Assembly (NCBI GenBank): GCA_035533015.1
Contig: DATLUQ010000026.1
Location: 1 to 37,702, forward strand
Direction of reading: 5' to 3'
Length of the DNA: 37,702 bases
Source of the DNA: Gemmatimonadaceae bacterium
GTDB lineage: Bacteria; Gemmatimonadota; Gemmatimonadetes; Gemmatimonadales; Gemmatimonadaceae
Within the stretch, counting starts at the first letter, position 1; the number at the start of each line of letters is the position of its first letter. Positions 1 through 37,702 of the stretch are shown here, piece by piece. The position numbers and the translations under genes are program-made. A model generated the notes under the pieces. That model was not told where the DNA came from and made no database searches. It saw only the letters and a list, made by a program, of their open reading frames with translations.

Positions 1-2
1 TG

Positions 3-584
3 AATGTCGGGGATCTGACGACCCGTTCTCGCGGCCTGCGGCGCGGCGTGCTCGCATGCGCCCTGTTGGCGACCGCGGCGGTCGTTCCGGCGCAATCGGT
101 CGACGTGCGCGCGGTGCGTGAGGGTTCGCTGGTTCGCCTCCGAGCCACCGTACACTTCACGGCGTCGCCGGCGGTGGTCTGGTCGGTGCTGACCGACTAC
201 GAGGGGCAGGGGCGGTTCGTGCCAGGAATTGTCGAGAGTCGATTGCTGTCGCGCGATTCCTCCGGGAGCGTCGTGCGACAGCGGGGCAGCGTGGCGGTAC
301 TCGTCTTTCGCTTTCCCTTCGATGTGGTGTATGCCACCGTCGAGCAGCCGCCCACGGCACTGACCGCGCGACTCGTTCGAGGGAGCGTTCGCCGGATGCA
401 AAGCACGTATCATCTGAGTCCCGACGGCGCTGGTACGCTGCTCGAATACCGGGGCGAGGTGGAGGTGAGCGGATGGTTGCCACCGCTCATCGGGCCCGCG
501 ATCGTGCGAGGACAGGTCGAAAGTCAGTTGAAAGCGATCGCGGCGGAGATCGACCGTCGTGCACGCGAGCGCCGACCACCCTGA
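3..584 (+). CDS. SRPBCC/START-like (polyketide cyclase-type) secreted protein, 5' end cut by window
   Basis: The product reads as a hydrophobic export segment ending near PAQS, followed by a single START-like fold of about 140 residues. The pattern of the family is visible: ASPAVVWSVLTDYEG at the first helix, GRFVPG, then beta strands with alternating charged and hydrophobic residues, and a long final helix (VRGQVESQLKAIAAEIDRR). Members of this superfamily bind hydrophobic ligands; no substrate can be named here. The first possible start in the window is GTG at 48, but the frame is open to base 3 and the basic stretch RGLRRG that would form the signal-peptide n-region lies upstream of 48. 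The true start is therefore probably outside the window. The stop at 582-584 is followed one base later by the ATG of the radical SAM gene, so the two are probably co-transcribed and translationally coupled. Confidence 0.75.
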   Translation, partial: NVGDLTTRSRGLRRGVLACALLATAAVVPAQSVDVRAVREGSLVRLRATVHFTASPAVVWSVLTDYEGQGRFVPGIVESRLLSRDSSGSVVRQRGSVAVLVFRFPFDVVYATVEQPPTALTARLVRGSVRRMQSTYHLSPDGAGTLLEYRGEVEVSGWLPPLIGPAIVRGQVESQLKAIAAEIDRRARERRPP

Positions 585-585
585 T

Positions 586-1938
586 ATGACTCACCTTTCG
601 TCAATACGCGCTTCTGCCGGTGGTCCGATGGCGACGCATTCCATCGATTACTTGACCCTGCGACACCTCGCCCCAGCCAGGTGGTTGCGCGCCCGCGTGT
701 CGCGTGTTCTTGGCGGCCGTGAGGCGTGGCCGCTGGTGTTTCGGGCTCCGCACGCAGCCTCTGGGTTTCCACAGGGCACGAGCGGCAACCTCTACGTGCA
801 TCTCCCGTTCTGCCAGCACCTGTGCCCTCATTGCCCGTACAATCGCATCACCTTCCAGTCCGGGATGGTACGTGACTACGGGCGAGCGCTCGAGCGGGAA
901 CTCACCGCATACCTGGCGCGCGCCGATGCGCCGCCCGTGCGGACGCTGTACTTCGGCGGCGGAACACCCAGTCTCACTCCGGAGCTGATCGAACTGGTCA
1001 TTACCCTGGTACGCTCCCATCTCGTTCATGGCGCCGAGGTCGGGGTTGAAGTCCATCCGCGGGATGCGGACCCCGCGCTGCTCGCGCGGTTGCGTGTCGC
1101 TGGCGTCAACCGCATCAGTCTCGGTATCGAGACCCTGCGTCCAGATCTGCTCAAGTCGTTGGGCCGGCACTACACGCCGGAGCAAGGCCTGCAGGCCATT
1201 CGGTCCGCGCAGCGTGGCGGCTTCGACTTCGTGGATGTGAACCTCATCCACGGAATTCCGGGACAGCGAGCCGACGAGGCCATCGCTGACGCCGAGCGGA
1301 TCGTGGCCCTCGGCGTGGACCAGATCTCGGCATATCCGCTGTTCGGGTTCGCCCATACGCCACTCGGCCGGCGCGGCGGGGTCGGCCCGGCGTCAGATCG
1401 TGAGCGCCTGCGCGCGCAGCGCGGGGTTTCACGCGTCTGCCGGGCGGCGGGCCTCGCGCGCACGTCCGTCTGGAGCTTCACGCGCGCTGGCTTGTCTCCG
1501 TACTCCACCGTCACGCACGAGGACTACGTCGGCTTCGGTGCCGGCGCCGGCTCGAAAGTGGGCGGCGTCTTCTGGTTCAACACGTTTTCCATTCCCGAGT
1601 ACAACGCGTGTCTCGAGCCGCGCCCAGCCCTCGTGCTGCACGTCGGCGAGCGCTTGCGCCGGCTGCACTGGCTCTATTGGGCCATCTACGGAACGCACAT
1701 CACGTCCGAGCGGTACCGCACCCTGTTCGGCAAACCGATCGAACGGGATTTCGGCCGCCTGTTATGGGCGATGCGGATGGCCGGATTGGCGCGGCACGAC
1801 GCGACCGGCTGGAAGATCACGGAACGCGGAGCCGTCTGGGTGCATCGCCTGCAGAGTCTCTTTTCACTCAGCTACATCGACGAATTGTGGACGCGCTGCC
1901 GGCACGAAGCGTGGCCGACGGAAGTCGCCCTAGTCTGA
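586..1938 (+). CDS. HemN/HemW-like radical SAM protein
   Basis: This is a radical S-adenosylmethionine enzyme of the oxygen-independent coproporphyrinogen oxidase type. With the start at 586, the [4Fe-4S] cysteines are C76, C80 and C83 in VHLPFCQHLCPHCPY (CX3CX2C), followed by the SAM-binding GGGTPSLTPE near residue 126, then VEVHPRD, NRISLGIET and NLIHGIPGQ, all HemN hallmarks. A HemN-type C-terminal domain with VGFGAGAGS and a winged-helix-like tail follows. Length (about 450 residues) fits the family. True HemN (coproporphyrinogen oxidation), HemW (haem chaperone) and less characterised relatives cannot be separated by eye, so no symbol is given. ATG 586 follows the upstream stop by one base; GTG 559 would overlap the upstream gene, and ATG 628 has a better ribosome site (GGTGG) and is a real alternative. 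The partner START-like gene hints at a hydrophobic substrate, which is only inference. Confidence 0.85.
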   Translation: MTHLSSIRASAGGPMATHSIDYLTLRHLAPARWLRARVSRVLGGREAWPLVFRAPHAASGFPQGTSGNLYVHLPFCQHLCPHCPYNRITFQSGMVRDYGRALERELTAYLARADAPPVRTLYFGGGTPSLTPELIELVITLVRSHLVHGAEVGVEVHPRDADPALLARLRVAGVNRISLGIETLRPDLLKSLGRHYTPEQGLQAIRSAQRGGFDFVDVNLIHGIPGQRADEAIADAERIVALGVDQISAYPLFGFAHTPLGRRGGVGPASDRERLRAQRGVSRVCRAAGLARTSVWSFTRAGLSPYSTVTHEDYVGFGAGAGSKVGGVFWFNTFSIPEYNACLEPRPALVLHVGERLRRLHWLYWAIYGTHITSERYRTLFGKPIERDFGRLLWAMRMAGLARHDATGWKITERGAVWVHRLQSLFSLSYIDELWTRCRHEAWPTEVALV

Positions 1939-2083
1939 TGCGACGTCCTCCGGGCGGCCCAGAGGAAGCGGGCTCGGCTCTGGATTGCGGTAGGTCCACC
2001 CGATGGCGAAGTTCCCCTGCCGTCGCCGAACGCGTCCGGCTTGCGTTTGCGTTCTGTTCATCATCCCACACAGGAGTCGTTCC

Positions 2084-3613
2084 GTGATCGCTCGCCGCTC
2101 GGCCTCCCTGGCCGCCGCTTGCGCCCTACTCGCATTCAGCGCCATCCCCGCGCTCGCCCAGAAGGCGGAGAAGCCCGCCTCGGACACCGTTGCCGCGGTG
2201 CCGTCCGAGAGTGCATCCGTGACGCAGCACGTGATCACGCTCAACGGAGAGACCGTGCACTACACGGCCACGGCCGGCAACCTGCTCGTGCGCAACGACT
2301 CGGGCGCGCCGATCGGCAGCTTCTTCTACGTGGCCTACACCAAGGACGGCGCCGACCCGCTCAAGCGTCCGGTGACGTTCCTGTACAACGGCGGACCGGG
2401 GTCGTCCACGATCTGGCTGCACATGGGTTCGGTGGGTCCGCTGCGGGTCGTCACCGACGACGCTGCGTCCACGCCGCCCGCCCCGTACGAACTGAAGGAC
2501 AACCCGTACAGCCTGATCGACAAGAGCGACCTCGTGTTCGTCGACGCCATGGGTACCGGCTTCAGCCAGATCGTGGGCAAGGGCACCGGCAAGGAGTTCT
2601 TCGGCGTGGACGCCGACATCCGGTCGTTCGCCGACTTCATCACCCGCTACGTGACCGTCAACAACCGGTGGAACTCACCCAAGTTCCTGATGGGCGAATC
2701 GTACGGCACGACGCGATCGGCGGGCCTGGCCGATGCGCTGCAGGAGCGCGGCATGCCGCTCAACGGCGTGGTGCTCGTGTCGTCATATTTGAATGCATAT
2801 GTCGATTTCAGCGGGCCGCCCCTGGCGCTCGACCTGCCGTACGAACTGTACCTGCCGACCATGGCGGCCACCGCCTGGTACCACGACAAGCTCTCGCCGA
2901 AGCCCGCGGACCTGGCGGCGTTCCTGGCGCAGGTGCGCGCCTTCGCCCTGGGCGACTACGAGCAGGCGCTGGACAAGGGCTCGCACCTGGGCGCCGCCGA
3001 GCGCGACGCCGTGGTGGCCAAGCTCCACCAGTACACCGGGATCTCGGAGCAGTACTGGCGCGAAGCGAACCTGCGGCTCACCCCCGACCGATTCGAGAAG
3101 GAACTGTTGCGCGACGAACGGCGCACCGTGGGCCGTCTCGATGCCCGGTACGAAGGGATCGATCACGATAATGCCGGCGAGAGTCCCGAATACGACGCCG
3201 CCGACGCCGCCATCAACGGACCCTTCACCACGGCGTTCAACTACTACCTCAAGAACGGCCTCCACTATACGAGCGACCGCCGCTACCTGACCACCAACTA
3301 CGGCGTCGTGGGGCGCAGTTGGGACGACCATCACCACGGCGCGGACATGCTCGATGTGGCCGAAGACCTTCGCGACGCGATGTCCAAGAATCCGCAACTC
3401 AAGGTGTTTTCGGCCAACGGCTATTTCGACTTCGCCACGCCGTTCTTCGAGACGGAATACACCCTGGACCACATGGGGCTCGCCCCGTCGCTGGCCAAGA
3501 ACATCACGTATGGCTACTACCAGTCGGGGCACATGATCTACATGCACACGCCGGCGCTCGCGCAACTCAAGCACGATCTGGCGGCGTTCTACGACTCGAC
3601 GCTGAGCCATTAG
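2084..3613 (+). CDS. Secreted S10 family serine carboxypeptidase
   Basis: A carboxypeptidase of MEROPS family S10 (alpha/beta hydrolase fold), releasing C-terminal residues from peptides. The oxyanion-region signature YNGGPGSS is near residue 103, the nucleophile is S206 in MGESYGTTR, the acid is D449 in GYFDFATP, and the base is H483 in QSGHMIYMH, so the triad is complete. GTG 2084 is chosen because CAGGAG at 2071-2076 is well spaced and a clean signal peptide follows (RR, hydrophobic core, cleavage near ALAQ). An upstream in-frame start at 2003 would only add residues that spoil the signal peptide. About 509 residues, as expected for the family. It stands alone between the radical SAM gene and the cytochrome gene. 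A run of seven AT-rich codons interrupts its codon usage at 2783-2803. Confidence 0.93.
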   Translation: MIARRSASLAAACALLAFSAIPALAQKAEKPASDTVAAVPSESASVTQHVITLNGETVHYTATAGNLLVRNDSGAPIGSFFYVAYTKDGADPLKRPVTFLYNGGPGSSTIWLHMGSVGPLRVVTDDAASTPPAPYELKDNPYSLIDKSDLVFVDAMGTGFSQIVGKGTGKEFFGVDADIRSFADFITRYVTVNNRWNSPKFLMGESYGTTRSAGLADALQERGMPLNGVVLVSSYLNAYVDFSGPPLALDLPYELYLPTMAATAWYHDKLSPKPADLAAFLAQVRAFALGDYEQALDKGSHLGAAERDAVVAKLHQYTGISEQYWREANLRLTPDRFEKELLRDERRTVGRLDARYEGIDHDNAGESPEYDAADAAINGPFTTAFNYYLKNGLHYTSDRRYLTTNYGVVGRSWDDHHHGADMLDVAEDLRDAMSKNPQLKVFSANGYFDFATPFFETEYTLDHMGLAPSLAKNITYGYYQSGHMIYMHTPALAQLKHDLAAFYDSTLSH

Positions 3614-3769
3614 GGCATTCCCGCACGCGGCGGTTCCAGAATAGGGTTATCATTGCGACGAGGGCACGCCGTGAGGCGGGCCGGGCGCCGGGGCTCGTCT
3701 GGTCCCGGCCCTCGCCGACCGCGGCGGAGCCCTCGAAACTGAACGGTGTCCATGACCGGGGAGGAGGAA

Positions 3770-4261
3770 ATGCGCGTTTCTGTGATGGGTACGAAATCTG
3801 CCGCGGCCGCCGCGGTGCTTGCCATCGTACTTACCGCCTGCGGCGGCGGCGAGAAGAACGCGGCCGATACGACCTCGGCCGCAGTGGCGGCGGCCGCAAG
3901 CGCCGCCGCTGCAGCGGTGCCTGCGGCCGCGCCGGCCGGCGCGCTGCCGTCCGGCGCCACGATGGGGATGGTCGCCGAGGGCGATAGCATCTTCCATGGG
4001 CAAGCGGCTGGCGGGCTGTGCTTCACGTGCCACGGGATGGATGCGAAAGGCACCCCGCTTGCGCCTTCGCTGGCCGACACTGTCTGGCTCACCGGCGACG
4101 GGAGCTACGCATTCATCCAGAAGCGCGTGATCGACGGAATGCCAAAGCCCGCGGCACCCTACGTCGCACCGATGCCGCCCATGGGAGGCGCCAAGCTCAC
4201 TCCGGATCAGGTGAAGGCCGTCTCGGCATACGTCTACTCCATCAGCCACACCGGGGCCTGA
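3770..4261 (+). CDS. Lipoprotein c-type cytochrome (monohaem)
   Basis: A small membrane-anchored cytochrome c. A lipobox LTAC places the lipidated cysteine at residue 24. Residues 30-65 form an Ala/Pro-rich spacer that would hold the haem domain off the membrane. The haem site is C84-x-x-C87-H88 in GLCFTCHG, and a methionine ligand is probably in APMPPMGG near residue 137; the last helix (DQVKAVSAYVYSI) is the usual C-terminal helix of class I cytochromes. ATG 3770 is preferred because GGAGG at 3760-3764 lies five bases upstream; GTG 3746 lies before that site and would place the lipobox too deep. The electron partner is unknown; none of the neighbours is a redox enzyme. About 163 residues. 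Confidence 0.88.
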   Translation: MRVSVMGTKSAAAAAVLAIVLTACGGGEKNAADTTSAAVAAAASAAAAAVPAAAPAGALPSGATMGMVAEGDSIFHGQAAGGLCFTCHGMDAKGTPLAPSLADTVWLTGDGSYAFIQKRVIDGMPKPAAPYVAPMPPMGGAKLTPDQVKAVSAYVYSISHTGA

Positions 4262-4302
4262 TTCGATCGGCGCTCTCCGCCGCGCTGCGCACTGGGCGGT
4301 GT

Positions 4303-4347
4303 GCGAAGACGGGCGGCGACTCCGATCGAGTCACCGCCCGTCTTCGC
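4303..4347. terminator. Long bidirectional hairpin between convergent genes
   Basis: Two 19-base arms, 4303-4321 and 4329-4347, pair at 18 of 19 positions around a seven-base loop. The arms begin GCGAAGACGGGCGG and end in CCGCCCGTCTTCGC. The structure sits between the stop of the cytochrome gene and the stop of the M1 peptidase gene read from the other strand, so it can serve both. There is no clear U tract. Confidence 0.75.
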
Positions 4348-4366
4348 GCATCCGTTCAGCAGCTGA

Positions 4367-6463
4367 TCATCCCTTGCACGCCGGGCCGCCGAACCTCCCG
4401 CCGCCGAAGCCGGGCCCGCCGGCCGGCTCGGGCGGCGCCGGTTGCCGCGGCCAGGTGTTGTCGGAGATATCGAGATCCGGGAACCGGCAGTGCGGATCGA
4501 GCACGATGCGCTCGATCTTGCGCGCGCCGAAGTCGAGCGTCGCCTTGAACGTGCGGCTGCCGTTGAACCACACGTCCACCGGCCAGGTGACGGTGGCCGT
4601 CGAATCATCGATCATCACGGCGTTCCGCATGTGCCGGATGGCCGGGCCCTTGGGTGCGAAGTGGACGTTCAAGACCACGGGCGACGGCATCTGCCCGGCC
4701 TGGTGCACGGTCACCACGGTGCGCCCGGCCGACGTGGTCACGTTCTGGATGGACCCATCCACGGCGTCGGTGGTGAACAGCCAGTAGTACCAGAACCACC
4801 CGAGGTCGCGGTGCAGGGCATTGCTCATGAAGAACGCATAGTCCCACGGTGACGGATGCTTGAACCGCCAGGCGTGAGCGTACTCGCTCATCGCATGCCA
4901 CACGGCGCTGTCGCCCACGATGCCGCCGAGCATGGACAACATCATCGGCGCCTTGCTGTACGCCTGGAAGGAGTACATCGGGCCGCCGTAGTTGGCGTCC
5001 CACATCATCGGAGCTTCGCGTTCGTTGCCGCTCGTCATTCCGTAGCGCTGGCCCGGGCCGTCGAGATCGGCCGGCAGGTGCTGCCGGTCGTCGCGCGACA
5101 GGATGTTCATGTACTGGTTGAACCCTTCGTCCATGAACGGATACCAGGTCTCGTTGGTGCCGAGCGTCATCGGCCACCACTCGTGCCCGGTCTCGTGATC
5201 GGAGGCACCGACGCTCGACATGATGAACATCGGATACTCCATGCCGAGTTCCGGGCCGTCCACCATGGTCATGGTCGGAAAGCTGTAGGGTATCCAGAGT
5301 TTGGAATAGAACTCGAGGGCGTGACGCACGGTGGGGCCCGCGTCGGCGTATGCCGGCGCGTGGCCGGGCAGGTACATGATGTTGATGGGGACGTTCATGC
5401 CCGAGCCGGGGATCACGGCGTGCGCCCCGTCCCACACGAACTGGTCGGACGTGGCCCAGGCGACGTCGGCCGCGGTATCGGCCACGAAGTGCCACACGAG
5501 CCGGTCGCCGGCCGCGGTGGCGCGGCCGGGTCCGAATTCGTCGGGGCTCAGGATGCGGACGGTCGAGTCGGCGGTGAGGGCCTGCGTCAGCCGTTCCCGT
5601 TCGGCGGCCGTCAGCACGTCCTGCGGGTTCTGCAGAATGCCGGTGGCGCCCACGAGCCAGCCCGCCGGGAGATCCAGCTTGACGTCGAAGTGGCCGAAAT
5701 TATTGTAGAATTCTGATGGCCCCAGATACGGGTCGGTATCCCAGCCGCCGTCCCGCAGGTCGTCGAACACGGTCACCCGGGGGTACCACTGACCCACCTG
5801 GTACAGCGTGTCGCCCCACGCGCCCATCCGGATGCCGCGCGTCGGCGCCACCACCTTGGGCACCGTGAAGTGCCAGTCGGCGTCGAGGGCAACGCTGCCG
5901 TGCGCCGGCACCGGCGCGGGCAGGGTGATGGTGGCCACCGTCTGCGACAGATTGAAGGCCGCGAGTTCCACCGGAGGCGCGGCGCCGCCCCGTCCGCCCC
6001 GTCCTCCGCGGCCACGCGCCGGGGCGCCGGGGTTGAGCGCCACCGGCTGTCCGTCCACGCGCAACGCGGTCACCTGCATGCCGTCGGTGATGTCGGTGAC
6101 CTCCTCGGCCCGCGGCACGTTGGGGGCGAACAGGTTCTGATCCAGACGCAACGTGATGGAGTGCATCTCGTTGGGCCCGTTGTTCTGCACCACCACGTGC
6201 TCGTGGCCCGTCACCAACCCCGTGGCCGGGTCGAAGCGGGCGTCGATCGCGTAGTCGGTCCAGAGCTGCCAGTAGTTCCGCCCGGGCCGGCCAGTGGAGT
6301 CGCGGGTGCCGGCAGCGAAGGCGCGCCGGATCATGTCCGTCATCGGGATGTCGTGCTGGATGGCACGGTCTGGATATCTGCTGGTCGTCTGCGCAAAGCC
6401 GGGGGCCGGAAGCGCGGCCAGCGCGCCCAGCACGGCCAGCGCCACGAGAGAGCGAGAGCGCAT
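4367..6463 (-). CDS. Secreted M1 family metallopeptidase
   Basis: A gluzincin peptidase of family M1. The zinc motif is H423-E-T-G-H427 followed after exactly 18 residues by E446 in MDEGFNQYMN; LGMEYPMF upstream corresponds to the GxMEN exopeptidase loop and suggests aminopeptidase activity. An N-terminal signal peptide ends near GFAQ (residue 25). The N-terminal beta domain carries an inserted Gly/Arg-rich loop (RGRGGRGGRGG, near residue 155), and the C-terminus is Gly-rich and ends in PACKG. ATG 6463 is preceded on the minus strand by GAGGA with suitable spacing. Length of 698 residues is normal for bacterial secreted M1 enzymes that lack the long C-terminal ERAP-like domain. Transcribed alone, divergent from the VIT-family gene. 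Confidence 0.92.
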   Translation of the reverse strand: MRSRSLVALAVLGALAALPAPGFAQTTSRYPDRAIQHDIPMTDMIRRAFAAGTRDSTGRPGRNYWQLWTDYAIDARFDPATGLVTGHEHVVVQNNGPNEMHSITLRLDQNLFAPNVPRAEEVTDITDGMQVTALRVDGQPVALNPGAPARGRGGRGGRGGAAPPVELAAFNLSQTVATITLPAPVPAHGSVALDADWHFTVPKVVAPTRGIRMGAWGDTLYQVGQWYPRVTVFDDLRDGGWDTDPYLGPSEFYNNFGHFDVKLDLPAGWLVGATGILQNPQDVLTAAERERLTQALTADSTVRILSPDEFGPGRATAAGDRLVWHFVADTAADVAWATSDQFVWDGAHAVIPGSGMNVPINIMYLPGHAPAYADAGPTVRHALEFYSKLWIPYSFPTMTMVDGPELGMEYPMFIMSSVGASDHETGHEWWPMTLGTNETWYPFMDEGFNQYMNILSRDDRQHLPADLDGPGQRYGMTSGNEREAPMMWDANYGGPMYSFQAYSKAPMMLSMLGGIVGDSAVWHAMSEYAHAWRFKHPSPWDYAFFMSNALHRDLGWFWYYWLFTTDAVDGSIQNVTTSAGRTVVTVHQAGQMPSPVVLNVHFAPKGPAIRHMRNAVMIDDSTATVTWPVDVWFNGSRTFKATLDFGARKIERIVLDPHCRFPDLDISDNTWPRQPAPPEPAGGPGFGGGRFGGPACKG

Positions 6464-6574
6464 GGGGAGAGTCCTCGTCAGGAATTCGTCGGAATAGCCG
6501 GCGGGACGCCGGACTCCCCAGACTTACCATGCGGCACTACATATTGAAAGGGACGCCCGTCCGGAGACCCAGCC

Positions 6575-7276
6575 ATGAGACCCCCAGCCCGCCATCGCGA
6601 ACAACACCGTACCGATCGCATCGGCTGGCTGCGCGCCGCCGTGCTCGGTGCCAACGACGGCATCGTGTCCACGGCCAGCCTGCTCGTGGGCGTGGCGGCG
6701 GCGAGTGTCGGACGCGGCGAGGTACTCGTGGCCGGCACGGCCGGTCTCGTGGCCGGCGCGATGTCCATGGCGGCGGGCGAATACGTGTCGGTCAAGTCGC
6801 AGGCCGAGACCGAGGAGGCGGACCTCACCCGTGAGCGCCGCGAACTGCGTGACGATCCGGAGGCGGAGCACGTGGAGCTGGCGGAGATCTACGTGAAGCG
6901 CGGGCTCGAGCCGGCGCTCGCCCGCCAGGTGGCGGACCAGCTCATGGTGCACGACGCGCTCGGCGCCCACGCCCGCGACGAACTGGGGATTTCGGAAGTC
7001 GTCGCGGCGCGCCCCATTCAGGCCGCGGGAGCGTCGGCGGCGAGCTTTGCCGTTGGGGCGATACTGCCGCTGATGGCGAGCGTGCTCGCGCCGTTGCCGA
7101 TGCTGCTCCCGGCGGTGATCGCCGCATCGCTGATCTTCCTGGCCGTGCTGGGGGCCGTCGCGGCGCGCACCGGCGGCGCGCCCGTGCTGGCGGGCGCCGT
7201 GCGCGTGACCTTCTGGGGCGCCCTCGCCATGCTGGTGACGGCGGGCGTGGGCCGGCTGTTCGGGGCGGTGGTGTAG
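6575..7276 (+). CDS. VIT1/CCC1 family iron/manganese transporter
   Basis: An integral membrane protein of the VIT/CCC1 family, which moves Fe2+ or Mn2+ out of the cytoplasm. The family opening is clear (LRAAVLGANDGIVSTASLLVG), with the first two membrane segments at about residues 18-42 and 46-68 and the characteristic AGAMSMAAGEYVSVKSQAE between membrane and cytosol. A charged cytosolic region rich in Glu (ETEEADLTRERRELRDDPEAE) corresponds to the metal-binding domain. Three further membrane segments lie at about 152-172, 176-196 and 207-230. GGAG at 6563-6566 supports ATG 6575. No Fur-type operator was identified in the 110-base divergent region upstream. Metal choice cannot be decided from sequence. 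Confidence 0.9.
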   Translation: MRPPARHREQHRTDRIGWLRAAVLGANDGIVSTASLLVGVAAASVGRGEVLVAGTAGLVAGAMSMAAGEYVSVKSQAETEEADLTRERRELRDDPEAEHVELAEIYVKRGLEPALARQVADQLMVHDALGAHARDELGISEVVAARPIQAAGASAASFAVGAILPLMASVLAPLPMLLPAVIAASLIFLAVLGAVAARTGGAPVLAGAVRVTFWGALAMLVTAGVGRLFGAVV

Positions 7277-7280
7277 ACCG

Positions 7281-7305
7281 CGCCGGCCGGATCAGCCGGC
7301 TGGCG
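7281..7305. terminator. Hairpin between VIT-family and GH18-like genes
   Basis: Ten-base arms 7281-7290 (CGCCGGCCGG) and 7296-7305 (CCGGCTGGCG) pair fully with one G-U, around a five-base loop. It lies just after the VIT stop and before the stop of the convergent minus-strand gene, as expected for a shared terminator; no U tract is present. Confidence 0.6.
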
Positions 7306-7316
7306 AGCCACGGCCG

Positions 7317-8378
7317 TCAGAACGGCGGAACGGGTGTCGGACGCGCCAGGGCCGGCCACAGTGCGGGATCCTCGGTGCCCAGGACCCACACCGAATAGCC
7401 GCGCAGGTGGTACTGCGCAACGAGCGCCAGTTTGTCGACGAATGCCCGCGCGTCCTCCATCCAGAGATACTGGAACACTCCGTTCTCGCTCCACACGGCG
7501 TGCGGCGACTTCTGTATGCTGTCCCATCGCGCCGCCACGCGATTGGCGGCCAGCAAGCTCTCGGCGCGCGCGAACGGGATGTCGCGCCCGATCATGCGCG
7601 GGCCCTCCTTCTTGGAGTACGATGGAAACCACCAGTCCGAATACGAGGGAATGCCGAGTGAGATCTTGGCCGGAGCCACGCCCAGCGAGAGCACGTAGCG
7701 CAGGCACTGCTCCATCCACGGATAGCCGGCCACCGGACCGGCGGGGGAAACCCCCGTGTGCTCGGCGTACGTCATGAGCGAAATGAAATCGAGCGTATCG
7801 GCCAGGGCCTTGTAGTCGTACACCCCACGCCAGTTCGCGAAGATCCACCGGTCGTAGCTGTTGGTACCCGGGTCGTCGCTGGACCTCGGGACGACGGCTG
7901 CCGACAGCGTGCACCCCGCGTGGTGCACCGAATCGACGGCCGCGCGCACGAACGCCGTGAACCGTTGGCGGTCGGCCACGTTCACGTTCTCGAGGTCGAA
8001 TTGGATGCCATCGAGGTGATCGGTGCGGCAGAGGGCGGCCAGGCTGCGCAGGGCGCGCCGCCGCGCCGAGGCGACGGTGAGCACGCGGTGGATGGCCGGC
8101 TGGCTGAACCCGGGGTTCATCACGAGCGGCACGAGCTTCACGTGGTGCTCGTGGGCGGCGGCCACGACGCGTGGGTCGAGATGCCCGGTGATCGCGCCCG
8201 TCGGCAGCAGGTCGAACACCTGCGGCGCAACGATGTCGATCTGACTCGCGTGGTCGATGAAGCTGCGCGTGCTCGCGTCGCTGCCCACCGCATACCAGAG
8301 GGCTTCCGGGTGCTGGGCCGGGGCGCCCGTCGGGATGGTCGCGAGCGCGAGGAGGATGGCGCCCATTGAGATCCGCAT
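7317..8378 (-). CDS. Secreted GH18-like glycoside hydrolase
   Basis: A TIM-barrel protein resembling the GH18 proteins of the YaaH/SleL type. The catalytic strand reads LDGIQFDLENV: D123, D128 and the proton donor E130 are present, while the residue that is often Asp or Asn between them is Gln. Barrel motifs DFISLMTYAEHT and KISLGIPSYSDWW, and a final YSVWVLGTEDPALW, complete the match. A signal peptide is visible when translation starts at ATG 8378 (MRISM..., cleavage near GAPAQ). The frame stays open to 8426, but those extra codons encode PTVLPSYRPT, which is simply translated intergenic repeat and is not part of the protein. Substrate is unknown: chitin or peptidoglycan-derived sugars are possible. 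About 353 residues. Confidence 0.82.
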   Translation of the reverse strand: MRISMGAILLALATIPTGAPAQHPEALWYAVGSDASTRSFIDHASQIDIVAPQVFDLLPTGAITGHLDPRVVAAAHEHHVKLVPLVMNPGFSQPAIHRVLTVASARRRALRSLAALCRTDHLDGIQFDLENVNVADRQRFTAFVRAAVDSVHHAGCTLSAAVVPRSSDDPGTNSYDRWIFANWRGVYDYKALADTLDFISLMTYAEHTGVSPAGPVAGYPWMEQCLRYVLSLGVAPAKISLGIPSYSDWWFPSYSKKEGPRMIGRDIPFARAESLLAANRVAARWDSIQKSPHAVWSENGVFQYLWMEDARAFVDKLALVAQYHLRGYSVWVLGTEDPALWPALARPTPVPPF

Positions 8379-8388
8379 GGCGTTGAAT

Positions 8389-8421
8389 GTAGGACGGTAG
8401 GAGGGTAGGACGGTAGGACGG
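8389..8421. repeat. GGTAGGAC-type intergenic repeat, copy 1
   Basis: About four head-to-tail copies of an eight-base unit (GGTAGGAC or one-base variants such as GGTAGGAG) lie between the start of the GH18-like gene and the start of the PH-domain gene. The same unit recurs at 18427-18541 and, in shorter form, near 30164-30180 and 35733-35752. No gene reads through it naturally. Confidence 0.8.
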
Positions 8422-8450
8422 AGCACGGCGGCGCGGGTTGCCGGCGGCTG

Positions 8451-8482
8451 GAGAGGGTGACATCATGGAAGCTGACCCTCTC
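8451..8482. promoter_or_regulatory. Inverted repeat in divergent region
   Basis: GAGAGGGT at 8451-8458 and ACCCTCTC at 8475-8482 form a perfect eight-base inverted repeat with a 16-base spacer, ending eight bases before the start of the PH-domain gene and about 75 bases before the start of the GH18-like gene. It could be an operator or an untranslated-region hairpin that hides the start; nothing distinguishes the two. Confidence 0.35.
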
Positions 8483-8490
8483 TCCATTAC

Positions 8491-8952
8491 ATGCCTTCAA
8501 CCGATACGAGTGCTGCAGCGCCCGACGAGGTCTTCAGGTCGCGCGTGGACCTGTGGCTGGTGGCGCTCATCGCCGTGGGGATCGGCGTGCCGATCGTCAT
8601 CGTGAGTGGCCCCGGCACCGATCCGACGGGGGCGCTGGTCGGGCGCGCAATGGTCGGTGTCACATCGGTGCTCCTGGTGCTGTTCCTGAGCTGGCTGTAT
8701 CGCACCACCCGCTACACCCTCGGGCCCGACGCGTTGACCGTGCAGTCGGGTCCGGAGAACTGGCGCATCCCCTATCGGGACATCAAGAGCGTGCGCCGCA
8801 GCCTCAATCCGCTCTCGGCGCCGGCCCTGTCGATCCGCCGGTTGAAGATTCTCTATGGCCCGGACGCCTGGGTGCTCATCTCGCCTCCGGACCGCGAGGC
8901 GTTCATCGCCGCGCTCGGCAAGCGCGTGCCGGGTCTCGAGGTCGAGCGCTGA
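8491..8952 (+). CDS. Membrane-anchored bacterial PH-domain protein
   Basis: Two hydrophobic segments (about residues 22-42 and 50-70) form a membrane hairpin, followed by a bacterial PH-like domain: RTTRYTLGPDALTVQSG, WRIPYRDIKSVRRS, then LKILYGPDAWVLISPPDREAFIAAL. That strand order and the ISPPDREAFIAAL ending match the bPH_4 (formerly DUF1200) group. Function of this group is unknown; the PH fold suggests binding to another membrane component. No Shine-Dalgarno sequence precedes ATG 8491; instead an inverted repeat lies immediately upstream. It faces the GH35 gene with only 34 bases between stops. 153 residues. Confidence 0.75.
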   Translation: MPSTDTSAAAPDEVFRSRVDLWLVALIAVGIGVPIVIVSGPGTDPTGALVGRAMVGVTSVLLVLFLSWLYRTTRYTLGPDALTVQSGPENWRIPYRDIKSVRRSLNPLSAPALSIRRLKILYGPDAWVLISPPDREAFIAALGKRVPGLEVER

Positions 8953-8986
8953 ACGACGGCCGCTTCCGGTCCACCCCGCGGGCCAT

Positions 8987-10798
8987 CTAGCGGGGGTCGG
9001 GGTGCAGCTCGTTCAGGATCGGATGGTCCAGGCCGTTCAGGGTCCGCCGGGTGGGCGTCACGAGATCGAACACCACGACGTCGTTCGTCCCTCGCTTGAG
9101 CCAGGGGCCGGGCACGTACAGCGTCTGCTGCGGACCGATCTGCCAGAACCGTCCCAGCTGGTGACCGTTGACCCACACCGTGCCCTTGCCCCAGCCGCGC
9201 GTGTCGAGGAACGTGTCTCCGGTATGAGCAAGTTGGAAAGTGCCGCGGTAGAACGCCGGCCCATTCGGCTGGCCCGCGGCAAACGCCGGCGCCGGCGTGG
9301 ATGCCATCGGCAGGGGGTACACGTCCCAGCCCGTGAGTTCGGCGCCGGCCAGCGTCACCGAATGCGTGATGCCCTTTTCTTCGGTGCGTAGCGGCTTGGC
9401 GAAGTTCACGCGCCCCGTGTTCTCCACGAGGATGTCGAGCCGGCCGCCGGCCGGCACCGATAGGGGCATGCTGTCCTGGCCCAGCCGCCGGTCGAGGGTC
9501 CCGGCGAGCGCGCCGTTCACGTATACCTGCGCGTAGTCGCGCACGTCGCGGATCACCAGCTCGCCACTCGCCCCCGCCGCCACCGACGTGCGGTACAGGA
9601 TGTAGCCGTACGACTGGCCGAAGGTTTCCATGCCGCGCGGGCGCTCCACGTGCACCTTCGTGCCCAGCGTGCTCCACAGCGACGCCGCGGCACCCAGCGT
9701 GAACGCGGGCACGACGATCGGCGGCGGCGTGGCGGGCACGGGCGGCGGTGTCACCCCCGTCGCCTTGGCGATCGCGTCCCGGAAGGCGTAGTACTTGGCC
9801 GTCGGCCGTCCCGACTCGTCGAGCGCGGCATCGTAGTCGTAGCTCGTGGTCTGCGGATGGTAGTGCCCGCCGTCGATGTTCGCCCCATTCATGAATCCCC
9901 ACGTCGTGCCGCCATGGAACATATACATGTTCACCGAATAGCCGCGGTCGAGCATCCACGACAGTTCCCGCGTCTGCTGCGCCGCGTTCGTCGTGTTGTG
10001 CGGGCGACCCCACTGATCGAACCAGCCGGCCCAGTACTCGCCGCTCATCAAGGGTTCGCCCGGCCGGAACCGCGCCAACTGCGCGAACGCGCTGTCGGCG
10101 TCGCCGGGCCCGAAGTTCACGACGGCGGGGAGATCGGGGAGCGTGCCGTTCGGCAACTCGCTCGGTCCGTCGGCCGTGTACAGCAGCACGTTCGTGAAGC
10201 CGGCGTGCACGAGCGCCGCCCGCTGCCACTCCAGGTACGCCTTGTCACTGCCGAACGAGCCGTACTCGTTCTCCACCTGCACGGCGATGATCGGGCCACC
10301 GTGGCTGGCCAACAGCGGCACCAGTTCCTTGCCCAACCGGTCGAGCCAACGCTCGGCGGGCTTGGTGAACCGCGGATCGGTGCTGCGCAGTACCGTCCCC
10401 GTGTCGGCGAGCAGCCAGGCCGGGTACCCGCCCAGGTCCCACTCCGCGCACACGTACGGGCCGGGCCGCAGGATGACGTGGAGCCCCTCCTCCTGCGCGA
10501 TCCGTACGTACTCGGCGATGTCCTTCTGGCCGGAGAAATCGTAACGGCCGGGCGTGCTCTCGTGCAGATTCCAGAACACGTACGTGGTGATCGTGTTGAG
10601 GCCCATCGCGCGGGCCTTCTCGAGCCGGTCGCGCCAGTACTCGCGCGGTACGCGCGCGTAGTGCATGGAGCCCGAGATGATCTGGAACGGCTTGCCGTTC
10701 AGCAGGAAGCGGCCGGAGCCGGCCACGAGCGGCCCGGTCTGTGCGGCCGCCGGGACGGCGCCGGCCGCGAGGGCGAGGGCGAGGAGGATTCGGCGCAT
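8987..10798 (-). CDS. Secreted GH35 beta-galactosidase
   Basis: A glycoside hydrolase of family 35, which removes terminal beta-galactosyl residues with retention. The N-terminal barrel shows SGSMHYARVPREYW, TYVFWNLHE, RPGPYVCAEWDLGGYPAWLL, the acid/base E178 in VQVENEYGS and the nucleophile E254 in MSGEYWAGWFD. C-terminal jelly-roll domains follow, ending in the characteristic YVPGPWLKRGTNDVVVFDL and HPDPR. The start is set at 10798, where an N-terminal RR plus a hydrophobic stretch ending AAAQ forms a signal peptide; the frame continues upstream to 10906 but that extension has no signal features. On the minus strand a TATATG element lies near 10840, a plausible -10. About 603 residues, typical of bacterial GH35. 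Confidence 0.93.
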   Translation of the reverse strand: MRRILLALALAAGAVPAAAQTGPLVAGSGRFLLNGKPFQIISGSMHYARVPREYWRDRLEKARAMGLNTITTYVFWNLHESTPGRYDFSGQKDIAEYVRIAQEEGLHVILRPGPYVCAEWDLGGYPAWLLADTGTVLRSTDPRFTKPAERWLDRLGKELVPLLASHGGPIIAVQVENEYGSFGSDKAYLEWQRAALVHAGFTNVLLYTADGPSELPNGTLPDLPAVVNFGPGDADSAFAQLARFRPGEPLMSGEYWAGWFDQWGRPHNTTNAAQQTRELSWMLDRGYSVNMYMFHGGTTWGFMNGANIDGGHYHPQTTSYDYDAALDESGRPTAKYYAFRDAIAKATGVTPPPVPATPPPIVVPAFTLGAAASLWSTLGTKVHVERPRGMETFGQSYGYILYRTSVAAGASGELVIRDVRDYAQVYVNGALAGTLDRRLGQDSMPLSVPAGGRLDILVENTGRVNFAKPLRTEEKGITHSVTLAGAELTGWDVYPLPMASTPAPAFAAGQPNGPAFYRGTFQLAHTGDTFLDTRGWGKGTVWVNGHQLGRFWQIGPQQTLYVPGPWLKRGTNDVVVFDLVTPTRRTLNGLDHPILNELHPDPR

Positions 10799-10914
10799 GC
10801 GCCAATCTAGCCCGGTGGACTGGTCCTCGTAACAGCGGCCATATAGACTCTGGCTCCACCGCCGCCAACCGAGCATGAGCCCCATGCCTGGATCACCATG
10901 ACCCACCCAGACGA

Positions 10915-11418
10915 ATGAGCGCCCCCATGGATCCCCGCGTCATCGCCCCCTCCGAGACCTTCCGCATCAACACCAAGCTGTTCCGTAACTGCCTGCACGA
11001 CATGACAGCCGAGCAGGCGCAATCGCGTCCCGGAACCCTGGGCAACAGCGCCATCTGGGTGGCGGTGCACATGACCACGGCGCGGTTCGAGTTGCTCAAA
11101 CGTCTGGGCGCCGCAGTCGCCAATCCGCTGCCCGCTGCGGTGACCACGGCCAAGTCCATCGACGACGTGAAGGCATGGCCCTCGTTGGACGACGTCCGGT
11201 CGGCGTGGGGCGCGGCGGCCCACGCGTTGCGCGACCGGCTGGCGGCAATGACGGCGGCCGACCTGAACGCCGCCGTCGAGGTGCGATTCCCCGTGTTCGA
11301 ACAGACGGTGTTCGGCGTCCTCGTGTTTCTGACGCAGCACGAGACGTACCATCTGGGCCAACTCTCGCTGCTCCGCAAGCAGGCCGGGCTGCCGGCGATG
11401 AGCTATAGAGAACCCTGA
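10915..11418 (+). CDS. DinB-like metal-binding four-helix protein
   Basis: A DinB/YfiT superfamily protein (four-helix bundle). The metal triad is H52 (VAVHMTTARFE), H142 and H146 (TQHETYHLGQLSLLR), all in the usual helices, and the ending LRKQAGLPAMSY is the standard DinB tail. Members include thiol-dependent transferases and proteins of unknown activity. Here the role cannot be set. ATG 10915 is used; ATG 10927 is an alternative that removes four residues. It lies 43 bases upstream of the metallo-beta-lactamase-fold gene and could share its transcript. 167 residues. Confidence 0.85.
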   Translation: MSAPMDPRVIAPSETFRINTKLFRNCLHDMTAEQAQSRPGTLGNSAIWVAVHMTTARFELLKRLGAAVANPLPAAVTTAKSIDDVKAWPSLDDVRSAWGAAAHALRDRLAAMTAADLNAAVEVRFPVFEQTVFGVLVFLTQHETYHLGQLSLLRKQAGLPAMSYREP

Positions 11419-11461
11419 TTCGACCGACGCTCTTACGGTTACCCGCCAACCGGAGGTTGCC

Positions 11462-12433
11462 ATGCCGTCTCTCACTCGCCGTGAATTCCTCGCCACGTCC
11501 GGCTCGTGCGCCGCGCATCTCGCGCTCGTGGCGGCCGTGGCGCCACGCGCGCTGCGTGAATTGTGGGCGGCGCGGCCGCGCGGTCCGATCGTGGCCACGG
11601 AGCCGTTCGGGCGGCTCGAACGCCTCGCCGACGGCGTGTGGGCGCTCGTCTCCACGCCGCTCGCCGGCGACTATACGACGGTCTCCAACGGCGGGATCAT
11701 CGTGGGCACGCACGCAGTGCTGGCCATCGAGGGGTTCAACACGCCCCGGGGCGCCCAGTGGTTGGCCGGCAAGGCACGCGAACTCACCGGGCGCTGGCCC
11801 ACGCACGTGATCGTGACGCACTACCATTCGGACCATTCCAACGGCGTCGCGGGGTACCTGGCCGACGGCCACCACGCCGAGTTCCGTACCACGCAGATCA
11901 CGCGCGACGAGGCGATCGCGCGCAACAAGCCGGCGGATGACGCGCGCACGGCCGCGCTGCGCGACGCGGTGCTGCTGTCGCCCACGGACGCCGCGAACTT
12001 CGACCTCGGGGGGCGCGCCATCGGCCTCCTGCCGCACCTGGGCCACACCGACAGCGACGTGGCGCTCGCCATCGACGAACTCGATCTCGTGTTCTGCGGC
12101 GATCTCTTCTGGAACGCGATGTTCCCCAACTACGTGGACGCGATTCCGAGCAAGCTGTCGGAGTCGGTGCGCGCGCTTCGACAGCGCGATGCCCGCACGT
12201 ACGTGCCCGGCCACGGCGCGGTGGGCACGCCCGAAGACTTCGCCCGGTATGCGGCGATGATCGACGATGTGGAGCGCGCGGCGCGCCGGGCGCACGAGGC
12301 GGGCACGAGCGCCAAGGACGCGGCGGCGGCATACGAGTTTCCTCCGTCCACCGGGCAGTGGACACTGTTCGGCAAGACGTTCGTCGAACGCGGGTTCACC
12401 GCCTGGTACCGCGAACTCGACGGCACGCGTTGA
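11462..12433 (+). CDS. Exported metallo-beta-lactamase-fold hydrolase
   Basis: An MBL-fold metallohydrolase with a twin-arginine-type leader (TRREFLATSG, residues 5-14, then a hydrophobic stretch). The binuclear zinc motif is H120-Y-H122-S-D124-H125, followed by a third-strand histidine in LPHLGHTDSDV, the bridging aspartate in VFCGDLFW and the last histidine in VPGHGAVG. This combination fits the quinoprotein-relay/SoxH-like branch rather than true beta-lactamases, but substrate is not readable. GGAGG at 11452-11456 gives a strong ribosome site for ATG 11462. 323 residues. Confidence 0.88.
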   Translation: MPSLTRREFLATSGSCAAHLALVAAVAPRALRELWAARPRGPIVATEPFGRLERLADGVWALVSTPLAGDYTTVSNGGIIVGTHAVLAIEGFNTPRGAQWLAGKARELTGRWPTHVIVTHYHSDHSNGVAGYLADGHHAEFRTTQITRDEAIARNKPADDARTAALRDAVLLSPTDAANFDLGGRAIGLLPHLGHTDSDVALAIDELDLVFCGDLFWNAMFPNYVDAIPSKLSESVRALRQRDARTYVPGHGAVGTPEDFARYAAMIDDVERAARRAHEAGTSAKDAAAAYEFPPSTGQWTLFGKTFVERGFTAWYRELDGTR

Positions 12434-12549
12434 AGGCGTGGGGTGGCGCGGTGTGCGAGGGAACCCGCGATATGCGAGGTTGACGTAGCGGCCGGCAACA
12501 ATTCCGCGAATTGCGGGGTACCCCCAGGCAACCGCAACGGGGGATCATC

Positions 12550-13134
12550 ATGAAGCGTGCATTCGCGGGAGCTGCAACCGCCGTCGTGCTGTGCCTGACC
12601 GTGGCGCGCCCCGCGCGGGCGCAGGGCGGCGGAATCGGGCTCAAGGCGGGCCTCTCGTACGGCAGTGTTTCCAACGTGGGGCTGTTGCCGGGCGATCTGC
12701 ACTCGCGGTCGGGCTTCGCGGCCGGGCTCGGATTGGAGTCGGGCGGTCCCGTGGGTTTCGGAATCGAGGGACTGTACGCGCAGCGCGGGGTGACCGGCGG
12801 TGCGCCGGGCGACGCGCGGGAGCTGAACTACGTGGACGTGCCGGTCTACCTGCGCATTGCCGCACCGGTGCCCGGCATTTCGCCGTTCGCGTATGCCGGT
12901 CCGCAGGCGTCGTTCGAACTGCAGTGCCGGGCGGGCGGGGCTGATTGCCCCGCCACCGGGCGTCCCACCACGTCGTATTCCGGCGTGATCGGCGCCGGCC
13001 TGCGTCTGCCGGGCGGGCTCACGGTGGAGGGTCGGTACGTGTACGGGCTGACCGATCTGAAGCTGAACACGATCAGCACCACCGAGAGCTACCGTACCCG
13101 GTCGTTCCTCGTGCTGGTCGGGTTCGGCTTCTAG
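12550..13134 (+). CDS. Small outer-membrane beta-barrel (porin-like)
   Basis: An eight-strand-type outer-membrane barrel of the OMP_b-brl_2 kind. A signal peptide (MKRAF..., cleavage near ARAQ) is followed by alternating strands (GGIGLKAGLSYGS, GFAAGLGLESGG, VGFGIEGLYAQRG, NYVDVPVYLRI, PFAYAGPQASFELQC) and a terminal strand ending in Phe (FLVLVGFGF), the usual signal for the BAM machinery. Two cysteines (LQCRAGGADCPATG) probably form a disulfide in an external loop. ATG 12550 follows a GGGGGA sequence; the frame extends to 12511 but those codons add nothing recognisable. Role unknown. It ends four bases before the stop of the convergent M28 gene, with no terminator between. About 194 residues. 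Confidence 0.85.
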   Translation: MKRAFAGAATAVVLCLTVARPARAQGGGIGLKAGLSYGSVSNVGLLPGDLHSRSGFAAGLGLESGGPVGFGIEGLYAQRGVTGGAPGDARELNYVDVPVYLRIAAPVPGISPFAYAGPQASFELQCRAGGADCPATGRPTTSYSGVIGAGLRLPGGLTVEGRYVYGLTDLKLNTISTTESYRTRSFLVLVGFGF

Positions 13135-13138
13135 CGCG

Positions 13139-15406
13139 TCATCGCGCCCGTGCCAGCGCGGTGGCGGTGTTGTTCACCAATGCCGCTTCGGCCATGAGGG
13201 CGTCGGCGATGCGGCCGATCTGGGCGTTCACGTCGCTCCACTCGTTCTGCTCGATCGCCTCGCGGGCGCCCGGCATGGTCTTCACGCCGTACCCGGTGTA
13301 GAAACCCGGCGCGTAGAGCAGGTGCCGGTACCAGGGCCGCTTGGGCAGCCCGTCGAGCGACGTGAGGTCGCGTTCGGACTTGAGCAGTTGCTCGTTGACC
13401 CCGCGCAGCACGGCCTCGGCGGTGTCCGACGTCCGAGTCCAGGAGCCATACGCTTTCTCGAATGCCGCGGCCGCCTGGGTGAGCGTATCCACCGCGTTGA
13501 GCAGCGGGGCGAAGTTGAACTGCGGCGGCGGCACTTCCACGGCGGGCGCCGAGGTGGGGTCTCGCGGGTCGCTCGTGACTGCATAGTCTCCGGCCGCCAC
13601 GGCCCGGTTCGTGGCGCCGATCGTGGCCGCCCGCTCGTCGCGCAGCTGCTCGAGTTCCCGGGTGTAGCGCTGCACGGTCTGCGCGAGGTTGGTGAACACG
13701 AACGGCAGTACGTCGGCGTCGGCCAGGCGCATCACGGCCTTGCCCACGGTTTGCGAAAGCGCGCGCCCGTAGACGAACGACGTATCGCTGAAGTGCGTGT
13801 ACCAGTAAAAATCGTCGTAGATGGAGTGGTAGATGCCGCTGTGGTCCTCGCCGCCGTACCCGAGGTTCAACGACGCGATGCCCAGATGTTGCAGGAAGGG
13901 CGTGTAGTCGGAGCCCGAGCCCAGCGCGCCGATCTGGAGGTCGCCGTTCCCACCGCCGGTGCCGCCGCCGCGTCCCCCGCGCCCGCCAACGGCGAGGCGC
14001 GCCTTGTCTCGCGCCCAGACGCTCACGTGCGACTCCGGATCCGTGACGTCCTTGGCCACGCCGTTGATGAAATCCTCCAGGGAGTGCGAGCCGGAGATGC
14101 CCAGGTAGCCGCGGCCATTGCCGTCGGTGTTGAGATAGGCCACCGCGTGCTGTTGCAACTCGTCCGCGTGCTCTTCGGCCCACTCGGTGGAGCCCAGGAG
14201 GCCGGGCTCCTCGCCGTCCCAGGCGGCGTAGATGATCGTGCGCTTGGGCCGCCAGCCCTGCTTGTACAGCTCGCCCAGCGCGCGGGCCTCTTCCAGTTCG
14301 GCCACCTGTCCGGCGAGCGGATCGGCGGCACCGTTCACCCACGCGTCGTGGTGGTTACCGCGGACGATCCACTGGTCGGCTTCGCTGGTGCCCGGCAGCT
14401 TGGCAATCACGTCGTGGATGGGCTTGATGTCCCAGTTGGACTTCACCACCAGGTGCACCCGGGCCGGGCCAGCGCCCAGCCGGTACGTGATCGGCAGCCC
14501 GCCGCGCCACGACGCCGGCGCGACCGGACCGCCCATCGCCTCGAGCAAAGGCTTCGCGTCGCCGTACGAGATGGGTTGTACGGGGATCTTGGACAGCACC
14601 GTGGATTCGCTGATCGGCAGCCGCTTGGCGTCCTTGGTGGCGCCCCAGCCTGGCGTGAGCGGGTCACCGGTGTAGGTGGGCATGTCTTCGACGCTGCCGC
14701 GCTGCACGCCCTGCGATGGTCGCATCGGGCCGTTGGGGAACACCGTGCCGTCCGCGTATCCGTCGTCCGCCGGATCGGAGTAGATGAGGCAGCCGATGGC
14801 GCCGTGCTCGGCGGCCACCTTCGGCTTGATGCCGCGCCACGAGCCGCCGTACTTGGCGATCACGATCGCGCCCTTCACCGAGATGCCATGCCGCGCCAGC
14901 TCCTCATAGTCGGCGGGCACGCCGTAGTTCACGAATACCAGTGGACCGGTCACGTCGCCGTCGGCGGAGTAGGCGTTGTACGTGGGAAGCTGCTCCGTCT
15001 TCTGCCCCGACGTCGGATCCACGGCCACGGTCGGCTCCTCGAGCCGCGCCGTGTAATGCGTGGGCGCGATCAACTCCACCAGCCGCTGCTTGGGCGTGGG
15101 GAAGAGGACATAGAACGTCTCGATGTGCGCGTCCCATCCCCACGACTTGTACTGCGCCAGGATCCACTCCGCGTTGGCCGAGTCGTAGGGCGAACCCACG
15201 TGGTGGGGGCGCGCGGAGAGCAGCTGCATCGCGGCGCGCATGCGCGCCGGATCGGGAATGGCATCGAACTTGGCCTCCCAATCGCGTTCGATCTGGGACG
15301 ACGCCGCCGTGAAGCCGCGCAGCGGAGGCTCGGGGGCAAAGCGCGCGGGAACGAGGGCCAGTCCGCCGAGCGCGACGAGGAGCGAGGGCGTGAATCGGGA
15401 CATCAT
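13139..15406 (-). CDS. Secreted M28 family peptidase, glutamate carboxypeptidase II-like
   Basis: A zinc aminopeptidase-fold enzyme with the three-domain architecture of glutamate carboxypeptidase II. After a signal peptide there is a peptidase-type N-terminal part, a protease-associated insert (GPLVFVNYGVPADYEELARHG, residues about 150-300), the M28 core with NHHDAWVNGAADP, WDGEEPGLLGS and AYLNTDGNG, and the last zinc histidine in IYHSIYDDFYW; a transferrin-receptor-type dimerisation domain closes the protein. GCPII-like enzymes remove C-terminal Glu or Asp or cleave small peptides. A Gly/Arg-rich insert (VGGRGGRGGGTGGGN) sits between core strands. Two adjacent ATG codons (15406, 15403) begin MMSRFTP; either gives the signal peptide. 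About 755 residues. Confidence 0.92.
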   Translation of the reverse strand: MMSRFTPSLLVALGGLALVPARFAPEPPLRGFTAASSQIERDWEAKFDAIPDPARMRAAMQLLSARPHHVGSPYDSANAEWILAQYKSWGWDAHIETFYVLFPTPKQRLVELIAPTHYTARLEEPTVAVDPTSGQKTEQLPTYNAYSADGDVTGPLVFVNYGVPADYEELARHGISVKGAIVIAKYGGSWRGIKPKVAAEHGAIGCLIYSDPADDGYADGTVFPNGPMRPSQGVQRGSVEDMPTYTGDPLTPGWGATKDAKRLPISESTVLSKIPVQPISYGDAKPLLEAMGGPVAPASWRGGLPITYRLGAGPARVHLVVKSNWDIKPIHDVIAKLPGTSEADQWIVRGNHHDAWVNGAADPLAGQVAELEEARALGELYKQGWRPKRTIIYAAWDGEEPGLLGSTEWAEEHADELQQHAVAYLNTDGNGRGYLGISGSHSLEDFINGVAKDVTDPESHVSVWARDKARLAVGGRGGRGGGTGGGNGDLQIGALGSGSDYTPFLQHLGIASLNLGYGGEDHSGIYHSIYDDFYWYTHFSDTSFVYGRALSQTVGKAVMRLADADVLPFVFTNLAQTVQRYTRELEQLRDERAATIGATNRAVAAGDYAVTSDPRDPTSAPAVEVPPPQFNFAPLLNAVDTLTQAAAAFEKAYGSWTRTSDTAEAVLRGVNEQLLKSERDLTSLDGLPKRPWYRHLLYAPGFYTGYGVKTMPGAREAIEQNEWSDVNAQIGRIADALMAEAALVNNTATALARAR

Positions 15407-15631
15407 GGCAGGGGTCGTGGAAGGGGGTGGGGAACTGCGGCCGGCCCGGCCAAATTGCCTCGCAATCCACGCGGGCGCCAGACGCCGGCGCGCGCAGAGT
15501 CCGTGAAGCCGGGGCCGCCGGTTGGGACGCTGGTGCGCGCATGGTTGGTGCGGCATCTTCATGAGCGCACGACGTCCGCCCTCGGCGGCGCTAACTCCGC
15601 GGCCACCGCGACGGCCCCATCCGGGAGCCCC

Positions 15632-15901
15632 ATGCCCTGCCTGTTCGCGATCATCGCACTCGCCACACCGCGCTTCGTGATCCTGCTGCTGTGGCTGTTC
15701 ACCGGCTGGTTCGGCGGGCTGTTCACCGCTGCTCTCTGGCCCGTGCTCGGATTCGTCTTTTTGCCCACGAGCCTGCTCTGGTACACGGCGGTCCAACACT
15801 GGTGGGGTGGGCAGTGGACGCTGTGGCCGATCGTCGGGCTCGTGGTGGCGCTGATGATCGACGTATCGCCGGCCAGCGGGCGCCGCCGCAAGCACCGGTG
15901 A
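15632..15901 (+). CDS. Small membrane protein, two to three hydrophobic segments
   Basis: I do not recognise the family. The 89-residue product begins MPCLFAIIALATPRFVILLL and has hydrophobic stretches at about residues 3-20, 27-48 and 60-78, with Trp-rich turns (LWLFTGWFGG, VQHWWGGQWTLWP) and a basic tail (GRRRKHR). GGGAG at 15623-15627 supports ATG 15632. A much longer reading frame on this strand continues upstream opposite the M28 gene, but its upstream part is an antisense shadow. It precedes the isoprenylcysteine methyltransferase-like gene by 38 bases and probably shares its transcript. Confidence 0.65.
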   Translation: MPCLFAIIALATPRFVILLLWLFTGWFGGLFTAALWPVLGFVFLPTSLLWYTAVQHWWGGQWTLWPIVGLVVALMIDVSPASGRRRKHR

Positions 15902-15939
15902 CCGCCGCACGCCATTCTTCCTCCCCCCAAGGAGCCTCG

Positions 15940-16419
15940 ATGACCGACTCCGATTCCACCGCGCCGGACAACGCCGGCGTGCACGTACCGCCGCCGCTCA
16001 TCTATCTGACGGCGTTCGCCGTCGGAATGTTCGTGCAGCGCGCCGTGCCCCGCACCCTGTTGCCGTCGGGCGAGGCGCGCTCGGCGGCGGTCGTGCTGGG
16101 CGTGGCGTGGGCCGTGCTCACGGTGTGGACCATGACCTGCTTCCGGCGGGCGCACACGAGCGTCATCCCGGTCAAGCCGACCTCGGCGCTCGTCATCAAG
16201 GGGCCGTTCCGGATCACGCGCAATCCGCTCTATCTGGGCCTCGTGCTGCTCTATGCGGGCGTGTCGCTCTGGCTGAACGCGCTCTGGCCGTTCGTCCTGC
16301 TGCTGCCGCTGATCGTGATCATCCAGACGTACGCGATCGCCCGCGAAGAGCGCTACCTGGAGCGCAAGTTCGGCGACGCGTACCGCGACTACCGGCGTCG
16401 GGTGCGGCGGTGGATCTGA
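15940..16419 (+). CDS. Isoprenylcysteine carboxyl methyltransferase (ICMT/PEMT)-family membrane protein
   Basis: A membrane methyltransferase-like protein. The diagnostic C-terminal half is present: GPFRITRNPLYLGLVLLYAG, then a hydrophobic pair of helices, and AREERYLERKFGDAYRDYRRRVRRW, which together form the SAM-binding part of the ICMT/PEMT fold. Membrane segments lie at about residues 18-38, 50-68, 92-112 and 113-132. Bacterial members are generally uncharacterised; lipid or small-isoprenoid methylation is possible. AAGGAG at 15929-15934 with a five-base spacer fixes ATG 15940. The next gene starts inside its 3' end (GTG 16410), indicating coupled translation. 159 residues. Confidence 0.88.
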   Translation: MTDSDSTAPDNAGVHVPPPLIYLTAFAVGMFVQRAVPRTLLPSGEARSAAVVLGVAWAVLTVWTMTCFRRAHTSVIPVKPTSALVIKGPFRITRNPLYLGLVLLYAGVSLWLNALWPFVLLLPLIVIIQTYAIAREERYLERKFGDAYRDYRRRVRRWI

Positions 16420-16970
16420 CCGCGACCGGCACGCCGCCGGCGGTGGCCCGGTGGGCCCGGCTCGGCCTGCTCGCCGCGCTCGCGCTATATGGAATTGCTT
16501 ATATGCGCGATCCGGGGGGCGGCCACCTGATCGACGGCATCGACCTGGCCATTCACGAGACCGGACATGTGGTGTTCGGGCCGTTCGGCGAGGTCATCCA
16601 GTTTGCCGGAGGGACGCTGTTCCAGTTGATCGTGCCGGCGACGTTTCTCGTGTATTTCCTGCGGTTCGCGCCCACGCGCGACGAGTTCGGGGCCGCCGTG
16701 ACGCTCTGGTGGATGGCGATCAATCTCTGGAACATCGCCGTGTACGCCGGCGACGCGCGGACGCAGCGGCTGCCGCTGGTGGGCGGCGGGGAGCACGACT
16801 GGGCGTACCTGCTCGGGCGCGCCGGGTGGCTGTCCTACGACACGCGGGTGGCGGCCTTGTTTCACGCGCTGGGGGTGGTGGCGTTCGTGGTCGCGCTGTG
16901 GTGGGGGTTCCAGGCGGCACGGCGTCTGCCGGCGGCGGCCGAGGTGGACGACGCCGGCGCCGAGCAGTAA
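16410..16970 (+). CDS. Integral membrane protein with HExxH motif (possible M50-like protease)
   Basis: A 186-residue membrane protein with about four hydrophobic segments. Near residue 48 it carries IHETGHVVFGPFGE, a zincin HExxH motif placed in front of a hydrophobic stretch with GG (FAGGTLFQLIVPATFLVYF), as in site-2-protease (M50) proteins. Downstream, NLWNIAVYAGDARTQ contains Asn and Asp in roughly the place where M50 enzymes have their third metal ligand. The match is partial and the protein may be a non-peptidase. GTG 16410 overlaps the ICMT gene by ten bases. It ends nine bases before the amidohydrolase gene. Codons 26-32 (16485-16505) are unusually AT-rich. Confidence 0.6.
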   Translation: MDLTATGTPPAVARWARLGLLAALALYGIAYMRDPGGGHLIDGIDLAIHETGHVVFGPFGEVIQFAGGTLFQLIVPATFLVYFLRFAPTRDEFGAAVTLWWMAINLWNIAVYAGDARTQRLPLVGGGEHDWAYLLGRAGWLSYDTRVAALFHALGVVAFVVALWWGFQAARRLPAAAEVDDAGAEQ

Positions 16971-16979
16971 GCTCCCGGC

Positions 16980-18416
16980 ATGCCCAACCATTCCCGGTTC
17001 CGATTCGCGTGCGCCATGGCTGGCGCCGCCATGCTGCTGCCGGCCGCCCTCGCGGCGCAGCGCCCCACGCTGGCGCCGGCCGTGCGCCAGTTCGTCGCGG
17101 TGGACACCACCGTCGTCGCGCTCACCCACGTGCGGGTGATCGACGGCACCGGCGCGCCGGCCCGCGACGACCAGACCCTGATCCTCCGCGACGGCCAGAT
17201 CGCGGCGATGGGTCCCGCGGGCTCGGTGGCCGTGCCGGCCGGCGCCCAGGTGATGGATCTCACCGGCAAGTCGGTGATCCCCGGGCTCGTCATGATGCAC
17301 GAGCACCTGTTCTACCCCACCGGCCCCGGCGTATATGGAAATGAATATGTGAGCTTCCCGCGCCTGTACCTGGCCGGCGGGGTGACGTCCATGCGCACCA
17401 CGGGCGACGTGGGCGGCTACGGCGACCTGCGGATGGCGGCGGCGATCAAGGCCGGCGAGCAGCCCGGACCGTGGATCGACGCCACCGCGCCCTACGTCCA
17501 GGGGCCGTCGCCCTTCGACCAGATGTACGCCCTCAAGGACTCCGCCGACGCGCGCCGCTACGTGAACTTCTGGGCCGACGCCGGCGCCACGTCGTTCAAG
17601 GCGTACATGAACATCACGCGCCCCGAGCTGGCGGTGGCGATCGATGCCGCCCACAAGCGCGGGCTCAAGATCACCGGCCACCTCTGTTCGGTGACCTATC
17701 GCGAGGCGGCCGATCTCGGCATCGACGATCTCGAGCACGGCTTCTTCGTGTCCACCGACTTCGTGAAGGACAAGCAGCCCGATGTGTGTCCGGGGCAGGC
17801 GGCCGGCATGGCCGCGCTGGCCGCCGTCGACTCGAGTAGCCCGGCGTTCAAGTCGCTGGTCCAGGATCTGGTGCGGCATCACGTGGCCGTCACCTCCACG
17901 CTCACCGTCTTCCAGACGTTCACGCCCGGCCAACCCATGCCACCCGGCCTGGACGTGCTCGATCCGATACTCAAAGCGCAGTTCGAGCAGTATCACGCGC
18001 GCGTCGAGCGCAACCCGAACTCGATCTACCCGAAGCTGTTCGCCGATGACCGGGCGATGGAGTTGGCCTTCGTGCACGCCGGCGGGATGCTGCTCGCCGG
18101 CACCGATCCGACGGGCGGGGGCGGGGTGATCCCCGGCTACTCCGACCAGCGCCAGGCCGAATTGCTGGTGGGCAGCGGGTTCACGCCGCTCGAGGCGATC
18201 AAGATCTGCACGCTGAACGGCGCCACATACCTCGGACGCGCCGACCGCATCGGATCGCTGGCCGTAGGCAAGCAGGCGGACCTCGTGGTGATCAACGGCA
18301 ACCCCGCGGCGAACATCGACGACATCGAGAAGGTCGCGCTGGTGTTCAAGCAGGGCATCGGGTACGACCCGCAGAAGCTGATCGACTCGGTGAAGGGTAG
18401 GGTGGGGCTGTATTGA
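16980..18416 (+). CDS. Secreted amidohydrolase (imidazolonepropionase-like)
   Basis: A metal-dependent hydrolase of the amidohydrolase superfamily with a signal peptide (cleavage near LAAQ). The metal site is complete: H107-E-H109 after PGLVMMHEHLF, the probable carboxylated K207 in TSFKAYMN, H234 in ITGHL, H253 in LEHGFF and D376 in AGTDPTG. A terminal beta sandwich with GSLAVGKQADLVVINGNP is standard. Secreted members often act on peptide-like or cyclic amide substrates such as prolidase-type dipeptides; the exact substrate is not readable. Length of 478 residues is typical. It begins nine bases after the HExxH membrane gene with no evident Shine-Dalgarno site, so read-through from that operon is likely. 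Codons at 17331-17351 form an AT-rich island. Confidence 0.9.
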   Translation: MPNHSRFRFACAMAGAAMLLPAALAAQRPTLAPAVRQFVAVDTTVVALTHVRVIDGTGAPARDDQTLILRDGQIAAMGPAGSVAVPAGAQVMDLTGKSVIPGLVMMHEHLFYPTGPGVYGNEYVSFPRLYLAGGVTSMRTTGDVGGYGDLRMAAAIKAGEQPGPWIDATAPYVQGPSPFDQMYALKDSADARRYVNFWADAGATSFKAYMNITRPELAVAIDAAHKRGLKITGHLCSVTYREAADLGIDDLEHGFFVSTDFVKDKQPDVCPGQAAGMAALAAVDSSSPAFKSLVQDLVRHHVAVTSTLTVFQTFTPGQPMPPGLDVLDPILKAQFEQYHARVERNPNSIYPKLFADDRAMELAFVHAGGMLLAGTDPTGGGGVIPGYSDQRQAELLVGSGFTPLEAIKICTLNGATYLGRADRIGSLAVGKQADLVVINGNPAANIDDIEKVALVFKQGIGYDPQKLIDSVKGRVGLY

Positions 18417-18426
18417 GAACGATTTG

Positions 18427-18541
18427 TACGACGGTATGAGGGTAGGACGGTAGCACGGATGACCGCGAACGCCGTGCACCCTCCTACTCTCCGACCCTCC
18501 TACTCTCCGACCTTCCTACCGTCCTACTCTCCTACTCCTCT
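18427..18541. repeat. GGTAGGAC-type intergenic repeats, inverted pair
   Basis: A block reading GGTAGGACGGTAG-like (18427-18458) is followed by a longer block of the reverse complement (18478-18541) with several CTCCTACTCTCCGACC units. GTAGGACGGTAG at 18442-18453 pairs perfectly with CTACCGTCCTAC at 18516-18527, so the transcript can fold into a long hairpin between the amidohydrolase and gamma-glutamyltransferase genes. It is homologous in unit sequence to the copy at 8389-8421. Confidence 0.8.
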
Positions 18542-18542
18542 C

Positions 18543-20321
18543 ATGACCCGTCTCCACCCGTCTCGCGCCCGCTTCGCCGCCATCGCGGTCGCACTCGCCA
18601 CGATCGCTGTTGCCAGGCCCGCCGCCGCCCAGCGCGGACTGCCCGCCATGCCCGCCCACGGCCAGCCGCTGCCGATCGCCGAGCGCTCCATGGTGATCAC
18701 GAAATATGGCATCGTGGCCGCCAGTCAGCCGCTCGCGGCCCGCGCCGGGGTGCATATGCTCGAGCTCGGCGGCAACGCGGTGGACGCCGCGATCGCCGCG
18801 AATGCGGCCAACGGCCTCATGGAGCCGGCGATGAACGGCGTGGGCGGTGACCTGTTCGCCATCGTCTACATCGCGAAAACCGGCAAGCTGTACGGGCTCA
18901 ACTCCAGCGGCTGGTCGGCCACCGGGATGACGCCGGCCCTGCTCGAATCGAAGGGGATCGAGCGCATTCCGCTGCGCGGCATCTGGGGCGTTACCGTGCC
19001 CGGGGCGGTCGCCGGCTGGCAGGCCCTGCACGACCGATTCGGCACCTTGCCGTTGTCGACGCTGCTCGCGCCGGCTATCGCCTACGCGAAAGAGGGCTTC
19101 CCCGTCACCCAGGTCATCGCCGAGACGTGGGCCGGGTACAAGCGCGCGCTCGACGCGACGCGGGAGGCGGCGGCGACGTACGAGATCGACGGCCACACGC
19201 CGCGCGAAGGAGAGATCTTCCGCAACCCCGATCTCGCGCAGACCCTCACGCGCATCGCAGAGCACGGACGCAGCGGGTTCTACACCGGGCCCACCGCCCA
19301 AGCCATCCTCGCCACCGAGCGGCGGTACGGCGGCACGATGACGGCCGCCGACCTCGCCGACTTCCAGCCGCAGTGGGTGACTCCGCTGCACGTGGAGTAT
19401 CGCGGGTGGACGGTGTACGAGTTGCCGCCCAACAGCCAGGGCATCGGCGCCCTGATGATGCTGCAGATGATGTCGCACTTTCCGATGGCCGATTACGGCT
19501 TCCATTCCACGATGGGCCTGCACGTCATGATGGAGGCCAAGCAACTGGCGTACGCCGACGTGCTGCGGTACGTCGGCGATCCGCGGCTGGCGAACGTGCC
19601 GGTGGACCGGATGCTCGACCCCGCGCACGCGGCGGCGCGCGCCGCGCTGATCGATCCCGCGAAGGCGACGTGCAGCGAGCCGCCGTCCGAGTTCTCGTCG
19701 ATCACCGACAAGAAGGGGGGCGACACCATCTACCTCACCGCGATCGACAAGGACGGCAACATCGTGTCGCTCATCCAGAGCAACTACGAGGAGTTCGGGT
19801 CGGGCCTCGTGCCCGGGGGCGCGGGATTCGTACTGCAGGATCGCGGGTCGCTGTTCACCCTGCAGCCCGACATGGCCAATACGCTCGCGCCGCACAAGCG
19901 GCCGTTGCACACGCTCATGCCGGGGTTCATGGAGAAGGACAGCGTCCGGATCGGCTTCGGCATCATGGGGGGCTGGAACCAGGCGCAGGCCCACGCGCAG
20001 TTCGTGGCCGACGTGGCCGACTACGGGATGAACATCCAGCAGGCGCTCTCGGCCGGGCGGTTCACGAAGCCCGGGTTCTCGGGATGCAGCTTCGACATCG
20101 AGTCGCGCGTCCCCGAGGCCGTGCGCGACTCGCTGTCGGCGATGGGCTACGACCTCACGCTCTACGGCCCGCGCACCGGCCACTTCGGATGGGGCCAGGC
20201 GCTGATGGGCACAGCTGGCGGCGTGCACTACGGCGCCAGCGACCCGCGGCACGACGGCGAGGCGGTGCCTCAGGAAATTCCAATCGGCGCGGGCAAGGGG
20301 TCGCGGTTGGGCGGGAGGTAG
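18543..20321 (+). CDS. Gamma-glutamyltransferase (GGT), secreted
   Basis: A GGT-family N-terminal nucleophile enzyme that transfers or hydrolyses gamma-glutamyl groups, for example of glutathione. The family opening VAASQPLAARAGVHMLELGG and NAVDAAIAANAANG is clear, and the autocleavage nucleophile is T395 in KKGGDTIYLTAID, which would start the small subunit of about 198 residues. VPGGAGFVLQDRG and the oxyanion-region sequence around TLMPGFM and GIMGGW follow. A signal peptide starts at ATG 18543 (MTRLHPSRARFAAIA, cleavage near AAAQ). An upstream in-frame start at 18459 would add PTLRPSYSPTFLPSYSP, which is translated intergenic repeat and not real protein. 592 residues. Confidence 0.93.
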   Translation: MTRLHPSRARFAAIAVALATIAVARPAAAQRGLPAMPAHGQPLPIAERSMVITKYGIVAASQPLAARAGVHMLELGGNAVDAAIAANAANGLMEPAMNGVGGDLFAIVYIAKTGKLYGLNSSGWSATGMTPALLESKGIERIPLRGIWGVTVPGAVAGWQALHDRFGTLPLSTLLAPAIAYAKEGFPVTQVIAETWAGYKRALDATREAAATYEIDGHTPREGEIFRNPDLAQTLTRIAEHGRSGFYTGPTAQAILATERRYGGTMTAADLADFQPQWVTPLHVEYRGWTVYELPPNSQGIGALMMLQMMSHFPMADYGFHSTMGLHVMMEAKQLAYADVLRYVGDPRLANVPVDRMLDPAHAAARAALIDPAKATCSEPPSEFSSITDKKGGDTIYLTAIDKDGNIVSLIQSNYEEFGSGLVPGGAGFVLQDRGSLFTLQPDMANTLAPHKRPLHTLMPGFMEKDSVRIGFGIMGGWNQAQAHAQFVADVADYGMNIQQALSAGRFTKPGFSGCSFDIESRVPEAVRDSLSAMGYDLTLYGPRTGHFGWGQALMGTAGGVHYGASDPRHDGEAVPQEIPIGAGKGSRLGGR

Positions 20322-20339
20322 CGCCCCCGATCGCGCCGC

Positions 20340-20379
20340 TTACTCCTCCCGGAGCGTGACGAGCGGATCCGCGCGCGCC
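20340..20379 (-). pseudogene. Possible C-terminal relic of an ADOP-type permease
   Basis: Directly downstream of the zinc-ribbon gene stop, minus-strand bases 20379-20340 read in one frame as GARADPLVTLREE followed by a stop. This is close to the invariant tail of ADOP/MacB permeases; the complete permease in this window ends AALDPADALRGD. No other permease sequence is visible upstream, so only a short tail would remain. The match is short and could be chance. Confidence 0.35.
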
Positions 20380-21471
20380 CTATCGGGACGGGCGGCCGGC
20401 GGTCCAGCGGCGGAGGCGCTCGCCGACGCTCTCCGGCAGGAGGAGGGAGTCGCTGATCGCCGCGATTTCCTCGGCCTCGCGCCACCGCTCCTCGAGAACC
20501 GCCAGCTCGCCCTCGAGGGCGCGGCGCTCCTCGGTCTCGTGCAGCGCCATCTCGAGGGCCAGCCGGAATTCTGGCTGGATGCCGCGGAGCGTCGACTCGG
20601 GGCCGGTGTGGCTCCACGGCCGCAAGGTCCCGATGCGCTGGAGCAGGGCCTGCGACGTGGGGTCGCGGTCGAGGAGGGCAACCGCGTCGCGGACGCGCCG
20701 CCGGCCGGCCCCCATGCGATTCACGTGGGGAAGGAGCGTGCTGAGCGCCCGCAGCGCGTCGTCGCCGCGGAACACGGTCGGGTCCGAGCGAAACATGCGC
20801 CGGTATGCCTGCAGCGGGCCGAGCATGGTCAGCATGTCCAGGCGAAACCGGCGGGCCTTCGGGTCGGGCGATCGGTGGGGCACGGACAGCGTCCACCCCC
20901 CGTCGCCGTCGGGCGCGAGGAGCAGGGAGACCAGATTGAGCGGGGAGATCGGCGCAACCTGGCCGTCGGGGAGCCGCAGGCTCGTGACGGGGTAGGTCCT
21001 GCCATAATGCGAGTAGCCCACGACGCCCACCTGCAGGGCCAGCGACACGGCGCCGATCGACGCGAACGCCGCGGCCCCGAACCAGAGTCCGCCGCCGCCG
21101 ACCGCGGCCCCGGCCGTCAATCCGAGCGACCGGAGGCGCCGCCGGCCGAACTGATCGCCGTAGCGCCACGCCGCCATCTCGGGACGCTGCGGCGCGCCGA
21201 TGCGGACCAACTCGGTGCCTTCGGCCAGGCGGCAGAGGCCGACGTTCTCGGTGGCCACGCGGCGCGTCGTGTCGCGGTACCATCGCTCGCATTCCTCGAT
21301 CGCCTCCCACCGTTCCTCGATTGGGGTCAGGTTCCACCGCTCGCACTTCCGGCACACCACCCAGAGCCGTCCCTTGGCGGGATCGAACGCCAGCCGCCGC
21401 CCCACCGGGAAGCGCTCGACCACCTCGTTCTCGCCGAGCGCGGCCTGACAGAAGATGCAGGTGGAATACAT
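20380..21471 (-). CDS. Zinc-ribbon membrane-associated protein of unknown function
   Basis: I do not recognise a named family. The N-terminus has a four-cysteine zinc ribbon, C5-x-x-C8 and C40-x-x-C43 (YSTCIFCQAALG and LWVVCRKCERWN), that looks built to bind nucleic acid or protein. A hydrophobic Gly/Ala-rich stretch at about residues 120-155 could form one or two membrane segments, followed by a soluble domain containing TYPVTSLRLPDGQ and LSVPHRSPD. The C-terminal 80 residues are rich in Glu and Leu and probably helical or coiled. ATG 21471 is chosen because it starts just before the zinc ribbon; the frame extends to 21603 without plausible content. 363 residues. It stands alone, 145 bases downstream of the PpsR-like gene on the same strand. 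Confidence 0.65.
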   Translation of the reverse strand: MYSTCIFCQAALGENEVVERFPVGRRLAFDPAKGRLWVVCRKCERWNLTPIEERWEAIEECERWYRDTTRRVATENVGLCRLAEGTELVRIGAPQRPEMAAWRYGDQFGRRRLRSLGLTAGAAVGGGGLWFGAAAFASIGAVSLALQVGVVGYSHYGRTYPVTSLRLPDGQVAPISPLNLVSLLLAPDGDGGWTLSVPHRSPDPKARRFRLDMLTMLGPLQAYRRMFRSDPTVFRGDDALRALSTLLPHVNRMGAGRRRVRDAVALLDRDPTSQALLQRIGTLRPWSHTGPESTLRGIQPEFRLALEMALHETEERRALEGELAVLEERWREAEEIAAISDSLLLPESVGERLRRWTAGRPSR

Positions 21472-21616
21472 GGGCCAATCAGTATGGGCCGCGGGTCCGG
21501 GGCGCCAGTCCGAGGACGCCCTGGCGGGCGCTTCCCGGCCCGGCGCGTGGTCGAGGGGAGCAATGCGGCGTTCACACTGCGAAGCGGCGTTCCAGCGACT
21601 CACCGACTCCCAGTAA

Positions 21617-22441
21617 TCAATACGAGGGTCGATCCAACTTCGCGATCTGTATGATCGTCGCCGACAACTCCTCGATCGACTTCGTCGACGAGTCGAGCCA
21701 GCGAATGCCCTCGCGGGTCATCATGCGCTGGGCCGCTTCCACCTCGTAGCGGCAGTTGGCGAGCGAGGAATAGTCGCTCGCCGGGCGGCGTGCCTCGCGG
21801 ATGCGGTGCAGCCGATCCGCGCTGATGGACAACCCGAACAGCTTCTCCCGGTGCCGATTCAGGTCATCGGGCAGCTTTTTCCGCTCGAAATCCTCGGGAA
21901 TCAGGGGAAAATTGGCGGCCTTCACGCTGAATTGGAGCGCCAGATACAGGCTGGTCGGTGTCTTGCCGCTGCGCGACACCCCCACGAGGATGATGTCCGC
22001 GTCGTCCAGGCCGAGACTCGACACCCCGTCGTCGTGGGCCAGGGCGAAGTTCACGGCCTCGATGCGGTTCGTGTAGTCGAGACTGGTAGCTACCTTGCGG
22101 GATTTCCCGATGGCATGGGAACTGCGGGCGTGGAATTCTGACTCCAGCGGCGCGATGAACGTCTCGAAGAAGTCGAGGATCAGGGCGTCGGCCTCGCGCA
22201 GCCGCTGCGACAACTCGGGGTTCACCAAGGTCGAGATCACCACGGGGCGCACGCCGTCCAGGGTGCGGGCGGCGCGGACCTGGGCCAGGCATTCCATCGC
22301 CTTCTCCGTGCTGTCCACGAACGGAATGCGCACCTGCCGGAAGGCGATTCCCTCGAACTGCGACATCAGGCTGTGGCCCAGCGATTCGGCGGTGAGTCCG
22401 GTACCGTCAGAAATGAAGAAAACCGTGCGTGTAGCGGTCAT
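21617..22441 (-). CDS. ppsR: PEP synthase regulatory protein (kinase/pyrophosphorylase, PpsR)
   Basis: A DUF299/Kinase-PPPase family protein. The PpsR members phosphorylate PEP synthase using ADP to inactivate it and reverse this with phosphate. The signature start [20 protein letters not shown], the P-loop-like [16 protein letters not shown] near residue 155, and [15 protein letters not shown] are present, and the length (274 residues) is right. The related branch (PDRP) acts on pyruvate phosphate dikinase; assignment to the PEP synthase branch rests on the divergent neighbour being PEP synthase, 86 bases away. That shared intergenic region allows joint regulation, though no operator was identified. 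Confidence 0.92.
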
Positions 22442-22527
22442 GATCCGGAGATCTCGCGGAAATCGGTTAGACTAATTGTAACTGCATCGCCACTCCGAAC
22501 TCCAATGACGACGACAGGTTGCGATCC

Positions 22528-24909
22528 ATGACACGAAACACGCCTCCCTATGTGATCCCGTTCGAAAGCCTCCGCATGACCGATATCGACCAGGTGGGAG
22601 GCAAGAACGCCTCCCTGGGCGAGATGATCGCGCAACTGGCTGCCTCGGGAGTGCGGGTGCCCGGCGGATTCGCCACCACGGCCGTCGCGTTCCGCGATTT
22701 CCTGGCCCAGAATGGGCTTGCCGCCCGCATTGCCAAGTCCCTCGATGGGCTCGATGTCAACGACGTCAACACGCTGGCCGCGAAGGGGGCGGAGATCCGC
22801 CAGTGGATCCTCGCCACTCCGCTGCCCGAGCGGCTGGCCGCCGAGATCAAGACGTCGTACGAGACGCTGGCCGCGGGAAGCGGCCGCAATGCGTCGTTCG
22901 CCGTGCGGTCGTCGGCCACCGCCGAGGACCTGCCCGACGCGTCGTTCGCCGGCCAGCAGGAGACGTTCCTGAATATCCACGGCTACGAGAACATCGTGGG
23001 GGCGGTGCACGATACCTTCGCGTCGCTCTACACCGACCGCTCGATCGCATATCGCGTGCACAAAGGATTCGCGCACGCCGATGTGGCGCTGTCGGTGGGC
23101 GTCCAGCGTATGGTGCGCTCCGACCGCGGAGCGTCCGGCGTCATGTTCACGCTCGACACCGAGTCGGGGTTCGACCAGGTGGTGTTCATCACGGCCAGCT
23201 ACGGGCTGGGTGAGACGGTGGTGCAGGGGGCGGTGAACCCCGACGAGTTCTACGTGCACAAGCCCACGCTGGCCCTGGACAAGCCGTCCATCGTGCGGCG
23301 CAGCCTTGGCTCCAAGCTCATCAAGATGGTGTTCACCGACAACCGCGAGGCGGGCAAGAGCACGGACACGGTGGACGTGCCGGAAAACGAGCGGTACCGA
23401 TTCGCGATCAGCGATGCCGATGTGCTCGAGCTGGCGCGCTATGCGGTGATCATCGAGCAACACTACGGCCGGCCGATGGACATCGAGTGGGGACGCGACG
23501 GGGACGACGGCAAGCTGTACGTGCTCCAGGCGCGTCCCGAGACCGTCAAGTCGCACGGCGCCGGCCGGGTGACCGAGAAGTACCGGCTCAAGCAGCACGG
23601 CAAGGTGCTCGTGAAGGGACGCGCCATCGGGCAGAAGATCGGGCGGGGGCCGGTACGCGTGGTCAAGACCGCCAAGGAGATGGACCGCGTGCAGGCCGGC
23701 GACATTCTGGTCACCGACATGACCGATCCCAACTGGGAGCCGGTGATGAAGCGCGCGTCGGCGATCGTCACCAATCGTGGGGGTCGCACCTGCCATGCCG
23801 CGATCATCGCGCGCGAACTGGGCATTCCGGCCATCGTCGGCACGGGCAACGCCACCTCCACGCTCGAAGAAGACGAGCCGGTGACGGTGTGCTGCGCGGA
23901 GGGCGACACCGGGTACGTCTATCGCGGCGCCCTCGAGTTCGAGGTCGTGCGCACGGACGTGGGCAATCTCCCCTCGCTGCCCGCCAAGATCATGATGAAC
24001 GTGGGCAATCCCGAACTGGCATTCGAGTTTGCTCAGATCCCCAACGCCGGCGTGGGGCTGGCGCGGCTGGAGTTCGTGATCAACAACGTCATCGGCATCC
24101 ATCCCAAGGCGATTCTCGACATCGAGCACGTACGCGAGACGCTGCGCGAGGAGATCACGCGCCGGGCGCGCGGGTATGCCAGCCCCGAAGCCTTCTTCGT
24201 GGACAAGTTGGTGGAGGGCGTGGCCACCATCGCCGCGGGGTTCTACCCCAAGCCGGTCATCGTGCGGTTGTCGGACTTCAAGTCCAACGAGTATCGCAAG
24301 CTGCTGGGCGGGGAGATGTACGAGCCCGAGGAGGAGAACCCGATGCTCGGGTTCCGCGGCGCGTCGCGCTACGTGGCCGAGAGCTTCCGCGACTGCTTCG
24401 AGTTGGAGTGCCGCGCCATGAAGCGCGTGCGCGACGAGTTGGGGTTCACGAACGTGGAACTGATGATTCCCTTCGTGCGCACGGTGAGCGAGGCCAAGCG
24501 CGTGGTGGAGTTGCTCGCGGAGCACGGGCTGGAGCGCGGGGAGAACGGGCTGCGACTGATCATGATGTGCGAGATCCCGTCCAACGCGCTGCTCGCCGAC
24601 GAGTTCCTGGAATACTTCGACGGCTACTCGATCGGGTCCAACGACCTCACGCAGCTCACGCTGGGGCTGGATCGCGACTCGGGGCTCGTGGCCCAGGGGT
24701 TCGACGAGCGCGACCCGGCGGTGAAGAAGCTCCTCTCCATGTCGATCTCGGCCTGCAACCGGCTGGGCAAGTACATCGGCATCTGCGGGCAAGGTCCGTC
24801 CGATCACGCCGACTTCGCCAGATGGCTGATGGACGAGGGCATCCAGACGATCTCGCTGAATCCGGATACCGTCGTGGAGACGTGGATGCGATTGGGATCT
24901 GCTTCATGA
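22528..24909 (+). CDS. ppsA: Phosphoenolpyruvate synthase (pyruvate, water dikinase)
   Basis: Converts pyruvate, ATP and water to PEP, AMP and phosphate, the entry step for gluconeogenesis from three-carbon compounds. The ATP-binding domain ([21 protein letters not shown] and ENIVGAV), the swivelling domain with the phosphorylated H423 in [21 protein letters not shown], and the C-terminal barrel with the catalytic C753 in [11 protein letters not shown] and the ending [12 protein letters not shown] are all in order. The length of about 793 residues matches the E. coli enzyme. GACAGG at 22512-22517 precedes ATG 22528. The regulator gene diverges upstream, consistent with post-translational control. 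A hairpin at 24921-24954 follows the stop. Confidence 0.96.
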
Positions 24910-24920
24910 GTCGGTAGGGC

Positions 24921-24954
24921 GGGAGGGCGCTGGACGGCGTCGCCGTCGCCTCCC
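24921..24954 (+). terminator. Hairpin after PEP synthase gene
   Basis: GACGGC (24933-24938) and GCCGTC (24942-24947) form a perfect inner stem with a three-base loop; GGGAGG (24921-24926) and CCTCCC (24949-24954) extend it across an internal bulge. It starts 12 bases after the ppsA stop. No U tract follows. Confidence 0.5.
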
Positions 24955-25035
24955 TGCCGCCGTACGGGTATGTTGGCGGGCAACGCTTTGGCTGGTCACA
25001 TTGTCTCACCATCGTTTCCAGCCCGGACGCCCGCC

Positions 25036-27510
25036 ATGTTCCGCGACCTCGCGTACGCCGCCCGTTCCCTTCGCAAGAATCCAGGGTTCACGATCACGGC
25101 GCTGATCACGCTCGCCCTCGGGATCGGCGCCACCACCGCGATCTTCAGCGTGGTGAACGCGGTGCTGCTGCGCCCGCTGCCGTACGCCGACGCGGACCGT
25201 CTCGTCGTCATCACGTCGGACATGGTGGCGCGGGACGTGAACGATTTTCCGCTGGCGCCGGGTGACGTCAAGCAGATGCGCGACGGGGGGACACTGTTCT
25301 CGGGGATCGCCGCGCTCACGACGTTCCGAATCCCGACCGTGGATGACAAGGGCAACACCGAACAGATCCGCGGCGCGCAGGTCACGACGAACCTCCTGAG
25401 CGTGCTCGGCGAGCATGTCGTGGCGGGGCGCGACTTCAGCGATGCCGACGGCACGGCGCCTCAGATCACGCTCGGTCCCGACGGCCGGCCGGTGGCGTCG
25501 AGCACGCCCCCGCCCCCGCCGGTCGCCATCCTTGCCTACGGATACTGGCAGCGTCGTTTCGGCGGCGATCGCGCGGTGGTGGGGACGGTGATCCCCGTCG
25601 GTCCCGCGCGCGCCGAGGTGGTCGGCATCGCGCCACCCGGCCTCGAGCTGCTGTTTCCGCCGAGTTTTCACGTTGAGCGCACGCCGGACGTGTACCTCGC
25701 CGCGCGCATCGACTGGGCCACCGCATCGCACATCAACGTGGGGTGGCGCGCCGTGGCCCGCATGAGGCCCGGCGTTTCGGCGTCGGCCGCTCAGTCGCAG
25801 ATGAACACCGTGGCCACGGACCTCAACGCGCTCGTCCCGATCAAGCAGACCGCCGGGTTCCGGCTGCGCGTCGTGCCGATGCACCAGGAGATGGTGGCCG
25901 ACGCGCGTTCGGCCATCCTCGCCCTCATGGGCGGCGTGACGTTCGTGCTCCTCATCGCCTGTGCCAACGTGGCGAACCTCCTGCTCGTGCGCACGTCCCG
26001 TCGCGAGCGCGAGTTGGCCGTCCGCGCGGCGCTCGGCGGCAGCCGCACGCGGCTGATGCGCCAGATGCTCGCGGAGGCCGTGCTGCTCTCCGCGGGCGGC
26101 GCCCTGCTGGGCATCGGACTCGCCGCCCTGGGCGTGAAGCTGCTGGTCGCCATCGGCCCCCAGGATCTGCCGACGATCGGCCGCGTGGCCATCGACCCGA
26201 CGGCGCTCGCGTTCAGCATCGGCGCCGGCGTGCTGGCTGCGGCCGTGTTCGGAGTCGTGCCGGCGTTGCGGGCGTCGCGTCCGGACATCGTGCGCGTGTT
26301 GCGTTCGAGCAGCCGGACGTCTGAGCTGGGGGCCGGGCGCGCGTTGCGCAACGGGGTCGTGACCGCTGAGGTGGCTCTGGCGTTCGTGCTGCTGGTGGGG
26401 AGCGGACTCATGCTGCGCAGCTTCGCCGTGTTGACGCGGGCGGATCCCGGCTTCGATTCGCAGGGGCTCCTGACCTTCCAGGCGCGGAGTCCGGCGGGCG
26501 GCCCCCCAGAGGCGCGGGCGGCATTCAGCCGCCTGATGCAGGAGCGGCTCGCCGGGATGCCGGGGGTCACCGGCGTCGCGGCCGGCACTCCGGTGCCGTT
26601 CAGCGGCGGCGACGCCACGGCGCGCTGGGGCACCGAGACCGCCGTCAATGATCCCGCGGCGTTCCGGGAAGCCGACCTCGGCATCGTGACGCCGGGATAC
26701 TTCCGCGTCATGCACACGAGGGTGTTGGCCGGGCGCACGTTCACCGAGGCCGACAACGTGCCGACGTCGACATCGGTCGTGATCGATCGGGCGCTCGCGG
26801 CCAGAGCATTTCCGGGACAGTCCGCGGTGGGGAAGCGGCTCTACGTTCGCTATCGCAGCGACGATCCGGAGTGGGTGGATGTGATCGGGGTGGTGGATCA
26901 GGTGCGGCGCGACTCGCCGGCGTCGGATGGGCCGGAGCAGATGTACGTGACCGACGGTGAGATCGGCTTCGGAATCGCGACGTGGATCGTGCGCACGTCC
27001 GGCGATCCGGCGCGACTGGAGTCGACGGTGCGATCCACCATCGCGCAGATCGACCCGAAGATTCCGATCGTCGCCATGAAACCGATGGGTGAATACCTGC
27101 GCGACGCGCGCGCCCCCACGCGATTCGCGCTCGTCCTGGTCGGTGCCTTTGCCGTGATTGCCCTCGTGCTCGCCGCCGTGGGGCTGTACGGCGTGTTGTC
27201 CACCATCGTCCGTCAGCGCACCGCCGAGATCGGGGTGCGGATGGCGTTCGGCGCGCCCAAGGGGCGCATCTTCGCGCAGATGGTCGGCGAGGGGATGCGA
27301 CTCGGCGTGGTCGGCGTGGCGCTCGGCGTGGCCGCGGCGCTGGCGCTCACGCGCTCCATGCGGAGCATGTTGGTTGGCGTGGCGCCCACGGACCCGATCA
27401 CGTTCGTGGCGATCGCCGTGATCTTCCTGGGCATCGCCGCGCTGTCGTGCTGGCTCCCCGCGCGTCGGGCGGCGGCGTTGGATCCGGCGGACGCGCTGCG
27501 GGGGGACTAG
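25036..27510 (+). CDS. ADOP-type ABC transporter permease (duplicated MacB/FtsX permease)
   Basis: A large FtsX/MacB-type permease of the ADOP kind, in which two copies of the periplasmic-core plus FtsX unit are fused. The diagnostic opening MFRDLAYAARSLRKNPGFT, TLALGIGATTAIFSVVNAVL and LRPLPYADADRLV is present. The first FtsX-domain helices begin near residue 298 (VLLIACANVANLLLVRTSRRE), the second core follows, and the final FtsX domain contains EIGVRMAFGAPKGRI and ends AALDPADALRGD. Substrates of ADOP permeases are unknown; the ATPase is usually encoded elsewhere, and here none is in the same operon. ATG 25036 is used since translation from 24970 would add a non-homologous leader. 824 residues. 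Confidence 0.92.
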   Translation: MFRDLAYAARSLRKNPGFTITALITLALGIGATTAIFSVVNAVLLRPLPYADADRLVVITSDMVARDVNDFPLAPGDVKQMRDGGTLFSGIAALTTFRIPTVDDKGNTEQIRGAQVTTNLLSVLGEHVVAGRDFSDADGTAPQITLGPDGRPVASSTPPPPPVAILAYGYWQRRFGGDRAVVGTVIPVGPARAEVVGIAPPGLELLFPPSFHVERTPDVYLAARIDWATASHINVGWRAVARMRPGVSASAAQSQMNTVATDLNALVPIKQTAGFRLRVVPMHQEMVADARSAILALMGGVTFVLLIACANVANLLLVRTSRRERELAVRAALGGSRTRLMRQMLAEAVLLSAGGALLGIGLAALGVKLLVAIGPQDLPTIGRVAIDPTALAFSIGAGVLAAAVFGVVPALRASRPDIVRVLRSSSRTSELGAGRALRNGVVTAEVALAFVLLVGSGLMLRSFAVLTRADPGFDSQGLLTFQARSPAGGPPEARAAFSRLMQERLAGMPGVTGVAAGTPVPFSGGDATARWGTETAVNDPAAFREADLGIVTPGYFRVMHTRVLAGRTFTEADNVPTSTSVVIDRALAARAFPGQSAVGKRLYVRYRSDDPEWVDVIGVVDQVRRDSPASDGPEQMYVTDGEIGFGIATWIVRTSGDPARLESTVRSTIAQIDPKIPIVAMKPMGEYLRDARAPTRFALVLVGAFAVIALVLAAVGLYGVLSTIVRQRTAEIGVRMAFGAPKGRIFAQMVGEGMRLGVVGVALGVAAALALTRSMRSMLVGVAPTDPITFVAIAVIFLGIAALSCWLPARRAAALDPADALRGD

Positions 27511-27527
27511 GGGGTCGGTTCCTGACC

Positions 27528-27550
27528 GTCCGACGGTCCTGCCGTCGGAC
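27528..27550. terminator. Hairpin between ADOP permease and ABC-2 permease genes
   Basis: GTCCGACGG at 27528-27536 pairs perfectly with CCGTCGGAC at 27542-27550 around a five-base loop, 17 bases after the ADOP permease stop and 25 bases before the stop of the convergent ABC permease gene. The surrounding bases repeat GACCGTCC/GGACCGTC motifs. No U tract. Confidence 0.65.
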
Positions 27551-27575
27551 CGCCGGACCGTCGCCCCCCGAGCAA

Positions 27576-28382
27576 CTACTTCGTGGTGTGCGACTGGCGA
27601 TGCGCGGCGAGCCACACGCCGATCAGTCCGATCGTCGTCCAGATTGCCGTGCCGGCCACTCCGCGGTCCCAGTGGATCACCCACTGACGGTTGTCGGCGG
27701 AAACGGTCCGGTAGACCGCCCAAATGGGAACGACGGGACTGAACGGCGAGTCGAGGATTCGGCGAGACAACTCGACCGCGGCGCGGGCGTGGTACATGGC
27801 TGGAAGCTGGAACAGGATGGTCAGGCCCACGGGCACGGAGACGATCCACGCCCCCGGGTGCTCCGTGGCGATCATCACGATCGACGCGAGCAGGTAGGTC
27901 ATCGTGGCCGCGGCGAACGGTTCGAGAAACAGCCAGGTGGTGAGGTTGGCTTGGAAAGAACCCTTGCCGATCAGGACGATGGTCCCTCCCACGGTCCAGA
28001 GGGTGATCCAATACCCCGCGACAGCTACCATGCACCACGCCCAACCGGCCAACGCGCGAATGGCCGTGTGCGGGGCGGCGGACATCGGCATTCCGAGGTG
28101 GTAGCCGCGTCGCGAGGGCTCCTCGCGCTGCCACACGCTGGCCGCGGCAAACATCCCGAGCAGAAATACGGGAAACGTCATAGCCGGGTCGAAGGCGAAC
28201 CCCGGAGGAGGGACCGCCCACGCCGTTTCCTGCACCGTCGCCAGGCCGGTGGCGACCCAGCACACCACGGCGAGACCGAGCAGGATGAGCGCGGCCGTCC
28301 GCATGGACCCGCCCACCGCCCGCAACTGTTGGCGGAGGACCGCCGTCCACTCCGGCGTATCGTGCAATGTGATCGTCGTCAT
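27576..28382 (-). CDS. ABC-2-like transporter permease
   Basis: The membrane partner of the ATPase encoded just upstream. The 268-residue product has about six hydrophobic segments, including LILLGLAVVCWVATGL, FPVFLLGMFAAASVW, WAWCMVAVAGYWITLWTVGG and TAIWTTIGLIGVWLAAH, typical of short ABC-2-type permeases; I see no named subfamily motif. ATG 28382 overlaps the TGA of the ATPase gene in an ATGA junction, so the two are translationally coupled. The frame is open further upstream to 28580, but that is the out-of-frame shadow of the ATPase. The cargo is unknown; relatives in Firmicutes YtrA-type operons respond to cell-wall-active compounds. Confidence 0.8.
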   Translation of the reverse strand: MTTITLHDTPEWTAVLRQQLRAVGGSMRTAALILLGLAVVCWVATGLATVQETAWAVPPPGFAFDPAMTFPVFLLGMFAAASVWQREEPSRRGYHLGMPMSAAPHTAIRALAGWAWCMVAVAGYWITLWTVGGTIVLIGKGSFQANLTTWLFLEPFAAATMTYLLASIVMIATEHPGAWIVSVPVGLTILFQLPAMYHARAAVELSRRILDSPFSPVVPIWAVYRTVSADNRQWVIHWDRGVAGTAIWTTIGLIGVWLAAHRQSHTTK

Positions 28383-29311
28383 ACCTGGTCCGCCTTGGGG
28401 TTGAGCAGCGCCAGCGTGGCCTCGTGCAGCGTTACCGGCGCCACGTCGCGCACGGTCGCGCCGGCGCGCGTGAGCTGATCGGTGATCTCCGGTTCGCGGC
28501 CCCACACCGTCCACTGTACCTCGCGCGGCCCCTCCGTACGGCGCAGCACGGCGCCGTTGAGCGTCGGCACCCCCCTCCATCCGTCGGGCACGCCCGCGCG
28601 ATAGCGGCGCAGGCCGGCGTGCAGGTCGGCCAGAGAGAGCTGTGCGCGCAACTCGCCGGCGCGCATCGCGCCCACGTGGTCCACCAGGCTGTCGATCTCG
28701 TCCACGTGGTGCGTGGAGATCAGGACGGTCGTCGGCGAATCACTCAGGTGATCCGCGAGCACGCCCAGCGTTTCGTCGCGCATGATCGGATCCAGACCGT
28801 CGATCGGCTCGTCGAGCAGCAGCAGCGGCGGGCGGTGGGCCAGCGCCATGACGAGGTGCACGCGCCGCGACTGCCCTTTGGAAAGTTCGCCCACTTTGCG
28901 GGCCAGATCGACTTCGAACAGTGCCGCCAGGCGCAATGCGTACGCCTCGTCCCATGCCGGGAAGTACTCGGCGTGGTGGCGCAGCAGCTGCCCGGCGCGC
29001 ATCCACGCGTAGCCCCAGTCGTGGTGTTCGGGGACGTAGCCCACGTTGGCCCGTATCCGCGGCCCGTCGGTCCCCACGTCGAGCCCGAAGACCGACGCCG
29101 AACCGGCGTCGGCGCGGACGAGATCGAGCAGGACGCGGAGGGTCGTGCTCTTGCCGGCGCCGTTGGGTCCGATCAGCAGGTACACCGCGCCTTCCGGCAC
29201 CTGGAGGTCGAGGGCGTCGAGCGCGGTCAGCCGGCCGAACCGCTTGGTGAGTCCGTGCGTGGCGACGGCCATGGGTCCGTCCGCCAGCCTGGTGGGAAGT
29301 GGATTCATCAT
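28379..29311 (-). CDS. ABC transporter ATP-binding protein
   Basis: An ABC ATPase of the ABC-2/CcmA-like type, 310 residues. Walker A is GPNGAGKST at 48-56, the signature is a modified LSKGQSRR rather than LSGGQ, Walker B is LLLLDEP, and the switch histidine lies in VLISTHHVDE. The last 90 residues form an accessory domain (WTVWGREPEITDQL, VTLHEATLALL) common in this type. It follows the GntR gene by eight bases and overlaps the permease start, so the three form one operon: regulator, ATPase, permease. Confidence 0.9.
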   Translation of the reverse strand: MMNPLPTRLADGPMAVATHGLTKRFGRLTALDALDLQVPEGAVYLLIGPNGAGKSTTLRVLLDLVRADAGSASVFGLDVGTDGPRIRANVGYVPEHHDWGYAWMRAGQLLRHHAEYFPAWDEAYALRLAALFEVDLARKVGELSKGQSRRVHLVMALAHRPPLLLLDEPIDGLDPIMRDETLGVLADHLSDSPTTVLISTHHVDEIDSLVDHVGAMRAGELRAQLSLADLHAGLRRYRAGVPDGWRGVPTLNGAVLRRTEGPREVQWTVWGREPEITDQLTRAGATVRDVAPVTLHEATLALLNPKADQV

Positions 29312-29319
29312 CGGCAGTC

Positions 29320-29694
29320 CTATCCGTTGGATTTATTGGCAGCCGTCTGAATGGCCCTGATCAGTTCGTCGGCACCCAGCCCGTTGCGGTGCGCGTCGCG
29401 GAGCGCGCGCGCGGCGACTTCACGGGCAAGGGTGCGCTTCTGTCTTCCGTTGACGCCGACGTCGTTCACGAACGTGCCCTGCCCCCGCTTCACGTGCACC
29501 ACCCCGTCGCGTTCGAGTTCGCGGTAGGCCTGGGCCACCGTGTTGGGGTTGACGCGCAGGTCCACGGCGAGTTGGCGCACGGAGGGCAGGGCGTCATCGG
29601 CGGCGAGCGTGCCCACGACCAACGCACGGCGCACCTCGTCCATGATCTGGACGTAGATGGGGCGTGGGTCGGCGGGGTCGACGGTGATCAGCAT
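29320..29694 (-). CDS. GntR family regulator, YtrA subfamily
   Basis: A short GntR regulator of 124 residues. The winged helix (PIYVQIMDEVRRALVVGTL, ALPSVRQLAVDLRVNPNTVAQAYRELERDGVV, GQGTFV) fills residues 12-78; after it there is only a short helical tail (REVAARALRDAHRNGLGADELIRAIQ) and no ligand-binding domain, which defines the YtrA subfamily. Such regulators usually repress the ABC operon that they head. A candidate operator lies at 29705-29728, directly before the start. No Shine-Dalgarno site is visible before ATG 29694, so the message may have a very short leader. Confidence 0.88.
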   Translation of the reverse strand: MLITVDPADPRPIYVQIMDEVRRALVVGTLAADDALPSVRQLAVDLRVNPNTVAQAYRELERDGVVHVKRGQGTFVNDVGVNGRQKRTLAREVAARALRDAHRNGLGADELIRAIQTAANKSNG

Positions 29695-29704
29695 ATGGGA
29701 AACT

Positions 29705-29728
29705 AGTGAACTAGGTAACTAATACACT
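29705..29728. promoter_or_regulatory. Candidate GntR/YtrA operator
   Basis: On the plus strand AGTGAA (29705-29710) and TACACT (29723-29728) are imperfect inverted half-sites with a 12-base spacer; the same stretch can be read as three eight-base direct repeats beginning AACTA (29701, 29709, 29718). It is notably AT-rich in a GC-rich region and lies 10-35 bases upstream of the GntR start. The half-sites resemble the AGTGTA/TACACT type reported for YtrA. Confidence 0.55.
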
Positions 29729-29768
29729 GGGAGCGGCAGGGGAAAAAGTCAAGAGCAGGAGGGGAGGG

Positions 29769-29811
29769 GGGTAGGCGCGTGGGCAGCGGGAGGCAGGCAT
29801 CCCGCCTACCC
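29769..29811. other. Inverted repeat in GntR / 90-residue-protein intergenic region
   Basis: GGGTAGGCG at 29769-29777 and CGCCTACCC at 29803-29811 are a perfect nine-base inverted repeat with an internal GGG/CCC pair that could extend the stem. It lies 31 bases upstream of ATG 29843. Its GGTAGG core relates it to the dispersed GGTAGGAC repeats. Confidence 0.4.
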
Positions 29812-29842
29812 TTCTCCGCTCCTACCCATCTACTGTTATTCC

Positions 29843-30115
29843 ATGTCCCGCGCATTCGTCAACGAAGACGCCAACGAACCCGAACGCCGCTACGTGCTGC
29901 CCCCGCGCGACGATCCGGGCTACGACGAGGCCGCCGCCTCGGCGCTGCTCGAAGGGGCCAACGTGGGTGACTCATTGAGCGCCGAACAAGCCACCGGGTA
30001 TGCGTGGGGCGAGCAGAAGCTCAGACCGCACGTGCGGAAGCTGCTCGATCGCGCCCAGCGCGAGGGCGACGAGCGTACGGTCACCCTCGCCGAGCGATTT
30101 CTGCGCCAGCCGTAG
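29843..30115 (+). CDS. Small acidic protein, conserved-looking, unknown function
   Basis: A 90-residue soluble protein starting MSRAFVNEDANEPERRYVLP, with PRDDPGYDEAAASALLEGAN and SAEQATGYAWGEQKLRPHV, then a helical C-terminus (KLLDRAQREGDERTVTLAERFLRQP). From memory the opening MSRAFVxED resembles the N-terminus of some GreA/GreB-type transcription-factor relatives, which would fit a short regulatory protein, but no Gre domain is present here. Codon usage is that of a real GC-rich gene, and the third-position GC is high. It is divergent from the GntR operon and converges on the DUF5916 gene. Confidence 0.7.
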   Translation: MSRAFVNEDANEPERRYVLPPRDDPGYDEAAASALLEGANVGDSLSAEQATGYAWGEQKLRPHVRKLLDRAQREGDERTVTLAERFLRQP

Positions 30116-30177
30116 GACCGCAGCACGCCGCCGCCGGAGCGTCGCGCCCCGTCGTTCCGTCCCGCCGTCCAACCGTC

Positions 30178-32508
30178 CTACCGAGCTTCCCCCAGCACCC
30201 GCCACAGATAACTGGCCTTGATGAAGAATCCATCGTTCGCGCGCCGCAGCTGCGTGAACCGCAAGGGTTGGGGCTCCGTCAACATGTTGCCGTATCCGAA
30301 GTAGAACACCGTGCCCGGCGTCGGCCGATACGAGAACAGCCAATCGGTGCGCAGCGAGTCCGAGATGGTCCGCGTGGACGGCGCCGAGCCGAGCAACAGT
30401 ATCTGGCCCGTGCGCGGATCCTGCAGTGCCTCGTGGCGCATGGCCGTGTACTGCGTCACGACCCGGAAGAAGATGGACCGCGTGAGCTGGTACTCGACCT
30501 TGATCCGCGGGATGTACATCGCCGTCGTCCGCTCGCCGTCGCTGCGCCGCGTGAAGGTGCTGGCCTGGTACGTGGCACTCACCCGTATCTGCTCGGTCGG
30601 TCGCAGGTCCAGGCTCGCGTTGTAGGTCAGTCGGCGTACGCGGGACGTCTCCAGAAAGTCCACGTCATTGCCCGCGGTCACACCCGCCGATGCGTCGTAC
30701 CAGGCGAACCGCGGCGTGGCGAGCGTGACGTTGGTGGTGAACGTCGTGATGCGGGGCGACGGCTGGAACGGAACCACGGCGTTTCCCACCGGCACGAACA
30801 GGTTCGCGTACGCCGCCTGATCGAAGGCGTAGCTGGAGTAGGTCGGCGCCACGCCCAACGACCATCCGCCGCGGAACGTGAACGACGAATTGGCGGTGGA
30901 GTAGTCCTCGAGCAGGCTCTTGGCCGCGAAGAAATCGTCGTAGTTCCAGGTCGCCCCTTGCCGCAGATAGACGTTGAACCGTTCGATGAAGGCGCCCGGC
31001 GCGCCGTACAGCGAGAGCCGATTATTGATGCTCGGCTGCACGACCCCCGTGCGCTGGACGAATCCGTTGTCGGCCGCGAACCCGTTGCCGATGCCGAGCA
31101 CGTTGTAGTGGAACCCGAAGCGGCGCCCGGTGCCGTCGAGCACCGCCTCCCACATCGGTGCGACCTGGGTGGCGCCGCTCTGCGTGGTCGTGCTCATCAC
31201 CGCCTGGAACTGCGCGTACGTGCGCGGGTCGACCGTCCAGTGAACGTCGCCGTCCACGACGCGGTTCGCGCGGCCTCCGCCCACGCGCTCGCTGTACATC
31301 ATCCCCATCGTGCTCTGGTCGCCGAAGGTGCGCAGCAGCCGCACGATGTCCACGAGCGGCGCCTGACCGGTGGCCGTCGTGCTCCCCGCGTCGAGCGCCG
31401 AGAGCACGGCCACTTCGGTGGACCCGACCCTGCCCGTAAGCTTCATCGCTTCGTTGGGCTGCACGATGGTCCGGGTATAGAGCAGCGTGTTGGGCACGTT
31501 GAATTGGTCGGCGCCTTCCACGAAGAAGGGCCGCTTTTCGGGGTAGAACAGAGCGAACCGTTCGTCGGCCGCGATCTGCGTGGCGTCGGCCTCCACCTGC
31601 GAGAAGTCGGGCCGGATCGTGCCATTGAGGACGAAGTTGCTGCCCATCGCCCACCGGAGATTTCCGCCGAGGCGGGGCTTGGAGGTGTACTGCCAGCCGT
31701 TGTCGGCCGGCGCGCAGCAGGGGACACCGTTCACCGTGTTGGTGAGTTCGGGGTTCACGCTCACCACGTGTCCGTGGTGCATGCCGGTGAGCCCCACGAG
31801 CTGCCCTTCCTGGGCGATGAAGCTCGCCGACGCCTTGCGGGCGGCGGTCCAGGTCTCGGTATAGCCGTTGTGCTGGACGTTGCGTTGAAATTGGAGGCCC
31901 CACGTCTGCACCGACTCGCTCGGATACCTGAGCGCGCTGAACGGGATGCGGACCTCCACTTCGTATCCCCAGCTCGTCACCCGGCCCTTCGATTCCCAGA
32001 TGAAGTCGGGGCTCAGGTCGGTCTGGCCGGGCATGACGTTCGACCCGGGCGTGAAGCCCCCGAGTTCGTTCTTGATGCCGTCGGCCTGCACGCCCAGCGG
32101 ATTGACGATGAACACGAACGCGCGCGTGCGCTGGTCGTAGGTGTCGAGGTGAATCTCGAGGTTGTCGTCCGAACTCACGTTGTCGCGCTCGGCGAGCGTG
32201 GCGCGCACGGCGCCGTGCGGTTCGTACGCCTTGATCCCGAAGTACATCGCGTTGCCCGAGTACCAGACCAGGACGTCGGTGGAGTCGGGACTCGGTCGCT
32301 GGTCCGCGGGGGCGTACTCGGAAAAGCCGGTGAGCACGGCGGCCCGTTGCCACACCGGTTCGTCGAGGTTGCCGTCGATCGTGACCGTGGCGTCGATCCG
32401 CGGGACCCGGACGTCGGTCTGTCCGGCGCGGCCGTTGTAGATCAGGGGGGTGGGGACGGGCGGCCGCGCGGCGGCGACCTGGAACGCCCCGAGGAGGGCC
32501 AGAATCAT
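30178..32508 (-). CDS. DUF5916 / CBM9-like outer-membrane protein
   Basis: A secreted protein of 776 residues. After a short leader (MILALLGAFQVAAA) comes a CBM9-like beta-sandwich (ATVTIDGNLDEPVWQRA, MYFGIKAYEPHGAVRA, NLEIHLDTYDQRTRAFVF, VEVRIPFSALRYP; residues about 35-225). The rest is the DUF5916 barrel-like region (GLQFQRNVQ, WRARR-type strands, FVLNGTIRPDFSQVEAD, YPEKRPFFVEGADQF) ending in strands to the C-terminus (FFIKASYLWRVLGEAR). Homologues are found with peptidases and glycosidases and are assumed to bind or import substrates; this is not shown here. The frame extends to 32814 but ATG 32508 gives the leader. No ribosome site is seen; a TATATT element nine bases upstream suggests a near-leaderless message. 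Confidence 0.85.
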   Translation of the reverse strand: MILALLGAFQVAAARPPVPTPLIYNGRAGQTDVRVPRIDATVTIDGNLDEPVWQRAAVLTGFSEYAPADQRPSPDSTDVLVWYSGNAMYFGIKAYEPHGAVRATLAERDNVSSDDNLEIHLDTYDQRTRAFVFIVNPLGVQADGIKNELGGFTPGSNVMPGQTDLSPDFIWESKGRVTSWGYEVEVRIPFSALRYPSESVQTWGLQFQRNVQHNGYTETWTAARKASASFIAQEGQLVGLTGMHHGHVVSVNPELTNTVNGVPCCAPADNGWQYTSKPRLGGNLRWAMGSNFVLNGTIRPDFSQVEADATQIAADERFALFYPEKRPFFVEGADQFNVPNTLLYTRTIVQPNEAMKLTGRVGSTEVAVLSALDAGSTTATGQAPLVDIVRLLRTFGDQSTMGMMYSERVGGGRANRVVDGDVHWTVDPRTYAQFQAVMSTTTQSGATQVAPMWEAVLDGTGRRFGFHYNVLGIGNGFAADNGFVQRTGVVQPSINNRLSLYGAPGAFIERFNVYLRQGATWNYDDFFAAKSLLEDYSTANSSFTFRGGWSLGVAPTYSSYAFDQAAYANLFVPVGNAVVPFQPSPRITTFTTNVTLATPRFAWYDASAGVTAGNDVDFLETSRVRRLTYNASLDLRPTEQIRVSATYQASTFTRRSDGERTTAMYIPRIKVEYQLTRSIFFRVVTQYTAMRHEALQDPRTGQILLLGSAPSTRTISDSLRTDWLFSYRPTPGTVFYFGYGNMLTEPQPLRFTQLRRANDGFFIKASYLWRVLGEAR

Positions 32509-32517
32509 GGTGGGGGG

Positions 32518-32548
32518 AATATATCGCCGGCGCGCCGTTCCAGAACGG
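32518..32548 (-). promoter_or_regulatory. Candidate promoter and operator for the DUF5916 gene
   Basis: Read on the minus strand, TATATT (32523-32518) lies nine bases before ATG 32508, which would start transcription at or within a few bases of the start codon. Upstream, CCGTTC (32535-32540) and GAACGG (32543-32548) form a perfect dyad with a two-base spacer, overlapping the -35 zone. The -35 match itself is weak. The dyad could bind a regulator acting on both divergent genes. Confidence 0.35.
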
Positions 32549-32644
32549 GGGCATTCGGCCCGAAAAGGCTGGCGCCAATACGTACCGCGCACCAGCTTTT
32601 GAACGCGAATCCAGATGCTCCGTCCCACGCTCTCGAGGTCCGCC

Positions 32645-35600
32645 ATGAGGCGCATACCGCTCCGCTCGCTCGTCCCGGCACTCGCTCTCCTCGCGCTCGC
32701 CGCGCCGGCCCAACCGGCCGCCGCCCAGGGCGAACTGCACGGCATCGTGCCGGGGCGCGATCCCCGCCAGCCCATCGACTCGGCGTACACCGCGAGGATC
32801 GCGGAGTACACCACCGAGCCGTTCTTCAGCTCGCCGCTGGTGAACTACCTGCCGGCGTCGAAGACCGTCCCGACGCCGATGGCCGAGCTCGGCGACATCG
32901 CCGGCGCCAGGGACAACCTGCCGTACTCGTCGCAGGTGTACGCGTACATGCGCATGCTCGCCAAGGCGAGCCCGCGCGTGCGCGTCTGGACCATCGGGCA
33001 CACCGAGGAGGGACGCGAGATGATCGCCGTGGGTGTGGCCTCGGAAGCCGTCTGGAAGAACCTCGACGAGAACCGGGCCAATCTCGCCAAGCTCGCCGAT
33101 CCGCGGACGATCGGCATGAACGACGCGGCCGCCAAGCAGCTCATCCCACGCACCGTGCCCGTCTACTACATCACCGGCACCATCCACTCCACGGAATCGG
33201 GCGCGCCCACGGCGCTCATGGAACTGGCCTACCGGCTGGCCGTGGACGAGAGCCCGTACATCGCCAACATCCGCGACCATCTTATTACACTAATAACACC
33301 GATCGTCGAGGTGGACGGCCGCGATCGCGAGGTGGATCTCGTCCGCTGGCACATGGCGCATCCGGGCGAGACCCCGCCGCCCCTCATCTACTGGGGCCAC
33401 TACGTCGCCCACGACAACAACCGCGACGCCATGGACGCCAGCCTCGATCTCACGCAGAACGTGCTCAACACGTACGTGGGCTGGAATGCGCAGGTGCTGC
33501 ACGACCTGCACGAGTCGGTGCCGTACCTGTACGACAACACGATCGGCGACGGCCCGTACAACGCCTGGATCGACCCGCTGCTCGCCAACGAATGGCAGAT
33601 GATCGGCTGGAACAACGTCCAGGAGATGACGCGCTTCGGCATGCCCGGCGTGTTCGCGCACGGCGACTTCGACACCTGGTCGCCCGGCTACCTGATGTTC
33701 ATCGCCGCCATGCACAACGGCATCAGCCGCCTCTACGAGACGTTCGGCAACGGCGGCACGGCCGAGACGCTCGAACGCACGTTGTCCCCGAGCGAGACCG
33801 AGAAGACGTGGTACCGCCAGGATCCGCCGCTGCCGCGCGTGATGTGGTCGCTGCGCGACAACAACAACTACGAAGAGACGGGCCTGCTCGTGTCGCTCGA
33901 GTACTTCGCCAACAACCGGCAGCTCTTCCTCGAGAACTTCTATACCAAGGCCAAGCGGTCCATCGAGAAGGCGACCACCGAGGGCCCGGCGGCCTACGTG
34001 CTGCCGGCCGACGATCCACGCCTCGGCTCGCAGGCCGACCTGCTGCACGTGATGCAGCGGCAGCACGTGGAGATCTCGCGCGCCACGGAGCCGTTCACCG
34101 TGCAGGTGCCGGTGAAACGGGCGGCCGGCAACGGCCGCGGGGGCCGCGGGGGTGATGCGAACGCGCCGGCGCCCGGCTCGGCCGCCGACACGGCCGTGCA
34201 ACCCAAGCCCATTCCCACCGAGCCGCGCACCTTCCCGGCGGGCAGCTACATCATCCGCATGGACCAGCCGTACTCGCGCATCGCCGATGCGCTGCTCGAC
34301 CATCAGTTCTGGTCGCCCAACGACCCGCAGAAGCATCCGTACGACGATACGGGGTGGAGCTTTCCCGAGGGGTTCGACGTCGAGTGCGTGCGCGTGGTGG
34401 ACACGGCGGTGCTCAAGGCGCCGATGACCAAGGTGACCGGCGACATCGTGGCGCCGGGCGGCGTGAACGGAACGGGAAGCGTGTACGCCATCGAGAACAA
34501 CGGCGACAACGCGCTGACCACCCTGCGCTATCGGTTCAAGGACGCCGACTTCCAGGCGGCCGAAGACACGTTCAGCGCCGGCGGCCACCACTTCGCGCGC
34601 GGGTCGTATCTGGTGAGCGGTCTGGCGCACGACGATCTCGACAAGGCCGGCAAGGAACTCGGCGTCGAAGCGTATGCGTTGGCGTCGGCGCCGAGCGTGA
34701 AGACCCATCCGCTGCGGGCGGCGCGCATCGCCATCCTGCACACCTGGCAGGGCACGCAGACCGAAGGGTGGTGGCGGCTGGCGTTCGACAAGCAGCACGT
34801 GCCGTACGAGTACATCAGCACGCAGGACGTGGCGAAGATCGCGGACCTCAATGCCAAGTACGACGTGATCGTCTTCCCGCCGGCTGGCGGCAACGCGATG
34901 TCGATCATCAACGGGATGCCGATGTGGCGGAACCCGATGCCGTGGAAGCAGAGCCCCGAGACGCCGAACATCGGCACCTGGGCGCAGACCGACGACATCC
35001 GCCCCGGGCTCGGCTGGGACGGGTTGCAGCATCTCGAGGATTTCGTGCAGAAGGGCGGGCTGTTGATCACGGCCGTCAACACGGCCGATTTCGCCATCCA
35101 GATGGGAATCACGAACGGCGTGAGCAACAGCCGGCCGCGCGGGCAGGAAGTGGTGGGCAGTCTCCTGCGCACGCGGATCGTGGATGGCGCGAGTCCCATC
35201 CTGTATGGCATCAGGGACAGCCTGGCCGTCTACAGCGACGACGGGGAGACGTTCGGCGTGAGCAACATGGCGGGCGGCCGCGGCGGGTTCGGCGGGCGGG
35301 GTGGCGGTGGCGGCGCGACGCGCGAGACGGGGCGCGGCACGGTCGACGACCAGGAGAGCGTGCAGGGCCGTCCGGCGCTGACGCCGCAGTTCGAGGCGCC
35401 CATCCGGCCGCGGGTGCAACCGTGGCAGGCGCAGCCGATCACCGATGAGCAGCTGCGCAACCCGCTCGCCATCATTCCGCCCGACCAGCGGCCGCGCGTC
35501 GTGCTCCGCTACACCGACCAGCGCGACCTGCTGGTGTCGGGGTTGCTGGACGGCGGCAGCGACATCGCGCAGCGGGCGATGGTCGTGGACGCGCCGCTGG

Positions 35601-35734
35601 GCAAGGGGCACGTCGTGATGTTCGCCAACAACCCCGTCTATCGTGGCGAGACGATCGGAGCGTACGCGCTGGTGTTCAACGCGATCATGAATTGGGACAA
35701 CCTGAACGCGGGGCGGGTGCTGGACCAGCGGTAG
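32645..35734 (+). CDS. Secreted M14 family zinc carboxypeptidase
   Basis: A 1029-residue metallocarboxypeptidase. A signal peptide (cleavage near AAAQG) is followed by the M14 domain: IGHTEEGREMIAVGV, the zinc pair H181-x-x-E184 in GTIHSTESGAP, VDGRDREVDLVRWH, and the third ligand in LHDLHESVPYLYD. The C-terminal half is a large non-catalytic region with a glutamine-amidotransferase-like stretch (KYDVIVFPPAGGN) and Gly/Arg-rich linkers (GNGRGGRGGDAN near residue 500 and GGRGGFGGRGGGGG near 880). Proteins of this size and layout are common in Gemmatimonadota and related groups. GAGG at 32635-32638 supports ATG 32645; the frame begins earlier at 32615 without signal features. A cluster of AT-rich codons sits at 33278-33298. 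Confidence 0.92.
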   Translation: MRRIPLRSLVPALALLALAAPAQPAAAQGELHGIVPGRDPRQPIDSAYTARIAEYTTEPFFSSPLVNYLPASKTVPTPMAELGDIAGARDNLPYSSQVYAYMRMLAKASPRVRVWTIGHTEEGREMIAVGVASEAVWKNLDENRANLAKLADPRTIGMNDAAAKQLIPRTVPVYYITGTIHSTESGAPTALMELAYRLAVDESPYIANIRDHLITLITPIVEVDGRDREVDLVRWHMAHPGETPPPLIYWGHYVAHDNNRDAMDASLDLTQNVLNTYVGWNAQVLHDLHESVPYLYDNTIGDGPYNAWIDPLLANEWQMIGWNNVQEMTRFGMPGVFAHGDFDTWSPGYLMFIAAMHNGISRLYETFGNGGTAETLERTLSPSETEKTWYRQDPPLPRVMWSLRDNNNYEETGLLVSLEYFANNRQLFLENFYTKAKRSIEKATTEGPAAYVLPADDPRLGSQADLLHVMQRQHVEISRATEPFTVQVPVKRAAGNGRGGRGGDANAPAPGSAADTAVQPKPIPTEPRTFPAGSYIIRMDQPYSRIADALLDHQFWSPNDPQKHPYDDTGWSFPEGFDVECVRVVDTAVLKAPMTKVTGDIVAPGGVNGTGSVYAIENNGDNALTTLRYRFKDADFQAAEDTFSAGGHHFARGSYLVSGLAHDDLDKAGKELGVEAYALASAPSVKTHPLRAARIAILHTWQGTQTEGWWRLAFDKQHVPYEYISTQDVAKIADLNAKYDVIVFPPAGGNAMSIINGMPMWRNPMPWKQSPETPNIGTWAQTDDIRPGLGWDGLQHLEDFVQKGGLLITAVNTADFAIQMGITNGVSNSRPRGQEVVGSLLRTRIVDGASPILYGIRDSLAVYSDDGETFGVSNMAGGRGGFGGRGGGGGATRETGRGTVDDQESVQGRPALTPQFEAPIRPRVQPWQAQPITDEQLRNPLAIIPPDQRPRVVLRYTDQRDLLVSGLLDGGSDIAQRAMVVDAPLGKGHVVMFANNPVYRGETIGAYALVFNAIMNWDNLNAGRVLDQR

Positions 35735-35752
35735 GATGTAGGATGGGAGGAC
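35733..35752. repeat. Short GGTAGGAT-type repeat after M14 gene
   Basis: GGTAGGATGTAGGATGGGAGG-like bases directly follow the M14 stop codon and share the GTAGGA core of the larger repeats at 8389 and 18427. The copy is short and degenerate. A related CCGTCCTACC lies near 30171-30180 just before the 3' end of the DUF5916 gene. Confidence 0.45.
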
Positions 35753-35822
35753 TGGATGAAGCGGCGGGGCGGCCACGGCGGGGACCGCCCCGCCGTGCGT
35801 AGGGCCCCGGCACGAAAGAAAA

Positions 35823-35855
35823 TGGTTTGACTAGTCTGACCATATGACGTAGGTT
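35823..35855 (+). promoter_or_regulatory. Toxin-antitoxin promoter and operator
   Basis: TTGACT (35827-35832) and TAGGTT (35850-35855) form a -35/-10 pair with a 17-base spacer; the predicted transcription start falls at or next to ATG 35862, so the antitoxin message is probably leaderless. A 20-base dyad at 35823-35842 (TGGT, then the palindrome GACTAGTC at 35829-35836, then ACCA) covers the -35 box and is a likely autoregulatory site for the antitoxin or the complex. Confidence 0.6.
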
Positions 35856-35861
35856 TGGCGC

Positions 35862-36137
35862 ATGCGCGACACCTACTCGCTGTACGAAGCCAAGGCCAAG
35901 CTGTCGGCCATCGTGCGCCGCGTGCGCGAAGGGCACACGGTGGTGGTGACCGTGCACGGCGAGCCGGCCGTGGAGATCCGGCCCATCGCCGCCGAGTCGG
36001 AGGACCTGAGTGCCCGACTGAGGGCTCTCGGCGAACGCGGCATCCTCGTCGAGCCCGCGGATCCGCGGGCGGCACTCCGACCAGGAGCGCCGAAGCGTGG
36101 CGCGCTCAAGCGGTTCCTCGCCGATCGCGACGGATGA
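35862..36137 (+). CDS. Phd/YefM-family antitoxin
   Basis: A 91-residue type II antitoxin. The N-terminal DNA-binding part (MRDTYSLYEAKAKLSAIVRRVREGHTV, VVTVHGEPAVEIRPI) is the classic Phd/YefM fold; the C-terminal half is basic and Ala/Pro-rich and would wrap the toxin. No ribosome site is present upstream of ATG 35862, fitting the leaderless promoter placed there. The stop overlaps the toxin start (ATGA), giving coupled translation and keeping the antitoxin first, as expected. Confidence 0.88.
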   Translation: MRDTYSLYEAKAKLSAIVRRVREGHTVVVTVHGEPAVEIRPIAAESEDLSARLRALGERGILVEPADPRAALRPGAPKRGALKRFLADRDG

Positions 36138-36517
36138 GAGTCGCCTACGTGGATACGTCGTGCCTGGTCGCGCTCGAGTTCGGTGAACGGGGCGCGGCGA
36201 CATTGGCACGGCGGCTCGGCGGCTTCGATCGCCTGGTCGCGTCCAATCTGCTGGAGGCCGAACTGCGCGCCGCCTGCCTCCGAGAGGGGCGTGACGCGCC
36301 GGCCGCCGCGCTGCAGGCCGTCTCCTGGATCGTGCCCGACCGTCCCCTCACGCCGGAGATCGCTCGGGTGCTCGATGCGGGGTACGTCCGCGGCGCCGAC
36401 TGCTGGCACTTGGCCACTGCACTGTACGTGGGCGGAGACGCAGCGGCCATTTCGTTCGTGACGCTGGATGGGGCACAGGGGCGCGTCGCGCGCGCGCTTG
36501 GTTTCGCCCAAGACTGA
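36134..36517 (+). CDS. PIN-domain ribonuclease toxin (VapC-like)
   Basis: A 127-residue PIN-domain toxin. The acidic metal-binding residues are in place: D7 in AYVDTSCLVAL, E43 (or E41) in SNLLEAELRAA, D89 in GADCWHLATAL and D112 in FVTLDGAQG. PIN toxins usually cut tRNA or rRNA; the target is not readable. The ATG at 36134 overlaps the antitoxin stop by four bases. Cognate pairing with a Phd/YefM-type rather than VapB/AbrB-type antitoxin is common in bacteria. Confidence 0.9.
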   Translation: MRVAYVDTSCLVALEFGERGAATLARRLGGFDRLVASNLLEAELRAACLREGRDAPAAALQAVSWIVPDRPLTPEIARVLDAGYVRGADCWHLATALYVGGDAAAISFVTLDGAQGRVARALGFAQD

Positions 36518-36644
36518 AATCCGCAACTGTATAGGAGTGTGGTCCTTGCCCCGGGGGGCTTTGGGGCCCATGTTCAGGCCGGCTTGCACGCCCCCTCGCC
36601 CGCCTGACCGGTCGGCTCCAAACTGCCCGAAGTTCCACTTCCTG

Positions 36645-36669
36645 ATCGGACGCGCCCGTCGCGTCCGAT
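36645..36669. terminator. Perfect hairpin between PIN toxin and kinase genes
   Basis: ATCGGACGCG (36645-36654) and CGCGTCCGAT (36660-36669) form a perfect ten-base stem with a five-base loop, followed by TTTCC. It lies 128 bases after the toxin stop and 31 bases before the kinase ribosome site. The rest of the 36518-36711 interval holds no gene I can support; a GGGGCC-rich run lies at 36555-36572. Confidence 0.55.
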
Positions 36670-36700
36670 TTCCATATCTCGCAGGCCGGTCCAGTCCACC

Positions 36701-36714
36701 AAGGAGAACCCCTG
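36701..36714 (+). promoter_or_regulatory. Ribosome binding site with CTG start codon
   Basis: AAGGAG at 36701-36706 is five bases from CTG at 36712-36714, an optimal spacing for initiation. The codons before it in frame contain no ATG, GTG or TTG, and none occurs after it until the Gly loop of the kinase. CTG is therefore the best supported start, and would initiate with methionine. Confidence 0.65.
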
Positions 36715-37702
36715 AGCGACGCCGCGACAGGCTTCCGTACCGCGCTGGCCGACCGCTACCGCATCGAGCGCGAACTCGGGGCGGGTGGCATGGCCACGGT
36801 GTATCTCGCCGAGGACCTGAAGCACGACCGCAAGGTCGCGCTCAAGGTGCTGCGCCCGGAACTGGCCGCCGTGATCGGCGCCGAGCGGTTCCTGAGCGAG
36901 ATCAAGACCACCGCCAACCTGCAGCACCCGCACATCCTCGCCCTGTTCGACTCCGGCGAGGCGGGCGGGTTCGTGTACTACGTGATGCCGTACGTGGAGG
37001 GCGAGTCGCTGCGCGACCGGCTGGATCGCGAGAAGCAACTCCCCGTGGACGATGCCGTGCGCATCGCGAGCGAAGTGGCCGACGCGCTCGAATACGCGCA
37101 CGGCCACGGCATCATACACCGCGACATCAAGCCGGAGAACGTGCTGCTGCACGGCGGGCATGCGCTGGTGGCCGACTTCGGCATTGCGCTGGCGGTGAGC
37201 CGCAGCGACGGCGCCACGCGGATGACCGAGACGGGGATGTCGCTGGGCACGCCCACGTACATGAGTCCCGAGCAGGCAATGGGGGAGAAGGAGATCTCGG
37301 CGCGGAGCGACGTGTACGCGCTGGGCGCGATGCTCTACGAGATGCTGGTGGGCGATCCGCCCTTCACGGGGAGCACGGCGCAGGCGATCGTCGCCAAGGT
37401 ACTGACGGCGGCGCCGGCGTCGATCACGGAGCAGCGGCACACCGTGCCTCCATACGTCGACGGAGCGGTGCTGCGGGCGCTGGAGAAGCTGCCGGCCGAC
37501 CGATTCGCGAGCGCCGCGCAGTTCGCGGCGGCGCTGGCGGATACGTCGGGGGCGAGCGTGAGGAACGCCACCGGTCGCCGCGCGCCGTACATGAAGTCGC
37601 AAGGCGGGCTCGGCCTGCCCGCGGTGGCAGCGCTGGTACTCGCCGCGCTCGTTGTCGGTGCGGCGGGCGTCGCGTTCATGCGGCGCGGTCGTGCTGCGGC
37701 AA
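36712..37702 (+). CDS. Serine/threonine protein kinase, 3' end cut by window
   Basis: A Hanks-type kinase, of which 330 residues are visible. The Gly loop is GAGGMATVY (23-31), ATP lysine K45 in VALKVL, HRDIKPEN with catalytic D138, DFG at D155, activation segment with GTPTYMSPEQ, and the final lobe motifs SDVYALGAMLYEML. A membrane segment begins near residue 301 (LPAVAALVLAALVVGAAG), so the kinase domain is cytoplasmic and a periplasmic domain should follow outside the window. The start is unusual: AAGGAG at 36701-36706 is correctly spaced for CTG 36712, there is no ATG, GTG or TTG in frame before the Gly loop, and the first ATG (36790) would destroy that loop. SDAATGFRTALADRYRIEREL matches the usual start of phylum homologues. 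Confidence 0.92.
   Translation, partial: MSDAATGFRTALADRYRIERELGAGGMATVYLAEDLKHDRKVALKVLRPELAAVIGAERFLSEIKTTANLQHPHILALFDSGEAGGFVYYVMPYVEGESLRDRLDREKQLPVDDAVRIASEVADALEYAHGHGIIHRDIKPENVLLHGGHALVADFGIALAVSRSDGATRMTETGMSLGTPTYMSPEQAMGEKEISARSDVYALGAMLYEMLVGDPPFTGSTAQAIVAKVLTAAPASITEQRHTVPPYVDGAVLRALEKLPADRFASAAQFAAALADTSGASVRNATGRRAPYMKSQGGLGLPAVAALVLAALVVGAAGVAFMRRGRAAA

Follow-up and report, generated by a model that had tools for sequence, protein, structure and literature searches.

Islands of AT-ending codons in a Gemmatimonadaceae genome as copies of a predicted dyad-symmetric 18-bp operator

Why do three genes of a GC-rich bacterium each turn to AT-ending codons over a stretch of about seven codons? 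The question arises from a window of 37,702 nucleotides, which is one entire contig of a Gemmatimonadaceae draft genome (G000). A preliminary description of this DNA reported AT-rich codon islands at positions 2783-2803, 16485-16505, and 17331-17351, and all three are found there, in frame with their genes (Table 1). The patches are real, although A/T-ending codons account for 5, 6, and 6 of the seven codons rather than for all of them. Statistics were computed on 1.09 Mb of the 3.03 Mb draft (36%; 66 contigs), which has a GC3 of 0.88, with genes called by a simple, crude codon-usage caller. One stretch of the assembly, C5:1-2217, is without readable bases (GC 0, reads as N, either masked or withheld).

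Islands of this kind are far commoner than codon usage predicts. In synonymous shuffles, which hold the amino acids and the codon usage of each gene constant, seven-codon windows with at least six AT-ending third positions (AT3) are expected 7.8 times (sd 3.4) in the 1.09 Mb, and 39 are observed, an excess of about fivefold. Windows with AT3 at all seven positions number 7 against 0.1 expected. A stricter shuffle that also preserves the dinucleotides at codon boundaries, and is conservative because it mixes poorly, gives 38 against 13.4 at the six-of-seven threshold. The amino-acid make-up of the real islands is about that of shuffled islands, which indicates that the patches arise by synonymous choice. 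Between lags of 1 and 6 codons the autocorrelation of AT3 is positive, and by lag 7 it has disappeared, so the islands are discrete elements of ~20 nt. No such excess is present in GC-matched controls, either GC-rich gammaproteobacteria (22 vs 22.9) or neighbouring Gemmatimonadota genera (113 vs 110); these controls replaced G171 and G184, whose GC3 of 0.96-0.99 is too extreme to compare.

When motifs are sought de novo in the islands, a single dyad-symmetric motif of 18 bp emerges, (y)ATWWGNRWWYNCWWAT(r), so that building a motif from AT-rich coding windows, as the preliminary description had proposed, recovers one palindrome from the 1.09 Mb. The motif likelihood on the islands is ~2x that on shuffled islands, and when both strands are allowed the consensus is palindromic. 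In the symmetric matrix, A (0.92) and T (0.97) mark the outer positions of both arms, W W G N R is more weakly specified, and the centre is an A/T pair; AT enrichment ends at the edge of the 18-bp core. At 14 bits this matrix has 99 matches, whereas mirrored column-permuted controls average 12.7, and at 16 bits it has 65 matches in coding sequence against 2.0 in synonymous shuffles. Since it was fitted to the same data, a second matrix was trained on two contigs only. In the genes of held-out contigs the cross-validation finds 41 sites against 2.0±1.2, and the top three matches of the held-out-trained matrix in the window are the three reported islands. A direct search for enriched k-mers and dyads against synonymous shuffles was abandoned, as codon-context effects drowned the signal. 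These effects are strong in the coding sequence of this genome (CGAGTTG occurs 227 times against 56 expected, and CGCTGCTC 259 times against 80 expected by synonymous shuffle), which suggests that codon choice depends strongly on neighbouring sequence.

The palindrome accounts for the excess of islands completely. Those with AT3 at six or more of seven positions that contain the motif number 33 against 0.1 expected, while those without it number 5 against 7.7, and at five or more of seven positions 110 against 107. One palindromic DNA motif explains the entire island excess, and the islands can thus be regarded as one predicted binding-site family. Rare-codon clusters in genes are, in general, local runs of rare synonymous codons; the excess here is unlike them in being fully explained by one DNA motif. 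The common codon layout noted earlier for the three islands is likewise real, but it is no codon pattern as such: it arises where a palindrome in the DNA is read in a single codon phase. Complementarity between the motif arms equals that of shuffled arms, is lower at the centre, and does not go beyond what the matrix itself gives. An RNA or DNA hairpin element was rejected because the arms do not covary to stay complementary, and symmetry without such complementarity points to a protein dimer. A dyad-symmetric consensus of 14-20 bp with selection on the motif positions is expected of a dimeric operator, and the predicted sites, with their 18 bp, display this.

Table 1. Host genes of the three islands and predicted palindromic sites in the window. 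Site scores are from a matrix trained exclusively on other contigs, with the window held out.
Feature	Positions	Strand	Sequence	Score or match
Serine carboxypeptidase (S10) gene, hosts first island	2084-3613	+		Pfam Peptidase_S10 PF00450, E 7e-12
Uncharacterised membrane-protein ORF with HETGH motif, hosts second island	16410-16970	+		without Pfam match
Amidohydrolase gene, hosts third island	16980-18416	+		Pfam PF01979
Site in S10 peptidase gene	2784-2801		CATATTTGAATGCATATG	19.8 bits, rank 3 in window
Site in membrane-protein ORF (16410-16970)	16486-16503		TATATGGAATTGCTTATA	25.0 bits, rank 1 in window
Site in amidohydrolase gene (16980-18416)	17332-17349		TATATGGAAATGAATATG	22.7 bits, rank 2 in window
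Weaker copy in M1-peptidase-like gene (4367-6463, -)	5701-5718		TATTGTAGAATTCTGATG	16.2 bits
Weaker copy in M14-peptidase gene (32615-35734, +)	33278-33295		CATCTTATTACACTAATA	15.2 bits
Marginal copy in M28-peptidase/TFR-dimer gene (13139-15406, -)	13447-13464		CATACGCTTTCTCGAATG	13.5 bits

Synonymous shuffling of the window genes leaves no match of at least 16 bits. The weaker copy in the M14-peptidase gene overlaps an island with AT3 at all seven positions (peptide HLITLIT). The marginal copy in the M28-peptidase/TFR-dimer gene rises from its held-out score to 17.2 bits with the symmetric all-data matrix, and may be a chance match.

The predicted sites are spread over the genome at large. 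In the 1.09 Mb, predicted sites exceed expectation by about 80; the whole chromosome would have about 200 copies, at a density of about one site per 14 kb. Every large contig sampled carries sites, at positions that are roughly random as far as can be read from a 66-contig assembly in which ori and ter are not placeable; gaps between sites are random or slightly even, and regular spacing is unsupported. The sites occupy all three codon phases (47/19/17) as well as intergenic DNA. Phase 1 is favoured, with 47 of 80 coding sites, whereas chance sites favour phase 0, and this preference fits sites built at wobble positions. Among the sites of at least 18 bits, 37 of 39 are intragenic, with a mild preference for mid-gene and no concentration near gene starts. 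A minority of sites is intergenic, some of them upstream of a gene, and neither a common regulator nor a common neighbour function was found beside them.

Comparison between species shows what is retained. Among named records, two metagenome-assembled genomes of soil Gemmatimonadota are nearest, REEB322 (82% identity) and REEB316 (84%); around the amidohydrolase island they are identical in sequence to G001 and G002, respectively. Three sister genomes have the peptide VYGNEY at this island, exactly or with little change. In G001/REEB322 the site reads TATATGGAAACGAGTATG, with two synonymous changes, and scores 19.8 bits (p=0.001 vs random synonymous codons); the orthologs in G002 and G003 use GC-ending codons and lack the site despite a near-identical peptide. 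The G003 ortholog of the membrane-protein ORF also has GC-ending codons at the site position. Within the genus, the S10 peptidase gene has only distant relatives (best 47% identity).

Of 27 orthologous sites compared, G001 has 6 in intact form, scoring 16-23 bits (each p<=0.0015 vs random synonymous codons); the other 21 are not kept, and most of these are plainly GC-coded. Further intact copies are found in G002, one identical over 18 bases, and in G003. AT-ending codons are retained at 37 of 104 positions within sites (36%) against 13 of 139 in the flanks (9%). Neither outcome that the preliminary description named as refuting has occurred: the islands exceed their number in shuffled genes, and synonymous conservation is present for some sites. 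The low retention in the flanks means that synonymous positions are otherwise near saturation. Changes inside retained sites fall mostly at weakly constrained positions: it is the motif bases that are kept, not rare codons as such. In g20, another motif-rich genus of the family, G178 and G145 show weak conservation of sites (AT3 retention 0.53 vs 0.36). Taken with the sites missing from G001, this indicates that any single site is dispensable. Sites tend to be present or absent as whole units between species, and in relatives the peptides remain aligned across them, with no insertion at the sites.

In the explanation we favour, each island would be a copy of the dyad-symmetric 18-bp operator, bound by a homodimeric DNA-binding protein. 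The chromosome would carry its ~200 copies mainly within genes, each assembled from synonymous codons with the amino acids untouched. In a GC-rich genome, an operator built in this way appears as a patch of six to seven AT-ending codons. That the islands form a family of protein-binding sites under selection is, from the sequence statistics, very probable, and binding by a protein dimer is inferred from the motif symmetry. Of the mechanisms first suggested for the islands, that of an intragenic site for a DNA-binding or nucleoid protein is the one supported: the motif explains the excess, is present in three phases and in intergenic DNA, and is in part retained synonymously. The mid-gene sites, their roughly random spread, and their turnover between species point to a chromosome-wide rather than a local transcription role. 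Like Noc, SlmA, MatP, or CdbA, the protein might be nucleoid-associated, act in nucleoid occlusion, or organise the chromosome. A chromosome-organising role is slightly favoured. As a whole, a chromosome-wide operator family for a homodimeric, chromosome-organising protein is the best explanation and a fairly probable one.

MatP binds as a dimer to the palindromic site matS and organises one domain of the chromosome, and a ParB dimer reads the 16-bp palindrome parS. The sites described here resemble matS in being palindromic and presumably dimer-bound. A MatP/matS system was rejected: no MatP relative (PF06303) was found in 13 genomes by a search that detected the E. coli positive control, and the sites are not confined to one region. 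ParB/parS was rejected because the motif differs from parS, TGTTNCACGTGNAACA, and a separate parS-like site exists, one per genome of the genus (perfect in G001 and G002, with one mismatch in G003 and in G000, where it lies at C12:28371-28386). No second ParB-family protein of the Noc type was found in G001, G002, G003, G145, or G178, each of which has one ParB_N match; a single ParB in these motif-rich genomes argues against a Noc paralog, and membership of the Noc/NBS system was rejected, there being no second ParB besides the chromosomal one. The G000 assembly has no ParB_N protein, though its parS-like site is present and three genus mates have ParB; the protein is probably missing through an assembly gap.

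Noc of Bacillus subtilis has ~70 binding sites (NBS) and SlmA of E. coli 24-52 (SBS), which are short, dispersed palindromes, non-uniformly distributed, that couple nucleoid position to division (PMC4726725). Sites of a Noc system would be expected to be missing around the terminus. The sites described here are likewise short, palindromic, and dispersed over the chromosome; they differ in their number (~200), and perhaps in their spread, which looks uniform as far as the fragmented genome shows. CdbA of Myxococcus xanthus, a c-di-GMP-binding nucleoid-associated protein of the ribbon-helix-helix type, has 569 ChIP-seq peaks, most within structural genes; its binding has little effect on transcription, and its motif is a direct repeat with 4-bp separation (PMC7156744). 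The likeness to CdbA lies in the high-GC host and in hundreds of sequence-specific sites, here predicted, over the whole chromosome and mostly in genes; the Gemmatimonadaceae motif, by contrast, is an inverted repeat.

The most serious alternative assigns the motif to a global transcription factor as its operator; the copies inside genes would then act locally, as roadblocks or as antisense or alternative promoters, or serve as decoys. A symmetric operator of 16-18 bp is typical of HTH dimers, the intergenic minority includes sites upstream of genes, and intragenic sites are commonplace for bacterial transcription factors (PMC6397444). Many of those intragenic sites are ascribed to chance (PMC6397444), whereas the sites described here stand far above the synonymous-codon null and some are conserved. 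Nearly all strong sites lie inside genes and away from gene starts, and the intergenic ones share no neighbour function, which makes this reading rather unlikely. Internal or antisense promoters, an explanation offered in the preliminary description, would account for the AT-rich, TAT-containing words, which look like -10 elements. Neither the dyad symmetry nor the confinement of AT enrichment to the 18-bp core is expected of them, and a scan for sigma-70-like sites (-35/-10 hexamers 16-18 nt apart, other promoter types lying outside the scan) found none around the three islands; a promoter function is now hardly credible.

Programmed slow translation, also suggested at the outset, holds that clustered rare codons pause ribosomes. 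AT-ending codons are indeed the rare ones here, and the shuffled-like amino-acid composition of the islands is compatible with such a function. It would nevertheless require palindrome-free islands to be in excess, which they are not, and it fits neither the occurrence of sites in every codon phase and in intergenic DNA nor the retention of motif bases rather than rare codons; we consider it very improbable. A recognition site for recombination, integration, or DNA modification, enriched through a mobile or defence system, would suit the patchy occurrence of the motif within the family. The motif is degenerate, however, relatives show no insertions at the sites, and synonymous enrichment within host genes suggests use by the host, so that this origin too is improbable.

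If the chromosome-wide operator reading holds, certain Gemmatimonadaceae might run an undescribed chromosome-organising or nucleoid-occlusion system, in which a protein unrelated to Noc and MatP docks at ~200 palindromic sites that are written into genes through synonymous codons and gained or lost whole between species; this wider proposition is tentative. A literature search found no description of such sites in Gemmatimonadota, nor of bacterial intragenic sites held by synonymous codons. The sites are a clean bacterial case of a DNA-level code overlaid on the protein code, with selection strong enough to force a run of six or seven rare codons on ordinary genes. Provided that the cognate protein organises the nucleoid, they would also open a way to study how chromosomes are organised in this phylum, on which the literature search found nothing described. 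The high GC content makes the family visible in the sequence by itself, and the approach, third-position AT islands followed by motif discovery against synonymous shuffles, is usable on any GC-rich genome and needs no experiments.

The distribution of the motif was surveyed in 249 genomes of the phylum by counting an IUPAC form of it and a reversed-pattern control over whole genomes. The control exchanges AT for TA, which lowers its counts, and genomes without the system often have a ratio of 1-3; only ratios far above this were accepted as evidence of the site family. Motif/control counts are 80/8 in G000, 86/7 in G001, 46/4 in G003, and 255/16 and 224/15 in genus g20, and many relatives are near background. 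G178, of genus g20, has an island excess of its own (20 vs 4.1) together with matrix matches. The consensus differs slightly by genus, being ATAWGNAATTNCWTAT in G000 and close to ATTAGARATYTCTAAT in g20; such drift is as expected if the specificity of a DNA-binding protein had diverged slightly.

G067 (genus g10; 71/5) was rejected as a carrier, its count being due to a dispersed repeat. This repeat, of type ATTGAGGATTGGGAAT / ATTCCCAATCCTCAAT, mimics the IUPAC motif in dozens of copies, often in close pairs (for example C1:34693-34734, C3:197053-197183, and C4:212067-212108), and resembles a family of interspersed palindromic repeats. Intermediate counts occur in G242 (64/7), G050 (50/0), G220 (70/7), and G192 (77/11), in which either the site family or unrelated repeats may be present. 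The most symmetric g20 site is a near-perfect palindrome, GATTAGAGCACTCTAATC, in intergenic DNA near comM of G178 (L128 15429-15446, contig C13), and could control the cognate gene as its operator or be a site of some special kind.
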